Below, one piece after another: positions 1-64,000 of a DNA stretch of 64,000 bases (position 1 is the stretch's first letter; every line of letters begins with the position of its first letter). A program made the translations under genes and the position numbers. Origin of the DNA: Melioribacter roseus (GTDB lineage Bacteria; Bacteroidota; Ignavibacteria; Ignavibacteriales; Melioribacteraceae); assembly GCA_020726285.1 (NCBI GenBank), contig DYSW01000001.1, positions 148,975 through 212,974 of the forward strand. Direction: 5' to 3'. Under the pieces are notes generated by a model. The model was not told the origin of the DNA. It searched no databases and saw only the letters and a list, made by a program, of their open reading frames with translations.

Positions 1-167
1 AGAATGCTTTAACATAATTTGCCCGCCAATAGTTGTTGAATTCCAATTAGAATACATCTCGAGAACACTATCTGAAATAACTTGTCCTTCTCAATCAACC
101 ATATTTTGAGCAAAAATGAAAATAAAACTCAAAAAACACCACTTTTATTTTTTTTTAAGAACTCCAT
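1..167 (-). pseudogene. 5' part of a secreted-protein gene, frame broken, runs off window edge
   Basis: Reading leftwards from an ATG at 167, the first 12 codons look like the start of a signal peptide (MEFLKKNKSGVF) and then hit TGA. Adding one T to the T6 run at about 131-136 would carry the frame into SFIFIFAQ, a good signal-peptide core and cleavage region. The same frame then meets a TGA at about 93 where a Trp codon would differ by one base, and continues open to the edge as coding-like residues (for example DSVLEMYSNWN). Seen: the two frame breaks. Inferred: a damaged or mis-sequenced gene for a periplasmic or outer-membrane protein. The family is not recognised, and an intact gene beginning at an internal ATG cannot be excluded. 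Confidence 0.35.
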
Positions 168-187
168 TTTGTTATTAGTAAGTTTTA

Positions 188-3100
188 CTAATCTTTATTG
201 AATTGGGGAATTCTCCCTGGAGTCCAAGGAATTCCAATTTTATCAAGTTGTTGCTCAATTATTAGAATTTCATCGAAATATATTTTTTTAACTTGACTTA
301 ATATTGGAGGAAATTCTTCCATCAGAATTTTATAAATATTTTTCTCAGTTGTTAATAAATCTGAAGTTGAACTCCAATGAGTCCAAATTAAGTAATTTAA
401 TCTTTCATTAATTGGAACGTTTTGCGGTGGCACTTCTTCTTGGCTGGCTTTTGCTTTTACACCATTAAATGAGAATAAAATATCATCCAATTTTTTTGAA
501 ATTTGTTGTAAACTCGCAAAAGTTTGTAAATCAAAATTTCTATTATTATAAACGGTTTGCTTCAAATAATCAACACGTTCAAGTAAATTCTGAGTAAATA
601 ATTCTGTAGCACGTACAGATTTTACAATTTCAACTGCCTGTTTTTGAAATTGATAGATTTCATTTGGTTTATTTACAGGAAGTGAAGAATTTTCAAGTTT
701 TTTGACTAAAAAATCGATTGTATCTGTTAATTCAATGATTTTTCCATCGTGATAAAGCGACATAAAAACTTTGTATTTTCCAGGTAAAACTCTGATTCCA
801 GATGATTTTTGCAACGGATTAAATTTATTATCCTTCAGATTTACTGGGAAATTATTTGCATAGCGTAAATCCCAATTGATTCTTCCAATTCCGCTACTTA
901 CATTTGATGTTAATCTACGAACAACTTCATTATTGTCATCAAGAATTGTGAAGATTAGATGTGGTTTTAGTTCACTTTCTTCAGTTCGAATTATTTCATA
1001 ATTCGGTTGTTGAATAGGCTTACTTTCCTTAAAAAGTTGCGTTTCAGATTCTTTTCTAATTTGCGATTTAGTTTTTGGAACTTCTTTTAAATAGTAAGTG
1101 AAAGTTGCACCAAATTCTGGATTTTGCCCACGGAAATATGTTGCACCTTGTCCGTAACGTTTTCCCGCTTCAATATAAGCTAAAGCATCTTTTATTGGGA
1201 AAAGGTAATTGTCATTTTGCTTGAAAAATTCTTCAGAAATATAGCGTAGTGGCAAGTAATTATCTAAAATATAAAATCCTCTACCATAAGTTGCTAATAC
1301 TAAATCATTTTCTCTTTCTTGAATTGCAATATCTTTTACAGGAATATCTGGTAAACCAGATTTAAGTTGAATCCAATTTTCACCTCTATTAGGAGAAAAG
1401 AAGAAGCCGAATTCAGTTCCTACAAATAGTAAGTCGGAATTTTTGAAATCTTGTTCAATCGAATGAATCATTCCATTTTCGGGCAAATTATTAGCAATGG
1501 ATTTCCAAGATTTTCCTTTATCTGAACTGAAAAGAAGATACGGTTTGAAATCATCTCGGTTACTATTATCAAAACTTGCGAAAACAATGTTTTCATCAAA
1601 TTTTGATGTTAAAATGTCGCTTACATAAGTGTATTCAGGAATATTTGGAAAAGATTTTATTTGTTCCCAATTTATGCCATCTTCTGTAACTGAAATAACA
1701 CCATCGTCAGTTCCAACAAAAAGTAAATTTGGGTTAATTGGCGATTCTGCAAACGAAACTGCAGTTCCCCAAAGTGAAGTAGAAACATCTTTTTGTACAG
1801 CATCGTAACTCCAATATTTATCCATCACTTTCCAAGAATTTCTGTCTGTTTGCGAAGTAATATCGTTACTAATTCGCTTCCAAGTGTTTCCTCTATCTTC
1901 ACTTTTGAAAACATAGTTAGCTGCAGTATATAAAGTTGTATTGCTGTGTTTACTTAAAACAAGCGGAGTATTCCAATTCCATTTGAAAGATTTTTCGCCT
2001 TTTTCGGGTTCTGGACGAATAAAAATTGATTCTTCACTTTGTCTGTCGTAACGTACAATATTACCGTACTGCGATTCTGCGTAAACAATATTTGGATTTT
2101 TCGGATCAACTGCTCCCCAAAATCCATCACCACCATTTGTAATAAACCAATCGGAATTAACAATTCCATCTTCAGAAATTGTTTGAGATGGACCACCAAA
2201 ACTATTGTTATCTTGTGTTCCACCATAAACATTGTAGAATGGAAAATCTTCATCAACATTTACGCGATATAATTGTGTAACAGGCAGATTAGAAACAAAT
2301 CTGAATTTATTTCCACCATCATAAGTTTCGTAAACACCACCATCTCCGCCAATAAGAAAATGGTTAGGATTTTCGGGTTCAATCCACAAAGCGTGGTCAT
2401 CCACGTGTCTTTCGTTTGTACTAATATTATTCCAAGTTTTTCCACCATCAAGAGTATATTTTGAAAAGGTTTCGACAGAATATACTTTATTTATGTCTTT
2501 TGTATCGCAATATATTTCATTATAATATTGTCCGCTTGCAGAATAATTGCTCATTTTATTCCACGATTCTCCTTTATCATCCGATCGATAAAATCCACTT
2601 CCATCGTAAGCAGCTTCAACGATCAAGAAAAGTACGTTTGAATTAACTTTGGAAACAGCAATTCCCATTCCCCCAATATCATCAGTTGGTAAACCTTTCA
2701 TTATTTTTCGCCAAGTTTCACCATTATCTTCAGATTTATAAACTGCAGATTCAGGACCACCACCAATTTTAGTAAAAATATGTCTTCTTCTTTGTTCAGA
2801 AGTTGCATATAAAATATTTGGATTTTCAGTATCCATTACAACGTTATTTACGCCTGTATTTTCACTTATAAAAAGTACATTTTTCCAAGATTTTCCTCCG
2901 TCAGTAGTTTTATAAAGTCCGCGTTCTTTTCCGCTTCCCCAAGTTGAACCTTCGGCAGCGACAAAAATTGTATTCGAATTACGAGGGTCAATTACAATTC
3001 CGCCGATATGTCGAGATTCTTTTAATCCCATATTTTCCCAAGATTTGCCACCATCACGGCTTCGGAAAACGCCGTTTCCATATCCTAGAGCACGTTGATG

Positions 3101-3451
3101 ATTATTTTCGCCAGTGCCAATCCAAACAACGTTTGTATTATTTGGATCAATTACAACGCATCCGATTGAATACGCTCCGTAACCATCAAACACAGAAGAA
3201 AATGTTGTTCCTCTATCTTCGGTTTTCCAAACTCCACCAGAAGCTGAAGCAACAAAATATTCTGAATAATTTTTGGGATTTATTGCGAAATCAGCAATTC
3301 TTCCAGATGTAAATGCTGGACCAATACTGCGGAATTTTAATCCAGAATAAGTTTTGCTTTCCATTAATAACTTTTCTTTTGGCTTATCTTCTGCCATCAT
3401 TTCAATTGAAAAGAAAATGATAATTAGAATAAATTTTGATAAAAATTTCAT
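188..3451 (-). CDS. Secreted BNR/VPS10-like beta-propeller protein
   Basis: A 1087-residue protein with an N-terminal signal peptide (about residues 1-20, ending near EMMA) and no lipobox. Residues about 70-740 carry many Asp-box/BNR repeats of the form S-x-D-x-G-x-T-W: KTEDRGTTF, RSRDGGKSW, KTTDGGKSW, KSEDNGETW, RSDDKGESW, YTLDGGKTW, KSEDRGNTW, SSDKGKSW. These build multi-bladed propellers like those of sortilin/VPS10 and secreted sialidase-like proteins. The last ~300 residues are a helical and beta region seen in bacterial homologs of this size. No T9SS sorting tail is visible, so it is probably periplasmic or surface-bound by other means. The substrate is unknown and the sialidase catalytic residues were not identified. 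It ends 20 bases before the broken gene at 1-167 on the same strand. Confidence 0.8.
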   Translation of the reverse strand: MKFLSKFILIIIFFSIEMMAEDKPKEKLLMESKTYSGLKFRSIGPAFTSGRIADFAINPKNYSEYFVASASGGVWKTEDRGTTFSSVFDGYGAYSIGCVVIDPNNTNVVWIGTGENNHQRALGYGNGVFRSRDGGKSWENMGLKESRHIGGIVIDPRNSNTIFVAAEGSTWGSGKERGLYKTTDGGKSWKNVLFISENTGVNNVVMDTENPNILYATSEQRRRHIFTKIGGGPESAVYKSEDNGETWRKIMKGLPTDDIGGMGIAVSKVNSNVLFLIVEAAYDGSGFYRSDDKGESWNKMSNYSASGQYYNEIYCDTKDINKVYSVETFSKYTLDGGKTWNNISTNERHVDDHALWIEPENPNHFLIGGDGGVYETYDGGNKFRFVSNLPVTQLYRVNVDEDFPFYNVYGGTQDNNSFGGPSQTISEDGIVNSDWFITNGGDGFWGAVDPKNPNIVYAESQYGNIVRYDRQSEESIFIRPEPEKGEKSFKWNWNTPLVLSKHSNTTLYTAANYVFKSEDRGNTWKRISNDITSQTDRNSWKVMDKYWSYDAVQKDVSTSLWGTAVSFAESPINPNLLFVGTDDGVISVTEDGINWEQIKSFPNIPEYTYVSDILTSKFDENIVFASFDNSNRDDFKPYLLFSSDKGKSWKSIANNLPENGMIHSIEQDFKNSDLLFVGTEFGFFFSPNRGENWIQLKSGLPDIPVKDIAIQERENDLVLATYGRGFYILDNYLPLRYISEEFFKQNDNYLFPIKDALAYIEAGKRYGQGATYFRGQNPEFGATFTYYLKEVPKTKSQIRKESETQLFKESKPIQQPNYEIIRTEESELKPHLIFTILDDNNEVVRRLTSNVSSGIGRINWDLRYANNFPVNLKDNKFNPLQKSSGIRVLPGKYKVFMSLYHDGKIIELTDTIDFLVKKLENSSLPVNKPNEIYQFQKQAVEIVKSVRATELFTQNLLERVDYLKQTVYNNRNFDLQTFASLQQISKKLDDILFSFNGVKAKASQEEVPPQNVPINERLNYLIWTHWSSTSDLLTTEKNIYKILMEEFPPILSQVKKIYFDEILIIEQQLDKIGIPWTPGRIPQFNKD

Positions 3452-3501
3452 TGAGTATTCTCTAATAATTGTGTAAAAAGTAAATTATTTTGGAACAATT
3501 T

Positions 3502-4512
3502 TCAGATGTTACAAATATGTTCAAGTTTCCTAAGATTTTCATTTTCACCAATTGCAATTAAATTGTACCCTTCTTCAATTATTTCATCTGCGCTTGGGTT
3601 GTATATCAATTCTCCATTTTTTCTAACAAAAGCCACAATTATTACGTTTGCATTTTTTCTAATTTGAGAATCGCGTAAAGATTTGCCAATAAGTATTGAA
3701 TTTTGTCCGATTTTAATTTCTTCGAGATTTATTTCAATATTCTTGTTTCTGATAATTCCGTCAATAAAATCCTGAACTCCTGGTTTTAATAAAAGTTGTA
3801 CCATTCTCGAACCGCCGATTTCGTATGGTTTTACAACTCTGTTTGCTCCAGCTCGTAATAATTTTGATTCTGTATTTTCTTCAACTGCTCGTGAAATGAT
3901 GTAAATATTTGGATTGGCTTGCTTTGCTGATAGAACAGTAAAAACATTTTCTGCGTCAGATTTTATTACAGAAACTAAACCTTTTGCTTTTTTGATTCCA
4001 GCTTTAATCAGAATTTCATCTAAAGTTGCATCACCAACTAAATATGTATAATCATTCAAAATTAAATCATCAATTTTTTTCTCATCTTTTTCGATTACCA
4101 CAAAATTCACTTTGCTGTCTTTTAACCCTTCACAAATATATCTTCCCATTCTACCAAAGCCACAAACAATATAATGGTTTGATAATTTATCAAGTTTACT
4201 GTTCATTTTTCTACTCCTAAAAATCTGATTTTCAATTAAAAACTGAACCGACCTACCACCAATGTAACCAATTGCTAAAATTCCAGTAAAAATTATAATA
4301 ATTGTGTGAATTCTACCGAGAGTTGATAATTCCCGAACTTCTAAAAACCCAGTTGTTGAAATTGTAATTGCAGTCATGTAAATAGCATCAAAAAAAGTAA
4401 AATTTTCTTCCAGAAAATAATAACCTAATGTTCCGTAAATAATTATTACAAGTAAAATTAGAAAGGAATGAAAAATCTTTTTTAACTGAGTCTGTTTAAT
4501 GTTAGTGTCCAT
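3502..4512 (-). CDS. Potassium channel protein with RCK (TrkA-N/TrkA-C) domains
   Basis: A 336-residue inner-membrane channel subunit. Two transmembrane helices (about residues 14-33 and 68-86) flank a pore loop with the filter STTGFLEV at 52-59. A cytoplasmic RCK domain follows: a Rossmann fold with GFGRMG at 118-123 and a TrkA-C lobe at about 250-330. This is the MthK/Kch-type layout, in which a gating ring of RCK domains binds ions or nucleotides and opens the pore. The filter departs from TVGYGD, but TxGF-type filters are known in bacterial members, so K+ is still the likely ion. It lies 50 bases upstream of the propeller gene on the same strand with no terminator between them. Confidence 0.88.
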   Translation of the reverse strand: MDTNIKQTQLKKIFHSFLILLVIIIYGTLGYYFLEENFTFFDAIYMTAITISTTGFLEVRELSTLGRIHTIIIIFTGILAIGYIGGRSVQFLIENQIFRSRKMNSKLDKLSNHYIVCGFGRMGRYICEGLKDSKVNFVVIEKDEKKIDDLILNDYTYLVGDATLDEILIKAGIKKAKGLVSVIKSDAENVFTVLSAKQANPNIYIISRAVEENTESKLLRAGANRVVKPYEIGGSRMVQLLLKPGVQDFIDGIIRNKNIEINLEEIKIGQNSILIGKSLRDSQIRKNANVIIVAFVRKNGELIYNPSADEIIEEGYNLIAIGENENLRKLEHICNI

Positions 4513-4705
4513 AATTAGATATTGTAAATTAATGAATAAACAAGAAAAGCAAATACACTTTCATCTAGTTTAAGTATAAAATATTCACATCTTATTGTCT
4601 GATAATAGCTTATAACAGAAAAAATTAAATAATTGTTTGAAAATTTAAAAAAATAAATAACTTACTTAACAAATGATATATATTGTCCGATATTCTCTAA
4701 ATAAA

Positions 4706-4741
4706 ATATCCCAATCTCAAAAGAATATGAGATTAGGATAT
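4706..4741 (-). terminator. Intrinsic terminator after pgk
   Basis: A 14-bp stem (4706-4719 with 4728-4741, one pair being G-U in the minus-strand RNA) with an 8-base loop, followed in the minus direction by a T-rich stretch (TTTTATTTAG, 4705-4696). It begins right after the pgk stop codon. The remaining bases up to the channel gene start at 4512 are A/T-rich with no gene seen. Confidence 0.75.
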
Positions 4742-4744
4742 ATT

Positions 4745-5941
4745 TTATAAATCTGATAATGCAACAACGCCGGGTAATTCCTTTCCTTCTAAAAATTCTA
4801 AAGAAGCACCGCCGCCAGTAGAAACATGAGAAATTGAATTTTCAAGTCCGATACTACTAATTGCTGCTGCTGAATCGCCACCACCAACAATAGTAGTAGC
4901 TCCAAGTTCAGTAACTTTTGCTAAACCTTCGGCAACTTTAATTGTTCCATTAGCAAAATTTGAAAATTCAAAAACACCCATTGGTCCGTTCCAAACAATA
5001 GTTTTACTTCTTTTTATAAAGTCTAAATAAATTTGAATTGTTTTAGGCCCAATATCCAAACCCATATAATCATCTGGAATTTGGTCAATATCGAATATTT
5101 TTGCTTCGGAATCATTGCTGAATTCTTTTGCACAAACAACATCGGTTGGTAAAATGAATGCAATTTCCTTTTCTTCTGCTTCTGCTAAAATTTCTGCTGC
5201 TAATTCAACCTTTTCATCTTCAATTAGCGATTTACCGATTGTGTAATCCATTGCTTTTAGAAATGTGAAAACCATTCCTCCGCCAATAAGTAATGTATCA
5301 ACTTTGCCAAATAAATTTTCGATTACATCAATTTTACCTGAGACTTTTGCCCCACCAAGAATTGCTGTAAATGGTCGAGCTGGATTTTCAATTGCAGTTC
5401 CAAGATAATCTAATTCTTTTTCCATCAGATAACCTGCAACTGAGGTTTTAATGAATTTTGTTACGCCTTCTGTGGAAGCATGCGCACGGTGAGCAGTACC
5501 AAAAGCATCGTTTACGTAAACATCACCAAGTTTTGCAAGTTGTTCAGCAAATGTTGGGTCATTTTTTTCTTCTTGTTTATAATAACGTAAATTTTCAAGT
5601 AAAATAATTTCGCCGTTTTGCATTGTGTTTACTGAATTTTCAACTTCGTCACCAATACAATCATTAAGGAATTTCACCTCTTTGTCTAATAATTCGGAAA
5701 GTCTTTTTGCAACTATGGCTAAACTGAATTCTGGATTTTTCTCACCTTTTGGTCTTCCAAGATGACTCATTAGAATAAGTTTACCACCATCGTTTATAAT
5801 TTTTTCAATAGTTGGAATAGTGGATGTGATTCTAATATCATCAGTAATATTTAAATCTTTATCGAGTGGGACATTAAAATCAACACGTGTTAAAACTCTT
5901 TTTCCTTCAAAATTGACATTGTCAATTGTCATTTTTTTCAT
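4745..5941 (-). CDS. pgk: Phosphoglycerate kinase
   Basis: Glycolytic enzyme transferring phosphate from 1,3-bisphosphoglycerate to ADP in the cytosol. The 398-residue length fits the family. Recognisable blocks are [11 protein letters not shown] near the N-terminus (substrate site), [17 protein letters not shown] and the C-terminal nucleotide-binding GGGDSAAA. The frame is open four codons further to a TTG at 5953, but the ATG at 5941 has GGAG six bases upstream, so it is taken as the start. It follows gap in the usual gap-pgk order; an intrinsic terminator between the two means pgk may be expressed by partial read-through or a separate promoter. Confidence 0.97.
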
Positions 5942-5951
5942 ACTAAACTCC

Positions 5952-5978
5952 AAAAAAAAGCCCCAACTTAGTTGAGGC
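5952..5978 (-). terminator. Intrinsic terminator between gap and pgk
   Basis: In the minus-strand RNA an 8-bp stem (5978-5971 with 5967-5960, one G-U pair) closes a three-base loop and is followed directly by eight U residues (5959-5952). It begins 12 bases after the gap stop codon, and its U-tract abuts the GGAG of pgk at 5951-5948. The structure is close to ideal for Rho-independent termination, or for attenuation between the two glycolytic genes. Confidence 0.8.
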
Positions 5979-5989
5979 TAAATAATTTA

Positions 5990-7036
<1,047 letters not shown>

Positions 7037-7045
7037 TTAAAGAAT

Positions 7046-7062
7046 TTGATTAGGTAAATCAA
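7046..7062. promoter_or_regulatory. Inverted repeat, candidate Crp/Fnr-family operator
   Basis: TTGATT-AGGTA-AATCAA is a perfect 6-bp inverted repeat with a 5-base spacer in the 134-base divergent region between gap and the Crp/Fnr-type gene. The half-site resembles the FNR consensus half TTGAT, although the classical FNR box has a 4-base spacer between TTGAT and ATCAA. Position and symmetry suggest autoregulation or control of gap, but binding is inferred only. Confidence 0.45.
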
Positions 7063-7067
7063 TTTTA

Positions 7068-7098
7068 TTGGTGAATATTAATTTTATTTCTATCTTTA
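7068..7098 (+). promoter_or_regulatory. Candidate promoter of the Crp/Fnr-type gene
   Basis: TTG (7068-7070), 20-base spacer, TATCTTTA (7091-7098). This matches the Bacteroidota form TTTG-N17-23-TAnnTTTG at seven of eight positions of the downstream element, 21 bases before the start codon, and lies just downstream of the inverted repeat at 7046-7062. Confidence 0.4.
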
Positions 7099-7119
7099 AT
7101 TATTCAGTTTGGAGAGATT

Positions 7120-7803
7120 ATGTCAGAACTTAGTGAATTCTTAAAATATGTACCAATTTTTTCTCAATTGCCTACGGATACAATTGAAATGATAGCAAAA
7201 ATTGGCTCAATTAAAACGTTTTCGAAAGAAAGTGTAATTCTAATGGAAGATGAAGATGGCTCAGCGATGTTTTTTATTGTTACAGGCAAAGTTAAAGTAT
7301 CTCGAATCAGTTCTGATGGCAAAGAAGTAATTCTTACTGCACTAGGAAAATCTGATTTTTTTGGAGAAATGTCAATTCTTGACGGACTTTCGCGTTCAGC
7401 AACAGTTGTAGCAATTGAAGATTCTGAACTTTTCATTATCCAAAGAAATCATTTCCTTGATTTAATAATAAAACATCCCGAAATCTCAATTCCATTATTA
7501 CAAGAATTAACAGGAAGATTACGGAATGCTGACATGCGAATTAAATCACTTTCGCTAAAAGACGCTGAAGGAAAAGTTGCAACAGTTATTCTTCAAATTG
7601 CTGATACAGAAGGCATTGTAAGAAAAGGAATTGTTGAAATAGATAAACTTCCTTTACAACAAGATCTTGCAAATATGGCAGGAACTTCACGCGAAACAAT
7701 TTCTAGAACTTTGCATGCTTTTGCTAAAAAAGAATTGATTGAAATGGATGGTTCGAAACTTAGAATTCTTAATTACGAAAAATTCCAGAGTATGTTTAGA
7801 TAA
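7120..7803 (+). CDS. Crp/Fnr-family transcriptional regulator
   Basis: A 227-residue two-domain regulator. An N-terminal cyclic-nucleotide-binding-type beta-roll (about residues 10-130, with FFIVTGKVKVSR and FFGEMSILDG) is followed by a dimerisation helix and a winged helix-turn-helix (about 165-215, LQQDLANMAGTSRETISRT). The FNR-type N-terminal iron-sulfur cysteines are absent, so oxygen sensing by a 4Fe-4S cluster is unlikely. The turn FGEMSILDG with SRSATV resembles the cNMP pocket, but the effector cannot be assigned. GGAG precedes the ATG. The PHP gene begins three bases after its stop, so they are probably cotranscribed. Confidence 0.92.
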   Translation: MSELSEFLKYVPIFSQLPTDTIEMIAKIGSIKTFSKESVILMEDEDGSAMFFIVTGKVKVSRISSDGKEVILTALGKSDFFGEMSILDGLSRSATVVAIEDSELFIIQRNHFLDLIIKHPEISIPLLQELTGRLRNADMRIKSLSLKDAEGKVATVILQIADTEGIVRKGIVEIDKLPLQQDLANMAGTSRETISRTLHAFAKKELIEMDGSKLRILNYEKFQSMFR

Positions 7804-7805
7804 AA

Positions 7806-8651
7806 ATGTTTAGAAAATACGACCTCCATTCTCACACCAAATTTTCTGATGGAGAATATTCACCTTGTAAATTGTTGCAAATTGCCAAAAATAGAGGAAT
7901 TTACGGACTTGCAATAACTGATCATGATACTGTTGACGGAATTCCTGAGGCAATTGAATGTGCTAAATCCATCAAAATGGAAGTAATTCCCGGTGTTGAA
8001 CTTAGCACACGTTTGCAAGGAATTGAATTCCATATTCTTGGATTATTTATTGATTATCAAAGTACAGAATTGTTGGAATTCCTAAATTCACTCAAAAATT
8101 TTAGAGTGCAAAGAGCTAAAAAAATTATTGAAAATTTACAATCATTAGGTATTGATATTTCATTTGATGAAGTTGCCGAAGTTGCCAAAAATTCCCCAAT
8201 TGGAAGACCACATATTGCTCAAATTTTAGTTGAAAAGAAAATTGTTGTAGATTTTTATCAAGCGTTTCATAAATATCTTGGCGATTATGCTCCAGCAAAT
8301 GAATTAAAAGTTGAGTTGCAAATTCCAGATGCAATAAAATTAATTCATAATTCCGGTGGATTAGCTTTTCTTGCTCATCCAGGAAGAATAGATAAGCCAA
8401 TTCTTGATGAAATTATTGCTTTTGGACTTGATGGAATTGAAATTATTCATCCATCTATGGGAAAAGCATTTACTAAAAGATATACAGAAATTACTAACGC
8501 AAATAATCTATTGAAATCAAGTGGTTCGGATTTCCATGGCGGGGCAAAAGATGATTATGACACAATGGGGAAATATTTCCTTGCAGAAAGCGATGTTCTT
8601 CACATCAAAAAGCAACTCAAATGTAAACATAGTGAAAAGGTAGCCTATTAA
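7806..8651 (+). CDS. PHP-domain phosphoesterase (YciV/RNase AM-like)
   Basis: A 281-residue cytosolic metal-dependent phosphoesterase. Metal ligands of the PHP fold are visible: DLHSHTKFSDG (His8, His10, Asp15), AITDHDTVDG, a glutamate in VIPGVELSTR, AHPGR near residue 190 and GSDFHGG near 245. This size and motif set match the YciV/TrpH group, whose members hydrolyse 3',5'-nucleoside bisphosphates and trim RNA 5' ends. It begins two bases after the regulator's stop codon, which suggests an operon but gives no specific functional link. Confidence 0.88.
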   Translation: MFRKYDLHSHTKFSDGEYSPCKLLQIAKNRGIYGLAITDHDTVDGIPEAIECAKSIKMEVIPGVELSTRLQGIEFHILGLFIDYQSTELLEFLNSLKNFRVQRAKKIIENLQSLGIDISFDEVAEVAKNSPIGRPHIAQILVEKKIVVDFYQAFHKYLGDYAPANELKVELQIPDAIKLIHNSGGLAFLAHPGRIDKPILDEIIAFGLDGIEIIHPSMGKAFTKRYTEITNANNLLKSSGSDFHGGAKDDYDTMGKYFLAESDVLHIKKQLKCKHSEKVAY

Positions 8652-8691
8652 AACTTTCTACTTTTTTAGTATTTCGTTTTAATCATTTTTT

Positions 8692-8699
8692 TATTTTTG
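8692..8699 (+). promoter_or_regulatory. Possible -7 element before the PorZ-like gene
   Basis: TATTTTTG matches TAnnTTTG exactly, 20 bases before the start codon, in the 68-base gap after the PHP gene. No TTTG or TTG was found at the usual upstream distance, so support is partial. The start itself has a good SD (GGAGG at 8711-8715). Confidence 0.3.
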
Positions 8700-8719
8700 C
8701 ATTATATAGCGGAGGAAAT

Positions 8720-10957
8720 ATGAAATCGTCAAAAAATATTGGCGTTACTCTTTTACTGATTCAGTTGTTTTTACTCATATTTACAAATATATCGTTTTCG
8801 CAATTTAACGAATGGAAAAATTATACTTCCTTAAATTCTACTTCAGATTTTGCATTTTTTGAAGATGATATTTGGGTAACAACCAATGGCGGTTTGTATA
8901 AATTTAATAAAACCGATAGCACTTATTCGGTATTTAGGAAATCAGAAGGTTTAAAAAGTCAAGTTTTGACTGCAATTGCAATTTCAAATAATGGAAAAAT
9001 TTGGGTTGGAAGTCAAGAAGGCTACATTATCATAATGAATCAAAATGGCGAAATATTGAAAAATATTTTCGACATCTACAATTTTGATAATGAACAAAAA
9101 AGAATAAATAGCATAAGAATTTCTGGCGATTCTGTTCTTGTAGCGTACGATTTTGGAATTTCGATACTTTCAGATAATTCACTCGAATTTATTGAAACAG
9201 CAATGAAATTTGGTGATTTTAATATGAAATCTAAAGTGAATTATGCTGTAAAAATTGATGGTATAATTTGTCTTGCAAATGTTGAAGGAATTGCGATTCA
9301 GAAAGAAAATACATCAACAATTTCTGATCCAGAAAGTTGGAATTCTTTCCCAATTACAACAACTTCTTCTGCTCCAATTGCCTTTAAACTTTCCAAGTTT
9401 GGCTCAAAAACTTATATTTCAACAGAAAATGGTCTTTACTTTTATGAAAATGGAATTGTAACATATTTGGCGTTTTCTGGCAATTCGCTATCTGATATTT
9501 CTGTTTATGAAAATGAACTTTATGTCGCAACAGGAAAAAAATTATACAAAATGCAGAATTCTGCTTTCATTTTTGATGAGGAACTTACAACAAATATTAT
9601 AAAATTCAATTTGCAATCAGAGGGAAATTACTTTGCTACAAGCGAAGGTTTGCAATTTATAAATCCAACATTATCTGAAATAATTTTTCCTAACGGACCA
9701 ACTACAAATCTATTTAATAGCATTTCGGTTGATAGCGATGGAATTGTTTGGGTTGGCAGTGGTGATGATACTTATGGACGTGGAATATATGAATTTGATG
9801 GTGGAAATTGGACAATCTATAATAAATCTAACCAAGATTTTTACAGCAATTCTTATCATAATGTTTATGCAGCTAAAAGTGGTACAAAATATTTTAATAA
9901 TTGGGGATATGGTTTTACTACTTTGCAAAATGAAAACTTCAAAAATTTTACAACAAGTAACACAAGTTTAGTCGGTATTACAACACACCCAAATTTTCTT
10001 GTTATTTCCAATTCAAAAGAAGATAATGCTGGCAATTTATGGGTTCTGAATTATTGGTCAGCCGAACAAAAACCATTAAGCGTTATGAAAAGCGATAGTA
10101 GTTGGGTTCATTTTGAACCACAAAATATTTCTATTTCTGATGAAGATAGATTCGATCAATTGATTATCGACCAAAATGGCACTAAATGGTTTGGAATGTT
10201 TATTGGGAATAATGGACTTTTCTATTTTAATGATAATAATTCAATCGATAATTTGAATGACGATACTTGGGGAATCTTAACAACTTCGGATGGATTAGCT
10301 GGTCCGGTTATTCAAGCTCTTGCCTTGGATGATTATGGACAACTTTGGGTTGGAACGAACTCTGGCGTAAATATTATTTCAAACCCAAATTATCCTGAAG
10401 AAATATCTGAAGTTTATGCTCTTAAAAATTTTAACGTAACTTCAATTTATGTAGATCCATTAAACAGAAAGTGGATTGGAACAAGTGACGGAATATATTA
10501 CGTTTCGAGCGATGGATTTACTGTTTACGCTCAATTTGACTCAAAAAATTCTCCATTAGCAACTAATTCAATTCTTTCAATTGGATACGATGAAAAAAAT
10601 GGAATTGTCTATTTTGCATCGGATTTTGGAATGTCATCACTTTCAACCGAAGCAATTTTGCCTAAAAGCACATTTTCTGAAATATCAACTTATCCTGCAC
10701 CATTTGTACTTTCCAAAAATGAAAATCTAACAATTGATGGTTTAATTGCAAATTCACAAGTTAAAATTTTTGATATTACAGGCAATTTGATTAATTCCAG
10801 TGAAGAAGGAACTATTTATTCACCTGGCGGAAGAGTTGCAATTTGGGATGGGAAAAAACCGAACGGCGAAAAAGTAGATAGCGGAATTTATCTTCTAGTT
10901 GCATATAATTCTGAAGGAAAAGAGAGTTCTGTAACAAAAATTGCAGTACTAAAATAG
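8720..10957 (+). CDS. Two-propeller secreted protein, PorZ-like T9SS component
   Basis: A 745-residue protein with a signal peptide (residues 1-28, ending ISFSQ). Residues about 40-640 contain repeated propeller motifs of the two-component-regulator-propeller type, for example DDIWVTTNGGLYKF, GKIWVGSQEGYI, GIVWVGSGDD, GQLWVGTNSGVNI and RKWIGTSDGIYYV. The final ~85 residues (from about 660) form an Ig-like T9SS type A-like domain ending SGIYLLVAY...KIAVLK. This layout and length match PorZ of Porphyromonas (776 residues), part of the surface sortase complex that attaches cargo to A-LPS. Generic propeller cargo of T9SS is the alternative. The ABC-F gene starts at the base after its stop codon. 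Confidence 0.7.
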   Translation: MKSSKNIGVTLLLIQLFLLIFTNISFSQFNEWKNYTSLNSTSDFAFFEDDIWVTTNGGLYKFNKTDSTYSVFRKSEGLKSQVLTAIAISNNGKIWVGSQEGYIIIMNQNGEILKNIFDIYNFDNEQKRINSIRISGDSVLVAYDFGISILSDNSLEFIETAMKFGDFNMKSKVNYAVKIDGIICLANVEGIAIQKENTSTISDPESWNSFPITTTSSAPIAFKLSKFGSKTYISTENGLYFYENGIVTYLAFSGNSLSDISVYENELYVATGKKLYKMQNSAFIFDEELTTNIIKFNLQSEGNYFATSEGLQFINPTLSEIIFPNGPTTNLFNSISVDSDGIVWVGSGDDTYGRGIYEFDGGNWTIYNKSNQDFYSNSYHNVYAAKSGTKYFNNWGYGFTTLQNENFKNFTTSNTSLVGITTHPNFLVISNSKEDNAGNLWVLNYWSAEQKPLSVMKSDSSWVHFEPQNISISDEDRFDQLIIDQNGTKWFGMFIGNNGLFYFNDNNSIDNLNDDTWGILTTSDGLAGPVIQALALDDYGQLWVGTNSGVNIISNPNYPEEISEVYALKNFNVTSIYVDPLNRKWIGTSDGIYYVSSDGFTVYAQFDSKNSPLATNSILSIGYDEKNGIVYFASDFGMSSLSTEAILPKSTFSEISTYPAPFVLSKNENLTIDGLIANSQVKIFDITGNLINSSEEGTIYSPGGRVAIWDGKKPNGEKVDSGIYLLVAYNSEGKESSVTKIAVLK

Positions 10958-12907
10958 ATGATTTCAGCTCAAAATTTATCGATGCAGTTTGGTGGATTTT
11001 CACTATTCGAAAATGCAAATTTTCAGATAAATCCAACTGATAAAATTGCAATTGTTGGCAATAACGGAAGCGGAAAAACAACTTTATTAAGAATTATTGC
11101 AAAACAAGAACAGCATGAAAGTGGAAATATTAGCATTCCAAAAGATTTTTCAATCGGTTATTTACCTCAAGAATTTTATACTTTGCAAGGAAAATCGGTT
11201 TTTGAAGAAGTGAAATCTTCAGTTGTTCAGTACAACAAAATATTAGTCCGTGAAGAAGAAATACGTAAAAAACTTGAACAAAATCCAAATCACGAAGAAC
11301 AAAGTAAACTTCTTTTGGAATTTGGAGAACTTGAGTACAAGAAAGAATTGATAGATTTTTACGAAATTGAATATAGAATTAAGAAAATTCTGATGGGACT
11401 TGGATTTTCAAACGCCGACTTTCACAAATTAACGGGAGAATTTTCTGGTGGTTGGCAAATGAGAATTCATCTTGCAAAATTGTTGATTGCCGAAAACGAT
11501 TTGATAATGCTCGACGAACCAACAAACCATCTTGATATTTATTCTTTGAAATGGTTAATAAATTTTTTGGAATCATTCAAAGGTGCTTTATTAATTGTTT
11601 CGCACGACAAATATTTTGTAAACAAAATAACAAGTAAAACACTTGAAATTGCAAATCAAAAAATCTCCATTTATAACGGAAAATATGATAAATACTTAGT
11701 TTACAAAGAAGAAAAAGAAATTGAATTACTTGCCAATAAAAAAAATTTGGGAAAAAAGCGAAAGGAATTAGAGGATTTTATCGAACGATTTCGATATAAA
11801 GCTACAAAAGCAAAGCAAGTTCAAAGTAGAATAAAACAATTAGAAAAATTTGAAGAAGTTCAAATTGATGAAAAAGCTGGAAAAATTAGATTCCGCTTTT
11901 CAGAATCACCAAAGTCTGGGACAATTCCAATTTCCGTGAAAAATTTATACAAATCTTATTCAGATTTATCGGTTTTAGAAAATGTAAGTTTTGATTTGCA
12001 AAAGGGTGAAAAAATTGGATTTTTAGGAATAAATGGTGCTGGAAAATCTACTTTTGCAAGAATTTTAGCAGGAATTGAGGAATTTGATTCAGGAGAAAAA
12101 TATGTAAATCCACTTACCGAAATAGCTTATTTTTCTCAGGATGTAACAGACAATCTTGATTTGGAAAGTGATTTGCTAGACACGATGCTCGAAGAAAATG
12201 AAGATTTCACAATTCCACAACTACGCTCTATTCTTGGCTCCTTTCTTTTTACAGATGACGATATTTTCAAAAAAATATCAATGCTTTCTGGAGGCGAGAA
12301 AAGTAGATTAACTCTTGCCAAAATGCTCTTGAGAAAATCAAATTTGCTAATACTTGATGAACCAACAAATCATCTTGATGTAAATTCTAAAAATGTACTT
12401 CAGCAAGCTATTATTGATTATTCTGGTTCAGTTTTAATTGTTTCTCACGATATAGAATTTCTTCGTCCAATTGTAGGAAAAATTTTGGATTTTCGAGAAA
12501 GAAATGCGAAATTGATTTATGGTGGAATTGAATATTATCTTGAAAAATATTTTGATGAAAACGTTAACAATGAGATAAATAATTCAGAAATAGATAAAAA
12601 TAAAAAGAAATTACAAAGGCGAAATGAAGCAGAAATTCGTCAAAGAAAATATGCAGCAACAAAAAAGATAAAAGCCGAAATTGAGCATATTGAAGAACTA
12701 ATTTCACAATTGGAAGAGAAAATCAGACAAATTGAATTGGAAATGACGAATCCCGAAAATTTCTCGATTGGCGAAAAAGTAAAATCTATTCAAAAAAGTT
12801 ATTTGGAAAATAAAAAAAATCTTGATCAACAAGTAGAAAAGTGGACGGAATTGAATTCGGAAATGGAAAAAATCATTAAAAATATAGAAGATGAGTATAG
12901 TTCGTAA
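10958..12907 (+). CDS. ABC-F family ATPase (Uup-like)
   Basis: A 649-residue soluble protein with two ATP-binding cassettes and no membrane segments. Cassette 1: Walker A GNNGSGKTT (about 34-42), signature FSGGWQMR, Walker B LIMLDEPTNHLD. An ABC-F interdomain linker with FIERFRYKATKAKQVQ follows. Cassette 2: GINGAGKST, LSGGEKSRL, LLILDEPTNHLD. A C-terminal coiled coil of about 90 residues (ISQLEEKIRQIELE) is typical of Uup rather than EttA. ABC-F proteins bind the ribosomal E site and rescue or tune translation; Uup has also been tied to branched DNA. It is abutted without spacing by the PorZ-like gene, implying translational coupling. Confidence 0.93.
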   Translation: MISAQNLSMQFGGFSLFENANFQINPTDKIAIVGNNGSGKTTLLRIIAKQEQHESGNISIPKDFSIGYLPQEFYTLQGKSVFEEVKSSVVQYNKILVREEEIRKKLEQNPNHEEQSKLLLEFGELEYKKELIDFYEIEYRIKKILMGLGFSNADFHKLTGEFSGGWQMRIHLAKLLIAENDLIMLDEPTNHLDIYSLKWLINFLESFKGALLIVSHDKYFVNKITSKTLEIANQKISIYNGKYDKYLVYKEEKEIELLANKKNLGKKRKELEDFIERFRYKATKAKQVQSRIKQLEKFEEVQIDEKAGKIRFRFSESPKSGTIPISVKNLYKSYSDLSVLENVSFDLQKGEKIGFLGINGAGKSTFARILAGIEEFDSGEKYVNPLTEIAYFSQDVTDNLDLESDLLDTMLEENEDFTIPQLRSILGSFLFTDDDIFKKISMLSGGEKSRLTLAKMLLRKSNLLILDEPTNHLDVNSKNVLQQAIIDYSGSVLIVSHDIEFLRPIVGKILDFRERNAKLIYGGIEYYLEKYFDENVNNEINNSEIDKNKKKLQRRNEAEIRQRKYAATKKIKAEIEHIEELISQLEEKIRQIELEMTNPENFSIGEKVKSIQKSYLENKKNLDQQVEKWTELNSEMEKIIKNIEDEYSS

Positions 12908-12914
12908 TTGTTTA

Positions 12915-12946
12915 AAATAAAAAACCCGTCTTATAATAAAACGGGT
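12915..12946 (-). terminator. Intrinsic terminator after rpmB
   Basis: A 6-bp stem ACCCGT/ACGGGT (12924-12929 with 12941-12946) with an 11-base loop. In the minus direction it is followed by TTTTTTATTTT (12923 downward). It lies 27 bases past the rpmB stop codon; on the plus strand it could also help end the ABC-F transcript. Confidence 0.7.
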
Positions 12947-12973
12947 AAAAATTTGACCTAATTTTAATTAAAC

Positions 12974-13213
12974 TTATCTAACTTTTATCTGCTTTTCGTT
13001 GACCATTTTTGCTAATTGGGCAGTTCCATTTTTAGCAATAGTTTTTAATGCACTTGTTGAAAGTTTAATTGTAACAAATTTATTTAATTCTTGTACCCAA
13101 ATTCGTTTCTTTTGCAAATTTGGCAAAAATCTTCTTTTTGTTTTGTTATGTGCATGCGAAATACTATTTCCACTTATCGGACCTACACCAGTAATTTGGC
13201 ACTTTCTTGACAT
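12974..13213 (-). CDS. rpmB: 50S ribosomal protein L28
   Basis: A 79-residue basic ribosomal protein with the family block KCQITGVGPISGN and HAHNKTKRRFLPNLQ, followed by the conserved KFVTIKLSTSALKTI. The open frame extends 21 codons upstream, but the ATG at 13213 begins the conserved MSRKCQITG and has GGAG at the right spacing, so it decides the start. It is monocistronic here, convergent with the ABC-F gene, and has its own terminator. Confidence 0.97.
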   Translation of the reverse strand: MSRKCQITGVGPISGNSISHAHNKTKRRFLPNLQKKRIWVQELNKFVTIKLSTSALKTIAKNGTAQLAKMVNEKQIKVR

Positions 13214-13376
13214 AATTATCTCCACATAAAAATATTTTAAGACGCAAAGTATAAGATAATTCCCCCGGAAAAGCAAATTATATACTAATCTTTATTCTAC
13301 TTAAAATTAACTTCGTAAAATTATTTGATTCATTTTTTGCTTATTTTTGAAATAAACAATTGGAAATATGGATTTA

Positions 13377-14352
13377 TGAAAAATATTGGAATAATTCTCA
13401 TTTTATTATTTTTTAGTTTTCTCTCACATTATCCGCAAAATAAGTCAATTCATCAAAAAAATTGGGAAGCAAAAAAACGGAGAAGTTAATACAAAATAAG
13501 GTTGAACCATTTCAAATATTTGATTCGAAAAATCAGAAACTTAGTCAAACAGTTTTTGGCTATTTACCAGATTGGGTAAACATTACGCGATCAATAAATG
13601 AGCAATACGCAAATATTGATAAATCAAAATTAATTTTGGGCGTTCCATATTATGGAAATCACCGGGAAACTGCTAATTTGGACGAAAATGCGGAGATTTT
13701 GCGATTCATAAATTCACCGTCTTATCGAGATGTAAAATCTGGTTTTGACTGGAATTCGAAACAATGGTCAGATTATTTTTCAAATTCATTTTTCAGTTGG
13801 CAAGAAAATAATTCGCATCAAATTTGGTACGATTCCAAACAATCTCTTGTAGAAAAATACGATTTTGCGATTTCTCATAATATGAAAGGAATTGGAATTT
13901 GGGCTTTAGGTTATGATGGAAATAGAACTGAACTTTGGGATTTAATTAACCAAAAATATGGGAATGGCAGAAGTTTTTCAGCGCATCTCGAAAAGAAAAA
14001 ATCAAAGTGCGATTATCACGGATTTTCAAGGAATTTTACAACGGATGAAATTCTTGAAATTGAAGAGAATGTAAATTTTGTTATTCTGCAAAATTTTGAT
14101 ATTTCCGAAAAAATTATCACAAAATCCGAAGCTGAACAGATTTTTGATATTTCTCGCATTCCAAAAGAAGATTTAGGTGAAGAATTCTCGGTTCGCGTTG
14201 TTAGCGTTGGCGATTTCGATACTTGTCCGTGTATTGGAAATCATGTAAAAAACACATCAGAAATTGGAATATTTAAGATTATTTCAACATCATTTGAAAA
14301 TGAAATTTTAAGAATACGGTTCAAATTAATTTATGAAAATTCGGCGAATTGA
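13377..14352 (+). pseudogene. Decayed GH18 glycosidase gene fused to a truncated AlaX-type (tRNA_SAD) gene
   Basis: An ATG at 13377 starts a signal peptide (MKNIGIILILLFFSFLSHYP) and is read to KNWEAKK, where the A7 run at 13471-13477 is one base short; the downstream frame (open from 13462) continues with TEKLIQNK. It then shows VFGYLPDW, the first strand of a GH18 barrel, followed at once by VNITRSINEQYANIDKSKL and LILGVPYYG, which belong to the last third of that barrel. About 200 residues, including the DxxDxDxE catalytic motif, are missing. The GH18 part ends near LWDLINQKYG (about 13957), and the frame runs directly into an alanyl-tRNA-editing SAD region (CPCIGNHVKNTSEIG). That part has the CxxxH half of the zinc site but lacks the N-terminal HxxxH half. 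Neither enzyme is expected to work. Confidence 0.75.
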
Positions 14353-14891
14353 TGATAATTGATTCGAGATTTTCAGAATTGGAATGTTTTGCTGGAATTG
14401 AAATTCCAACTGAATATATTGAGCAACAAACATTAATATCAGTTGAGTATTTTTCATTCGACAATAAATTTCATTTAGGGCAACTTGTTGTAAATAAATC
14501 ACTTAGCGACGAAATACTTGCAATATTTAGTGAAATAAAGCGAATGAAATTCCCGATTGAAAAAGTAATTCCAATTTCATTTTATAATTGGGATGATGAA
14601 ATTTCAATGCAAAACAATAATTCATCTTGTTTTAATTTCAGATTGATAAAAGGGACAAATCGATTATCAAAACATGCTTTTGGGAAAGCGATTGACATAA
14701 ATCCGATGCAAAATCCATTTGTAAAACAGAATTCCATCGAACCAAAAAATGCAGTTTATGAAATTTCACAAAAAGGAACAATTCTAGAAAATTCTCCAAT
14801 TATTAGAATCTTTTCAGATTTCGGTTGGGAATGGGGCGGAAATTGGACAAATTCAAAAGATTATCAACATTTTGAAAAAGTAGAAACATAA
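14352..14891 (+). CDS. M15-family peptidoglycan peptidase (D-Ala-D-Ala carboxypeptidase/CwlK-like)
   Basis: A 179-residue protein. The C-terminal half holds the M15 zinc motif: SKHAFGKAIDINPMQNP supplies His and Asp ligands, and WEWGGNWTNSKDYQHFEK supplies the catalytic glutamate/tryptophan region and the last histidine. Members cleave peptide bonds in peptidoglycan stem peptides. No signal peptide is seen at the ATG used, so the export route is unclear. The ATG overlaps the stop of the fused gene upstream (TGATG), and a TTG one codon earlier is possible. The N-terminal 70 residues are not recognised. Because the upstream gene is rearranged, its native 5' end may also have changed. Confidence 0.75.
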   Translation: MIIDSRFSELECFAGIEIPTEYIEQQTLISVEYFSFDNKFHLGQLVVNKSLSDEILAIFSEIKRMKFPIEKVIPISFYNWDDEISMQNNNSSCFNFRLIKGTNRLSKHAFGKAIDINPMQNPFVKQNSIEPKNAVYEISQKGTILENSPIIRIFSDFGWEWGGNWTNSKDYQHFEKVET

Positions 14892-14937
14892 ATTAAAACA
14901 AGTTGTAAATTATCACATCAAAAAAATTGGTTAAAGT

Positions 14938-15369
14938 ATGTTCAAATTCGTAATATTCTTTTTATTAACAGTTGTTCTCACAAACGCACAATTTACTGAA
15001 AATTGGGTAAAACTTATTGGCGGCGAAGAAAAACAGATATATTTCGACAAGAATAGTGTTTTTGCTGATTCTATTGAAATTAAAATAAGTATTTCACAAA
15101 GTCACATTCCTGGACTAAAAATTGAGACTATAGAAAAACCAATTTATCGTTCAGTAACTGAATATATTTTTAATCCCAAGATTGCGAGATATAGCATTGG
15201 TACAATAACATATTTCGATTCAAAGGGTAATTTTCTAAACAAATTTACTTACACAAATACTAGTGAAATAGAGACGTATAAATACAGTTATCCAATATTC
15301 GAAAATAGTTTAGAATCCCAGATTTTGGACACCATCTATTCTTATTATCCTGAACTGAAAAGAAATTAA
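14938..15369 (+). CDS. Small secreted protein, surface-adhesin-E-like
   Basis: A 143-residue protein with a signal peptide (residues 1-17, ending TNAQ). The mature part has a short beta-rich pattern: W-V-K-L near the start, then YFDKNSV, YRSVTEYIFNPK, ITYFDSKGN and a final SYYPELKRN. The spacing of Trp, the YFDxNSV turn and the later YFDSKGN resembles the small surface-adhesin protein E family found in envelope contexts, but the match is only by pattern. There is no lipobox and no membrane helix. It stands alone between the M15 gene and a minus-strand tRNA. Confidence 0.6.
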   Translation: MFKFVIFFLLTVVLTNAQFTENWVKLIGGEEKQIYFDKNSVFADSIEIKISISQSHIPGLKIETIEKPIYRSVTEYIFNPKIARYSIGTITYFDSKGNFLNKFTYTNTSEIETYKYSYPIFENSLESQILDTIYSYYPELKRN

Positions 15370-15396
15370 AGAAGAAAAACTAGCCCTTATAATTTG

Positions 15397-15469
15397 TGCA
15401 CCCTGCGGGACTCGAACCCGCGACCTGATGATTAAGAGTCATATGCTCTACCAACTGAGCTAAGGGTGC
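15397..15469 (-). tRNA. tRNA-Lys (anticodon CTT)
   Basis: On the minus strand: acceptor GCACCCT/AGGGTGC (15469-15463 with 15404-15398), D arm GCTC/GAGC, anticodon loop CTCTTAA giving anticodon CTT, T arm GCGGG-TTCGAGT-CCCGC and discriminator A at 15397. Length is 73 bases. CCA is not encoded (CAAA follows). The outermost anticodon-stem pair (27-43) reads T against C and does not pair; the other four pairs are intact. It decodes AAG lysine codons. Confidence 0.93.
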
Positions 15470-15540
15470 GGTGCAAAAATAACTAAATGAAGAATACTAT
15501 CAAAAAAATTTGTAGTTTGAAAGCAACAAATTCAGCGAAT

Positions 15541-16422
15541 ATGAAAAAGAGTATTGTTTTAGCTTTCATTTTATTAGCAATTCTTAGTTGTAATTCTGAA
15601 ACCAATCATAAAATTGAGAATAAATCTGTCCCAAATATTCTGGTTGATGAAATTGGGAATGAAGTTGAAATTCCACAAAAAGGAAGCAAAGTGATTTCAC
15701 TCGCTCCCAATTTAACTGAAATATTCTTTTTTCTCGATTTAGAAAATCAATTAATTGGGAACACTTTATATTGCAATTTTCCAACACAAGCTGAGAAAAT
15801 CGCAAAAGTCGGAGATCTAATTACACTCGACTACGAAAAGATTATGGAATTAAAACCAGATATTATTTTGATGACAATCGAGGGAAATCAGAAAAATCAG
15901 TATCAAAAATTGAAAGAATTAGGATTTAATATTTATGTTACAAATCCACGTAATTTTGATGAAATTTTCAAATCAATTATTTCGATTGGGAAACTTTTTG
16001 GAAAGGAAAAATTAGCAAGGGGAAAAATTGATTCCTTGGATTTGATTGTGCAAAATGTAACAAAATTTAAAAAAAATAGTAGAAAAGCAGTTTTTCTGAT
16101 TTCTGTTCGCCCATTTATTGCAGCATCAAAAAATACTTTTGTTAATGAATATTTGAAGAAAACTGGCTTAGAAAATGGTGTATTTTCTGATAAAATAAAT
16201 TATCCTGTATTAAATCCCGAGGAATTAATTCGCATAAAACCACAAGTAATAATTTTGCCTAAAAAATTGAAAAATGAGTTTGAAGCAATTCTAAATGAAA
16301 ACTTATTGCTAAAAAATGAATTGCGAACAACGGAAATTATCCCAATTGATGAAAATATTTATTTTAAGCCAGGTCCAAGATTTGTTGAAGCACTTTTAGA
16401 TTTGAGTAGAAAAATCAGATAA
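15541..16422 (+). CDS. BtuF-like periplasmic metal-chelate binding lipoprotein
   Basis: A 293-residue lipoprotein with signal and lipobox LLAILSC, starting at the ATG at 15541. The frame opens at an ATG 18 codons earlier (15487), but that would put a long charged extension before the signal peptide. The body matches the helical-backbone metal-receptor fold (Fe/B12 periplasmic binding): GSKVISLAPNLTEIFFFL, DYEKIMELKPDIILM and the later PEELIRIKPQVIILPKK. It would capture cobalamin, haem or a siderophore for an ABC importer. No permease or ATPase genes are adjacent, so the ligand and partner are unknown. Its 3' end overlaps that of the convergent transporter gene by eight bases. Confidence 0.85.
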   Translation: MKKSIVLAFILLAILSCNSETNHKIENKSVPNILVDEIGNEVEIPQKGSKVISLAPNLTEIFFFLDLENQLIGNTLYCNFPTQAEKIAKVGDLITLDYEKIMELKPDIILMTIEGNQKNQYQKLKELGFNIYVTNPRNFDEIFKSIISIGKLFGKEKLARGKIDSLDLIVQNVTKFKKNSRKAVFLISVRPFIAASKNTFVNEYLKKTGLENGVFSDKINYPVLNPEELIRIKPQVIILPKKLKNEFEAILNENLLLKNELRTTEIIPIDENIYFKPGPRFVEALLDLSRKIR

Positions 16423-17719
16423 CTGACCATTTTTTAGTAGTTTTCAAATAAAAATAAGTTAAAAAACTAACTGAAAAAAATCTTCCCAACATTACTGCAA
16501 TTGATGCACCTAAAACACCAATAAAATCGAAAACATAAATTGTAAAATAAAGCAAAATTGCTGTGGCAGTAATTTCAATTAGTGTAGAATATGTTATCAG
16601 TTTTGTTTTTTCACTTTTTACAATCATCGCTCTTTCAATATTTAAAGTGACTGACAAAAATGGCATTAATAAAAAAACAAGTAATGGAATTTTTGTAAGT
16701 TGTATAAGTTCAGTTGTTAAGCCAGAAATTACACCAAACCACAAAATTGATAAGTCGGTAAATGCAAATAATGCAAAAATTCCACTTGCAAATAGAGAAA
16801 GTATCAGAGCAAAATTCCTTACTTTTCTAAAATTTTCCCCATTTTTATCAACTAAAGCAATTCCAACTTCTTGAAAGGAAAGTCCAACACTTCTAAAAAT
16901 GAAAACAAATCCATTTAATACTGGCAAAACCGCAAGTGATTCAATTGCCATTTTGCTATGTCCAACAAAAAAAGTAATAACTGGTTGAATTCCCATTGCT
17001 AAAACTGCAGTTAAAGCTAATGGATAATAGAAGTGTGCAATTTCAAAATATGTACGTGTTTTATCGTTGCTAATTTTATTTAGTTTTACAATTGTTTTCT
17101 GAACCATAAATCTACTTGTAATCGCTTCTAAAACAACTCCACTTGAAAGAGCAATTGAACCGAGTAAAACACCTGGGATATCGGTAAAAAAATAAATAAA
17201 TAAAGCAGTTCCAGACATTGAAGCAAGCCGAATTATAGTTCCAAATGCTACCAATTTTGTTAAGCCATTTTTAATCAAAAGTCCTTGATAAAAACGGCGA
17301 AAGCCTATTGCAGCTGGCCATGGCAGTAAAGCAATTGTTCCGTAGTAAGTTAATTTCGCCACATTTTCTGGTAAATCTAGAATCTTATAAGTAAAGAAGT
17401 TAAATACTTGCGGAATTAAAAGGATAAACATAAAAAATGTGATTCCAATGGAAAGGGAATAAGCAAACCGCCGTAAAGTATGTAATGAATTTTTGCCTTC
17501 TACAATTGCAGTTGAAGCGCTCATCATCATAATAATTGGCGATTCAATAATCATTGCTAAAGCAAACGAAATTCCGTGTGCAGCAAGATTAAATTTTGGC
17601 TCTGCAAGTCGAGCTATAAGCGATGTTAAAAATGGTCCTTCTACAGACATCATCAACCAAGTTGAAAATAGCGGCAGCCAAAATTTGAAAATTTTACGAT
17701 ATGTTAATATATTTTCCAT
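16415..17719 (-). CDS. MATE-superfamily transporter of the ANKH-like group
   Basis: A 434-residue integral membrane protein with about 12 predicted helices. The N-terminal block WLPLFSTWLMMSVEGPFL, followed by EPKFNLAAHG and AMIIESPIIMMMSAST, plus LLPWPAAIGFRRFYQG, is typical of bacterial relatives of the progressive ankylosis protein within the MOP/MATE flippase superfamily. Vertebrate ANKH is tied to ATP, citrate and pyrophosphate export; substrates of bacterial homologs are not established. It diverges from the M48 remnant across only 27 bases, so a promoter for one must overlap the other gene's start. Confidence 0.8.
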   Translation of the reverse strand: MENILTYRKIFKFWLPLFSTWLMMSVEGPFLTSLIARLAEPKFNLAAHGISFALAMIIESPIIMMMSASTAIVEGKNSLHTLRRFAYSLSIGITFFMFILLIPQVFNFFTYKILDLPENVAKLTYYGTIALLPWPAAIGFRRFYQGLLIKNGLTKLVAFGTIIRLASMSGTALFIYFFTDIPGVLLGSIALSSGVVLEAITSRFMVQKTIVKLNKISNDKTRTYFEIAHFYYPLALTAVLAMGIQPVITFFVGHSKMAIESLAVLPVLNGFVFIFRSVGLSFQEVGIALVDKNGENFRKVRNFALILSLFASGIFALFAFTDLSILWFGVISGLTTELIQLTKIPLLVFLLMPFLSVTLNIERAMIVKSEKTKLITYSTLIEITATAILLYFTIYVFDFIGVLGASIAVMLGRFFSVSFLTYFYLKTTKKWSVI

Positions 17720-17746
17720 TAAGAAATAAAATAGAGGAAGACAAAA

Positions 17747-18001
17747 ATGAAAAGATTCATAAATTTATCAAAGAAATATCTGGTATTTGCTTCATTGCTT
17801 GCATTTATTGCATGTTCAAAAGTTGCAGTTACTGGTCGCGATCAACTAAATATTGTTTCTGATGCTGAAGTTTTAAGTATGAGTTACACGGAATACAATG
17901 ATTTTCTGAAAACAAGTAAAATCAGTACAGATCAGAAAAAGACGCAACTTGTAAAAAAGGTTGGAAATAAAATTATTCATATTGATTATATTTACCAATA
18001 A
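17747..18001 (+). pseudogene. Truncated M48-family metalloprotease lipoprotein
   Basis: The 84 codons encode a lipoprotein signal (LLAFIACSK) and the start of a YcaL/LoiP-like M48 protease: KVAVTGRDQLNIVSDAEVL, then LVKKVGNKI, where family members continue into a ~200-residue catalytic domain with HExxH. Here eight unrelated codons and a TAA follow. The zinc motif is absent, and no remainder of the domain is seen before glyS, which begins eight bases later. Inferred: a deletion removed the catalytic part and probably the original glyS leader. A short secreted peptide may still be made but should have no protease activity. GAGG lies before the start codon. Confidence 0.75.
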
Positions 18002-18009
18002 TATATAAT

Positions 18010-19506
18010 TTGTTGAGGTTTATTATCGTACAGAATAAAGAGATAAATGTTGTAGAAAAAGTTGTTTCGCTAGCAAAACGACGAGGATTTGTTTTTCAAT
18101 CAAGCGAAATTTATGGCGGTTTGAACGGTTGCTGGGATTACGGTCCGCTTGGAGTTGAATTATTGAAAAATATTAAAGAAGAATGGTGGCGATTTATGAC
18201 TTACCGCGACGATGTTGAAGGTTTGGATGCTTCCATTTTAATGCACCCAAAAGTTTGGCAAGCTTCGGGACATGTTGATAATTTTAGCGATCCAATGATT
18301 GATTGTAAGCAATGTAAATCCCGTTACAGATTAGACACACTTTCAGAACAAATAAATGATAAGAAAAAGGAAAAGTATTTTCAGGAAATGAAAGAAAATT
18401 TGAATCCAGATAATTTGGCAAAATTGTTGCAATTGGAAGCAAATTCTGAAAATTTAGATAAACTTTACGAAGCAATTTTTGAAAATAAAGAACTAAGTGA
18501 ATCAATTTTAGGCTTCTTGAATTGCCCAAATTGTGGAACAAAAGGGAATTTTACTGAACCGCGCAGTTTCAATTTGATGTTCAAGACATTTGTTGGTCCA
18601 TTGGAAAGTTCAGAAAATATAGTTTATTTACGTCCAGAAACCGCACAAGGAATTTTTGTAAATTTTCTTAACGTTCAAAATGCAAGTCGACAAAAATTAC
18701 CATTTGGAATTGCACAAATCGGGAAAGCATTCCGAAATGAAATAAATACAAAAAATTTTCTCTTCAGAACGCGTGAATTTGAACAAATGGAAATGCAATA
18801 TTTCGTGAAACCAGAAGATGACAAAAAACATTACGATTATTGGAAATCAAAACGGTTAGAATGGTACACAAATTTGGGAATAAGCTCAGAAAAGCTAAGA
18901 TATCACGATCATCCAGCCGATAAATTAGCACATTACGCAAAAGAAGCCACAGATATTGAATATTTATTCCCATTTGGTTGGGGCGAAGTAGAAGGAATAC
19001 ATAACAGAACAAACTTCGATTTATCCCGCCACGAGGAATATTCGGGAAAATCACAAAAATATTTCGATGAAGAAACGAAAGAAAAATTCATCCCATTTAT
19101 TATTGAAACATCGGCAGGCGCAAGCCGCGGATTTATGATGTTTCTGGTTGATGCCTACGATGAAGAAGTAGTTGAAGGAGAAACAAGAGTTGTGTTACGA
19201 TTCCATCCACGAATTGCACCAATTAAAGCTGCAATTTTTCCTTTAGTTAAAAAAGATGGAATGCCAGAAATTGCAAGAGAAATTGAATCGGAATTACGTC
19301 CATTTTTACGTGTATTTTATGATGATAAAGGTGCAGTAGGAAGAAGATACCGCCGACAAGATGAAGCTGGTACGCCATTCTGTATAACGATTGATACTCA
19401 AACTCTTGAAGATGGAACAGTAACTTTACGAGAAAGAGATAGTATGCAACAAGTTAGAGTGCAGAAAGAAAACATCCTAACAGAACTATTAAAACGATTA
19501 AAATAA
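18010..19506 (+). CDS. glyS: Glycyl-tRNA synthetase, dimeric type
   Basis: A class II synthetase charging tRNA-Gly; at about 498 residues it is the alpha2 type. Seen: KRRGFVFQSSEIYGGLNGCWDYGP at the N-terminus, in two pieces of the catalytic core; a zinc-ribbon-like insert with CKQC and CPNCG; class II blocks FRNEINTKNFLFRTREFEQ and ETSAGASRGFMMF; and an anticodon-binding C-terminus (RYRRQDEAGTPFC). No in-frame ATG exists upstream of the conserved region: the frame is open from 17986, and TTG at 18010 or 18013 is the best start, with no clear SD. This is unusual for an essential gene and coincides with the M48 deletion junction just upstream. Confidence 0.93.
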   Translation: MLRFIIVQNKEINVVEKVVSLAKRRGFVFQSSEIYGGLNGCWDYGPLGVELLKNIKEEWWRFMTYRDDVEGLDASILMHPKVWQASGHVDNFSDPMIDCKQCKSRYRLDTLSEQINDKKKEKYFQEMKENLNPDNLAKLLQLEANSENLDKLYEAIFENKELSESILGFLNCPNCGTKGNFTEPRSFNLMFKTFVGPLESSENIVYLRPETAQGIFVNFLNVQNASRQKLPFGIAQIGKAFRNEINTKNFLFRTREFEQMEMQYFVKPEDDKKHYDYWKSKRLEWYTNLGISSEKLRYHDHPADKLAHYAKEATDIEYLFPFGWGEVEGIHNRTNFDLSRHEEYSGKSQKYFDEETKEKFIPFIIETSAGASRGFMMFLVDAYDEEVVEGETRVVLRFHPRIAPIKAAIFPLVKKDGMPEIAREIESELRPFLRVFYDDKGAVGRRYRRQDEAGTPFCITIDTQTLEDGTVTLRERDSMQQVRVQKENILTELLKRLK

Positions 19507-19519
19507 TACCAAATATCTA

Positions 19520-19542
19520 AAAAAAGATAAAAAATCTTTTTT
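19520..19542 (+). terminator. Possible intrinsic terminator after glyS
   Basis: A nine-pair inverted repeat AAAAAAGAT/ATCTTTTTT (19520-19528 with 19534-19542) with a 5-base A loop, 14 bases after the glyS stop. The stem is almost all A-U, so the hairpin is weak, but its 3' arm supplies a U-tract. Confidence 0.45.
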
Positions 19543-19571
19543 CTTGTAAGTAATTTACTATTTTAAGTAGT

Positions 19572-19579
19572 TATTTTTG
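19572..19579 (+). promoter_or_regulatory. Possible -7 element of the cyd operon
   Basis: TATTTTTG matches TAnnTTTG, 54 bases before the cydA start. The nearest upstream TTG (19544-19546) is 25 bases away, slightly too far, so the -33 element is unclear. A lone TTGAT half-site overlaps at 19577-19581. Confidence 0.3.
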
Positions 19580-19633
19580 ATTGGCAAGTTTTATTTTCAG
19601 AACAACTAATTAATAAAAACCGTAGGAGGTTAA

Positions 19634-21007
19634 ATGGATGTACTCGTATTATCGCAATGGCAATTTGCGATCACTACCGTTTACCATTTCTTTTTTGTTC
19701 CCCTTACTCTTGGATTAACTATTGGTCTTGCAATAATGCAAACAATTTATGTTACAAGTGGTGATGAGGATTACAAAAAAATGGCGAAATATTGGGGGAA
19801 TCTATTCCTAATTAACTTTGCAATGGGTGTTGCAACAGGTATCGTACAAGAATTTCAGTTCGGTATGAACTGGTCAGAATATTCCCGCTTTATGGGCGAT
19901 ATATTCGGAGCCCCACTTGCAATTGAAGCTTTACTCGCATTCTATATGGAATCAACTTTCATTGGATTGTGGATATTTGGATGGAAGAGGTTTTCACCAA
20001 AAGTTCATCTTGCAACAATTTGGCTTGTAGCAATCGGCTCAAATTTATCTGCAATTTGGATTTTAGCCGCAAATTCGTTTATGCAAGAACCAGTTGGATA
20101 TGTAATCAATTCAACAGCAAACCGTGCCGAAATGGTGGACTTTTTCGCATTAATTGGAAATCCACATTTATGGTTACAATTCCCACATGTTTTCTTCTCT
20201 GGAATAACACAAGCAGGATTTTTTATTATGGGAATAAGTGCTTGGCATTTTATGAAGAAAACAAAAAATATCGGTCCATTCAAAAAATCTTTCCGTTTTG
20301 GCGCTATTTACGGTTTAGTTGGAGTTGTGATGGTTATGCTTATTGGTCACGTACAAGCACAACATTTAGGACAAACTCAACCTATGAAATTAGCAGCAGG
20401 CGAAGCATTGTGGGAGACAGAAAACCCAGCTTCATTCTCAGTTTTTTCAATAATTGATCAAGCATCACAAACTAATTCCGCAGAAATAAAAATTCCTGGA
20501 TTTTTAAGCTTCTTGGCTTACAATTCATTTGAAGGAGAAGTAAAAGGAATTAAAGCACTTCAAACAGAGTATGAAACGAAATATGGTCCCGGTAATTACA
20601 TTCCAAACGTAACAGTTTCATATTGGATGTTTAGAATAATGGTAATTGTTGGTGGATTAATGTCTCTTTTGGCTCTTGTTGGATTTATTAAATCTAGAAA
20701 ATCGGAGATGGTTTGTAAGCCAATGGGCTTGAAAATATTCTTCTATTCGCTTTTCTTACCATACATTGCAATTGCTACTGGTTGGATTTATACAGAAATG
20801 GGACGCCAGCCTTGGCTCGTTTTCGGTTTATTCAAAACTGAAGATGGTGTTTCGAAAGCAGTTGATTCTTTTGAAGCCACATTTTCATTAATTGGATATA
20901 CATTAATTTATGCAGTATTAATTGTATTCGCTGTTAGATTGTGGAAGAAATACGCCTCAATGGATATGGAAAAAGTTTTTGATCACGAAACAATAAAAGA
21001 AGCATAA
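19634..21007 (+). CDS. cydA: Cytochrome bd quinol oxidase subunit I
   Basis: A 457-residue membrane subunit carrying the haems b558, b595 and d that reduce O2 with quinol electrons at high affinity. Seen: haem-ligand His18 in TTVYHFFFVPLTLG, the acidic helix IEALLAFYMESTFIGLW, WLQFPHVFFSG with a further histidine, GHVQAQH and TEMGRQPW next to the haem-ligand region. The Q-loop is of the short type, which fits the total length. A perfect AGGAGG SD (19624-19629) precedes the ATG. cydB follows after 11 bases. This predicts microaerobic respiration or oxygen scavenging. Confidence 0.97.
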   Translation: MDVLVLSQWQFAITTVYHFFFVPLTLGLTIGLAIMQTIYVTSGDEDYKKMAKYWGNLFLINFAMGVATGIVQEFQFGMNWSEYSRFMGDIFGAPLAIEALLAFYMESTFIGLWIFGWKRFSPKVHLATIWLVAIGSNLSAIWILAANSFMQEPVGYVINSTANRAEMVDFFALIGNPHLWLQFPHVFFSGITQAGFFIMGISAWHFMKKTKNIGPFKKSFRFGAIYGLVGVVMVMLIGHVQAQHLGQTQPMKLAAGEALWETENPASFSVFSIIDQASQTNSAEIKIPGFLSFLAYNSFEGEVKGIKALQTEYETKYGPGNYIPNVTVSYWMFRIMVIVGGLMSLLALVGFIKSRKSEMVCKPMGLKIFFYSLFLPYIAIATGWIYTEMGRQPWLVFGLFKTEDGVSKAVDSFEATFSLIGYTLIYAVLIVFAVRLWKKYASMDMEKVFDHETIKEA

Positions 21008-21018
21008 GGAGGTTAAAT

Positions 21019-22032
21019 ATGGACTTGAATATTGTTTGGTTTATACTTATCACTGTTTTGTTTATTGGATTCTTCTTCTTAGAAGGGTTTGATTACGGTG
21101 TTGGAATTTTACTTCCTTTTATTGCTAAAAAAGATGATGAAAAAAGAGTAATTATCAATTCTATTGGACCTTTTTGGGATGGAAACGAAGTATGGATGAT
21201 TACCGCAGGTGGTGCTATTTTTGCAGCTTTCCCACATTGGTATGCAACTTTATTCAGCGGTTTCTATCTTCCTCTATTTTTGATGCTTTTCGGATTAATT
21301 ATCCGAGCAGTTGCATTTGAATTTAGAAGTAAAGAAGAAAGCTTAGTTTGGAGAAATGGTTGGGATTGGATGATTTTCCTAGGTAGCTTCATTCCCGCAT
21401 TACTTTGGGGAGTTGCAGTTGCAAACTTACTCCGCGGAGTTCCAATCGATGAAACAATGACTTACACAGGAGGATTTTTCAATTTATTAAATCCTTATGG
21501 ATTAGTTGGTGGAATTACTTTTGTAGTATTGTTTATGTATCACGGCTCAATTTTTCTAACTCTTAAAGTTGGCGGTGAAATGTTGAACTCAGTTAAAGCT
21601 GTTGCGAACAAATTATATTTACCTGCAGTTGTTGTTGCAGTTGTATTTGTTCTTTATACTTTCTTTGAAGTTCAAGCTTTTCAAGCTAAAGGTTTAGCAA
21701 TGTTAGCTCTTCCAGGTATTGCAGCAGTTGCTCTTTTACTTTCTGGCTTATTCTTAAAACAAGAAAAAGCTGGTTTAAGTTTTATTATGACTGCTCTTAC
21801 AATCGTTTTTGTAACAATTACTGCTTTTGTTACTTTATTCCCAAATGTTATGATTTCTTCAACAGATCCAGCAAATAATCTAACAATTTATAATGCTTCG
21901 GCTTCTCCATATACGCTTGAAGTAATGACAATTGTTGCTTTTATTCTGGTTCCATTTGTTTTAGTTTATCAAGCTTGGTCGTATATTGTTTTCAAAAAAC
22001 GTGTTACAAAAGATTCAGAATTAGAATATTAA
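21019..22032 (+). CDS. cydB: Cytochrome bd quinol oxidase subunit II
   Basis: A 337-residue integral membrane partner of CydA. The family blocks FFLEGFDYGVGILLPF and IGPFWDGNEVWMITAGGA are at the N-terminus; about eight transmembrane segments follow, as expected. Its SD (AGGAGG, 21007-21012) is identical in sequence and spacing context to that of cydA and overlaps the cydA stop codon, favouring coupled, equimolar synthesis. No small cydX-like reading frame was found before the terminator that follows. Confidence 0.96.
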   Translation: MDLNIVWFILITVLFIGFFFLEGFDYGVGILLPFIAKKDDEKRVIINSIGPFWDGNEVWMITAGGAIFAAFPHWYATLFSGFYLPLFLMLFGLIIRAVAFEFRSKEESLVWRNGWDWMIFLGSFIPALLWGVAVANLLRGVPIDETMTYTGGFFNLLNPYGLVGGITFVVLFMYHGSIFLTLKVGGEMLNSVKAVANKLYLPAVVVAVVFVLYTFFEVQAFQAKGLAMLALPGIAAVALLLSGLFLKQEKAGLSFIMTALTIVFVTITAFVTLFPNVMISSTDPANNLTIYNASASPYTLEVMTIVAFILVPFVLVYQAWSYIVFKKRVTKDSELEY

Positions 22033-22053
22033 TCAAATAGTTAATCTGTTTTT

Positions 22054-22096
22054 ATCCCAAATGTTCCTAAAAAAGACATTTGGGATTTTTATTTTA
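22054..22096 (+). terminator. Intrinsic terminator between cydB and cydD
   Basis: An 11-bp perfect stem (22054-22064 with 22076-22086), 11-base loop and a T-rich tail (TTTTATTTT). It lies 22 bases after cydB and 33 bases before cydD, so oxidase and exporter genes are probably not expressed at the same level. Confidence 0.8.
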
Positions 22097-22128
22097 GACC
22101 ATTACTTTGTACAATAAAAATCTGACTT

Positions 22129-23853
22129 ATGAACTTCGACAAAAAGTTACTTTCTATACTTAAAAAAGCTAAAATTCCGTTTATTTTAACTATTAGTTTA
22201 GGCATCTTGATTTCACTTACCACAATTTTATCAACCAAATTGCTTGCAATAATTGTCAATAGTGTATTTCTCGAAAAGAAAATACTTCAGCAAGTTCTAA
22301 AACTGATTTTACTTTTTGCAATAGTAGCTTCAGTAAAAAGTATTTTGATGTGGCTGAAAACTTATTTTTCGTTCAAAATCTCTGAAAATATTAAAAATCA
22401 TTTTCGCGAAACATTATCTTCAACTCTTTTTGACAAAGGTCCGTCAAATCTATCAAATGAAAAAAGCGGGGAAATTAGTAATATTCTTACTGAAGGAATC
22501 AACAAACTTGAAGCATATTTTAGCAGCTATCTACCACAAGTATTCCTTTCTACATTAATTCCAATTTTAATAATCGCATTCGTTTTTCCCATTGATTGGA
22601 TTTCTGGATTGGTGCTTTTTGCAACTGCTCCGTTAATTCCATTGTTTATGATTTTAATTGGAAAACGAGCTGAAAATTTGAGCAAACGTCAGTGGAAAAC
22701 ATTAAATTTTTTAAGTTCACATTTTTTTGATGTAATGCAAGGTTTAACAACTCTAAAATTGTACGGAAAAAGTAAATTTCAGACAAAAAAAATAAGTGAA
22801 ATTAGCGAAGAATTTCGGCAAACAACAATTGGCGTTCTAAAAGTTGCTTTCCTTTCAGCTTTGGCATTGGAATTACTTTCCACGATTAGCATTGCAATTG
22901 TTGCTGTTGAAATTGGAATTCGCTTAATTTTTGATAAAATGGATTTTGTTGATGGATTTTTTGTTCTGCTTATTGCTCCAGAATTTTATCTTCCACTTCG
23001 CCAACTTGGCTCAAGTTTTCATGCTGGAATTGATGGAGTAACAGCTTCAAAATCAATTTTTGCTATGTTTGATGAGAATCCAAAAAATGTTAACGAAAAA
23101 ATTATTTGTAATTGGGATGACGATTTTACAATAGAGATGAGAAATCTGAACTTTAGTTACGATGGAAAAACAAATGTAATCGATAACTTGAATATCAAAA
23201 TTAATTCCGGAAGTAAAATTGCAATTGTTGGAGAAAGTGGTGCAGGAAAATCAACTTTCTTTAATCTTTTGCTGAAATTTATTTATCCAAATTCAGGCGA
23301 AATATTCTTCAACAACCAAAAAATTTCAGATTTTACAAAGCAGAGTTGGTATTCTGGAATTACTTACATTTCGCAAAAACCTTATCTTTTTTATCGAACA
23401 ATAGAAGAAAATCTTAAAATATCTAACGAAAATGCAACTGAACAAGAAATTTGGGAAGCAATTGAATTTGCTAATCTTACTGAGTTTGTGAATTCTCTTC
23501 CAAACGGAATGAATACAATTATTGGTGAAAAAGGGATAAATTTAAGTAGCGGGCAAATTCAGAGAATTGCAATTGCTCGGGCTTTTCTAAAAAAATCTCG
23601 ATTAATTTTACTTGACGAACCAACTGCAAATCTTGATGCTGAAATTGAAGATGAATTGCAAAATAAAATAAATAAATTATCTGAAAACAAAACCGTAGTT
23701 ACAATTGCACACAGATTAAATACAGTAATTTTAGCCGATTTTATCTTCGTTTTTGAGAAAGGGAATATTGTGGAAACGGGAACACATCACTTCCTTTTGC
23801 AACAAAAAGGGAAGTATTTTGAATTTTTCAGCAATTACAGAGGCAAATTATGA
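22129..23853 (+). CDS. cydD: ABC exporter subunit CydD
   Basis: A 574-residue half-transporter: six transmembrane helices (about 15-300), then an ATPase domain with Walker A GESGAGKST, signature LSSGQIQRIAIARA and Walker B LILLDEPTANLD. CydDC exports cysteine and glutathione (and has been linked to haem) and is needed for assembly of cytochrome bd. The placement straight after cydAB and a four-base overlap (ATGA) with the next half-transporter support this over a generic lipid or drug exporter. The signature serine-serine-glycine form is slightly degenerate, which is common in one half of heterodimers. Confidence 0.92.
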   Translation: MNFDKKLLSILKKAKIPFILTISLGILISLTTILSTKLLAIIVNSVFLEKKILQQVLKLILLFAIVASVKSILMWLKTYFSFKISENIKNHFRETLSSTLFDKGPSNLSNEKSGEISNILTEGINKLEAYFSSYLPQVFLSTLIPILIIAFVFPIDWISGLVLFATAPLIPLFMILIGKRAENLSKRQWKTLNFLSSHFFDVMQGLTTLKLYGKSKFQTKKISEISEEFRQTTIGVLKVAFLSALALELLSTISIAIVAVEIGIRLIFDKMDFVDGFFVLLIAPEFYLPLRQLGSSFHAGIDGVTASKSIFAMFDENPKNVNEKIICNWDDDFTIEMRNLNFSYDGKTNVIDNLNIKINSGSKIAIVGESGAGKSTFFNLLLKFIYPNSGEIFFNNQKISDFTKQSWYSGITYISQKPYLFYRTIEENLKISNENATEQEIWEAIEFANLTEFVNSLPNGMNTIIGEKGINLSSGQIQRIAIARAFLKKSRLILLDEPTANLDAEIEDELQNKINKLSENKTVVTIAHRLNTVILADFIFVFEKGNIVETGTHHFLLQQKGKYFEFFSNYRGKL

Positions 23854-25577
23854 AAGAATTCATACGATTGTTAAAAGTTGCTGAAAAGTTCAAATGGATT
23901 ATGGCTTTTACAACTTTAATTGGATTTTTGACAATAGGAAGTAGCATCGGTTTGTTGATGGTTAGTGCTTGGCTTATTTCGAAAGCAGCGATACATACAC
24001 CGCTTGCTTTCTTGCAAGTTTCGGTTGTCGGAGTTCGTTTTTTTGGAATATCACGTGGAGTTTTAAGATATTCCGAGCGATTACTTTCGCACAATACAAC
24101 TTTCAAATTACTTGCTAAATTCCGAGTTTGGTTTTATGAAGCAATTGAACCGCTTGCACCTGCGGGTTTGGCAAAATTTCGAAGTGGCGATTTGCTTGCA
24201 CGAATTGTTGCGGATGTAGAAAATCTTGAGCACATTTATATTCGAATAATTTATCCACCAATTGTTGCGGTTGGAATTATCTTAATGATGTATTTTATTT
24301 TTGGATTTTTCAGTCCAATAATTTCTGTAATAATTGTAATAACTTTGCTTTTAGCTGGAATATTTGTCCCGAATTTTACGAAAAGAATCGGAAGAAATCT
24401 CGGAAAACAATTGGTTGAAACACGCACGAAGTTAAATATTTTATCAATTGATTTAACACAAGGTTTAACAGAATTGATAGTTTTTAACGAAAGAGAAAAA
24501 TTTGAAAAGGAATACAAAAAAACAAGTAGAAGATTAAATTACTTGCAATTCAAAATGTTTTTTATTGATGGTTTGAATGAATCACTAATTACTTTGGTAA
24601 TGAATATAAGTTTATTATTTACAATGATTTACGCAATTCCAGAAGTTGCAATTGGGAATTTAACGGGCATCAATTTGGCAGTATTAATTGTAGGAACGAT
24701 GTCGGCATTCGAAGCAGTTTTGCCCATTCCAACAATGATTCATCATCTTGAAACGAGTATTTCTTCAGGGAGAAGAATTTTTGAAATAATTGATGAAAAA
24801 TCAACAATTGATGAAACAGAAAGTAAAAAAAATAATATTTCATATTTTTCAATCAAATTTGATAATGTGAATTTCGGCTACGAACAAAATAAAATTGTTC
24901 TAAAAAATGCCAATTTTGAGATAAAAAGCAATGAAAAAATTGTAATTGTTGGTCAAAGTGGTTCGGGAAAATCTACGATTATTAATCTATTATTTCGCTT
25001 TTGGGATGTTAATTCTGGGAAAATATTAATTGGCAGTGAAAATGTGAAATCGCTAAATCTTGATTATCTGAGAAGTAAAATGGCTTTAGTTTCGCAAAAT
25101 TCACACTTTTTTAATGGAACAATTCTTCAAAATCTACAACTTGCTAAAGAAAATTTAACTGAAGAAGAAATTCAGTCAGTTCTTGAAAAAGTAAAAATGA
25201 GCGATAAAATAAACACACTTCCCGAAAAAATAAATACTTGGGTTGGTGAAAATGGAATAAAATTAAGTGGTGGCGAAAAGCAACGTCTGGCAATTGCAAG
25301 AATGTTATTAAAAGATGCTGAAATTCTTGTTTTTGATGAACCGACCGCAAATCTTGATTCACTAAACGAAAAATCCATTTTCGAAATGATTTTTGAAGTC
25401 TCAGCAAATAAAACATTAGTATTTATTACGCATAGATTACTGAATCTTGAAAAATTCGACAAAATTCTTGTTATGAAAGATGGTGAAATAATTGGCGATG
25501 GAAATCCAACTGAAATTATTAAAACAAACTCGCATTTAATAAAACTGCTTGAGTCACAAAATCAACAGATTTTGTGA
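23850..25577 (+). CDS. cydC: ABC exporter subunit CydC
   Basis: A 575-residue half-transporter forming a heterodimer with CydD. The N-terminal membrane domain contains GISRGVLRYSERLLSHN, typical of CydC. The ATPase domain has Walker A GQSGSGKST, signature LSGGEKQRLAIARM and Walker B ILVFDEPTANLD, all canonical. Its start overlaps the cydD stop by four bases. It ends 53 bases before the convergent alr gene; no terminator hairpin was seen in that gap. Confidence 0.92.
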   Translation: MKEFIRLLKVAEKFKWIMAFTTLIGFLTIGSSIGLLMVSAWLISKAAIHTPLAFLQVSVVGVRFFGISRGVLRYSERLLSHNTTFKLLAKFRVWFYEAIEPLAPAGLAKFRSGDLLARIVADVENLEHIYIRIIYPPIVAVGIILMMYFIFGFFSPIISVIIVITLLLAGIFVPNFTKRIGRNLGKQLVETRTKLNILSIDLTQGLTELIVFNEREKFEKEYKKTSRRLNYLQFKMFFIDGLNESLITLVMNISLLFTMIYAIPEVAIGNLTGINLAVLIVGTMSAFEAVLPIPTMIHHLETSISSGRRIFEIIDEKSTIDETESKKNNISYFSIKFDNVNFGYEQNKIVLKNANFEIKSNEKIVIVGQSGSGKSTIINLLFRFWDVNSGKILIGSENVKSLNLDYLRSKMALVSQNSHFFNGTILQNLQLAKENLTEEEIQSVLEKVKMSDKINTLPEKINTWVGENGIKLSGGEKQRLAIARMLLKDAEILVFDEPTANLDSLNEKSIFEMIFEVSANKTLVFITHRLLNLEKFDKILVMKDGEIIGDGNPTEIIKTNSHLIKLLESQNQQIL

Positions 25578-25630
25578 TTTATTCAATTCTTCCATTCTGA
25601 AAATTTATGGGAAAAATCAAAAAAACTTAT

Positions 25631-26779
25631 TCAAGATTTATAAATACGAGGAACTCGGGAATTAATATTAGTTAGAATTTCATAAGGAATTGTATTTGCC
25701 CATTCTGCTAAATTTTCTGCTGTAATTTCTTGATCGCCCATTTTACCAAGCAAAACAACATCATCATTGTTAAAAGAAGAATCCCAATTAATATTTACAA
25801 TTATCTGATCCATCGAAATTGTACCAATAACATCGTATTTATTATTGCGAATTATAACTTTTGCTTTGCCACTCATAGAACGAAAATAGCCATCGCCATA
25901 ACCAACTGGAATTGTAACAGCTCTGATGTCATTTTCACCAACCCAATTTCCACCGTAACCAACGGGATGATTTGATTTAATTACTTTGAAATAAACAACT
26001 CGCGATTTCCATTCCAAAGTTGGAATAACTTTTACAGATTTAATAACTTCATTACTTGGATAAACACCATAAAGCATAATTCCTGGACGAACCATAGAAA
26101 AGTTTGCATTTGGGTATTGTAATATTCCACCAGAATTTGAAATGTGAATTAATGGGAAATTATAACCCATTTTGGTAGAAAAATTTACAATTTGAGAAAA
26201 GCGTTCAATTTGTAAATTTGTATATTCTGAATTATTTGATGAAGAATCAGCAAAATGAGAAAAAAGTCCTTCGATTTCTATATTTTGGAAAGTAAACGCT
26301 TTCGAAATGAAATTTTCAGCGTTATAATAATGAACTCCAAGTCTTTCCATTCCAGTATCAATTTTAAGATGAACTTTTGCAGTTTTGTTCATACTTTTTG
26401 CAATTTCACTAATATGTTTTATCTTTTCGAGAGACGAAGCCGTAATTGTAAGATTATGTTTTAAAAATAATGGGATTTGATCACCTAAAATTCCACCAAG
26501 AATAAGAATTGGCAAAGTTATCCCGCTTTCCCGAAGCAATATTCCTTCTTCAAGAACTGCCACTCCAAGATAATCAGCATTAATTTCTTGCATCAATTTT
26601 GCAACTCTTATCAATCCATGTCCATAAGCATTTGCTTTAAGAATAGGCATAATTTTGCAATTTCCGACATGCTGTTTGATGTTGAGATAGTTGAGTTTTA
26701 ATTGTTCTAAATTAATCTCAACAAAAGTCGGGCGTAAAACATTGTTTGTACTAATAGAAGGCAGATATTCGGGTTTCAT
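25631..26779 (-). CDS. alr: Alanine racemase
   Basis: A 382-residue PLP enzyme making D-alanine for peptidoglycan. The PLP-binding lysine is Lys48 in PILKANAYGHG. The catalytic tyrosine region and substrate loop appear as TIPVGYGDGYFRSMSG and GTISMDQIIVNI; DTGMERLG and RPGIMLYGVYP are further family blocks. The start codon lies three bases after the feoB stop on the same strand, so it is the last gene of the feoAB transcript, an odd partner for iron import. Confidence 0.96.
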   Translation of the reverse strand: MKPEYLPSISTNNVLRPTFVEINLEQLKLNYLNIKQHVGNCKIMPILKANAYGHGLIRVAKLMQEINADYLGVAVLEEGILLRESGITLPILILGGILGDQIPLFLKHNLTITASSLEKIKHISEIAKSMNKTAKVHLKIDTGMERLGVHYYNAENFISKAFTFQNIEIEGLFSHFADSSSNNSEYTNLQIERFSQIVNFSTKMGYNFPLIHISNSGGILQYPNANFSMVRPGIMLYGVYPSNEVIKSVKVIPTLEWKSRVVYFKVIKSNHPVGYGGNWVGENDIRAVTIPVGYGDGYFRSMSGKAKVIIRNNKYDVIGTISMDQIIVNINWDSSFNNDDVVLLGKMGDQEITAENLAEWANTIPYEILTNINSRVPRIYKS

Positions 26780-26782
26780 CTT

Positions 26783-28729
26783 TTAAGCAATACCTAAAAA
26801 TTTAATAAGATTTACAGAACTTACTGCTAAAATATATGCTGAAATCGTGTAAATTACAAATTGAAGAATTGGCATTCTCCAACTTCCAGTTTCCTTTTTA
26901 GTAATTGCTAAAGTTGACACACATTGCATAGCAATAATAAAAAATACTATTAATCCAATAATTGAAGAAGTTGTAAAAACCTTCGTTCCATCACTCTTTT
27001 TGGCTTTTTGCATATTTTTAAGAAGAGATTTTTGAATAGAATCTTCATCAGAAATATTTACTTGAAACATTAATGCCATAGAACTTACAAAGACTTCGCG
27101 AGCAGCAAAAGATGTAATAATTGCAACTCCAACACGCCAATCAACTCCTAATGGTGAAACAGCAGGTTCAAGGAATTTTCCAATATTTGAAGCATACGAA
27201 TTTTCAATTAGTTGTTGCTCAAAATTGCCATTTTCGTTAGAAATAGAATTATCAATTCCAGCGGGAAAGAAAGTTAATGCCCAAAGGACAATTGAAAAAA
27301 TGAGAATTATTGGTCCAGCACCTATGATATAAGATTTTGTACTTGTAAAAGCATTAAAAAAAACATTGTTAAACTTTGGTTTTTTGTAAGTGGGTAATTC
27401 CAAAATAAATGAAGAATGGTCTTGATTTGGAATTATGGAGTTCTTAAATTTATTAATAATTCCAGCAGCAACAAGTGATGAAACTATACTAAGTAAGTAG
27501 ATAGAAGCTAAAATAATTCCAGCAGTCAAAGAACCTGTGGTTGGAACAAGAAATCCAATGAGAAGTAAATAAACGGGAATTCTAGCTGAACAACTTAATA
27601 AAGGTAAAATAAAAATAGTAAGTAGCCTTTCACGTCTATTTGGAATTGTTCTTGCCGCCATAATTGCTGGAACAGCGCAAGCAAATCCTGAAACCATTGG
27701 AGCGAAAGATCTTCCATTCAAACCTAATTTGGAAAGTGGTTTATCAACTAACATTGCTCCGCGTGCTAAATATCCTGAATCTTCTAACAAACCAAGAATT
27801 AAGAATAAAATTAAAATTTGTGGAACAAATACTGCGACAGAACCAAAACCAGCAACTAAGCCATTAGCAAGAAGTTGTGTTAACCAATTTATTCCGAACA
27901 AAGTAGTAATCCATTCAGAAATGTATGCAAAACCATAATCAATTAAATCCATAATTGGAGCTGCAACCCAAAAAACAGAAGCAAAAGTAACTGACATTGC
28001 AAAAAAGAAAAAAAGTAATCCCCAAGTTTTACTTAGTAAAATTGCATCTATTTTGAGCGAAATATCATCAGGTTTGTGTAAATTTTTGAAGTCATTCAAC
28101 AGGTTGATTATTCCTGAATTCTTAGAAATCATTACTTTTTTCTCTATTTCAGATATTTTATTGTACTTCTCAACAAGAGCAAGGGTATCTTCGTTTATTC
28201 TTTTAATTTCTTTCTGATTTTTGTTTTTTTCGGAATAATCTTTAATAATCTTCACCAAATTATCAATTCCATTTTCCTTAAGAGTGTCAATTTTTATTAC
28301 GGGAATTGATAACTCATTACTCAATTTTGAAAAATCAATTTCAAAGTTCTTTCGAGCTAAAATATCGTTCATTGTAATTGCTACAACAACATTGAAATTT
28401 GCTTCAATTAAATCATTAACAAGAACTAAATGGCGGGAAAGTTGGCTAGCATCTACGGTTGTAATAATTAAATCGGGAGTTCCATATTCTGGATGTGAAT
28501 AAATTCCGTCTATTGTAATAATTTCGTCAATTGAAGCAGGAATCAAACTGATTATTCCTGGTGTATCAATAAGTTCAACATCAAAACCAAACTTTTTATC
28601 AATTTTGGAATGATAGTACTCAATAGTTGCACCTGGATAATTTACTGTTTTTACTTTTTGTCCACTTAATAAATTAAAAAGTGTTGTTTTGCCTGAATTT
28701 GGTGGACCAACGAGAGAAACGAGAAACAC
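26783..28729 (-). CDS. feoB: Ferrous iron transporter B
   Basis: A 648-residue inner-membrane Fe(II) importer with an N-terminal GTPase. G1 is GPPNSGKTT (8-16), G3 is DTPG (55-58). The G4 position reads TMND (119-122) instead of the usual NMxD, an N-to-T change in the guanine-specificity motif. The membrane part has the FeoB Gate motifs around CAVPAIMAARTIPNRRER and LLSCSARIPVYLLL. FeoA is encoded two bases upstream, the common partner. A Fur-family gene diverges from the operon, and an inverted repeat overlaps the operon promoter, so iron-dependent repression is likely. Confidence 0.95.
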   Translation of the reverse strand: MFLVSLVGPPNSGKTTLFNLLSGQKVKTVNYPGATIEYYHSKIDKKFGFDVELIDTPGIISLIPASIDEIITIDGIYSHPEYGTPDLIITTVDASQLSRHLVLVNDLIEANFNVVVAITMNDILARKNFEIDFSKLSNELSIPVIKIDTLKENGIDNLVKIIKDYSEKNKNQKEIKRINEDTLALVEKYNKISEIEKKVMISKNSGIINLLNDFKNLHKPDDISLKIDAILLSKTWGLLFFFFAMSVTFASVFWVAAPIMDLIDYGFAYISEWITTLFGINWLTQLLANGLVAGFGSVAVFVPQILILFLILGLLEDSGYLARGAMLVDKPLSKLGLNGRSFAPMVSGFACAVPAIMAARTIPNRRERLLTIFILPLLSCSARIPVYLLLIGFLVPTTGSLTAGIILASIYLLSIVSSLVAAGIINKFKNSIIPNQDHSSFILELPTYKKPKFNNVFFNAFTSTKSYIIGAGPIILIFSIVLWALTFFPAGIDNSISNENGNFEQQLIENSYASNIGKFLEPAVSPLGVDWRVGVAIITSFAAREVFVSSMALMFQVNISDEDSIQKSLLKNMQKAKKSDGTKVFTTSSIIGLIVFFIIAMQCVSTLAITKKETGSWRMPILQFVIYTISAYILAVSSVNLIKFLGIA

Positions 28730-28731
28730 TT

Positions 28732-28959
28732 CTACCTAACTTGAATGCAGCTTGCTTCTGATTTTCTAATTGCAATTACAGTTCCACGAACGGAATATGC
28801 AATTGGGTCATTAAAAGCTGATTTTCCAACAACTATAATTTCTTCGCCGGGAGTAAATCCAACTTCAATAATTCTACGAGCTGATGGATGTGAGTAATCT
28901 ATATCTAATATTTGAGATTGTTCGCCTTTTAATAATTGACTTGCGTTTCTAAATTTCAT
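28732..28959 (-). CDS. feoA: Ferrous iron transport protein A
   Basis: A 75-residue SH3-like protein that binds FeoB in the cytosol. Recognisable pattern: LLKGEQSQI at the start, RRIIEVGFTPGEEIIVVGKSAF in the centre (two parts) and a C-terminal beta strand with GTVIAIRKSEASCI. Length is normal for a stand-alone FeoA. It is the first gene of feoA-feoB-alr, and its promoter region lies between 28960 and 29075. Confidence 0.93.
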   Translation of the reverse strand: MKFRNASQLLKGEQSQILDIDYSHPSARRIIEVGFTPGEEIIVVGKSAFNDPIAYSVRGTVIAIRKSEASCIQVR

Positions 28960-29003
28960 ATTTCCTACAGATTTTAAAATATTGAATTATTTTTTTAATT
29001 TTG

Positions 29004-29041
29004 CTTATCTAAACTTAATCTAAATAAGGATAAGAAACAAA
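29004..29041 (-). promoter_or_regulatory. feoAB promoter with overlapping inverted repeat (candidate Fur operator)
   Basis: On the minus strand: TTTG (29041-29038), 20-base spacer, TAAGTTTA (29017-29010), one mismatch to TTTG-N-TAnnTTTG. The inverted repeat CTTATC (29004-29009) ... GATAAG (29029-29034) spans the -7 element and half the spacer. A bound dimer there would block RNA polymerase. The Fur-family gene starts at 29076 on the other strand, so both transcripts could be controlled from here. Confidence 0.5.
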
Positions 29042-29075
29042 TTTTTTATATTTTTAACAAAACGTTGGAGAAAAA

Positions 29076-29528
29076 TTGGAAAAAAAACAAGCACACGATG
29101 CATTTTTTAGTTTTTTGAAACAAGGTTTCAGAATTACACCACAAAGGTTCGAAATTTTAGATTTTGCTTTAGCTTTTGAAAAGCATTTTAAAGCTGAAGA
29201 ACTTTTTGTGAAAATGCAAAATAACGGTTCAAAAGTATCGAGAGCCACTATATATAATACATTGGAATTATTAGTACAATGTGAATTACTTTCGCGGCGA
29301 GTTTTTGAGCATAACATTACAATGTATGAATCGAACTTTCAGAGAAAACAACATGATCACATTATTTGCGAAGAGTGCGGAAAAATATGGGAATTTGTTG
29401 AACCAGAAATACAGGAAATCGTAAATAAAGTTGGAAGAAAATTTAATTTAGAGCCACATAGTTACGTATTTAATATTTATGCAAAGTGTCAGAACTCAGA
29501 TAATTGTAAAGAAAAAACATCAGTTTAA
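29076..29528 (+). CDS. Fur-family transcriptional regulator
   Basis: A 150-residue metal-responsive repressor. The winged helix is at about 12-80 (FRITPQRFEILDFAL, SRATIYNTLELL); the metal/dimer domain contains HDHIICEECGKIWEF with CxxC and a C-terminal CQNSDNC pair, giving a structural zinc site. The start is TTG, chosen because GGAG sits five bases upstream and no ATG lies near. Its position divergent from feoAB suggests it is the iron sensor, though PerR or Zur cannot be excluded by sequence alone. Its 3' end overlaps the convergent SRPBCC gene by four bases. Confidence 0.92.
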   Translation: MEKKQAHDAFFSFLKQGFRITPQRFEILDFALAFEKHFKAEELFVKMQNNGSKVSRATIYNTLELLVQCELLSRRVFEHNITMYESNFQRKQHDHIICEECGKIWEFVEPEIQEIVNKVGRKFNLEPHSYVFNIYAKCQNSDNCKEKTSV

Positions 29529-30067
29529 TTTTCCTTCTGTTCTAAAATATTTTTGAGTTTTTTTAAACCTTTCTCAAAACTTGGTTCAAGAATATTAGTT
29601 GCCCACAATCCCAAAAATCTACCAAAAGGATAATTTAACTCCCCGGAATGTTTCCAACTTACCTTAACTTGTTTTGCATCAATTTGTTCAACCTTCCATT
29701 CTTCAATTACAACACTTTCTTTTGGCAAAATGAAATGCAATTTTGATTGGATAAATTTTGGTTTATTAACTTTAAGAATTGTAACTTCGCCAATTCCTAA
29801 AATTTTGCTATCCCATTTCCATTTGGAACCAATGTAGTTCGTATCAATTGTAAAAGAATTTATCATTGTGGAATCAGTTGTCATCCAAGGATTCCAATTT
29901 TGCCAAGTATGAAAATCGGCAATTTCATTAAATATTTTTTCATTATCGCCTGAAATGTTAATCGATTTCTCAACAATATATTTATCACTTAAAAAAAGAG
30001 TAAGAAGTAAAAAAGAAACAATTATGCCAAGAATTGAAAACAAAAACAATTTTAGGAACTTTTTCAT
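29525..30067 (-). CDS. Membrane-anchored SRPBCC (START-like) protein
   Basis: A 180-residue protein with one N-terminal transmembrane helix (about 4-26) and a START/polyketide-cyclase-like fold at about 30-178. Hallmarks are the first strand with SINISGDNEKIFNEIADF, the WQNWNPWM loop, GSKWKWDSK and GEVTILK. These folds bind hydrophobic ligands in a deep cavity. The ligand is unknown. The anchor orientation places the fold outside the inner membrane if the helix acts as an uncleaved signal. No clear functional neighbour: it diverges from the rimP-nusA operon. Confidence 0.8.
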   Translation of the reverse strand: MKKFLKLFLFSILGIIVSFLLLTLFLSDKYIVEKSINISGDNEKIFNEIADFHTWQNWNPWMTTDSTMINSFTIDTNYIGSKWKWDSKILGIGEVTILKVNKPKFIQSKLHFILPKESVVIEEWKVEQIDAKQVKVSWKHSGELNYPFGRFLGLWATNILEPSFEKGLKKLKNILEQKEN

Positions 30068-30104
30068 TAAAATCTCGAGAAATTATTCAAAAATAAGATA
30101 AATA

Positions 30105-30136
30105 TTTGCAAAAATAGGAAAATTGTATTAGTTTTG
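30105..30136 (+). promoter_or_regulatory. Promoter of the rimP-nusA-infB operon
   Basis: TTTG (30105-30108), 20-base spacer, TAGTTTTG (30129-30136). Both elements match the Bacteroidota consensus TTTG-N17-23-TAnnTTTG exactly. The expected first base is about 30143-30145, which is where a strong hairpin begins. Confidence 0.6.
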
Positions 30137-30144
30137 TTTTCCAG

Positions 30145-30173
30145 AAATCGCCCCAAAAGGGGCGATTTTTTTT
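30145..30173 (+). terminator. Leader hairpin with U-tract before rimP (candidate attenuator)
   Basis: A perfect 10-bp stem (30145-30154 with 30159-30168, six G-C pairs) closes an AAAA loop and is followed by five more T residues. No plus-strand gene precedes it, and rimP starts four bases after the U-tract. It therefore lies in the operon leader, at or next to the predicted transcription start, and can act as an attenuator or as a 5' protective stem rather than ending another gene. Confidence 0.75.
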
Positions 30174-30176
30174 AGC

Positions 30177-30632
30177 ATGAGACTGAAAATGACAGAAAAA
30201 GACAAATTATTCGAAAAAGTTCAAGAAATAGCAAAAGAAAATGATTTCTTTCTAATTGAATTTGTTTGGCGAGGTAGTGAACAAAACAGAGTTGTTGAAA
30301 TATACATCGACAATAGAATCGGAATTTCAACTGATTTTTGTAGAACAATTTCCAGACAAGTTGAAAAAATTATTGATGATGAAAAATTGATTCCCTCAAA
30401 ATACAGATTGGATGTTTCTTCTCCAGGAATTGAAAGACCATTAATTTATCTTGAACAATACGAAAAAAATATTGGTAGAATATTTGAAATAAGTTTGAAT
30501 GAAAGCGAAAAAGCAATTCAAGGAAAACTTATTAAAATTCTTGGAAAAGAAATGTACTTTGAAGTTGATAATAACGAAATACTAATTGATTTTGAAAAAA
30601 TAAAAAAAGCTAACGTAATAATTTCTTTTTAA
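30177..30632 (+). CDS. rimP: Ribosome maturation factor RimP
   Basis: A 151-residue cytosolic factor needed for 30S subunit maturation. Seen: an N-terminal alpha/beta domain (about 8-85) with VVEIYIDNRIGISTDFC and the family signature YRLDVSSPGIERPLI, followed by a small SH3-like C-terminal barrel. The first ATG (30177) lies four bases after the leader hairpin; a second ATG at 30189 is possible. It heads the conserved rimP-nusA-infB order, with nusA 15 bases downstream. Confidence 0.93.
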   Translation: MRLKMTEKDKLFEKVQEIAKENDFFLIEFVWRGSEQNRVVEIYIDNRIGISTDFCRTISRQVEKIIDDEKLIPSKYRLDVSSPGIERPLIYLEQYEKNIGRIFEISLNESEKAIQGKLIKILGKEMYFEVDNNEILIDFEKIKKANVIISF

Positions 30633-30647
30633 CGGAGGAATCAGAAA

Positions 30648-31892
30648 ATGAATAGTTTGATTGTAGAATCTTTTGCACAAATGGCACGTGAAAAAAATTT
30701 GGACAAAGATGTTCTTGGCGGAATAGTTGAGGAAATATTTGGTGTTCTAGTTCGAAAAAAATACGGACTTGAGGCAAATTTTCAAGTAATTGTAAATATG
30801 AGCAAAGGTGATATCCAAATTTTCCTAGAAAAAGAAATTGTTGAAACAGTGGAAGATGAAGCACTTCAAATTTCCTTTGAAGAAGTAGAAAGAAAAGGAA
30901 ATGAAGATGAACTTGAAATTGGCGATATGTTTGTTGAAGAATTGAAATTAGAGGATTTTGGAAGAAGATTGATAAATCTTGCTCGACAAACTTTGAATCA
31001 AAGAATTCGCGAAGTGGAAAAAGACATAGTTTACAAAGAATATGATGATATGTTAGGTGAAATTATTGTTGGCGATATATATCAAGTAAGAAAAAATGAT
31101 ATTCTAATAAATCATAACAAGCACGAACTTCTTATGCCACGTTCGGAAATGATTCCAAAAGAAAAATACCGAAAAGGCGAAACTATTCGCGCCGTTGTAA
31201 AAGAAGTAAGAAAAACCAATCAAGGTCCAAACATTATCATTTCAAGAGCAGATAATACATTTTTACGTAGATTGTTTGAAATTGAAATTCCAGAAATCTA
31301 TGATGGAATTATCCAAATTCATGACATTGCCCGCGAACCTGGAGAAAGAGCAAAAGTTTCCGTATCATCGCAAGATGATAGAATTGATGCAGTTGGTGCT
31401 TGCGTAGGAATGAAAGGAGTTCGCATTCACGCAATTGTTCGCGAACTAAACAACGAAAATATTGATGTAATTAACTATACATCTGACCCGATTGTTTATA
31501 TTCAAAGAGCGTTAGCTCCTGCAAAATTGAAAGCAATTGAAATTAACGAAGCAGAAAAGAAATGCACAGTTTGGGCAGATAACGACCAAGTTTCTTTAAT
31601 TGTCGGAAGAAATGGCGTAAATATTCGAGTTGCTATGAAGTTAACAGGTTACGATATTGATGTAATTCGCGAAGAAAAACCATTTGATGAATATGAAGAC
31701 GACATCGAATTGGTAGAATTACGAGAAGAATTATCAGCTGAAATTGTTGATCTACTAATTGAAAACCGTTTCGATACTGCTGTTGAAGTTTTAACTGCTG
31801 GAGTTGATGAATTAGTTCAAATAAATGGAATAACACCAGAAAAAGCTAAAGAAATCATAGAAATATTAAAAGATCAATTTGAAGAAGAATAA
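30648..31892 (+). CDS. nusA: Transcription termination/antitermination protein NusA
   Basis: A 414-residue RNA-polymerase-associated factor that promotes pausing and intrinsic termination. The order is an N-terminal RNAP-binding domain (1-125), S1 domain (about 135-200, GEIIVGDIYQVRKN), two KH domains (about 205-345, with GACVGMKGVRIHAIVREL and VGRNGVNIRVAMKLTG) and a short helix-hairpin-helix tail (INGITPEKAKEI). There is a strong SD, GGAGG, before the ATG. NusA can autoregulate its operon in other bacteria through leader termination, which makes the hairpin at 30145-30173 relevant. Confidence 0.96.
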   Translation: MNSLIVESFAQMAREKNLDKDVLGGIVEEIFGVLVRKKYGLEANFQVIVNMSKGDIQIFLEKEIVETVEDEALQISFEEVERKGNEDELEIGDMFVEELKLEDFGRRLINLARQTLNQRIREVEKDIVYKEYDDMLGEIIVGDIYQVRKNDILINHNKHELLMPRSEMIPKEKYRKGETIRAVVKEVRKTNQGPNIIISRADNTFLRRLFEIEIPEIYDGIIQIHDIAREPGERAKVSVSSQDDRIDAVGACVGMKGVRIHAIVRELNNENIDVINYTSDPIVYIQRALAPAKLKAIEINEAEKKCTVWADNDQVSLIVGRNGVNIRVAMKLTGYDIDVIREEKPFDEYEDDIELVELREELSAEIVDLLIENRFDTAVEVLTAGVDELVQINGITPEKAKEIIEILKDQFEEE

Positions 31893-31906
31893 GGAGCAAT
31901 TAATAT

Positions 31907-34900
31907 ATGTCTGAAAAACAACAAAAAATTAGGCTTTATCAATATGCATCGGAAATAAAAATTTCGACTGATGTGATAATTGCTTACCTAGATGATAAGG
32001 GTTTTGGTAGAAAGACAAATATGACTCCTTTATCTGATGTTATGCTCGATTTATTGGAAGAAAAGTTTAAGAAAGAAAAATCTGACGCAAAAAAACATCA
32101 AAAAAAAATTGATGATTTCCAAAAGAATTATCAGCATAAGAATTTTCAAAAAGAAGAAAAAAAAGATGTCCGCGAGGAATCAAAAGTAGCTGAAGTACAA
32201 CAAGTGGAAGTAAAAGTAGAACAAGAAAAAGTAGAAGAAATTACCAAACCTCAAGTTGAAACTAAAAAAGAAGAACCACATGTTGGTTTGAAGGTTGTCG
32301 GCAAAATTGATTTAAGAGAATTTGAAGAAAAGAAAGCTCGCTTCGAGAAGCAAGAGAAAAAATATGAACATCATCCAAAAGAGTTTCATCAACATCAACA
32401 GAAAAATGTTCAAAATCATCATAAAAACGAACATAAAATTGTTCCACCTAAACATGACTCAAATAAAGTTCAAGAAAAAAAGGAAGTTCTAAAAGAGGAA
32501 ATCAAAAAAGTTGAAGTATTTGAACCTATAATTCCTCAAATTGAACCGGTTATTGAAGTTGTAAATGAAATTGGTGAACCCAAAAAATATGTAACTGCCT
32601 CTGAAAAAGAATTAAATGAACGCGAAGTTGGCTTAAAAGTTCTTGGGAAAATTAATCTTGAAGATAGAAACAAGAAAAGACCTAAGAAAAAGAAATTTAG
32701 AGATGATAAAGACGGTTCAACAAATAATAACCAAAACCGAACTCCAAGTCAAAGTCAGCCGAGAGAACAACATCGCCGCCCACAACACGGACCAAGTCAA
32801 GGCGGAGAAGGACAAGGTCAATCTCAACCACATAAACATCATGGAACCAGACCTCCGTTTCATAAACCAAAACCTGTTGCTGAGGATACAAAGACAATTG
32901 ATCCGAAACCAAAAGATTTAGTTGTAGTACCAAAAGGTAGTGATGATAATTCACCGAAGAAGAAACTAAAAGTAAAAAAACGTAAAGAAGACGAAACAGA
33001 TTCTTCGCCAAATAAGAAAAAGAAAAAAGTTAAAAAGTTTGAAATAGATAAACAAGAAGTTCAAGATACAATTAGAAAAACGATGCTTGCAATGGATGAA
33101 GAAAGTTCAGTTGTAGATAGAGCGTCATTCAGAAAAAAGAAAAAGAAAGAAAAAGCTATAATTCAAGAAAGAATTATGGAACAAATGGAATTAGATAAAT
33201 CAATTATTAAAGTAACTGAATTTATTGCCGTAAACGAATTAGCAAATTTGATGAACGTTTCGGTTTCTGAAGTTATTCAGAAATGTATAAGTTTAGGGTT
33301 AATGGTTTCCATTAATCAAAGATTAGATTTTGAAACAATTACAATTGTTGCTGATGAATTTGATTTCCAAGTAGAAATGCAAGAAGAACTTCACGAAGAT
33401 ACACTTGTTGATACGAATGATCCAATTAGTTCCCTTGAATGGCGTCCTCCAGTTGTAACTATTATGGGACACGTAGATCACGGTAAAACATCATTACTTG
33501 ATTACATTCGCCAAACGAACGTTGTTGCTGGTGAATCTGGTGGAATTACTCAACACATTGGTGCTTACCATGTTGAGGTAAGAGGTAAATTTATCACTTT
33601 TCTTGATACTCCTGGTCACGAAGCATTTACTGCAATGCGTGCTCGCGGAGCTCAGGTAACTGATATTGTAATTCTAATTGTTGCATCTGATGATTCTGTA
33701 ATGCCTCAAACCATTGAAGCTATAAATCACGCTCAAGCTGCTAATGTTCCTATGATTGTTGCAATAAATAAAATTGATAAACCAGGTTCGAACATTGATA
33801 AAATTAAACAACAACTTGCTGATCGTGGTGTTTTAGTTGAAGAATGGGGTGGAAAATATCAAAGTATTGAAATCTCAGCTAAAAAAGGTTTGAACATCGA
33901 TGATCTTTTAGATAAAATTTTAGTTGAAGCTGAAATGCTTGACCTTAAAGCTAATTACAACAGAAAAGCTCGCGGTTCTATAATTGAAGCACAATTAGAA
34001 AAAGGACGTGGCGTTGTTGCAACAGTACTTGTTCAAAAAGGGACACTTCAAGTTGGTGATCCTTTTGTAGCTGGAAATAATTTCGGTAGAGTTCGAGCAA
34101 TGTTTGATGAGCGAAATAATAAAGTTAAAAGTGTTGGACCTTCAGTTCCAGTTGTTGTTACAGGATTTGAAGGAGTTCCACAAGCTGGCGATCAGTTTAT
34201 AATTGTAAATTCTGAAAAAGAGGCACACGAAATTGCTTTAAAACGTCAACAAATTAAGCGTGAACAAGATCAAAGACAAGTTCATATGATAACATTAGAT
34301 GAAGTTGCTTCTCAAATTAGCAAGGGGCAAATTCAGGACTTAAACATTGTTGTAAAAGGTGATGTGGATGGTTCTGTTGAGGCACTTGCAGATTCATTTA
34401 TGAAATTATCAAATGAAGAAGTACGTGTAAAAGTTATTCATAAAGGTGTTGGTGCAATTTCTGAAAGTGATGTACTTTTAGCAGCAGCATCACGAGCAAT
34501 TATTGTTGGTTTCCATGTTCGTCCGCATCTTGCAGCACGAAAATTAGCAGAAACTGAAAAGGTCGAAATAAGATTGTACAACATCATTTATGACGCAATT
34601 GAAGAGTTGAAATCGGCGTTAGAAGGTATGTTGCGTCCGTTAATTTCAGAAGAAGTTGTGGCTACAATTGAAGTTCGCGATACATTCAAAGTTCCTAAAG
34701 TTGGAACAATTGCTGGTTGTTTTGTTGTTGATGGAAAAATAAATAGAAATGATAGAATTAGACTTTTCCGCGACGGAATTTCAATTTACGAAGGTTCATT
34801 ATCTACATTAAAACGCTATAAAGATGATGTTCGCGACGTTGAACAAGGTTACGAATGTGGTCTGAATATCAATAATTTTAATGATATTAAAATTGGCGAT

Positions 34901-34948
34901 ACGATTGAAGCATATAAAATTGTAGAAACCAAACAAAAGTTGAAATAA
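31907..34948 (+). CDS. infB: Translation initiation factor IF-2
   Basis: A 1013-residue GTPase that places initiator tRNA on the 30S subunit. The first ~430 residues are a long, charged Lys/Glu/His-rich region containing two copies of a VGLKVxGKIxL motif (about 126 and 242). The IF2-N fold and G domain follow: G1 GHVDHGKT (521-528), DTPGHEAF, NKID. The C-terminal domains II-IV end near residue 1010. Length is at the long end of the family because of the N-terminal extension. GGAG precedes the ATG; the stop overlaps the rbfA start. Confidence 0.97.
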   Translation: MSEKQQKIRLYQYASEIKISTDVIIAYLDDKGFGRKTNMTPLSDVMLDLLEEKFKKEKSDAKKHQKKIDDFQKNYQHKNFQKEEKKDVREESKVAEVQQVEVKVEQEKVEEITKPQVETKKEEPHVGLKVVGKIDLREFEEKKARFEKQEKKYEHHPKEFHQHQQKNVQNHHKNEHKIVPPKHDSNKVQEKKEVLKEEIKKVEVFEPIIPQIEPVIEVVNEIGEPKKYVTASEKELNEREVGLKVLGKINLEDRNKKRPKKKKFRDDKDGSTNNNQNRTPSQSQPREQHRRPQHGPSQGGEGQGQSQPHKHHGTRPPFHKPKPVAEDTKTIDPKPKDLVVVPKGSDDNSPKKKLKVKKRKEDETDSSPNKKKKKVKKFEIDKQEVQDTIRKTMLAMDEESSVVDRASFRKKKKKEKAIIQERIMEQMELDKSIIKVTEFIAVNELANLMNVSVSEVIQKCISLGLMVSINQRLDFETITIVADEFDFQVEMQEELHEDTLVDTNDPISSLEWRPPVVTIMGHVDHGKTSLLDYIRQTNVVAGESGGITQHIGAYHVEVRGKFITFLDTPGHEAFTAMRARGAQVTDIVILIVASDDSVMPQTIEAINHAQAANVPMIVAINKIDKPGSNIDKIKQQLADRGVLVEEWGGKYQSIEISAKKGLNIDDLLDKILVEAEMLDLKANYNRKARGSIIEAQLEKGRGVVATVLVQKGTLQVGDPFVAGNNFGRVRAMFDERNNKVKSVGPSVPVVVTGFEGVPQAGDQFIIVNSEKEAHEIALKRQQIKREQDQRQVHMITLDEVASQISKGQIQDLNIVVKGDVDGSVEALADSFMKLSNEEVRVKVIHKGVGAISESDVLLAAASRAIIVGFHVRPHLAARKLAETEKVEIRLYNIIYDAIEELKSALEGMLRPLISEEVVATIEVRDTFKVPKVGTIAGCFVVDGKINRNDRIRLFRDGISIYEGSLSTLKRYKDDVRDVEQGYECGLNINNFNDIKIGDTIEAYKIVETKQKLK

Positions 34949-35301
34949 TGAGTATTCGAACACAAAGAGTAGCAAAATTAATAAAAGAAGAATTAAGTCA
35001 GATTTTTCTTCTTAAAGTTGAAGATAATCAAACTGGATTAATAACAATTTCGAATGTTAAATTAACACCAGATTTGAAGATTGCTCGAATTTACTATTCA
35101 ACTTATGAAAAAGAAAAACGAAAAGCATTAGCTGAAAAACTTGAATCAAAAAAAATAGAAATAAGAAAAGATTTGGCAAGCAAAATTAAAAATATGCGAT
35201 TTATTCCCGAATTAGAATTCTATTTAGATGACACTTTGGATTATGTTGAAGAAATTGAAATTCTTCTAGCAAAAGTTAGAGAAAATGATAACAAAGAATA
35301 G
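34948..35301 (+). CDS. rbfA: Ribosome-binding factor A
   Basis: A 117-residue KH-type factor for late 30S maturation. Family pattern: RTQRVAKLIKEELSQIF at the N-terminus, ITISNVKLTPDLKIARIYYS in the centre and RFIPELEFYLDDTLDY at the end. Its start codon shares one base with the infB stop (TAATG) and its end overlaps truB by 17 bases, so translation of the three is coupled. Confidence 0.95.
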   Translation: MSIRTQRVAKLIKEELSQIFLLKVEDNQTGLITISNVKLTPDLKIARIYYSTYEKEKRKALAEKLESKKIEIRKDLASKIKNMRFIPELEFYLDDTLDYVEEIEILLAKVRENDNKE

Positions 35302-35983
35302 CACTAATTTTTCTGTTTCTGATTTCCAAAAAGGCGAAAATGTTCTGATAAATAAGCCAATTAGTTGGACTTCGTTTGATGTTGTCAACAAAATCAAACG
35401 AAATCTAAAATTAAAAAAAGTTGGTCATTCTGGAACTTTAGACCCAGCTGCAATTGGTTTATTAATACTTGCTACCGGAAGTAAAACAAAAGAAATAGGA
35501 AAGCTCCAAAATCTTGGGAAAACGTATTGCGGTGAATTCGTTTTAGGAAAACGCACAAAATCAATGGATGGAGAAACTGAAGTATTCGAAGAAAAATCAA
35601 CAGAAAGTATTACTAATGAAATGATTTTTGCAGTTCGCGATTCTTTTATGGGTACCACATTACAAATTCCACCGATGTTTTCAGCAATTAAGCATAATGG
35701 TAAAGCATTATACAAATATGCAAGAAAAGGCGTTGAACTTGAACGTGAAGCAAGAGAAATTACAGTAAGTGAATTTGAAATTCTTGCAATAAATATTCCA
35801 ATTCTAAAATTTCAAATCTCTGTTTCAAAAGGAACTTACGTCCGAGTAATTGCAGATGATTTCGGACAAAAATTAGGTTGTGGTGCATATTTACAAAATC
35901 TAAAAAGAGATAAAATTGGTGAATTTTCATCTGAAGATGCTTTTGAAATAGATGAATTTTTAGCTCATTTCAAAGAAAAGTAA
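35285..35983 (+). CDS. truB: tRNA pseudouridine-55 synthase
   Basis: A 232-residue enzyme forming pseudouridine 55 in the T loop of tRNAs. The catalytic aspartate is Asp53 in GHSGTLDPAAIG. Other blocks are NKPISWTSFDVV, YCGEFVLGKRTKSMD, PPMFSAIKHNGKALY and VSKGTYVRVIADDFG. The short C-terminus, without a PUA extension, suits its length. It begins inside the last codons of rbfA, a typical arrangement of this operon. Confidence 0.95.
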   Translation: MITKNSTNFSVSDFQKGENVLINKPISWTSFDVVNKIKRNLKLKKVGHSGTLDPAAIGLLILATGSKTKEIGKLQNLGKTYCGEFVLGKRTKSMDGETEVFEEKSTESITNEMIFAVRDSFMGTTLQIPPMFSAIKHNGKALYKYARKGVELEREAREITVSEFEILAINIPILKFQISVSKGTYVRVIADDFGQKLGCGAYLQNLKRDKIGEFSSEDAFEIDEFLAHFKEK

Positions 35984-35987
35984 AAAA

Positions 35988-36914
35988 ATGAAAGTATTTT
36001 ATAGTTTAGAACATATAGAAAAAAATCCAAACACGATTTTAACAATAGGAACTTTTGATGGAATTCATAACGGACATCAGCAAATTCTGAGAGAAGTTAC
36101 TGAAAAAGCCAAAGAATTGAATTCTCGATCGTTTGTAGTAACATTTCATCCACATCCAAGATTTGTTATTTCGCCCGAATTTAATTTCAAATTATTAACT
36201 ACTATTGATGAAAAGCTAAATATTTTCGAATCACTTGGTGTAGAAAATGTTCTTGTAATTGAATTTACAAAGGAATTTTCTCAAACAAGCTATTCTGATT
36301 TTATTGAAAAAATGATTTGTCAGAAAGTTGGTGTAAAGCATATAGTAATTGGATACGATCACAGATTTGGTAAAAATAGAGATGGAAATATTAAAAATCT
36401 TATAAATTTATCAACAAGATGCAATTTCTCGGTTTCTCAAGTAAGCGAAATCAACCAAAATCAGAAAACAATAAGTTCTACAATAATCAGAAATTATATT
36501 GAAAATGGTAAAATTGATGAAGCAAATTCATTGCTCGGAAGAAATTACACATTTTGGGGGAAAGTAGTTCGAGGTTCGCAACGTGGCAGAGAACTTGGTT
36601 ACCCAACTGCAAATATTCAGCCAGATGAAAAAAAAGTAATTCCACAAAGTGGAGTTTTTGGCGTAAAAGTGGCAATTAAAGAAAATGAATATTTTGGAGT
36701 TATGAATATCGGAACGCGTCCTACTTTCGAAAATTTAAATCAATCTATCATAGAAATCTTTATCTTTGACTTCAAAGAAAATATTTATAGTACGAACATA
36801 AAAACTGAAATTCTTTTTTATATCCGTGATGAAAGGAAATTTGGAGATAAAGAAGAATTAATTAATCAAATTGAATTTGATATAAACTACGCAAAAAATA
36901 TATTTTATAACTAA
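35988..36914 (+). CDS. ribF: Bifunctional riboflavin kinase/FAD synthetase
   Basis: A 308-residue enzyme turning riboflavin into FMN and then FAD. The N-terminal adenylyltransferase half shows TIGTFDGIHNGHQQIL (nucleotide-binding HxGH-like site) and TFHPHPRFV. The C-terminal kinase half begins near residue 182 with GRNYTFWGKVVRGSQRGREL, LGYPTANI and GVMNIGTRPTF. It begins four bases after truB in the conserved truB-ribF order. A small hairpin and the rpsO leader follow its stop. Confidence 0.95.
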   Translation: MKVFYSLEHIEKNPNTILTIGTFDGIHNGHQQILREVTEKAKELNSRSFVVTFHPHPRFVISPEFNFKLLTTIDEKLNIFESLGVENVLVIEFTKEFSQTSYSDFIEKMICQKVGVKHIVIGYDHRFGKNRDGNIKNLINLSTRCNFSVSQVSEINQNQKTISSTIIRNYIENGKIDEANSLLGRNYTFWGKVVRGSQRGRELGYPTANIQPDEKKVIPQSGVFGVKVAIKENEYFGVMNIGTRPTFENLNQSIIEIFIFDFKENIYSTNIKTEILFYIRDERKFGDKEELINQIEFDINYAKNIFYN

Positions 36915-36915
36915 T

Positions 36916-36939
36916 TAATGGCGGTTAATTCTGCCATTA
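36916..36939 (+). promoter_or_regulatory. Hairpin in the rpsO leader
   Basis: A perfect 7-bp stem TAATGGC/GCCATTA (36916-36922 with 36933-36939) with a 10-base loop, right after the ribF stop and 25 bases before rpsO. There is no U-tract, so it is not a terminator. In E. coli and other bacteria S15 represses its own mRNA through a structured leader; this stem is a candidate of that type, unproven. Confidence 0.4.
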
Positions 36940-36964
36940 CATCGTAAACCAAAAAGGAGACAAT

Positions 36965-37234
36965 ATGTCAATCACAAAAGACGAAAAGTTAGAATTAATC
37001 AAAAAATTCGGCGAAAATGAACAAGATACTGGGAAAACTGAAGTTCAAATTGCAATTCTAACAACAAGAATTAACCAATTAACAAGCCATTTTTCAGAAC
37101 ATTCAAAAGATCACGCTTCACGAAGAGGTTTGTTAAAAATGGTTGGAAAAAGAAGAAGATTGTTGAAATATCTTGTAAAAAATGATATTCTCAGATATAG
37201 AGAAATCTTAAAAGAACTCAACATTAGAAAATAA
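36965..37234 (+). CDS. rpsO: 30S ribosomal protein S15
   Basis: An 89-residue helical protein binding the central domain of 16S rRNA. The block [19 protein letters not shown] and [19 protein letters not shown] (the rRNA contact) is intact, followed by LLKYL...RYREIL. GGAG at 36956-36959 provides the SD. It is followed after 11 bases by pnp, the widely conserved rpsO-pnp pair. Confidence 0.98.
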
Positions 37235-37245
37235 GAGGAAACTTA

Positions 37246-39375
37246 ATGTACATTAAAAAAGAAATTGAATTAGGCGGAAAAACCCTAATTATTGAGAGCG
37301 GAAAGTTAGCCAAACAATCCAATGGTTCTGTTATGGTAACTTATGGCGAAACAATGGTTTTGGTTACTGTAGTAGCCTCGGCTGAAGCAAAAGAGAATAT
37401 TGATTTTTTCCCCCTTTCAGTTGAATATCGAGAACGCGCTTTTGCTGCTGGTAAAATTCCCGGAGGATTTTTCAAACGAGAAGGAAAGCCAACTGAAAAA
37501 GAAATTCTTAGTGCAAGATTGATAGATAGACCAATCCGTCCCTTATTTCCAGAAAATTATCGAAACGAAACTCAAATTGCTGCATTCGTTTATTCGTATG
37601 ACACAGAAAACGATGCTGATGTTATTTCGGCAGTTGGCGCTTCAGCTGCTTTAGTTTTATCAAATATTCCATTTTTAGAACCAATTGGCGAAGTGCGAGT
37701 TGGTAGAATCGAAGGGAATTTGGTTATAAATCCAACAGAAAGCCAAATTAAATTATCTGATATGGAATTAGTTGTTGCTGGAACTGCTGATTCAATTATG
37801 ATGGTTGAAGGCGAAGCACTACAAGTATCTGAAAAAGAAATACTTGAAGCATTAATTTTTGCTCATCAAGCAATTAAAAAAATTGTTGAAATGCAACTTG
37901 AAATGCAAAAAGAAGTTGGCAAACCAAAAATGGAAATAATTCCACCTGTAATTGATGAAGATTTGCTTTCTGATATTAATGCTTTAGCTTTTGAGGAATA
38001 TAAAACTCTTGTTGCAACAGTTCTTGGTAAAGAAGAAAGAGCTGAAAAAAACAAGGAATTAAACACGAAAGTTCAAGAAGCACTTGCAGAAAAGTATCCA
38101 GAATCAGAAAAAATTATCGCTCAAGTTCTTCATGATTTAGAAAAGAAATTAATGCGTGAAAGAATTCTAACTGACGGATTAAGACTTGATGGTAGAAATA
38201 CTACACAAATTCGTTCAATTACTTGCGAAATCGGTTGTATTCACCGCACACACGGTTCCTCGTTATTTACACGTGGAGAAACACAAAGTTTAACAACCTT
38301 AACTTTGGGAACAAAACGTGATGAACAAATAATTGACGGATTGAAAGAAGAATATACAAAACGCTTTATGCTTCATTACAATTTTCCTCCATTTTCTGTT
38401 GGAGAAACTGGAAGATATTCAGGCGTTGGCAGAAGAGAAGTTGGGCACGGAAATTTAGCTGAACGCTCGCTAAAAAGCATTCTCCCAACCGAAGGAAAAT
38501 TTCCTTACACAATTCGTTTAAATTCTGATATTCTCGAATCAAACGGTTCATCTTCAATGGCAACTGTTTGTGCTGGTTCTTTAGCATTGATGCACGCTGG
38601 TGTTCCTGTAGAAAAAGCAATTGCAGGAATTGCAATGGGATTGATTAAAGAAGGCGATAAATACGCAATTCTTTCTGATATTCTCGGAAATGAAGATCAT
38701 CTTGGTGATATGGATTTTAAGGTTGCTGGTTCTGCTGATGGAATTACAGGATTCCAAATGGATATTAAAATTCAAGGAATTTCGTATGAAATTATGCAAA
38801 ATGCGTTGGAACAAGCTAGAGTTGGAAGATTACACATTCTTGGAATTATGAACCAAACAATCGATAAAGCAAACGAAAATATTTCTCAATGGGCACCTGT
38901 AATTGATAGTTTGTATATTAATCCAGAAAGTATTGGTGCAGTAATTGGAACCGCTGGAAAAGTAATTCAAAAAATCCAAAAGGAATTTAATGTTGAAATT
39001 ACAATCGAAGAAGACGGAAAAGTAAATATTTACGGACCTCAAATGGAATTTGCTGTAAAAGCAAAAAAATACATCAAATTGCTTGTTGCTGAACCGGAAA
39101 TTGGTCAAATATACACAGGCAAAGTTAAAAAACTTATGGATTTTGGAGCATTTGTAGAAATATTACCAAATAAAGATGGTTTATTACACGTTTCACAAAT
39201 TTCACATAGTAGAGTTGAAAAAGCATCTGATTTATTAAAAGAAGGTGATGAAATCGAAGTAAAATTGATAAAAATCGAAAAAGGCAAAATTAGTCTTTCT
39301 CGAAAAGTTTTACTAGAAAATCCCGACAAAAAAAAGCAAAATGATAATTCAGATAAAAATGAAACTGCTGAGTAA
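37246..39375 (+). CDS. pnp: Polyribonucleotide nucleotidyltransferase (PNPase)
   Basis: A 709-residue 3'-5' phosphorolytic exoribonuclease of the RNA degradosome class. Two RNase PH-like domains (about 1-215 and 300-540) flank a helical linker; FPLSVEYRERAFAAGKIPGG and NFPPFSVGETG are typical. A KH domain (about 545-610, IGTAGKVIQKIQKEF) and an S1 domain (about 615-685, GQIYTGKVKKLMDFGAFVE) follow. Length matches the family. A terminator directly follows. Confidence 0.98.
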   Translation: MYIKKEIELGGKTLIIESGKLAKQSNGSVMVTYGETMVLVTVVASAEAKENIDFFPLSVEYRERAFAAGKIPGGFFKREGKPTEKEILSARLIDRPIRPLFPENYRNETQIAAFVYSYDTENDADVISAVGASAALVLSNIPFLEPIGEVRVGRIEGNLVINPTESQIKLSDMELVVAGTADSIMMVEGEALQVSEKEILEALIFAHQAIKKIVEMQLEMQKEVGKPKMEIIPPVIDEDLLSDINALAFEEYKTLVATVLGKEERAEKNKELNTKVQEALAEKYPESEKIIAQVLHDLEKKLMRERILTDGLRLDGRNTTQIRSITCEIGCIHRTHGSSLFTRGETQSLTTLTLGTKRDEQIIDGLKEEYTKRFMLHYNFPPFSVGETGRYSGVGRREVGHGNLAERSLKSILPTEGKFPYTIRLNSDILESNGSSSMATVCAGSLALMHAGVPVEKAIAGIAMGLIKEGDKYAILSDILGNEDHLGDMDFKVAGSADGITGFQMDIKIQGISYEIMQNALEQARVGRLHILGIMNQTIDKANENISQWAPVIDSLYINPESIGAVIGTAGKVIQKIQKEFNVEITIEEDGKVNIYGPQMEFAVKAKKYIKLLVAEPEIGQIYTGKVKKLMDFGAFVEILPNKDGLLHVSQISHSRVEKASDLLKEGDEIEVKLIKIEKGKISLSRKVLLENPDKKKQNDNSDKNETAE

Positions 39376-39397
39376 TATCAAAAACATTAAATAAAGG

Positions 39398-39427
39398 AAA
39401 CCCGATTTGCTTAAATCGGGTTTTTTT
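39398..39427 (+). terminator. Intrinsic terminator after pnp
   Basis: An 11-bp stem (39398-39408 with 39413-39423) with a GCTT loop, followed by TTTT. It lies 22 bases after the pnp stop. The dus start codon is 18 bases further, so dus may need its own start site or read-through. Confidence 0.85.
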
Positions 39428-39444
39428 GTTTAAAAATATAAAAA

Positions 39445-40509
39445 ATGAGTTATCAGAAGTTAAATATCGAAAAAAAATTGCTTTTAGCACCGATGGCTGA
39501 AATTACAGACAAGCCATTTCGTAGTATTTGTAGAAATAACGGTGCAGCATTAACTTACACACAAATGATTAGCGCCAAAGGAATTGTTAAAAGAGAATTT
39601 GCAACGCTACGTTTAGCTGTATTTTCGAAAAAGGAATTGCCAATCGGAGTTCAACTTTTAGGAAATGATGCAAATATTATCTCAGAATCAATTAAAATTA
39701 TTAAGGAATTTCAACCTTCTACAATTGATTTGAATGCTGGTTGCCCAGTATCAAAAGTTGTAAAATTGGGTTTAGGAGCTGCGTTATTAGAAAATCAGTT
39801 GAAATTAGCCGAAATATTACGTGCGATGAAAAAATCTGCTGGAGAAATTCCAATTTCAGTGAAAATAAGATTAGGATTATCAAAAAATAAAATAAATGAA
39901 AATCTTAAAATTGCTGAAAATGAAGGTGTGGATTTTGTTATAATTCACCCAAAATATGCACACGAAAACAGCGAAATTCATCCGAATTATGAAATTTTAG
40001 CTGATATTAAATCGAAATATAAAATGCCTATTTTTGCAAATGGATTTTTCTTTTCAGCTGAAGAATGTGATTCCATAATAAACAAAAATTATGTAAATGG
40101 AGTAATGATTGCACGCGGAGCATTAGGAAATCCCTTTATTTTTAAGCAATTTGAGGAAATTAGAAAAGGTGAAATTCCAAGCGAAGTAACAATTAAGCAA
40201 ATATTTGATGCTTTTTCAGACCATATTCGTCTAATTGAAATAGAATATGGCGAGAATACTACGGGTTTAAACAATGCAAAAAAGAATGCAATTTGGTATT
40301 TTAGAAAAGTTGATGGAATAAAATATTTAGTACCAAATGTTTTGAAAGTTCAGTCATATTCTGAACTAATTAGCGTTGTAAAAAACCACAAGGAAGAAAT
40401 AGAATCGGGAAAATTTGTATCGCTTGGCGATGCAAATGAAATTAATAAAATGTTTTTAAATAGAATTCTCTTTTGGTTGCTAAAAGAGAAAAATGAAAGT
40501 TTTGAGTAA
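39445..40509 (+). CDS. dus: tRNA-dihydrouridine synthase
   Basis: A 354-residue flavoenzyme reducing specific uridines in tRNA to dihydrouridine. The FMN-barrel entry APMAEITDKPFRSICRNNGA, the active-site cysteine in NAGCPVSKVVKLGLGAALL, and later PISVKIRLGL and MIARGALGNPFIFKQF are family features. The subfamily (DusB-like by the AARGxLGNPW-type ending) is likely but not certain. It ends two bases before rng. Confidence 0.93.
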   Translation: MSYQKLNIEKKLLLAPMAEITDKPFRSICRNNGAALTYTQMISAKGIVKREFATLRLAVFSKKELPIGVQLLGNDANIISESIKIIKEFQPSTIDLNAGCPVSKVVKLGLGAALLENQLKLAEILRAMKKSAGEIPISVKIRLGLSKNKINENLKIAENEGVDFVIIHPKYAHENSEIHPNYEILADIKSKYKMPIFANGFFFSAEECDSIINKNYVNGVMIARGALGNPFIFKQFEEIRKGEIPSEVTIKQIFDAFSDHIRLIEIEYGENTTGLNNAKKNAIWYFRKVDGIKYLVPNVLKVQSYSELISVVKNHKEEIESGKFVSLGDANEINKMFLNRILFWLLKEKNESFE

Positions 40510-40511
40510 TT

Positions 40512-42092
40512 ATGGCAAAAGAAATATTAATTAGCAGTTCTGCATTTCAAAACAGAGTTGCGATAGTTGAAGATGGAAATCTATCCGACTATTTTATAGA
40601 CCACGTTGAAAAAGGACGAATGGTCGGAAATATTTATCTTGGTAGAGTCGCAAGAATTTTACCGGGAATAAGAGCAGTTTTTATCGATATTGGAATGAAG
40701 CACGATGGATTTTTACATTTTGCTGATATTGAAAAATTAAGTGATAGAGACGATAATTTTAAAGATGATGATAGTGATGACGATATTCCAGAAGAAATAC
40801 TGGCAAAACGCGAAAAATTTAATTATTTATTCGAAAAACCACTTCTTCAAATAAAAGGCGGAGTTGAAACTCCAACATTAAAAAGAGGCGAAAAAGTAAT
40901 CGTTCAGATTATTAAAGAACCGGTAAAAGGAAAAGGTGTTCGCGTAACTTCATCTCCATCACTTGCTGGAAGGTTTACAGTGCTGGTTCCATTCGATAAT
41001 CGAGTCGGAATTTCCAAAAAAATTGCAGATTTTAAGGAAAGAAAAAGATTACGTAGAATCGCAAGAGAACTTCTTCCAGAAAATTTTGGTTTGATAATTC
41101 GAACAGCTGCAAAAGGTTTGGATGCTGATATAATTGGCTCGGATATTAAATATTTGATGCGAGAATGGAAAAACATTGAATCTGGTGGAATGGAACTAAC
41201 TCCGCCATCTCTTTTGCATATCGATTTAAGTACAACAACATCTATATTTCGCGATTTATTTACACCAGATGTAACAAAAGTATTTATCGATTCCAAAAAA
41301 ATTCACAAAGAAATTCGAAATTACATAAAAGCGGTTCATCCAGATTGGGCAGATAAAATTGAGTTTTATAAAAGTAATTCAACAATATTTGAAGATTTCA
41401 AAATTCATGAGCAAATTGAATCTCTGCATAGTAGAAAAGTTGCATTAAAAAGTGGTGGACATATAATAATTGAACACACCGAAGCAATGACAGTTATTGA
41501 TGTTAATTCAGGAAAATACGCCAGAAGGCGAGAACAAGAAATCAATTCTCTTAAAACAGATTTGGAAGCAGCAAGAGAACTTACAAAACAACTCAAATTA
41601 CGCGATATTGGTGGGTTAATTGTTGTAGATTTTATTGATTTGCAAGTAGAATATAATAGAAAGAAAGTTTATGATGAATTGAAAAAAGAATTCAGAAAAG
41701 ACAGAGCAAAAGTTGTACTTCTTCCGATGACAGATTTTGGATTAATGCAAATTACTCGTGAACGAATTCGTGAAAATATTCTTCAATCAACTCACGAAGC
41801 TTGTCCTTATTGTAATGGTACTGGAATCTTGCAGAAAAAATCCAACACAATTCACGATTTAGAAGATTGGATTAAACGACATAAAAACGAAGGAAAAGTT
41901 AGAAGTTTACGAATTAAAGTTTCACCCGCAATTTGGCATATGTTAAAAGAAGGTGGATTCAAATCTTTGATTATTAAATGGCAATTCAAATATTTATTAA
42001 GGATAAAATTGGAAATTGACGATACATCAAACCCAGAAGATTACACAATTTTATCTTCAAAAGGCGAAGATTTAACAGAATTATATAATTAA
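40512..42092 (+). CDS. rng: Ribonuclease G/E family endoribonuclease
   Basis: A 526-residue RNase E/G-type endonuclease acting on rRNA precursors and mRNA. The S1 domain lies at about 36-130 and is interrupted by a very acidic stretch (residues about 78-92, [15 protein letters not shown]). The catalytic region shows [20 protein letters not shown] and [12 protein letters not shown] with the metal-binding aspartates. The Zn-link motif CPYCNGTG sits near residue 435. The length and lack of a long C-terminal scaffold favour RNase G over RNase E. It shares a transcript with dus. Confidence 0.93.
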
Positions 42093-42106
42093 AAGGAAAA
42101 AATAGA

Positions 42107-42754
42107 ATGAAATTTTTTATTGATACGGCAAATATTAACGAAATCAAAGAAGCAGAAGCACTTGGAATTTTGGATGGCGTAACAACAAATCCATCTTTGG
42201 TTGCGCGCGAAGGAAGAAATTTTATCGAGTTAATTAAAGAAATTACTGAAATTGTAGATGGACCGATTAGTGCAGAAGTTGTATCTACAGATTACGAAGG
42301 AATTTTGAGAGAAGGTAGAGAATTAGCTAAAATCCATAAAAATATTGTTGTAAAAGTTCCATTAATTAAAGATGGTTTAAAAGCAGTAAAAACATTTTCT
42401 GAGGAAGGAATTAAAACAAATGTTACGCTTTGCTTTTCGCCATCGCAGGCACTTTTGGCGGCAAAAGCTGGAGCAACTTACATTAGCCCATTTGTTGGCA
42501 GACTTGATGATATTAGCATAAATGGAATGGAATTAATCGGACAAATAATAGATATTTATTCAAATTATGGATATAAAACTGAAGTTCTTGTTGCAAGTAT
42601 TCGTCATCCTCTGCATTTGGTAGAAGCGGCACAAATGGGTGCAGATGTTGCAACAATGCCTTTTGAAGTTATTAATAAATTATTTAATCACCCATTAACA
42701 GATTTGGGTTTGGAAAAATTTCTTTCAGATTGGAAAAAAGTTGAAGGTAAGTAA
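42107..42754 (+). CDS. Transaldolase-like fructose-6-phosphate aldolase
   Basis: A 215-residue class I aldolase of the small TalC/FSA group. [13 protein letters not shown] opens the barrel, [13 protein letters not shown] is the phosphate-binding loop and the Schiff-base lysine is in [10 protein letters not shown] (about residue 86). [28 protein letters not shown] (in two parts) is typical. Whether it acts as a transaldolase or as an F6P aldolase cannot be told from sequence alone. It is followed directly by gcvT; the AAGG used by gcvT lies in its last codons. Confidence 0.93.
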
Positions 42755-42755
42755 T

Positions 42756-43844
42756 ATGAAAAAAACAACTTTTAATGAAATGCATAAATTATATGGTGCA
42801 AAACTTGTTGAATTTGCTAATTATGAAATGCCAATACTATACAGTTCAATAATTGATGAACACAAAGCTGTAAGAAATTCTGTCGGTGTTTTTGATGTTT
42901 CGCATATGGGTGAAATTTTAGTTGAAGGTGAAAATGCACTAAACTTCGTTCAGAAAATTACTACAAACGATGCCTCGAAACTTACAAACGGGAAAGTTCA
43001 GTATTCGGCTATGTGTTATGAAGATGGTGGAATTGTGGATGATTTGCTCGTTTACAGACTTTCAGAAAATAAATTTATGCTTGTAATTAACGCTTCAAAT
43101 ATTCAGAAAGATTTTGAATGGATGCAAAAAAATAATAGTTACGAAGTAAGTTTAACAAACGAAAGTGATGAATATTCACTCTTGGCAATTCAAGGAAGAA
43201 ATTCTAAACCAATTCTTGAAAAATTAGTTGGAAAAGAAATTGATTTAGAATACTATACTTTTTCATTCTATCAACTTGCTGGAATCGATTGTTTAATTTC
43301 GCGAACTGGTTACACAGGCGAAATTGGATACGAAATATATTTTAAAGGAATTATTGAAGAAGCCGAAAAAATGTGGAAATCAATTTTTGACGAAGGAAAA
43401 CAATACGGAATTAAACCAATCGGACTTGGTGCACGCGATACTTTACGTTTGGAAATGGGTTATTGTTTATACGGGAATGATATTGACGAAACAACTAATC
43501 CAATTGAAGCTAATTTAGGTTGGATTACAAAATTGAATAAAGGTGAATTTAACGCATCAGAAGTATTAAATAATGCTAAAAAAAATGGAACAACAAGAAA
43601 ACTTGTTCCATTGCTAATTCAAGGAAAAGCTTTCCCCCGACATGGATACGAAATTGTTGATGGCGAAACTGTAATTGGTGTAATTACAAGTGGAACAGTA
43701 AGTCCAATTTCAGAAAAACCAATTGCAATGGGTTATGTTCAAACAGAAAAATCAGCAATTGGAAGCGAAGTAGAAATTAAAATTCGAAATAAAAACTATA
43801 AAGCAATTGTAACAAAATTACCTTTTGTGGAGACAAACATTTAA
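42756..43844 (+). CDS. gcvT: Glycine cleavage system T protein (aminomethyltransferase)
   Basis: A 362-residue tetrahydrofolate enzyme that releases ammonia from the aminomethyl-lipoyl H protein and forms methylene-THF. Blocks: FDVSHMGEILVEG, KITTNDASKLTNGKVQYSA, ISRTGYTGEIGYEIY and GLGARDTLRLEMGYCLYG. The frame opens five codons earlier at a TTG (42741), but the ATG at 42756 has AAGG just upstream and matches homolog starts. No gcvH or gcvP genes are in the window. The comB start overlaps its stop by one base. Confidence 0.95.
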   Translation: MKKTTFNEMHKLYGAKLVEFANYEMPILYSSIIDEHKAVRNSVGVFDVSHMGEILVEGENALNFVQKITTNDASKLTNGKVQYSAMCYEDGGIVDDLLVYRLSENKFMLVINASNIQKDFEWMQKNNSYEVSLTNESDEYSLLAIQGRNSKPILEKLVGKEIDLEYYTFSFYQLAGIDCLISRTGYTGEIGYEIYFKGIIEEAEKMWKSIFDEGKQYGIKPIGLGARDTLRLEMGYCLYGNDIDETTNPIEANLGWITKLNKGEFNASEVLNNAKKNGTTRKLVPLLIQGKAFPRHGYEIVDGETVIGVITSGTVSPISEKPIAMGYVQTEKSAIGSEVEIKIRNKNYKAIVTKLPFVETNI

Positions 43845-44554
43845 TGAAGGCAAATGTCCTATTTTCGTTTCAAAATTTAGATGAATTATACTTTTCAGAA
43901 AAAACAGTTGTAATTGTTGATATTTTACGCGCAACATCAACAATTGTTTATGCGTTAAACAACGGTGCAAGAGAAGTAATTCCAGTTGCTTCAATGGAAT
44001 TTGCTCGAAAAATTGCAGGCGGACAAAATATTCTTGCTGGCGAAAGAAATTCAAAAAAGTTAGATGGTTTTGAACTCGGCAATTCCCCAGCTGAATTTGT
44101 TCCAGAAATTGTAGAAGGAATGTCGATAATTTTTCTTTCTACAAATGGTTCAAAAGCAATTGTAAAAGCAAAATTTGCAGAAAACCTTCTAATTTCAACT
44201 TTTTTGAATATGTTAGCAACCACAAATAAATTGTTAGAAATTGGAAAAGATTTCGAAATTATTTGTGCAGGAAATTCAGGCTTTTTCTGTATGGAAGACA
44301 CAATTTTTGCTGGTAAACTAATTCGTGAAATTCAAAAAATAAATCCTGAATTAGAATTGACAGACTCTGCAAAAACAAGTATTATTCTTTCAGATGTTTA
44401 TGGAGATGATATCTATCAGATGCTTACTGAAACCGAACACGGAAAAGAATTAATTAATCTTGGTTTAGAAAGCGATTTTGAAATAATATCTCAAGTAAAT
44501 TCAATTGATATTGTCCCAATTTACGAATCAGGCTCAATAAAAGTGTTAAAATAA
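43844..44554 (+). CDS. comB: 2-phosphosulfolactate phosphatase family protein (ComB)
   Basis: A 236-residue Mg-dependent acid-phosphatase-like protein. Family blocks: VVIVDILRATSTIVYALNNGA, ILAGERNSKKLDGFELGNSP, FLSTNGSKAI and the acidic SDVYGDDIY region. In methanogens ComB makes sulfolactate for coenzyme M; many bacteria keep an orphan copy without the other steps, as here. The true substrate is therefore uncertain. It overlaps gcvT by one base, and ftsK starts at the base after its stop. Confidence 0.85.
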   Translation: MKANVLFSFQNLDELYFSEKTVVIVDILRATSTIVYALNNGAREVIPVASMEFARKIAGGQNILAGERNSKKLDGFELGNSPAEFVPEIVEGMSIIFLSTNGSKAIVKAKFAENLLISTFLNMLATTNKLLEIGKDFEIICAGNSGFFCMEDTIFAGKLIREIQKINPELELTDSAKTSIILSDVYGDDIYQMLTETEHGKELINLGLESDFEIISQVNSIDIVPIYESGSIKVLK

Positions 44555-47047
44555 ATGCGATTAAGAAAAGAAATAAAATCACATAAAGAAGATTCAACAC
44601 CAAAAGTTCAGAATTCAGAATTCTTTATATCCCCCGAAAAAAAGAAGAAAATTACTGGAATTTTGGTTGTAATTTTTTCCTTACTGATTATCCTAAGTAT
44701 TTTTTCATATTCTCGTTACGACAAAGCTAATTTAAATTACACTTTTGGTGATTTCTTACGCGTGTTTTCACAGGAAACAGAATTTGTAACTCGAATAGAA
44801 AGTACACATAATTTACTTGGTATTTTTGGTGCTTATATTTCAGATTTTCTCATTAATTCCACTATTGGTTGGATGTCGCTTATTTTTCCAATTTTACTTT
44901 TTGTTTTGGGCGTAACTATTGTAAAAAAAGATGCAATTAAAAATTCCTTGAAATTCTCGTATTTTCTTTTTTATAATGGATTATTAATCTCGTTACTTTT
45001 TGGCGTGTTACGTTATTCACTAAAATTATTTCCGGAAGTGAATGAACTATCAGGCAAAGTTGGACTTTTTTTTGGAACTGGAATAAGCAGATTATTTGGC
45101 GGACTTGGAGCAATTTTATTTATAGTTACACTTTTTGTAATTACTTGGATTATTTATTTTGATTTCAGCTTTTCGGCTATTTTCGGCAAAATTCTCGAAA
45201 TTTTCGGAATAGAAAAATCATCTGAAGAAAATTCTGAAAAAAATAAAAATTCACATGAAAGAGCAGAGTTAACACAGGAATTTGTACTTCCAACAAATTA
45301 TAAACATTCCAAAGGAAAAACATTTATTACAACATTAACAGATGTTGGTGAAACAACAGACGAAGAAGAAATTGTACAAAACACCGAGAAAGAGACTGTA
45401 ATTAAAATCAAAAAAAATGAAAACCGCTCAAATATCAAAAATAGTGGGGAAGAATCTCAAGAATCGGAAATTGAAGAAAAATCTCGAATAAGTGATAAAA
45501 TAATAATTGAATCTGTTGATGAAGATATTGAGAAAAAAATGCCGGAACAGTGGGAAGAAAAGTTAAATTACAAATACCCAACTTTAGATTTGCTTGAAGA
45601 TGTTCCTGAAGGTGAAGTTGAAATATCTGAAGAAGAATTAAAGAGAAATGCTGAACTTCTTAAAGAAAAACTAAAATTATTTGACATTATTATTGAAAAT
45701 ATTGATGTTACTCCGGGACCAGTTGTAACTTTGTATGAATTAGTTCCGGCACCAAACGTAAAAATCAGCAAAATTGTAAATCTTGAAAATGATATTGCAC
45801 TCGCACTTTCAGCTCGAGGAATTAGAATAATGGCTCCAATTCCTGGTAAAGGCGTAATTGGAGTTGAAATTCCAAATGCAAAATCTTCACCCGTAACAGC
45901 AAAAATGATTCTTGGGCAAATGGATGTTAAAAAGTATGAATTACCACTTGCTTTGGGTAAAACTATTTCAGGCGAAATTCATGTAACAGATTTAGCAAAA
46001 ATGCCTCATCTTTTAATTGCCGGAGCAACTGGTGCAGGGAAAAGTGTTGGCGTTAATATGATGGTTACAACTTTACTTTATTCAAAACATCCATCTGATG
46101 TAAAATTTGTGATTATCGACCCAAAAAAGATTGAACTTACGTTTTATAAATTATTAACCAAACATTTTCTTGCCGTTTCGCCCGATATTGATGAAGATGT
46201 TATTACAACTCCACAAAACGCTTTGCTTGTATTAAAATCCGTTGAAATTGAAATGGATAAACGATACGATAAATTGGCTAAACTTGGAGTTAAAAATATT
46301 GTGGATTATAATATTAAAGTAGCAAATCCAAGCGCATTGCTCAAAAATACTGAATCTATGAAGCATTACAAATTACCTTATATTGTTGTTGTAATTGATG
46401 AATTAGCAGATTTAATGATAACTTCAGGCAAAGAAGTAGAAGAACCAATTACAAGAATTGCACAGCTTGCGCGTGCTGTTGGAATTCATCTTATTGTTGC
46501 AACGCAAAGACCTTCGGTAAATGTTATAACAGGAACAATTAAAGCAAATTTTCCAGCTCGAATTGCTTATCAAACTGCTTCAAAAATAGATTCGCGTACA
46601 ATATTAGATGGAAAAGGAGCAGAACAACTTTTAGGTAGAGGTGATATGCTGTTTCTTCCTGGTGGAATGCCAAAAGCAATGAGAATTCAAAACGCTTTTA
46701 TTTCCACAGATGAAGTTGAAAAAGTAACAGAATTTATTTATAAACAGCAAGGTTTTTCAAAACGATATTTGTTACCGTCAATTTATGATAAGAAAAGAAA
46801 AGCAGATTCTAACTTTTTAACAGATATGGACCCGATGTTACCTGAAGCCGCCAAAGTGATAATTCAAAGCCAACAAGGTTCAGTCTCGTATTTACAAAGA
46901 AAATTGAAATTAGGTTACGGCAGAGCTTCTCGAATTATTGATCAACTTGAAGAAATGGGAGTTGTCGGACAACTTGAAGGAAGTAAAGGCAGAGAAGTTT
47001 TAGTTTCAACAGAAGAAGAATTAGAAAGTATTTTAAGGTCGTTGTGA
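44555..47047 (+). CDS. ftsK: DNA translocase FtsK
   Basis: An 830-residue septal DNA pump that moves chromosome termini during division. The N-terminus has four or five transmembrane helices (about 33-215). A charged linker spans about 220-345. The motor has the alpha/beta parts from about 350, Walker A GATGAGKS (490-497) and Walker B VVVIDELADLM. The C-terminal gamma winged helix (about 765-825) has SYLQRKLKLGYGRASRIIDQL, which reads KOPS-type sites. The lolA gene overlaps its stop, as in the ftsK-lolA order of proteobacteria. Confidence 0.96.
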   Translation: MRLRKEIKSHKEDSTPKVQNSEFFISPEKKKKITGILVVIFSLLIILSIFSYSRYDKANLNYTFGDFLRVFSQETEFVTRIESTHNLLGIFGAYISDFLINSTIGWMSLIFPILLFVLGVTIVKKDAIKNSLKFSYFLFYNGLLISLLFGVLRYSLKLFPEVNELSGKVGLFFGTGISRLFGGLGAILFIVTLFVITWIIYFDFSFSAIFGKILEIFGIEKSSEENSEKNKNSHERAELTQEFVLPTNYKHSKGKTFITTLTDVGETTDEEEIVQNTEKETVIKIKKNENRSNIKNSGEESQESEIEEKSRISDKIIIESVDEDIEKKMPEQWEEKLNYKYPTLDLLEDVPEGEVEISEEELKRNAELLKEKLKLFDIIIENIDVTPGPVVTLYELVPAPNVKISKIVNLENDIALALSARGIRIMAPIPGKGVIGVEIPNAKSSPVTAKMILGQMDVKKYELPLALGKTISGEIHVTDLAKMPHLLIAGATGAGKSVGVNMMVTTLLYSKHPSDVKFVIIDPKKIELTFYKLLTKHFLAVSPDIDEDVITTPQNALLVLKSVEIEMDKRYDKLAKLGVKNIVDYNIKVANPSALLKNTESMKHYKLPYIVVVIDELADLMITSGKEVEEPITRIAQLARAVGIHLIVATQRPSVNVITGTIKANFPARIAYQTASKIDSRTILDGKGAEQLLGRGDMLFLPGGMPKAMRIQNAFISTDEVEKVTEFIYKQQGFSKRYLLPSIYDKKRKADSNFLTDMDPMLPEAAKVIIQSQQGSVSYLQRKLKLGYGRASRIIDQLEEMGVVGQLEGSKGREVLVSTEEELESILRSL

Positions 47048-47610
47048 TACAAAGATTATTCATTTTATTTGTAATATTTTCTTCGAGTATTCTTCTATCG
47101 CAAGAAAATCCAATTTTTAATGGAATGAAAAGTAAATTCCAAAATGCTGAGAATTTCTCAATTAATTTTTCATCAGAAAAAGGAAATGGAGAATATTTTT
47201 TTATCAAACCTGAAAAAGAAGCTATTATTTTTGCTGAAAATTTAATTATAATCGAAAAAGATGAAGTTACAACTTTTAACAAAAGGCAGAATAAACTGAT
47301 TTATACCAAAAAACATAATAGCATTGCTCCTTATTCGTTCAATAATATTTTCAGTTTGGTAGAAAAAAATGTAAAAATTGCTGAAACTAAGAATCAAATA
47401 GAGCTTGATTTTTCGTCCGAAAAACAACCAAAATTTGAGAAGATAATCTTCAAACTCGATAAAAAACAGTTGCCTGAAGAAATTATCATTGAAAACAATA
47501 AAAAAAGAAACAAAATTATCGTGAATAAAATTCAATTCAATTTGAATAATATTCAATCAAAAATAAAAATTGAGAAAAACGCTCAAACAAAAGTTGTGGA
47601 CTTGCGATGA
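47044..47610 (+). CDS. LolA-like outer-membrane lipoprotein carrier
   Basis: A 188-residue periplasmic protein with a signal peptide (about 1-20, ending LLSQE). The body has the open beta-barrel pattern of LolA: an N-terminal helix (NGMKSKFQNAENFSINFSSE), GNGEYFFIKPEKEAIIFAEN and a repeated strand pattern with LDKKQLPEEIIIEN. Sequence similarity to known LolA is weak, but position after ftsK and length agree. LolA would ferry lipoproteins from inner to outer membrane. The start is a GTG overlapping the ftsK TGA by four bases. Confidence 0.75.
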   Translation: MIQRLFILFVIFSSSILLSQENPIFNGMKSKFQNAENFSINFSSEKGNGEYFFIKPEKEAIIFAENLIIIEKDEVTTFNKRQNKLIYTKKHNSIAPYSFNNIFSLVEKNVKIAETKNQIELDFSSEKQPKFEKIIFKLDKKQLPEEIIIENNKKRNKIIVNKIQFNLNNIQSKIKIEKNAQTKVVDLR

Positions 47611-48653
47611 AGATTAAAAAGCAAGTATTTAGTTGGATTATTTCAGTTTTTGTAGCTGGGTTTTTCTTTACAATTGCTTTCAAAAATGTAGAATTTGACG
47701 CAATTTTGCCATATTTCTCCAAAATTGATTATCTATATTTAGTAATCTTTTTCATGCTCTACTTTTTTACAAATATTATCCGAACATTTCGTTGGAAAGT
47801 AATTATTTCAAGTGTAAAAGAAAATTCATCATTCTTAAATTTATTTACTTCAATGATGGTTGGTTATGGAGTAAACTCAATTGTTCCTCGTTTGGGTGAA
47901 TTTTACCGAGCATTTTTCCTTGCCAAGTGGGAAAATATATCGCGAGGAGCAATGTTTGGGACAGTAATTGTTGAGCGAATTATCGATTTAATCGCTTTAT
48001 TTTTATCCGTTATGCTAAGCATTTCTTTGTATGATGGCAATATTTACATTGATATTCCATGGTTGAAAACTACCTTAATTTGGACGGGAACTTTAACTTT
48101 AACTTTAACACTTTTTATCATTGTGCTAGTTATTGCTGGGGAAAGAAGTTATAGTTTTATAATTATTGTGATAAGAAGATATTCACCAACATTTGCCCAA
48201 CAAATTGAATCACTTTTTGAAAAACTTGTTTCGGGATTTTCAAGTATAAACGGAAAACAAAATTTTATTTACGTAATTATTTCGACAATTATGGTTATGT
48301 TTTTCTATGGATTAACAAGTTATGCTGGTTTTATGATTTTCCCAAGCGAATTGGCGAATGGAGGAACAATGAAAATTGCATGGATTTTAATGACAATTAG
48401 TGCTTTTGGTGTTGTTATTCCAACTCCAGGTGGTTTAGGTTCTTATCATGCTATTGTAATTTTTGTACTTTCAACTTTATTTAATTTTTCTGAAGAAATA
48501 AGTGTTGCTTACGCAATTCTTACACACGCTATTTCATATTTTGGATTTATTATAATTGCAATTATCTCATATATTTTTGTAAATATTCAAAGGAAAAAGA
48601 AAAATTTACCAATTTATAATTTTTTGAGTGTTTGGAAAAATGGAGATGAATAA
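47607..48653 (+). CDS. Flippase-like membrane protein (YbhN/LPG synthase TM family)
   Basis: A 348-residue inner-membrane protein with about eight helices. The pattern FFMLYFFTNIIRTFRWKVII, SMMVGYGVNSIVPRLGEFYRAFFL and VVIPTPGGLGSYHAIVIFVLS (in parts) is the hallmark of the UPF0104/MprF-membrane-domain group, thought to move lipids across the membrane. The MprF transferase domain is absent. It overlaps the lolA stop by four bases, which places it in an envelope-building transcript with an outer-membrane barrel and uppP. Confidence 0.88.
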   Translation: MKIKKQVFSWIISVFVAGFFFTIAFKNVEFDAILPYFSKIDYLYLVIFFMLYFFTNIIRTFRWKVIISSVKENSSFLNLFTSMMVGYGVNSIVPRLGEFYRAFFLAKWENISRGAMFGTVIVERIIDLIALFLSVMLSISLYDGNIYIDIPWLKTTLIWTGTLTLTLTLFIIVLVIAGERSYSFIIIVIRRYSPTFAQQIESLFEKLVSGFSSINGKQNFIYVIISTIMVMFFYGLTSYAGFMIFPSELANGGTMKIAWILMTISAFGVVIPTPGGLGSYHAIVIFVLSTLFNFSEEISVAYAILTHAISYFGFIIIAIISYIFVNIQRKKKNLPIYNFLSVWKNGDE

Positions 48654-49296
48654 GTTTTTTTTCGTTTTAATAATATTTATAAATTCAATTTATGCTCAAG
48701 AAATTGACAAAAAACAACTTGCAATTACCGTTGGAATGGGAATTGACTATTCTTACGTTCCGATGGTTGTAGATTACATTAATAATAATTATGCTTACGG
48801 GAAAGTACTTTCTGAATTTAACACGGCAGTAGAATTTTGGGGAAGTATGAATTACCCAATTTCAGATAAATTTGATCTGGAACTTGATTATTCATATAAC
48901 TATTTCAATTATTCAGATTTTTTGTTTATGGGTTCGTATTACGAATTAAGCAAAACATCAAATATCGTTTCTGGTTTAATTCTGTATAAAATTCCAATTT
49001 CTGGTGTCATTTTTAGATTTGGTTTAGGCGGGAATGCAAATTTTGTAACAATTGAAGAGAAAGTTTTTCAAATGAATTCTGGCTCAGCAATTGGATTTGG
49101 ACTAAGCGGCAAGACTGAAATGTTAGTTCCATTTTCAGAAAATACATTTGCAAGTCTTTCGACAGTTCTTCGTTATGCTTTAATTGGCACACCAAATTCG
49201 GATAATTGCCCTTTTTATGATGAAGTAACTGCTGAAGAAGTTGAGTTGAACTATCTTTCAGTAATTTTTAGAATAGGTTTACAGTACAAATTTTAG
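48646..49296 (+). CDS. Outer-membrane beta-barrel protein
   Basis: A 216-residue protein with signal peptide MNKFFFVLIIFINSIYAQ and alternating-strand pattern to a C-terminal aromatic (LQYKF), as in small OmpA/OmpW-like barrels. Examples of strands: ELDYSYNYFNYSDF, GVIFRFGLGGNANF and ELNYLSVIFRIGLQ. Three starts compete in the frame: TTG 48628, ATG 48640 and ATG 48646; the last gives the cleanest signal peptide, though its SD spacing is poor. Its coding start lies within the end of the flippase-like gene. Function unknown. Confidence 0.72.
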   Translation: MNKFFFVLIIFINSIYAQEIDKKQLAITVGMGIDYSYVPMVVDYINNNYAYGKVLSEFNTAVEFWGSMNYPISDKFDLELDYSYNYFNYSDFLFMGSYYELSKTSNIVSGLILYKIPISGVIFRFGLGGNANFVTIEEKVFQMNSGSAIGFGLSGKTEMLVPFSENTFASLSTVLRYALIGTPNSDNCPFYDEVTAEEVELNYLSVIFRIGLQYKF

Positions 49297-49302
49297 GTTT
49301 TT

Positions 49303-50160
49303 ATGACAATATTTGAAGCAATGGTTCTGGGAATAATTCAAGGAATTACAGAATTTTTACCAATTAGTAGCACGGGACATTTAACGGTTGCTGCTCAGTT
49401 TATGGGGTTAATTTCTGAAGATAATCCAAAAGAATGGACTTCTTTTATGGCGGTGATTCAACTTGGAACTTTGGCATCGGTTTTCATCTATTTTTGGAAA
49501 GATATTTGGGCAATTTTAAATGATTTCATTTCAAATAATATTATTTCTCGAGTGGAATTCAAAAATCAAACAGAAAATTCAAAGTTAGGTTGGTTAATTA
49601 TTATTGGTTCAATTCCAGTAATAATTTTTGGATTAGGTTTCAAAGATTTTATTGAAGGAGCATTTACAAAGGATTTGTATGTGATTTCAGCTAATTTAAT
49701 AATTTTTGCAATAATTCTTGCAATTGCCGAAAAAGTTGGGAAATTTAAAAAAGAAATGAACCAAATTACTTGGAAAGATTCTCTTGTAATTGGAATATTC
49801 CAAACATTTGCTCTAATTCCAGGTTCATCTCGTTCAGGTTCAACAATAACAGGCGGATTATTTATTGGTCTTAAAAGAGATACTGCAGCAAAATTCTCCT
49901 TTTTGCTTGGAATTCCAGCAATTCTTGGAAGCGGTTTGCTTGAATTTTATCATCAAATGGAATTTATGAATTCGTCAAACGCAACAACTTTGGCAATTGC
50001 AACAATTGTTTCGGCAATCAGCGGCTATCTTGCAATTGATTTTTTATTAAAATTCTTGAAATCAAAATCTACGTACATTTTTATTTGGTATAGAATAGCA
50101 ATAGCAATTGTTATTCTGCTTTTAATTTCAAATGGATTAATAAACAAAGGATATTTATGA
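49303..50160 (+). CDS. uppP: Undecaprenyl-diphosphatase (UppP/BacA)
   Basis: A 285-residue membrane phosphatase recycling the lipid carrier of cell-wall synthesis. The two signature loops are intact: [15 protein letters not shown] near residue 18, with catalytic Glu/His, and [13 protein letters not shown] near residue 170, with the essential Arg. About seven helices are predicted. It begins six bases after the barrel gene and overlaps the next gene by four bases. Confidence 0.96.
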
Positions 50161-50768
50161 AAAAATTACTTCTTTTAGGAATTATTTTAGTAATTCAAGC
50201 ATGTGCACATTTTCAAACTGCAGATGAACAAAAAACGATAACAGATGAAAAAAAACAGGAGATACTTATGAATACAGAAAATGGCGAAAAACTTATCGCA
50301 CAATTTAAAACGAATCATGGAGATTTTTCGATTCAATTAATGCCCGAAAAAGCTCCATTAACAGTTAAAAATTTTATCGGATTGGCAGAAAAAAAATATT
50401 ACGACGGAATTACTTTTCACCGTGTAATTGATAATTTTATGATTCAAGGTGGAGATCCAACAGGAACTGGTTCAAGTGGAGAATCAATTTATGGCGGAAC
50501 TTTCGGTGATGAATTTGACAAAGATTTGAATTTCACTGAGATTGGGATTCTTGCAATGGCAAATCGTGGTCCAAACACAAATACAAGTCAGTTTTTTATA
50601 ACACTTGTCGAAACTCCTTGGTTAAATCAAAAACATACAATTTTCGGTAAAGTTATTGACGGAATGGAAATTGTTCAAAAAATTGGTAAAGTGCCAACAA
50701 CAAAACCATTCGATAAACCAGTTGAAAAAGTAATAATTGAATCATTAACTATTGAAAAAGTTAAGTAA
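50157..50768 (+). CDS. Cyclophilin-type peptidyl-prolyl isomerase, lipoprotein
   Basis: A 203-residue protein with a lipoprotein signal (LVIQACAHF), so it is anchored in the envelope. The cyclophilin fold runs from about 42 to 200: [65 protein letters not shown] and [12 protein letters not shown]. The catalytic Arg in FHRV and the Gln-Phe-Phe motif are present. It would assist folding of exported proteins. It overlaps uppP by four bases (ATGA). Confidence 0.94.
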
Positions 50769-50770
50769 AA

Positions 50771-51787
50771 TTGGCAGAAAGCAAAACAAATCGTTCGATT
50801 GAAGAAGTTCTAAAATTTGCAGATAAAAAAAATCCACTACCCATATATTATTTATTTGGGAAAGATAATTTTGAAATAAATAGTAAATCTCAGAAATTAC
50901 AAGAAATATTTGCAGATTTGCTTATCTCGGATTTTGATAAAGAAGTTTTTAATTTTGATAAAAATTCAACTTTATCAAACGCTTTGTTTTCTGCTTATGC
51001 TTTCCCATTTGGAAGTGAAAAAAAAGTTGTAATTCTCAATAATTTTGAATTTATTGACGAAAAAGATGAGTTCCTTGCGTATATTGATTCTCCTCAACAA
51101 TCTACAATTCTTATTATAACACATTTTAATTCCAATCTCGGAAAGTCTAAAATTTACGATTCACTTCGAAAAAAAGGTTATCTGTTTGAATCGCCAGAAT
51201 TAAAATCTGCAGAATATCCAAAGTGGATATTCAATTATTTTAAGCAAAATGGATTTTTACTAACTGATGATAACACTAATTTGATTCTTGAATTAGTTGG
51301 TGAAAACAAAGACTTAATTGCATCGCATCTTCCTAAATTCCAAGATTTTATGAATGGAAGAACAAATATTACCAAAGAAGATATTGTTACTTTAATAGCA
51401 AAAACTAAAAAATACTCTGCATTTGATGTAATTGACGCAATTGCTAACGGTGATAGAAAAAAATCTTTAGTAATTGGGAATAACTTAGTTCAAAATACAA
51501 CAGATTTTATTTTGCTATTAGGAGCATTAAATTCTTTTTTCACACAAACTGCCTTTGCATTGGAATTTATTAAGCAAAAAAAATCAGACAACGAAATTAT
51601 GAGTGTCGGAGGAATTTCATACATGCAATTGAAGAAAATTAAGATGGCAAAGCAATTCCATAATGATAAAATATTACGAAATGTATTTTCTGCTTTGATG
51701 GAGGCTGATGTTAAATTTAAAACAGGAAGCATGGAAACAAAGTCTTTATTTTATATTCTAATTTCAGAAATATTTAATTTCAATTAA
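50771..51787 (+). CDS. holA: DNA polymerase III subunit delta
   Basis: A 338-residue clamp-loader subunit. The pattern NPLPIYYLFGKDNFEINSK, followed by FSAYAFPFGSEKKVVILNNF and a C-terminal collar domain with KMAKQFHNDKI and ALMEADVKFKTGSMETK, matches the delta family, which is poorly conserved otherwise. The start is TTG at 50771, two bases after the isomerase stop; no ATG lies nearby and the homologous N-terminus begins there. Confidence 0.88.
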   Translation: MAESKTNRSIEEVLKFADKKNPLPIYYLFGKDNFEINSKSQKLQEIFADLLISDFDKEVFNFDKNSTLSNALFSAYAFPFGSEKKVVILNNFEFIDEKDEFLAYIDSPQQSTILIITHFNSNLGKSKIYDSLRKKGYLFESPELKSAEYPKWIFNYFKQNGFLLTDDNTNLILELVGENKDLIASHLPKFQDFMNGRTNITKEDIVTLIAKTKKYSAFDVIDAIANGDRKKSLVIGNNLVQNTTDFILLLGALNSFFTQTAFALEFIKQKKSDNEIMSVGGISYMQLKKIKMAKQFHNDKILRNVFSALMEADVKFKTGSMETKSLFYILISEIFNFN

Positions 51788-51820
51788 GTGGAACAAATTC
51801 ATAATTAAAAGGTAGAAAGT

Positions 51821-52408
51821 TTGTTTAATCTCGATTACAAAATATTGAGCGATGAAGTGCTAATAAAAGATTTTCAAGAAAATAATAATCTTGATGCTTA
51901 TCAGGAATTAGTACGAAGGTACAAAGATCCGCTTACAAATTTTGTTTATAGATTTATTGGTGATAAAGAATTAGCTGTTGATATTGTTCAAGATACAATG
52001 GTAAAATTTTATCTAAAGAAAGATTCTTATCAAACGATTGCAAAGTTTTCGACATGGTTGTACACAATTGCAACAAACTTGGCTAGAAACGAATATAAAA
52101 GGAAAAGAAGAAGAACATTTCTATCTTTGAATCATGACGATTCTGAAATTCCTTTGCAAGTTGAAGATGGGAAAATTCTGTCACCCGAGAGAGAAACAGA
52201 TAATAGTTTTCTTGCTGAAGAAGTTCAAAAAGCGTTACTTCGTGTAAAACCAGTTTATCGAGAAATGGTGATTTTACGAGACATTGAAGGATTTTCATAC
52301 GAAGAAATTGCTGAAATGAAAAAAACTTCACTCGGAACTGTTAAATCAAGAATTAACAGAGGAAGAAATCATTTGAAAATAATGCTACAGAAATACTATG
52401 AAGAGTAA
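51821..52408 (+). CDS. ECF-type RNA polymerase sigma factor
   Basis: A 195-residue sigma-70-family factor. Region 2: YQELVRRYKDPLTNFVYRFI with DIVQDTMVKFYL and FSTWLYTIATNLARNEYKR. Region 4: PVYREMVILRDIEGFSYEEIA and GTVKSRINRGRNHL. There is no sigma1.1 or region 3, so it is of the extracytoplasmic-function group. The start is TTG, with AGG eight bases upstream. The next gene overlaps its end by 11 bases and looks like a membrane anti-sigma partner. Confidence 0.92.
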   Translation: MFNLDYKILSDEVLIKDFQENNNLDAYQELVRRYKDPLTNFVYRFIGDKELAVDIVQDTMVKFYLKKDSYQTIAKFSTWLYTIATNLARNEYKRKRRRTFLSLNHDDSEIPLQVEDGKILSPERETDNSFLAEEVQKALLRVKPVYREMVILRDIEGFSYEEIAEMKKTSLGTVKSRINRGRNHLKIMLQKYYEE

Positions 52409-53000
52409 AAAAATATCTGATAATGAATTAACAAACCTACTTCAAGGTTTGCCAAAGGAGAAAGCTCCTGAAAATTTTGAATTTAACTTAATGACAAGAA
52501 TTCAAAATAAACAATTTGGGAATTTACAAAAAGAGGAAAAGTCAATTTTTTGGTGGATTATGCTACCATCTGGAACTATTGTTCTTTCAGCTTTCATTCT
52601 CTTTGCTGTGCTATTCAACAATTCCAAGCAAACTTCCAATTTGGTTAACAAAACTAAATCTTTTCAAGGTAAACCTGACATAATTTATGTTGTTTTGCCT
52701 GAAGAAAATCAAATTTCAGAAAAAAAATCAATTTCAAACGATATTTTTGTGAAAATTGCAAAATCTAATGTGAGTTCACCAAAAATTAATCAAGCACTAC
52801 CTTATAATTCTAATAATAATGTTTTATTAGATGGTTATTTAGATAAACCAATTCCCAATTCATTTGATGCAACTTTAGTAAGTGGTGGAAGTAGCGAACA
52901 ATCAGTTGGAAATTTTGCCACAAAACAATCAATAAAAGTGCAAAATGACAAAGCAAAAAAAGATTCAATAGAAGCAAAAAAGAAATTAAAAACTAAATAA
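52398..53000 (+). CDS. Putative membrane anti-sigma factor
   Basis: A 200-residue protein with a short cytosolic N-terminus (1-48, LLQGLPKEKAPENFEFNLM), one transmembrane helix (about 49-71) and an extracytoplasmic tail rich in Ser, Asn and Lys ending in a Lys-rich segment. The N-terminal LxxLPKEKAPENFxxxLMxRI pattern resembles short anti-sigma domains. No zinc-binding HxxxCxxC is present. The 11-base overlap with the sigma gene is the main evidence for pairing. What it senses is unknown. Confidence 0.68.
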   Translation: MKSKKISDNELTNLLQGLPKEKAPENFEFNLMTRIQNKQFGNLQKEEKSIFWWIMLPSGTIVLSAFILFAVLFNNSKQTSNLVNKTKSFQGKPDIIYVVLPEENQISEKKSISNDIFVKIAKSNVSSPKINQALPYNSNNNVLLDGYLDKPIPNSFDATLVSGGSSEQSVGNFATKQSIKVQNDKAKKDSIEAKKKLKTK

Positions 53001-53001
53001 A

Positions 53002-53032
53002 TTTGTAGTTTTTCTATGATTTATTATATTTG
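53002..53032 (+). promoter_or_regulatory. Promoter of rpmE
   Basis: TTTG (53002-53005), 19-base spacer, TATATTTG (53025-53032). Both elements match TTTG-N17-23-TAnnTTTG exactly, 33 bases before the rpmE start. Confidence 0.6.
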
Positions 53033-53065
53033 TAATCTTAAAAATTATAGGTAAAGGTGTTTATA

Positions 53066-53269
53066 ATGAAGAACGGTATTCATCCTAATTATCAGAATTG
53101 TGTTGTAACATGTGTTTGTGGAAATTCTTTCACAACAAGATCTACTGCTCCTCAATTAAAATTGGAAATTTGCTCAGAATGCCATCCATTTTTTACAGGA
53201 AAACAAAAAATGTTAGATTCTGCTGGACGAGTTGAGAAATTTAATAAAAAGTATGGTTTGAAAAACTAA
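53066..53269 (+). CDS. rpmE: 50S ribosomal protein L31 (zinc-binding type)
   Basis: A 67-residue ribosomal protein of the C+ type: CVCG near residue 16 and CSECHPF near residue 36 provide zinc ligands. IHPNY at the start and [19 protein letters not shown] are family blocks. A GTG three codons upstream is in frame, but the ATG at 53066 has AAAGGTG at proper spacing and matches the family start. It has its own promoter and terminator. Confidence 0.97.
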
Positions 53270-53293
53270 GTTATAACAAAATACAACTTTTTG

Positions 53294-53328
53294 AAACCGT
53301 CAAATCAATAAGATTCTGGCGGTTTTTT
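53294..53328 (+). terminator. Intrinsic terminator after rpmE
   Basis: An 8-bp stem (53294-53301 with 53318-53325, one G-U pair) with a 16-base loop and a T run through 53328, beginning 25 bases after the rpmE stop. Confidence 0.75.
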
Positions 53329-53401
53329 ATTTTTAAAAATTCAAATATTAGCAAATTTGGTTTACTATATTTCATTGTTATAAAATTAAATGTGATGTTT
53401 T

Positions 53402-56400
53402 ATGAAAATTAATTTCAGATTCCCGCAAGTTGCTATTTCTAAATTCAATATTAAAAATTATATTCTTTCCTCTCAGAATGAATTACAACTTCGAGCAAAT
53501 TTTAGAGAAATTGCTTTTTTAATAAATGAAAAACAATCTGAAAAACTATCTGCTGGATTGTTGTATTCTACAAATCTTCTCTCAAAAATTTACAAATATG
53601 TGTTTGAGTTTTATTTATCTGATATTGATAAAAATGTACTAAAAAACCAATTTTCTACTTTTGCAAATACAATAAATGAATTCAGTTTTATGGAAATGCT
53701 AACTGATTTTTCAGAAAAATTCCAACCAGAAGAAGCAATGTTAAGCAAAATATCTTTAGAAGATTTTTTGTGGAAAAAGGAAAATGAGCGATTTATTTAT
53801 GAAAACGAAATTATTCAAACATTCATTTCATACTTAAATATTGAAAATCCAGCATTAAAAAACTTATCAAATATTATTAATTATGATTCACTTGCCAGCA
53901 AAGAAAATTATCATAAATACATTCACTTTAGTAAAGAATTTTATCGTAAACAAAAACCAGTTATAAATACCACAGATATTCTATCCTTTTTGTATGAACC
54001 TATTTTGAAATATCCAAATAACTTACAGGAGCAATTGGAATTCATTCGCGAGAATTGGAAAGAAATTCTTAAAGATAGTTTTGATGTCGAAATATTAAAA
54101 GCAATAGACATTTTTAAGGAAGAATACGTTTCTGCGAATTTCGGTTTTGGTGGAAATCCAACATTTATTCCAAATTATAAAGTTGATAAATTTGACGAAA
54201 CGGCTACTATCGGAAAATCTGGTTTTAATTATGCCAAATCAAGTCAAAGCGATTATTCCGAATTCAAAGCGTTTACTGACGACACACATTGGATGCCAAA
54301 TGTAGTTATGATTGCTAAAAATATTTTTGTTTGGCTCGACCAACTTTCCAAGAAATATTCTATGGAAATACGAACACTCGATAAAATCCCGGACGAAGAA
54401 TTGCTAATTCTTCATGAAAGAAATATTAATTCACTTTGGTTAATTGGAGTTTGGGAAAGAAGCGACTCTTCACGAATAATTAAACATTTACGTGGCAATA
54501 TTGATGCTGTTTCTTCTGCCTATTCGCTTTACGATTATCAAATAGCACAGCAACTCGGCGGAGAATTTGCTTTTCAGCAATTAAATGAAAAAGCAAAACG
54601 TTTTGGTATTCGTTTGGCGGCTGATATGGTACCAAATCACACGGGAATATTTTCGAAATGGATTGAAGAACATCCCGAATATTTTATTCAAAGAACAGAT
54701 TTACCTTTTCCAAATTATCAATTTACTGGAGAAAATCTTTCTTCAAATCCCGATTTACTTATTCAAATTGAAGATGGATATTGGACAAATTCCGATGCTT
54801 CTGTTGTGTTCAAATATCATAATTATAAAAACGGTGAAACGAAGTATATTTATCACGGAAATGATGGAACTAATATGCCGTGGAACGACACAGCACAACT
54901 TGATATTCTAAAGCAAAAAGTTCGCGAAGCCGTAATACAAAAAATAATGGATGTTGCACGAAAATTTTCTGTTATCCGTTTTGATGCTGCAATGACACTT
55001 ACAAAAAAACATTTTTCTCGACTTTGGTACCCACAACCGGGATTAGGCGGTGATATTCCAACAAGAACTGATTATTCTTTAACCAAAGAACAATTTGATG
55101 AACTTTTCCCAGTAGAATTTTGGCGTGAAGTCGTTGATAGAATTAACACAGAGATGCCTGAAACTTTACTTTTAGCCGAAGCTTTTTGGCTTATGGAAGG
55201 TTATTTTGTGCGCACTTTGGGAATGCACAGAGTTTATAATAGTGCCTTTATGCACATGTTCATGCTTGAAGAAAATGAAAAATATCATGGTTTGATAAAA
55301 AACACACTTGAATTTGAGCCTGAAATCTTAAAAAGATATGTCAATTTTATGAGTAACCCTGACGAAGAAACCGCAATTAAGCAATTTGGAACTGGCGACA
55401 AATATTTTGGTGTGTTATTGATGATGATTACACTACCAGGTTTGCCAATGTTTGCTCACGGACAAGTTGAAGGTTTTCATGAAAAATATGGAATGGAATA
55501 TCAGAGAGCATATTATGAAGAATTTGAAAACGAAAATTTGGTAAACCGTCACAAAGCTGAAATATTTCCAATTCTGAGCAAACGGTATATCTTTTCAGAG
55601 GTTACACATTTCTGGTTTTACAATTGTTTTAACTTCAACGGAAATGTTAATCATAATGTTTTTGCATTTTCAAATCAATTTCGCAATGAAAAAGCTCTGG
55701 TTCTGTTCAATAATAAATATGATAGAGCAGAAGGAATTATTAATTTGTCCGCGGCAAAATTAGTAGATGAAAATCTGAAACAAGTAACAATTTCTGATGC
55801 ATTAGAAATTCCAAAAGGGGAAAATCTCTTTGTGAAATTTAAAGAAATGGTTACTGATAAAGACTACTTATACTCAGTTTATGATTTTACAAACGGAATG
55901 GAAATTATGCTGAATGGTTTTGAATATCGAGTATTTACTAATTTTGAAATTATTTATGATGAAACAGGTATTTATCAGAATCTTTATTCAATTCTAAATA
56001 AAAATGGTGTTGATTCTATTCAAAATGAAATTAAAAAACAATCACTTTCAAATATTCATAATGCAATAATTAACTTATTTGACTCTACCAATTTTGAACA
56101 TATTATTTCAATAATTTCCCAAAATGAAAAAAATACAGAAGAATTGGAGAAAAATCTTGTAAATCTGGAAAATCGATTCCATTTTATTGTAAGTGAAATT
56201 GTTCGCAAAATAAGTGGGAATGTAGCAAAAAACAGATATGAATTTGATTTTGATTTAACAATTCATGCAATTTCTAATCTTTATAAAGTCCTTGCAAAAG
56301 AAGAATTTGAAATTGATATTAATCTGCGAAGGAATTACAACTTAATGTTCGACCATAATTTCCGTAAAAATTTCATCATTTTTGTGATTCTTGGTGCCAT

Positions 56401-56920
56401 TAAAGAAATTCAAGTTAAAACTGATTTCAAATCAATTTACGAAATTGAACCCGAAATTCTGCTTTCAGAACCTTTATACGCAATTTTTTATAAATTGGAT
56501 TTATCTTCTGATGAAATTGAAGAAACTAAACAATTAATCGGAATTCTATCTCAGTATTGCCAAACTTTGTGCGAAATTCATCGTGAAAAGGGAATTGATA
56601 ATTTGGATTTCAATGTTTTTGCTAATGAATTATTAAAAGCACTGGATTATGGAATTGTTCAGAATTTCTTACAAGTTAATGATTACAAAGGAATAACTTA
56701 CTTTAGAAAGGAAAATTTTGAAGATTTAGCAAGCTGGTTTTACACAATCTATCTTGTGGAAAGCCAAAAATGGAGAATTGAAAATGAAGTTAAAAATCAT
56801 GAAATTGATATGAATTTTAGAAAATCTATTAGAAAAATTGCTCAAATAATTGAAATTTCGAACGAAAGCAAATACAATTTTACAATTCTAAAACAGAAAA
56901 TTGCGAAAGTTATAAGTTAA
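53402..56920 (+). CDS. Large GH13 (alpha-amylase family) protein
   Basis: A 1172-residue protein without a signal peptide, so probably cytosolic. The central part (about 300-830) is an alpha-amylase barrel: ADMVPNHTGIFSKW, nucleophile Asp528 in VIRFDAAM, acid/base Glu593 in LLAEAFW and the third carboxylate Asp654 in SNPDEETA, where most GH13 enzymes have NHDE. LPGLPMFAHGQVEGF is the barrel end. About 300 N-terminal and 340 C-terminal residues are helical and not recognised. It is far longer than ordinary amylases (450-650). An alpha-glucan acting enzyme or transferase is likely; the exact reaction cannot be given. Its end overlaps the convergent barrel gene by four bases. Confidence 0.82.
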   Translation: MKINFRFPQVAISKFNIKNYILSSQNELQLRANFREIAFLINEKQSEKLSAGLLYSTNLLSKIYKYVFEFYLSDIDKNVLKNQFSTFANTINEFSFMEMLTDFSEKFQPEEAMLSKISLEDFLWKKENERFIYENEIIQTFISYLNIENPALKNLSNIINYDSLASKENYHKYIHFSKEFYRKQKPVINTTDILSFLYEPILKYPNNLQEQLEFIRENWKEILKDSFDVEILKAIDIFKEEYVSANFGFGGNPTFIPNYKVDKFDETATIGKSGFNYAKSSQSDYSEFKAFTDDTHWMPNVVMIAKNIFVWLDQLSKKYSMEIRTLDKIPDEELLILHERNINSLWLIGVWERSDSSRIIKHLRGNIDAVSSAYSLYDYQIAQQLGGEFAFQQLNEKAKRFGIRLAADMVPNHTGIFSKWIEEHPEYFIQRTDLPFPNYQFTGENLSSNPDLLIQIEDGYWTNSDASVVFKYHNYKNGETKYIYHGNDGTNMPWNDTAQLDILKQKVREAVIQKIMDVARKFSVIRFDAAMTLTKKHFSRLWYPQPGLGGDIPTRTDYSLTKEQFDELFPVEFWREVVDRINTEMPETLLLAEAFWLMEGYFVRTLGMHRVYNSAFMHMFMLEENEKYHGLIKNTLEFEPEILKRYVNFMSNPDEETAIKQFGTGDKYFGVLLMMITLPGLPMFAHGQVEGFHEKYGMEYQRAYYEEFENENLVNRHKAEIFPILSKRYIFSEVTHFWFYNCFNFNGNVNHNVFAFSNQFRNEKALVLFNNKYDRAEGIINLSAAKLVDENLKQVTISDALEIPKGENLFVKFKEMVTDKDYLYSVYDFTNGMEIMLNGFEYRVFTNFEIIYDETGIYQNLYSILNKNGVDSIQNEIKKQSLSNIHNAIINLFDSTNFEHIISIISQNEKNTEELEKNLVNLENRFHFIVSEIVRKISGNVAKNRYEFDFDLTIHAISNLYKVLAKEEFEIDINLRRNYNLMFDHNFRKNFIIFVILGAIKEIQVKTDFKSIYEIEPEILLSEPLYAIFYKLDLSSDEIEETKQLIGILSQYCQTLCEIHREKGIDNLDFNVFANELLKALDYGIVQNFLQVNDYKGITYFRKENFEDLASWFYTIYLVESQKWRIENEVKNHEIDMNFRKSIRKIAQIIEISNESKYNFTILKQKIAKVIS

Positions 56921-58425
56921 AATATTCTTAAATTATACTTCAACTCAATTCCGCTAAATTCTGGTTCGTAGCGACAAACTCCACCAATGCAAATATTTCC
57001 TGCTTGTCGAGTTCCTGCAAGCAGGGTAATCTCAGAATTGTCAAACAAATTATAACCAAATCTAATAAATCCCCAAAAATTCCTTTCAATTTTATCTATT
57101 TCGGGTTCACGAGTTTCCATTTCGCCCACGAACGACAAACTGAAATCGGGTGAATTCATCCATTCCAAAGTTATTACATCATCAAAATACTTTTCATCAG
57201 TTGGTAAAACATTGTTTTGTTGATGTTCAACAACCGCTTTTATAGTATTCACTTCATCGATAAAATATTTGAATTCGCAAACGGGAGTTAAACTTTTTGT
57301 ATTTGTAATTGCTTCCATTTTGTAACCAAAACCAAAAGTTAATCCGAAATAATTGCTTGTATTTTCAAATTTTGCAAAAATATCTTCTAATAATAATTCA
57401 CTTTCTGTAGTTGAATTACTAATCTTTTTGAAAAACGAATCTTTTTCGAGCGAATAAGTTCTTCCATAATTTACGGTTAATTTATTTTCGTCATTCACCA
57501 GATAATCAGCAGAAATATGAAAGCCAACTTCGTTATTATGATTTAATGAAAATGGATGTCGATTTAATAAAATATAAGAATAATCAAAAGTTAATGATGG
57601 CGGAGTGTTGTAAATAATTGTTCCATCATAACTTGTTAGCTTAAAGTTATCATAATATTTGAATTCGGTAGAAATTGAAAAATCCTTTATGTAGAAGTTC
57701 AAATTGGAATAGATTGCTTTTCCAACGTAATTTTGATTAAGATTATCTTCTAATTGCGAATTCTTTTTAATTCCATATTCTGTATAAATGTCAAAAAAAT
57801 CAAATTTATAGGCAAATCGTCCAGAAAAAAGAGTAGTAGGTTTAAATTCTTCGAAATAAGGTTGATTTGAAACAACTGAAAAACCAAGATTCAACTTATC
57901 AATTCCGCGGAATTCAGCATCAAAGCCTCGTAAAACATCTTTGCGTTCAGCTTTAGAATTTTCCGCCATACCAGAAACGGCTTTCAGTCTAAAATTATTA
58001 AAATTCGCTTCGAATTTAATTCCTTGTAGATTATTATCTACTCTCACGTTTCTATCTTCATAAATTTTTAGTAATAAACCGCGACCAAAAGTTGTGTAAT
58101 AATTTCCGATTATTGTATTTATTTTGCTTTTTTTCTCACCAATTTCATATTCTAAATACTTGAAGGAAATATCAGAATAATTAACTTTTCCTCGATTAAC
58201 TGCTGGGTTAATATCATTTGGTTGAAAAACCTCGTAACGCAATCCTGTTTTGAAATTACCGTATGAATAATTAAGGTTAAACCAATTTTCGAATGTTTGT
58301 CGTTGCAATTCCTTATCGTAAGAAAATTCCAACTGATTAGAAAGTGAAATACCGCTTGGTAATTCAATAATTTGTCCGAAAGTTGTGTTAAATAGCAAAA
58401 TTATAAATATTAGTATTTTCTTCAT
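56917..58425 (-). CDS. Outer-membrane beta-barrel protein, DUF6029-like
   Basis: A 502-residue protein with a signal peptide (1-17, ending TTFGQ). Beyond it the sequence is a long series of amphipathic strands (LNYSYGNFKTGLRYEVF, LGFSVVSNQPYF, FSISTEFKYYDNFKL, FGFIRFGYNLFDN-like), ending in the aromatic terminus NLRIF, as in outer-membrane barrels. Near the C-terminus Cys479 and Cys484 form CIGGVC, which could bond or bind metal. The GRGLLLKIYEDRNVRVDNN segment resembles DUF6029 proteins of Bacteroidota, which occur near Omp28-like and TlpA-like genes. It is the last gene of a five-gene cluster; its start shares one base with the tlpA-like stop. Confidence 0.75.
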   Translation of the reverse strand: MKKILIFIILLFNTTFGQIIELPSGISLSNQLEFSYDKELQRQTFENWFNLNYSYGNFKTGLRYEVFQPNDINPAVNRGKVNYSDISFKYLEYEIGEKKSKINTIIGNYYTTFGRGLLLKIYEDRNVRVDNNLQGIKFEANFNNFRLKAVSGMAENSKAERKDVLRGFDAEFRGIDKLNLGFSVVSNQPYFEEFKPTTLFSGRFAYKFDFFDIYTEYGIKKNSQLEDNLNQNYVGKAIYSNLNFYIKDFSISTEFKYYDNFKLTSYDGTIIYNTPPSLTFDYSYILLNRHPFSLNHNNEVGFHISADYLVNDENKLTVNYGRTYSLEKDSFFKKISNSTTESELLLEDIFAKFENTSNYFGLTFGFGYKMEAITNTKSLTPVCEFKYFIDEVNTIKAVVEHQQNNVLPTDEKYFDDVITLEWMNSPDFSLSFVGEMETREPEIDKIERNFWGFIRFGYNLFDNSEITLLAGTRQAGNICIGGVCRYEPEFSGIELKYNLRIF

Positions 58426-58931
58426 TATTTTATCTTTAATAATTCTTTAATATGCTCTTCAATTTGTATTTCATCACCTTTTTTAAAACCGGAATGACTA
58501 TAAACAATCTCACCTTTGGAATTAATTAAGAATGTATGTGGAATAGTTTGAACGTAATAATCGCGAGCAGTTTGGTTTTCAGAATCTAAAAGTACTTGGA
58601 ATTTGTAATTGTTTGAGCGAATAAATGGTAAAACTTTGGACACACTTTTTTCGTTATCTACTGAAATTGCAAACATTTGTAGATTGTAAGATTTGTACTT
58701 TTCAAAAATTTTGTTATAAATTTTCATTTCTTCAACGCAAGGTTTGCACCAAGTTGCCCAGAAATTAATTAATATCGGACCTTTTCCAAGAAATTCTTTC
58801 AGTTCGACAAATTCGCCACTTAAATTTTCTAATTCAAAATTTGGAGCTTTTGAACTTTGGTTTTGACCAAAAACGCTTAAAAATCCAAAAAACGCAAGAA
58901 AAATTGTTTTTTTTATCATTATATAAACCAT
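58425..58931 (-). CDS. TlpA-like periplasmic thiol-disulfide oxidoreductase
   Basis: A 168-residue exported thioredoxin-fold protein. Signal peptide about 5-22 (FLAFFGFLSVFGQ), then the TlpA/ResA pattern: APNFELENLSGEFVELKEFL, INFWATWCKPC with Cys62 and Cys65, DNEKSVSKVLPFI and TIPHTFLINSKGEIVYSHSG with the cis-proline. The fold normally reduces disulfides of partner proteins outside the cytoplasm. ATG 58931 is used; an ATG four codons later (58919) gives an equally good signal. The neighbours are an outer-membrane barrel and three exported Cys-pair proteins, its likely clients. Confidence 0.92.
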   Translation of the reverse strand: MVYIMIKKTIFLAFFGFLSVFGQNQSSKAPNFELENLSGEFVELKEFLGKGPILINFWATWCKPCVEEMKIYNKIFEKYKSYNLQMFAISVDNEKSVSKVLPFIRSNNYKFQVLLDSENQTARDYYVQTIPHTFLINSKGEIVYSHSGFKKGDEIQIEEHIKELLKIK

Positions 58932-58969
58932 CTTTATTAATTTATTTACTAATTAGTGAACTTAATTTT

Positions 58970-59680
58970 TTACTTCAATAAAATCATTTTTTTAATTTCA
59001 CTAAATCCGCTAGAAGTTAGTAATTGATAAAAATACACACCACTTGGTAAATCATTTGCAATAAATTCAACTTCATAATTGCCAGCAGAATGGGGTTTGT
59101 TTAGCAATTCTGCAACTTGCTCGCCTAGTAAATTATGAACCGTAATTTTTACAACACTACTTTCTTTTAATGAATATTTTATAATTGTACTTGGGTTAAA
59201 TGGATTTGGATAATTCTGTAAAAGAGCAAAGCTTGTAGAAATATTTTCGGAATTTATGTCAGAAGTTGTAACATTAATTGAAAAATTTACTAATTGAGAA
59301 TCAGCAAAATCTGCAACATTTCCAAAACGGAGGTTGATTTCCCCGTTTCCTGGAAAATCTTGTGGAAAAACGTGAAGTGAAACTTCGCGACTTTCTCCAG
59401 CCGAAAGTGAACGACTTCCGAAAGTTGACGTTGTTGCAATGCTATCCAAAGTTGGTGAAAAGCAAAATGTGAAACAAAGTGATGAACTCCAACCAGGCTC
59501 AATATCATTTAATGTTCGTTTTACGTATAAATCCAAACTGTTATTTGTCGTATTTGTGAGTAAAATATCAAAAACAATTTCGGAATTGACGGTATCTGAA
59601 ACTTCGTTTGTTTCGTACTGAAGAGAAAAAGTTTGAGCATAAAAAGTTGATGCTAAAAAGAGAATTGCTAATAATTTCAT
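58970..59680 (-). CDS. Small T9SS-exported protein with CxxxC pair
   Basis: A 236-residue protein: signal peptide (1-15, ending STFYAQ), a single Ig-like domain of about 130 residues with a Trp-Ser-Ser-Ser-Leu-Cys segment (Cys69, Cys73, CFTFC), and a T9SS type A sorting domain from about 155 (LLQNYPNPFNPST, then VHNLLGEQV and SGVYFYQLL, ending KKMILLK). The tail directs outer-membrane passage and surface attachment. The Ig-like part (TNTTNNSLDLYVKRTLNDI) with its cysteine pair also resembles the middle domain of the larger T9SS protein encoded upstream. Function unknown; probably a surface partner of that protein. Confidence 0.8.
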   Translation of the reverse strand: MKLLAILFLASTFYAQTFSLQYETNEVSDTVNSEIVFDILLTNTTNNSLDLYVKRTLNDIEPGWSSSLCFTFCFSPTLDSIATTSTFGSRSLSAGESREVSLHVFPQDFPGNGEINLRFGNVADFADSQLVNFSINVTTSDINSENISTSFALLQNYPNPFNPSTIIKYSLKESSVVKITVHNLLGEQVAELLNKPHSAGNYEVEFIANDLPSGVYFYQLLTSSGFSEIKKMILLK

Positions 59681-59691
59681 AAAAATGTCTC

Positions 59692-61734
59692 TTATTTAAT
59701 TAAAATCATTTTTTTTGATTCCACAAAATTGTTAAACCTTAATTGATAAAAATATACACCAGCAGCAAGATTTAAACTTGATTCTGAAAAATGGAATGTA
59801 TGATAACCAAAATCTTGATTATTGTTCATTAAAGTTGTGATTTCTTTTCCTGTAACATCATAAATCTTTAGAATTACAAGTCCATTACTTGGGAGAAAAT
59901 AATCTACATTTGTTCCGCTTGAAATATTAGAATTTTTCTCATTTTTGAGGAAAAACGGATTTGGATAATTCTGTGAAACGTAGAATTTTGTTGGAACTAA
60001 AGGTTCTTCTTCAATTGGAATTCCGTCTAAAACGTCAAACCAAACTAATGATTTTTTTATCAGATTTATTTGTGCTTGTGTTGTACTTACTAATTCCAAA
60101 CCAATACCTAAATAAATAGTTTTATAATTTTCTGTTTCATTTCTTATTCCACCATATTTTGAGGTATTTGTATATTTTATAAATCCAGTTGAATTGCTTC
60201 CGTAAACGCGAATTTCTTCTGGATAACGACTATATAGCGAGCGAATTGAAAATGATAATCCATCTGAAATTGGATCTCCAGCAATTCCAATCATAGAATA
60301 AACGCCAGAATTATCATTCACATATGTAGAACCGAGATAATTTTTATAGAAATTTTGAGCATTAACAAAATTACTACTTCCACTCGCATCAAAAATATCC
60401 CAACCAATATCTTGCCCAGAAATAAACAAATTTCCGCCGTTGTCTAAATATGGAGTTAGAAAATCAAGATCACTTTGTGTAATTGCTGGAAAGCCCCAAC
60501 CCGAATTCCAAAAAACGGCATCAAAATCATATTCCGACAATTGTGTACTAAGTGTGGAAAGAAAAGCACGATCAAGATTTGTAAATTCAACATTCGAACT
60601 ATCTAAAGCAGTTTTAAAATAAGTTTCGTAGTTTTCACCACCATCAGCATCAATTAAAAGAATATTACCCTTTGGCAATATTCCGAAATAATAAGCTGAA
60701 TAACTATATAAATATTCATCATCAAGGTTTTGGGCAATTAAATTTATTGTACCGTTTCCAGGATTTTCATTTGTTGTTAACTCAGTGTTAAACAATAATG
60801 TATCGCCAGGTTGTAAAATTGTTTTAATTGAATCTGTATTTATTCCATCCGCCAAAAGAGAAAAATCCCAACCTTCAGCAAGTTCAATTTCGGGCAAAAT
60901 TCTGATATTCAAGGAATCTAAGTTGTTATTAATAATTTGAAATGATTGTGTTACAGTTTGATTTTCCGTAAGAATCTCGGCATTTGTACCATCTGTATTA
61001 ATAATGAACGTAGGTAAATTAATATTTGATTGAAATACTTGTTTAGTATTATCATCCTGAATCCAAGCGATTACGGCAATATCATCCAAATTCCAATCTC
61101 TGCTAATTTCAGCTGAAAAAGAAAAATCAAGAGTGTCATTTTCGTCAAGTTGAATAACTTCACCGTTGGTTGAAGGTAACATTTTTCTGAAAACATCGTT
61201 AAATTCCTTTTCGCCGTTTGAACCTGGAGCAGTTGCATATTCAATTCGTCTTTCAATAATTGCAACACGTAATTTTAAGTTGTTCGATGAAATTGCAGAA
61301 GTAGAAATTATTTGAACATTTACATCGTAATTTGTAGAATTTAACGCACCAGAAACTGTAATCCAAATTGGTGAACCGTTTTCGTTATCAATCAACATTT
61401 CATTTTGAAGTGAAACAGCACTACCGGGAACGCCTTTCGAAACGCCATTCATTGCGTAACCTGGGACTCCAGAAATTCCATAGTAACTTATTCTATTCGA
61501 ATTTTCTGTAGTATTGTGTTCGTACATTGGGTCGTATCCTGGCCAAGAAGCGTGGTAGCGAACAGAAATTACACCACCAAAATTTGTAGAAATAAATTTT
61601 TGTAATTCTGGATTTGCCGCAGCACAAGGCGAGCAACTTGCATTTGTTGCTTCTTCAAGAAGGGAAATTCTTCTAAATTGAGCAAAATTGGTTACAGCAA
61701 AAAATATAATTATAAGAAAAATTAATTTTCGCAT
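59692..61734 (-). CDS. Omp28-like T9SS-exported protein with thioredoxin-like CSPC domain
   Basis: A 680-residue protein. Signal peptide 1-19; Omp28/thioredoxin-like domain at about 20-250 with Cys34 and Cys37 in EEATNASCSPCAAANPEL, then SVRYHASWPGYDPMY and VPGYAMNG with the cis-Pro-like region. An Ig-like segment follows (about 250-350). A glutamine-amidotransferase-like Rossmann domain runs about 355-590 (ILLIDADGG, GGNLFISGQDIGWDIF). The C-terminal T9SS domain starts about 595 (VSQNYPNPF, SGVYFYQL-type ending, KKMILIK). Its first domain is clearly paralogous to the lipoprotein encoded upstream (shared PGSNGE motif). It starts nine bases after that gene on the minus strand. Confidence 0.82.
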   Translation of the reverse strand: MRKLIFLIIIFFAVTNFAQFRRISLLEEATNASCSPCAAANPELQKFISTNFGGVISVRYHASWPGYDPMYEHNTTENSNRISYYGISGVPGYAMNGVSKGVPGSAVSLQNEMLIDNENGSPIWITVSGALNSTNYDVNVQIISTSAISSNNLKLRVAIIERRIEYATAPGSNGEKEFNDVFRKMLPSTNGEVIQLDENDTLDFSFSAEISRDWNLDDIAVIAWIQDDNTKQVFQSNINLPTFIINTDGTNAEILTENQTVTQSFQIINNNLDSLNIRILPEIELAEGWDFSLLADGINTDSIKTILQPGDTLLFNTELTTNENPGNGTINLIAQNLDDEYLYSYSAYYFGILPKGNILLIDADGGENYETYFKTALDSSNVEFTNLDRAFLSTLSTQLSEYDFDAVFWNSGWGFPAITQSDLDFLTPYLDNGGNLFISGQDIGWDIFDASGSSNFVNAQNFYKNYLGSTYVNDNSGVYSMIGIAGDPISDGLSFSIRSLYSRYPEEIRVYGSNSTGFIKYTNTSKYGGIRNETENYKTIYLGIGLELVSTTQAQINLIKKSLVWFDVLDGIPIEEEPLVPTKFYVSQNYPNPFFLKNEKNSNISSGTNVDYFLPSNGLVILKIYDVTGKEITTLMNNNQDFGYHTFHFSESSLNLAAGVYFYQLRFNNFVESKKMILIK

Positions 61735-61742
61735 AGCTTCTC

Positions 61743-62711
61743 CTAATTTGATTTACTGGAATTGTAAATTTCTTTTGTTAATGAATTTTGTATTAGACCA
61801 ATAATGATAATGTTATCTTCGTTCAAACCCGTAAGTTTTTTTGAAAAATTTAGTGTAAAATATGGCTGGGAAATGTAATCGTTTAGTGAAAATCCATCTA
61901 AACTTGTTAATGATTCGAAAACTACATCATAAAAGATAGTCTCGCCATTCGAACCGGGTGGAGAAGAAAATTCTACAACTTTTTTGACAACATAAAGATG
62001 TAAAATTAAATTCTGGGAATCTATTTCTTCAGAATTCAAAATATTAACTTCAACTTGAGTTTTTAATGTATCGAGATAATAATCTTTATTTACCAAAATT
62101 TCTATTGGACTTTCGATTAAAAGCTGATTTTCAATTGCATCTATTATTTCAAGTGAGTCGGTTGAAATTGGATGAATATTTCCATCAACAATTGTTGTTG
62201 GGGCAAACAAAACATTGTAAAACGAGATTTTTTTATCAAATAAATTCTCGTTTGCTAAGTAAAGAGGATCATTTGGTGACGGAAAATTTGTGGAAAATCG
62301 TAAAACAATGAGCTGATTTTCATCGAAACGATGTTTAAGATTCTCAATTATTTCAGATGAAATTACACAAGGATCGCAACTTATATTGGCAAAATCTTCC
62401 AAAATTACTGTTTTTGTTATCGATCCAAAGAATAATGAAATTTCTGTTGTTTGATTGGGATAAATTTCGACCGATTGTGTGTCAGAAAATATTCCGCTAT
62501 TTTCCAAAAAAATCTCATGAATCCCTGCAGAAAGTTCAAATTCTGTTGGAGTAGTAAATTCAGAAAGTACATTGTCAATATAAATTTTACTTGGATTTAA
62601 ATTTCCTGAAACAGATAAAATTCCATTTCCATTTTCAGAAAATGTTGGGGGATTTGTTTGACATGATAAAAGAAGTGTAAAAAGTCCAATAATAATATTT
62701 GTAAATCGCAT
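61743..62711 (-). CDS. Omp28-like lipoprotein with PEGA-like and thioredoxin-like CDPC domains
   Basis: A 322-residue lipoprotein: lipobox LLLSC with Cys17, a PEGA-like beta domain at about 28-95 (SKIYIDNVLSEFTTPTEFEL, AGIHEIFLENSG), then an Omp28/thioredoxin-like domain with Cys112 and Cys115 in FANISCDPCVIS. The later stretch VEFSSPPGSNGETIFYDVVF aligns with the T9SS paralog encoded downstream (EYATAPGSNGEKEFNDVF). It lacks a T9SS tail, so it is probably anchored in the outer membrane from the periplasmic side or surface. First gene of the five-gene cluster, with a candidate promoter at 62734-62764. Confidence 0.8.
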   Translation of the reverse strand: MRFTNIIIGLFTLLLSCQTNPPTFSENGNGILSVSGNLNPSKIYIDNVLSEFTTPTEFELSAGIHEIFLENSGIFSDTQSVEIYPNQTTEISLFFGSITKTVILEDFANISCDPCVISSEIIENLKHRFDENQLIVLRFSTNFPSPNDPLYLANENLFDKKISFYNVLFAPTTIVDGNIHPISTDSLEIIDAIENQLLIESPIEILVNKDYYLDTLKTQVEVNILNSEEIDSQNLILHLYVVKKVVEFSSPPGSNGETIFYDVVFESLTSLDGFSLNDYISQPYFTLNFSKKLTGLNEDNIIIIGLIQNSLTKEIYNSSKSN

Positions 62712-62733
62712 TTTACCTTTAAAAAAATGATTA

Positions 62734-62764
62734 CCAATTTATTCTTTTAATAATTTTTTGCAAA
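62734..62764 (-). promoter_or_regulatory. Candidate promoter of the five-gene redox cluster
   Basis: On the minus strand TTTG (62764-62761), 19-base spacer, TAAATTGG (62741-62734), one mismatch to TAnnTTTG, 23 bases before the lipoprotein start. Low sequence complexity of the spacer lowers confidence. Confidence 0.4.
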
Positions 62765-62790
62765 AAAAAATATAAAAAAAAGGAGAAATT

Positions 62791-63626
62791 ATGAATGATT
62801 TTGCCAATTCTATACAACCTGGAAGTTTATTAAAAACAGTTGAAATTTACTTAATTACATACGGAATGAAATTTTTATCATCCGTGGTTATTATTCTAAT
62901 TGGAACTTGGATTGCCAGATTTTAGTTGGGGCAGTTGATAAAGTTGCTGCAAAAAAAGAACTTGACGCAACTTTACGTAAGTTTTTGTCGAGCATAATAA
63001 AAAATTTGTTGTACATAATTGTAATTTTAGCTGCGTTGGATGTTGCAGGAATTCAAACAACTTCTTTTGTTGCGATTTTAGGTGCGGCTGGTTTAGCAGT
63101 TGGTTTATCATTACAAAGCACTTTAAGTAATTTTGTTTCGGGAATAATGTTAATAATATTCCGCCCAATTAAAGTTGGAGATGTAATAAATGGTGCAGGC
63201 GTTACAGGAACTGTGGAAAAAATTGGAATATTCTCAACAGAAATGATTGACCCAGATAATAAAGTAATAATTGTTCCGAACTCAAAATTATTTTCTGATA
63301 ACATAACAAATTATTCGACAAGAAGTACACGCCGAGTTGATATGGTTTTTGGTATTAGTTATTCTGATGATATTGATAAAGCTAAATCTGTTGTTTACAA
63401 GGTTTTAAGCGATGATGCTCGGATATTAGAAACTCCAGTTCCACAAATTGTTGTTGGAGAATTAGCCGATAGTAGCGTAAATATATTTGTTCGTCCTTGG
63501 GTAAGTTCAAGCGATTATTGGGGTGTTTATTTTGATTTGAATGAAAAAATTAAGAAAGGTTTTGATTCAAATGGAATCACTATTCCATTTCCTCAGAGAG
63601 ATGTCAATCTTTTTAACGAAAAGTAA
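62791..63626 (+). pseudogene. mscS: Small-conductance mechanosensitive channel gene with one-base frameshift
   Basis: An ATG at 62791 with AGGAG just upstream starts MNDFANSIQPGSLLKTVEIY and the first helix (FLSSVVIILIGTWIAR), then stops at TAG 62923-62925. One base missing at about 62918 would restore WIAR-ILVGAVDKVAAKKEL, and the next frame stays open to 63626 with TM3 (LGAAGLAVGLSLQSTLSNF) and the beta/alpha cytoplasmic domain (RPIKVGDVI, VPNSKLFSDNITNYS). The repaired protein has about 278 residues, near the 286 of E. coli MscS. Either a real mutation or a sequencing error. Confidence 0.85.
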
Positions 63627-63658
63627 AAAAATCCCGCTATAAAATTAATAGCGGGATT
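63625..63658 (-). terminator. Intrinsic terminator of the minus-strand membrane-protein gene
   Basis: An 11-bp stem (63630-63640 with 63648-63658) with a 7-base loop, followed on the minus strand by a T run (63631-63625). It lies five bases past the stop of the gene ending at 63664. On the plus strand it lacks a U-tract but may still help end the mscS transcript. Confidence 0.75.
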
Positions 63659-63663
63659 ACAAA

Positions 63664-64000
63664 CTAAAACTCGTCTTTTATTACCAATAGTGCGATAAAT
63701 CCAAATATTCCAGTTAGAAGAACATAAACAGCATTAAACAACTTTTGAGATGTTTGCTTTTGCGATTTTCGAATTATTAAGATAGCAATAGCAAGTATTG
63801 AATTCAAAAAGATGAAATTCCAATTACTGAATTCAATGTAAAAATCAATAAATAAATTCTTTTCGTTTTCCAAACTAAGTTGGAAAGGGAAGATATATTC
63901 AGCAATTTTACCAATATCTGATTTTTTTGCATTAACCCATTTTTCAGTATAAGTTGAAATAAGTTTATAATTTCTATCTGTAGCGTAAGAAACAACCGAA
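63664..64000 (-). CDS. C-terminal part of a membrane protein, 5' end outside window
   Basis: The minus-strand frame is open from the window edge to a stop at 63664, giving 111 residues with no start. The visible part begins SVVSYATDRNYKLISTYTEK, holds an extracytoplasmic or cytosolic loop (WVNAKKSDIGKIAEYIF), then two likely transmembrane segments (about NWNFIFLNSILAIAILII and LFNAVYVLLTGIFGFIALLVI) joined by a basic loop, and ends VIKDEF. The family is not recognised. It converges on the mscS gene with a terminator between. Confidence 0.6.
   Translation of the reverse strand, partial: SVVSYATDRNYKLISTYTEKWVNAKKSDIGKIAEYIFPFQLSLENEKNLFIDFYIEFSNWNFIFLNSILAIAILIIRKSQKQTSQKLFNAVYVLLTGIFGFIALLVIKDEF

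Follow-up and report, generated by a model that had tools for sequence, protein, structure and literature searches.

Thiol electrons are passed over the inner membrane to thioredoxin-like acceptors by the DsbD, CcdA and ScsB conduits. At the cell surface, HBP35 of Porphyromonas gingivalis, which is exported via the T9SS, reduces insulin through its CxxC motif, and no physiological role has been assigned to it; the protein also binds hemin and supports growth when hemin is depleted, and the CxxC is dispensable for the binding (PMC2907840). This surface thioredoxin activity was reported in 2010 and the reduction of HBP35 outside the cell was left without explanation. A TlpA or DUF6029 partner for HBP35 was not found reported in our literature search.

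The cluster analysed here consists of five ORFs at positions 56917-62711 of the window (the whole stretch of 64,000 nucleotides from Melioribacter roseus that was analysed), with successive gaps of -1, 38, 11 and 8 bp. All features described below lie on the minus strand. An earlier note, made from the sequence alone, had described five minus-strand genes with gaps of at most 38 bases, each encoding a close cysteine pair, and both the ORF coordinates and the listing of cysteines agree with this. Outside C17 of the lipobox of Omp28A and C383 of the barrel, the five proteins contain no cysteines beyond their pairs. When the five mature sequences were shuffled, a pair within five residues arose with chances of 0.065, 0.068, 0.05, 0.016 and 0.033 (product about 1e-7), and a pair of that closeness is found in 6 of the 43 other ORFs of the window. 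The conservation of the pairs in alignments is stronger evidence than these shuffling statistics: the pair is kept in 52/52 barrels and in 12/12 heads homologous to that of the small T9SS protein and is invariant in Omp28 and TlpA, so that this check of the earlier proposal was passed. Scans for promoters and terminators gave sites no commoner than in shuffled sequence.

Profile searches also recovered the families named before, i.e., an Omp28 (PF11551), a T9SS tail, an AhpC-TSA/ResA-like TlpA and a barrel, the latter belonging to DUF6029 (PF19494). Omp28A (61743..62711, 322 aa) is a lipoprotein that, according to its AlphaFold2 model (pLDDT 91.3) and Foldseek, is composed of a PEGA-like domain, a thioredoxin fold and an Omp28 beta-sandwich. 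Besides C17 its cysteines are C112 and C115, which form an active-site-like CDPC (62367..62378) at the start of helix 113-128 of the model; both are invariant among homologues together with P171. Omp28A reaches only 13.5 of the 34.9 bits of the PF11551 gathering cut-off. The best Foldseek match of the model is HBP35 (5y1a; TM 0.61/0.62, rmsd 2.7, 247 columns), and the fold is also similar to 2r2c. Judged from model and alignment, Omp28A therefore combines a CxxC thioredoxin domain with an Omp28-type beta-sandwich as expected for an HBP35-type protein. Omp28B (59692..61734, 680 aa) has an N-terminal thioredoxin/Omp28 domain, a middle region and a T9SS tail, scoring 59.5 bits for PF11551 (gathering cut-off 34.9) and 33.1 bits for TIGR04183 (cut-off 23). 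Its active-site-like CSPC (C34 and C37, 61624..61635) is invariant in the family together with P91. Across the Omp28 family the CxxC and the thioredoxin proline are invariant, the Omp28 profile matches HBP35 and thioredoxins, and the profile-profile match of Omp28 with TlpA is 96.8%. The assignment as Omp28-like proteins was thus supported by family and fold, but the earlier note had missed that both have a thioredoxin fold and belong to the HBP35 type.

The small T9SS protein (58970..59680, 236 aa) has an Ig-like head without a thioredoxin domain and a type A sorting tail (TIGR04183, 38.9 bits, cut-off 23). The window genome encodes one SprA (SprA_N, E 2.1e-44) and one DsbD, and with a TIGR04183 tail in a T9SS-containing genome both the small protein and Omp28B qualify as type A cargo. 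The CFTFC pair (C69 and C73, 59462..59476) is kept in all 12 homologous heads that make up the family, with a spacing of three or four residues (CxxxC or CxxxxC). It is not a redox CxxC; a structural role for the disulfide, or a role as substrate, is more likely.

The barrel (56917..58425, 502 aa) is a clear member of DUF6029 (PF19494, E 2.7e-58, 198.4 bits, gathering cut-off 27), a family that occurs in 27% of 296 sampled genomes and for which no mutant or biochemical work was found in our literature search. Its cysteines are C383, C479 and C484, the last two forming the CIGGVC motif (56974..56991). The pattern of alignment A5, which underlies a set of 80 loci, contains CxGGVCR, and cysteine conservation in that set is partly there by construction. 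Conservation was therefore scored in a Pfam-derived set of 52 sequences, where the cysteines of the motif C-x-[GSNA]-G-[VI]-C are invariant (52/52) and are the only conserved cysteines of the family. In the AlphaFold2 model (pLDDT 91.5, about 24 strands) the motif occupies the tip of the beta-hairpin between the last two strands (residues 476-487; DSSP strands 476-480 and 483-487). With both termini in the periplasm, this last loop would point outward, and the hairpin is therefore predicted to be extracellular. The CxxxxC pair might only serve as a fixed structural disulfide, and its spacing differs from the CxxC usual in thioredoxin partners, which counts against a role in a relay.

Foldseek matches of the barrel model include the FimD/PapC ushers, MtrB and the TonB-dependent receptors OprC and FrpB. 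The receptor matches would fit metal or haem acquisition, in which the Omp28/HBP35-type proteins bind the ligand, uptake runs through the barrel, and the metal is bound or reduced by the cysteine pairs, TlpA being the reductant. Hemin binding and growth support by HBP35 under hemin depletion speak for this (PMC2907840). However, the receptor matches have low TM values (0.38-0.46), a Pfam search finds no plug domain in the barrel, as would be expected of a TonB-dependent receptor, no metal-uptake family is evident among the recurrent neighbours of the loci, and HBP35 does not require its CxxC for hemin binding (PMC2907840), so that we consider acquisition unlikely. Similarity of DUF6029 to Wzi-like barrels by HHpred (PMC9603273) had led to the proposal of a polysaccharide-export porin, and AlgE is weakly matched by our model. 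Wzi, however, is not among the 50 best Foldseek matches, and the thioredoxin partners would be left unexplained. As no polysaccharide-export family is evident among the recurrent neighbours, this highly improbable role was set aside.

TlpA (58425..58931, 168 aa, translation probably starting at Met5) is a predicted periplasmic thioredoxin of the TlpA/ResA type (AhpC-TSA, E 2.1e-26). It has a thioredoxin-family profile match, the WCxxC site and the conserved proline, and scores 110.1 of the 170 bits of the curated ResA cut-off (NF002854). The active-site CKPC (C62 and C65, 58737..58748) is invariant in homologues, and W61, C62, C65 and P131 are invariant across 40 barrel-linked TlpAs. A TlpA gene is located within 1 kb of DUF6029 in 44 of 54 loci of one set and 68 of 80 of the other; its absence from the neighbourhood of the barrel in about one in seven loci counts against a relay. 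In seven genomes without linkage a TlpA of the same type is located elsewhere (E 1e-47 to 1e-61), and the window genome has only three TlpA-like matches in total. A natural TlpA-DUF6029 fusion exists in two species of one genus. A joint alignment with the fusion protein placed the N-terminal halves of barrels onto TlpA columns.

Assembly of an outer-membrane barrel can depend on disulfides, as known from LptD. With this precedent, with TlpA adjoining the barrel gene and with an invariant pair as the sole conserved cysteines of the barrel, TlpA and the Omp28 thioredoxins might be redox helpers that make or maintain the barrel by forming or isomerising the CxGGxC disulfide, the barrel itself being a transporter. 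An assembly helper needs no export to the surface, yet the Omp28/TlpA-type partners bear such signals, often in several copies, and disulfide reduction by HBP35-type proteins has been seen in vitro (PMC2907840); we regard a helper function as rather unlikely.

To see whether the families travel together, 296 genomes of the phylum Bacteroidota were compared. DUF6029 is found in 80, Omp28 in 62 and both in 58, i.e., 58/62 Omp28 genomes carry DUF6029 versus 22/234 of the remaining ones (Fisher p 4e-38, without phylogenetic correction). DsbD, being present in 295/296, does not discriminate. Neighbourhoods and genome counts bear out co-inheritance across the phylum, but only for three families: the conserved unit is TlpA, DUF6029 and a surface thioredoxin, and the five-gene form described before is specific to the order of the window genome. 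Almost every Omp28 protein has a T9SS tail or a lipobox. Where Omp28 is lacking, T9SS-tailed or lipobox TlpA-family proteins take its place, alongside CTSGICY-type barrels. The tight linkage of barrel and Omp28 would also suit a barrel that exports Omp28 or anchors it at the surface, with TlpA holding Omp28 reduced before export. However, the barrel partners use two unrelated routes, a T9SS tail (24) or a lipobox (28), and need no dedicated channel; in addition, the partner in one DUF6029 genome without SprA (G230) is a lipoprotein. This makes a channel or anchor very unlikely.

In the reading that we hold with about even confidence, the cluster supplies the outer-membrane section of a thiol-disulfide relay that spans the envelope. 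Electrons would reach the periplasm via DsbD and reduce the CxxC of soluble TlpA, which would dock from the periplasm, either on the wide lumen of the barrel or inside it, and pass them to the invariant CxGGxC hairpin. The next acceptor would be the CxxC in Omp28/HBP35-type thioredoxins exposed at the surface, lipoprotein-anchored or T9SS-carried, which may act on disulfides in substrates located at the surface or outside the cell. The small T9SS protein may be a substrate or accessory. The observations behind this are linkage, co-occurrence, conserved cysteines, folds, export signals, the TlpA-barrel fusion and the presence of DsbD and T9SS, from which we infer the TlpA-barrel-Omp28 complex, the passage of electrons in an outward, reductive direction, and the substrates. 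The earlier note had already suggested a thiol-disulfide or metal/haem relay; a periplasmic TlpA, a barrel as conduit or anchor and surface Omp28 fit the signals, folds and fusion, but the CFTFC pair does not fit as a redox CxxC.

Literature searches for the TlpA-DUF6029-Omp28 combination, covering neither preprints nor most subscription papers, gave nothing relevant, and the set looks like a so far undescribed system passing reducing power to surface proteins. If true, it would explain how surface thioredoxins of the HBP35 type get reduced, give a function to the uncharacterised DUF6029 family and provide the outer membrane with a thiol-based route for reducing power.

Compared to the known systems, HBP35 (5y1a; PMC2907840) has the overall fold, the CxxC thioredoxin domain and the predicted surface destination in common with Omp28A and the T9SS route with Omp28B; Omp28A differs in being a lipoprotein and in having a PEGA-like domain. 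For both Omp28 proteins the top NCBIfam match is the Omp28-related selenoprotein NF045500, whose name implies selenocysteine and would point to redox use; both are far below its cut-off (63 of 200 bits), which no protein in the 296 genomes exceeds. The cluster TlpA has the fold, WCxPC site and invariant proline of TlpA/ResA oxidoreductases, but is below the curated ResA cut-off and has an outer-membrane barrel as gene partner. DsbD, CcdA and ScsB likewise hand thiol electrons to thioredoxin-like acceptors on the far side of a membrane, as proposed for the cluster, but are helical inner-membrane proteins, whereas the candidate here is an outer-membrane beta-barrel. MtrCAB-type conduits combine a periplasmic redox protein, a large barrel and a surface redox protein, an arrangement also predicted here, and MtrB is among the Foldseek matches; the cluster, however, has no haem-binding cytochromes, CxxCH (multihaem cytochromes) being absent from the cysteine motifs of the five proteins, and has thioredoxins and cysteine pairs as its redox components. 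Tentatively, the cluster may represent the first conduit by which a bacterium passes thiol-disulfide electrons over its outer membrane: TlpA would enter or cap a barrel of about 24 strands and reduce an extracellular cysteine hairpin, which would keep surface-anchored HBP35/Omp28-type thioredoxins reduced, making the set a thiol counterpart of MtrCAB in much of the Bacteroidota.

The cluster (56917-62711, minus strand) consists of five ORFs with junctions of -1, 38, 11 and 8 bp, which by Pfam and NCBIfam encode the DUF6029 barrel, a TlpA/ResA-like thioredoxin, a small T9SS-tailed protein, Omp28B (Omp28 with a T9SS tail) and Omp28A (an Omp28-like lipoprotein). The close cysteine pairs that an earlier note had named were all present in the five products, which contain no other cysteines except one lipobox cysteine and C383 of the barrel. 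The joint chance of all five pairs was ~1e-7 in shuffled sequences. The barrel gene is convergent with, and overlaps by 4 bp, a gene for an unusually long GH13-like protein with an alpha-amylase domain (53402-56920, plus strand, 1172 aa). Divergent from the cluster lies a frameshifted mscS-like gene (62790-63626, plus strand): the frame opened by an ATG with RBS near 62790 ends near 62923 and the channel resumes in a different frame, that of the ORF listed from 62907. As only remnants of its start and end are left in the sister species (locus L225), it is apparently either in decay or affected by a sequencing error.

Co-occurrence was tested in 296 genomes drawn phylum-wide, with counts uncorrected for shared ancestry. 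DUF6029 was found in 80/296 genomes, Omp28 in 62/296 and both in 58/296 (Fisher p 4e-38, odds ratio 140, shared ancestry uncorrected); Omp28 without DUF6029 occurred in 4/296, three of these being weak matches. TlpA is encoded no more than 1 kb from the barrel in 44/54 loci; two further loci have it just past 1 kb, and one locus lies at a contig end. The seven loci that lack an adjacent TlpA belong to genomes with a strong barrel-type TlpA at another site, one in each. In 46/54 loci the barrel has Omp28 or a T9SS-tailed thioredoxin close by. For 80 loci the host organism is named (Ignavibacteria, Kapabacteria, Bacteroidales, Flavobacteriales, Hymenobacter and others); of these, 68 have TlpA at most 1 kb from the barrel and 75 have Omp28 at most 4 kb away, the next commonest neighbour family being found in 19. 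The window genome has three TlpA-like matches, one inside the cluster, and three Omp28-like matches, two of them inside. Furthermore, TlpA and DUF6029 form one fused protein in two species of one genus (L072:7939-9942, 667 aa; L093:1492-3507, 671 aa), and these natural fusions are good targets for structure determination. The joint inheritance that the earlier note had set as a test is seen phylum-wide for TlpA, DUF6029 and Omp28, and we regard it as close to certain that the genes form one functional system. DUF6029 was described as a possible polysaccharide porin, from similarity, in the only paper in which our literature search met this family (PMC9603273); no polysaccharide genes are evident among the recurrent neighbours of the barrel loci. 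No paper connecting Omp28, TlpA and DUF6029 was found in this search.

To follow the cysteines, 52 DUF6029 proteins were gathered by Pfam profile and not by cysteine pattern, with identities to the window barrel down to ~20%. C479 and C484, with G482 between them, are invariant in 52/52. Among 40 barrel-linked TlpAs W61, C62, C65 and P131 are invariant, and in the Omp28 family the invariant columns are C34, C37 and P91. In the small T9SS protein the pair of the head domain is retained in 12/12 homologues; its variable spacing does not fit a redox-active CxxC. The pairs are conserved in all these families. Each core member of the set has a conserved, putatively redox-capable cysteine pair, and neighbouring members are tied by gene order, co-occurrence or fusion. 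Two broken barrel genes were seen, one frameshifted ahead of the cysteine motif (L083:8214-9934) and one truncated at 372 aa (L084:8128-9246).

In the AlphaFold2 model of Omp28A (pLDDT 91.3) strands and helices follow each other as in thioredoxin, with a beta-sandwich after them; C112 opens the first helix and P171 precedes strand 172-175. Its best PDB match is HBP35 (TM 0.61, rmsd 2.7, 247 columns). The Omp28 profile, which does not depend on the model, matches Omp28 2r2c, HBP35 5y1a and thioredoxins, and a match of 96.8% was obtained against the TlpA profile. HBP35 reduces insulin in a CxxC-dependent manner and requires its C-terminal domain to reach the outer membrane, the role of its thioredoxin domain being left open by the authors (PMC2907840). 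The middle of Omp28B (59692-61734), residues ~250-585, and the small T9SS protein's head have an Ig-like part in common; by eye, the rest of this Omp28B region resembles an amidotransferase-like fold. The same head domain is fused to Omp28 in L032 (8400-9836), and in one lineage (L051) the gene after the barrel (10164-11075) encodes a CFxxxxC Ig-like head protein in the place of Omp28, which links domain and barrel independently of the window clade.

AlphaFold2 modelled the window barrel with pLDDT 91.5, and its DSSP string gives a count of ~24 strands. The final two barrel strands have between them a hairpin (476-480, 483-487) with CIGGVC at its tip. In known outer-membrane barrels the strands are even in number and the termini lie in the periplasm; if both hold here, the CIGGVC loop would be extracellular. 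Foldseek matched FimD/PapC ushers, FrpB, MtrB and OprC, each at a TM near 0.3-0.5, so the predicted barrel is large and has no close solved relative.

Among the 55 ORFs with an Omp28 domain near barrels, pattern matching assigns a T9SS tail to 24 and a lipobox to 28. Two of the remaining three start like lipoproteins when inspected by eye, and the third is truncated by a contig end. The T9SS component SprA is present in 79/80 DUF6029 genomes, and the only one lacking it (G230) has a lipoprotein Omp28 that carries no T9SS tail. One barrel clade with CTSGICY or CNAGICY motif (support 1.0, three host families) lacks the Omp28 partner, and TlpA-family proteins, T9SS-tailed or lipoprotein, stand in for it. 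This replacement is a single evolutionary event, not many, and the set still consists of a periplasmic thioredoxin, a cysteine-hairpin barrel and a surface-directed thioredoxin. The barrel tree places members of different families together: one family has the window-type plus another barrel type and another family CR-type plus CY-type, which suggests that the set has moved between lineages. In the sister species a stretch of ~12 kb with unrelated genes parts Omp28A/B from the other cluster genes, both halves being intact; by eye this insert (L225, G009:C13:66956-78340) carries genes for a LysR-type regulator, a large sensor-type protein, a response regulator, a universal-stress-type protein and a TRAP-type transporter. 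A small OMP_b-brl_2 barrel is encoded downstream on the same strand in ~19 clustered loci (L194:8270-8953 and 18 others) and is a possible fourth partner in those lineages.

A surface thioredoxin requires an electron source. In the reading we favour, to which we give an even chance, electrons would pass from DsbD to TlpA, which would hand them to the barrel and the barrel to Omp28, the crossing of the outer membrane through the barrel being the proposed step. The main rivals are that the thioredoxins serve folding or maintenance of the barrel, or that the set takes up metal or haem; that its chemistry is one of thiols we consider likely. If the electron chain is true, it would place thiol chemistry at the outer membrane. 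By analogy, its nearest counterparts would be MtrCAB, which also acts at the outer membrane but with haem instead of thiols, and DsbD/ScsB, which also uses thiols but at the inner membrane.
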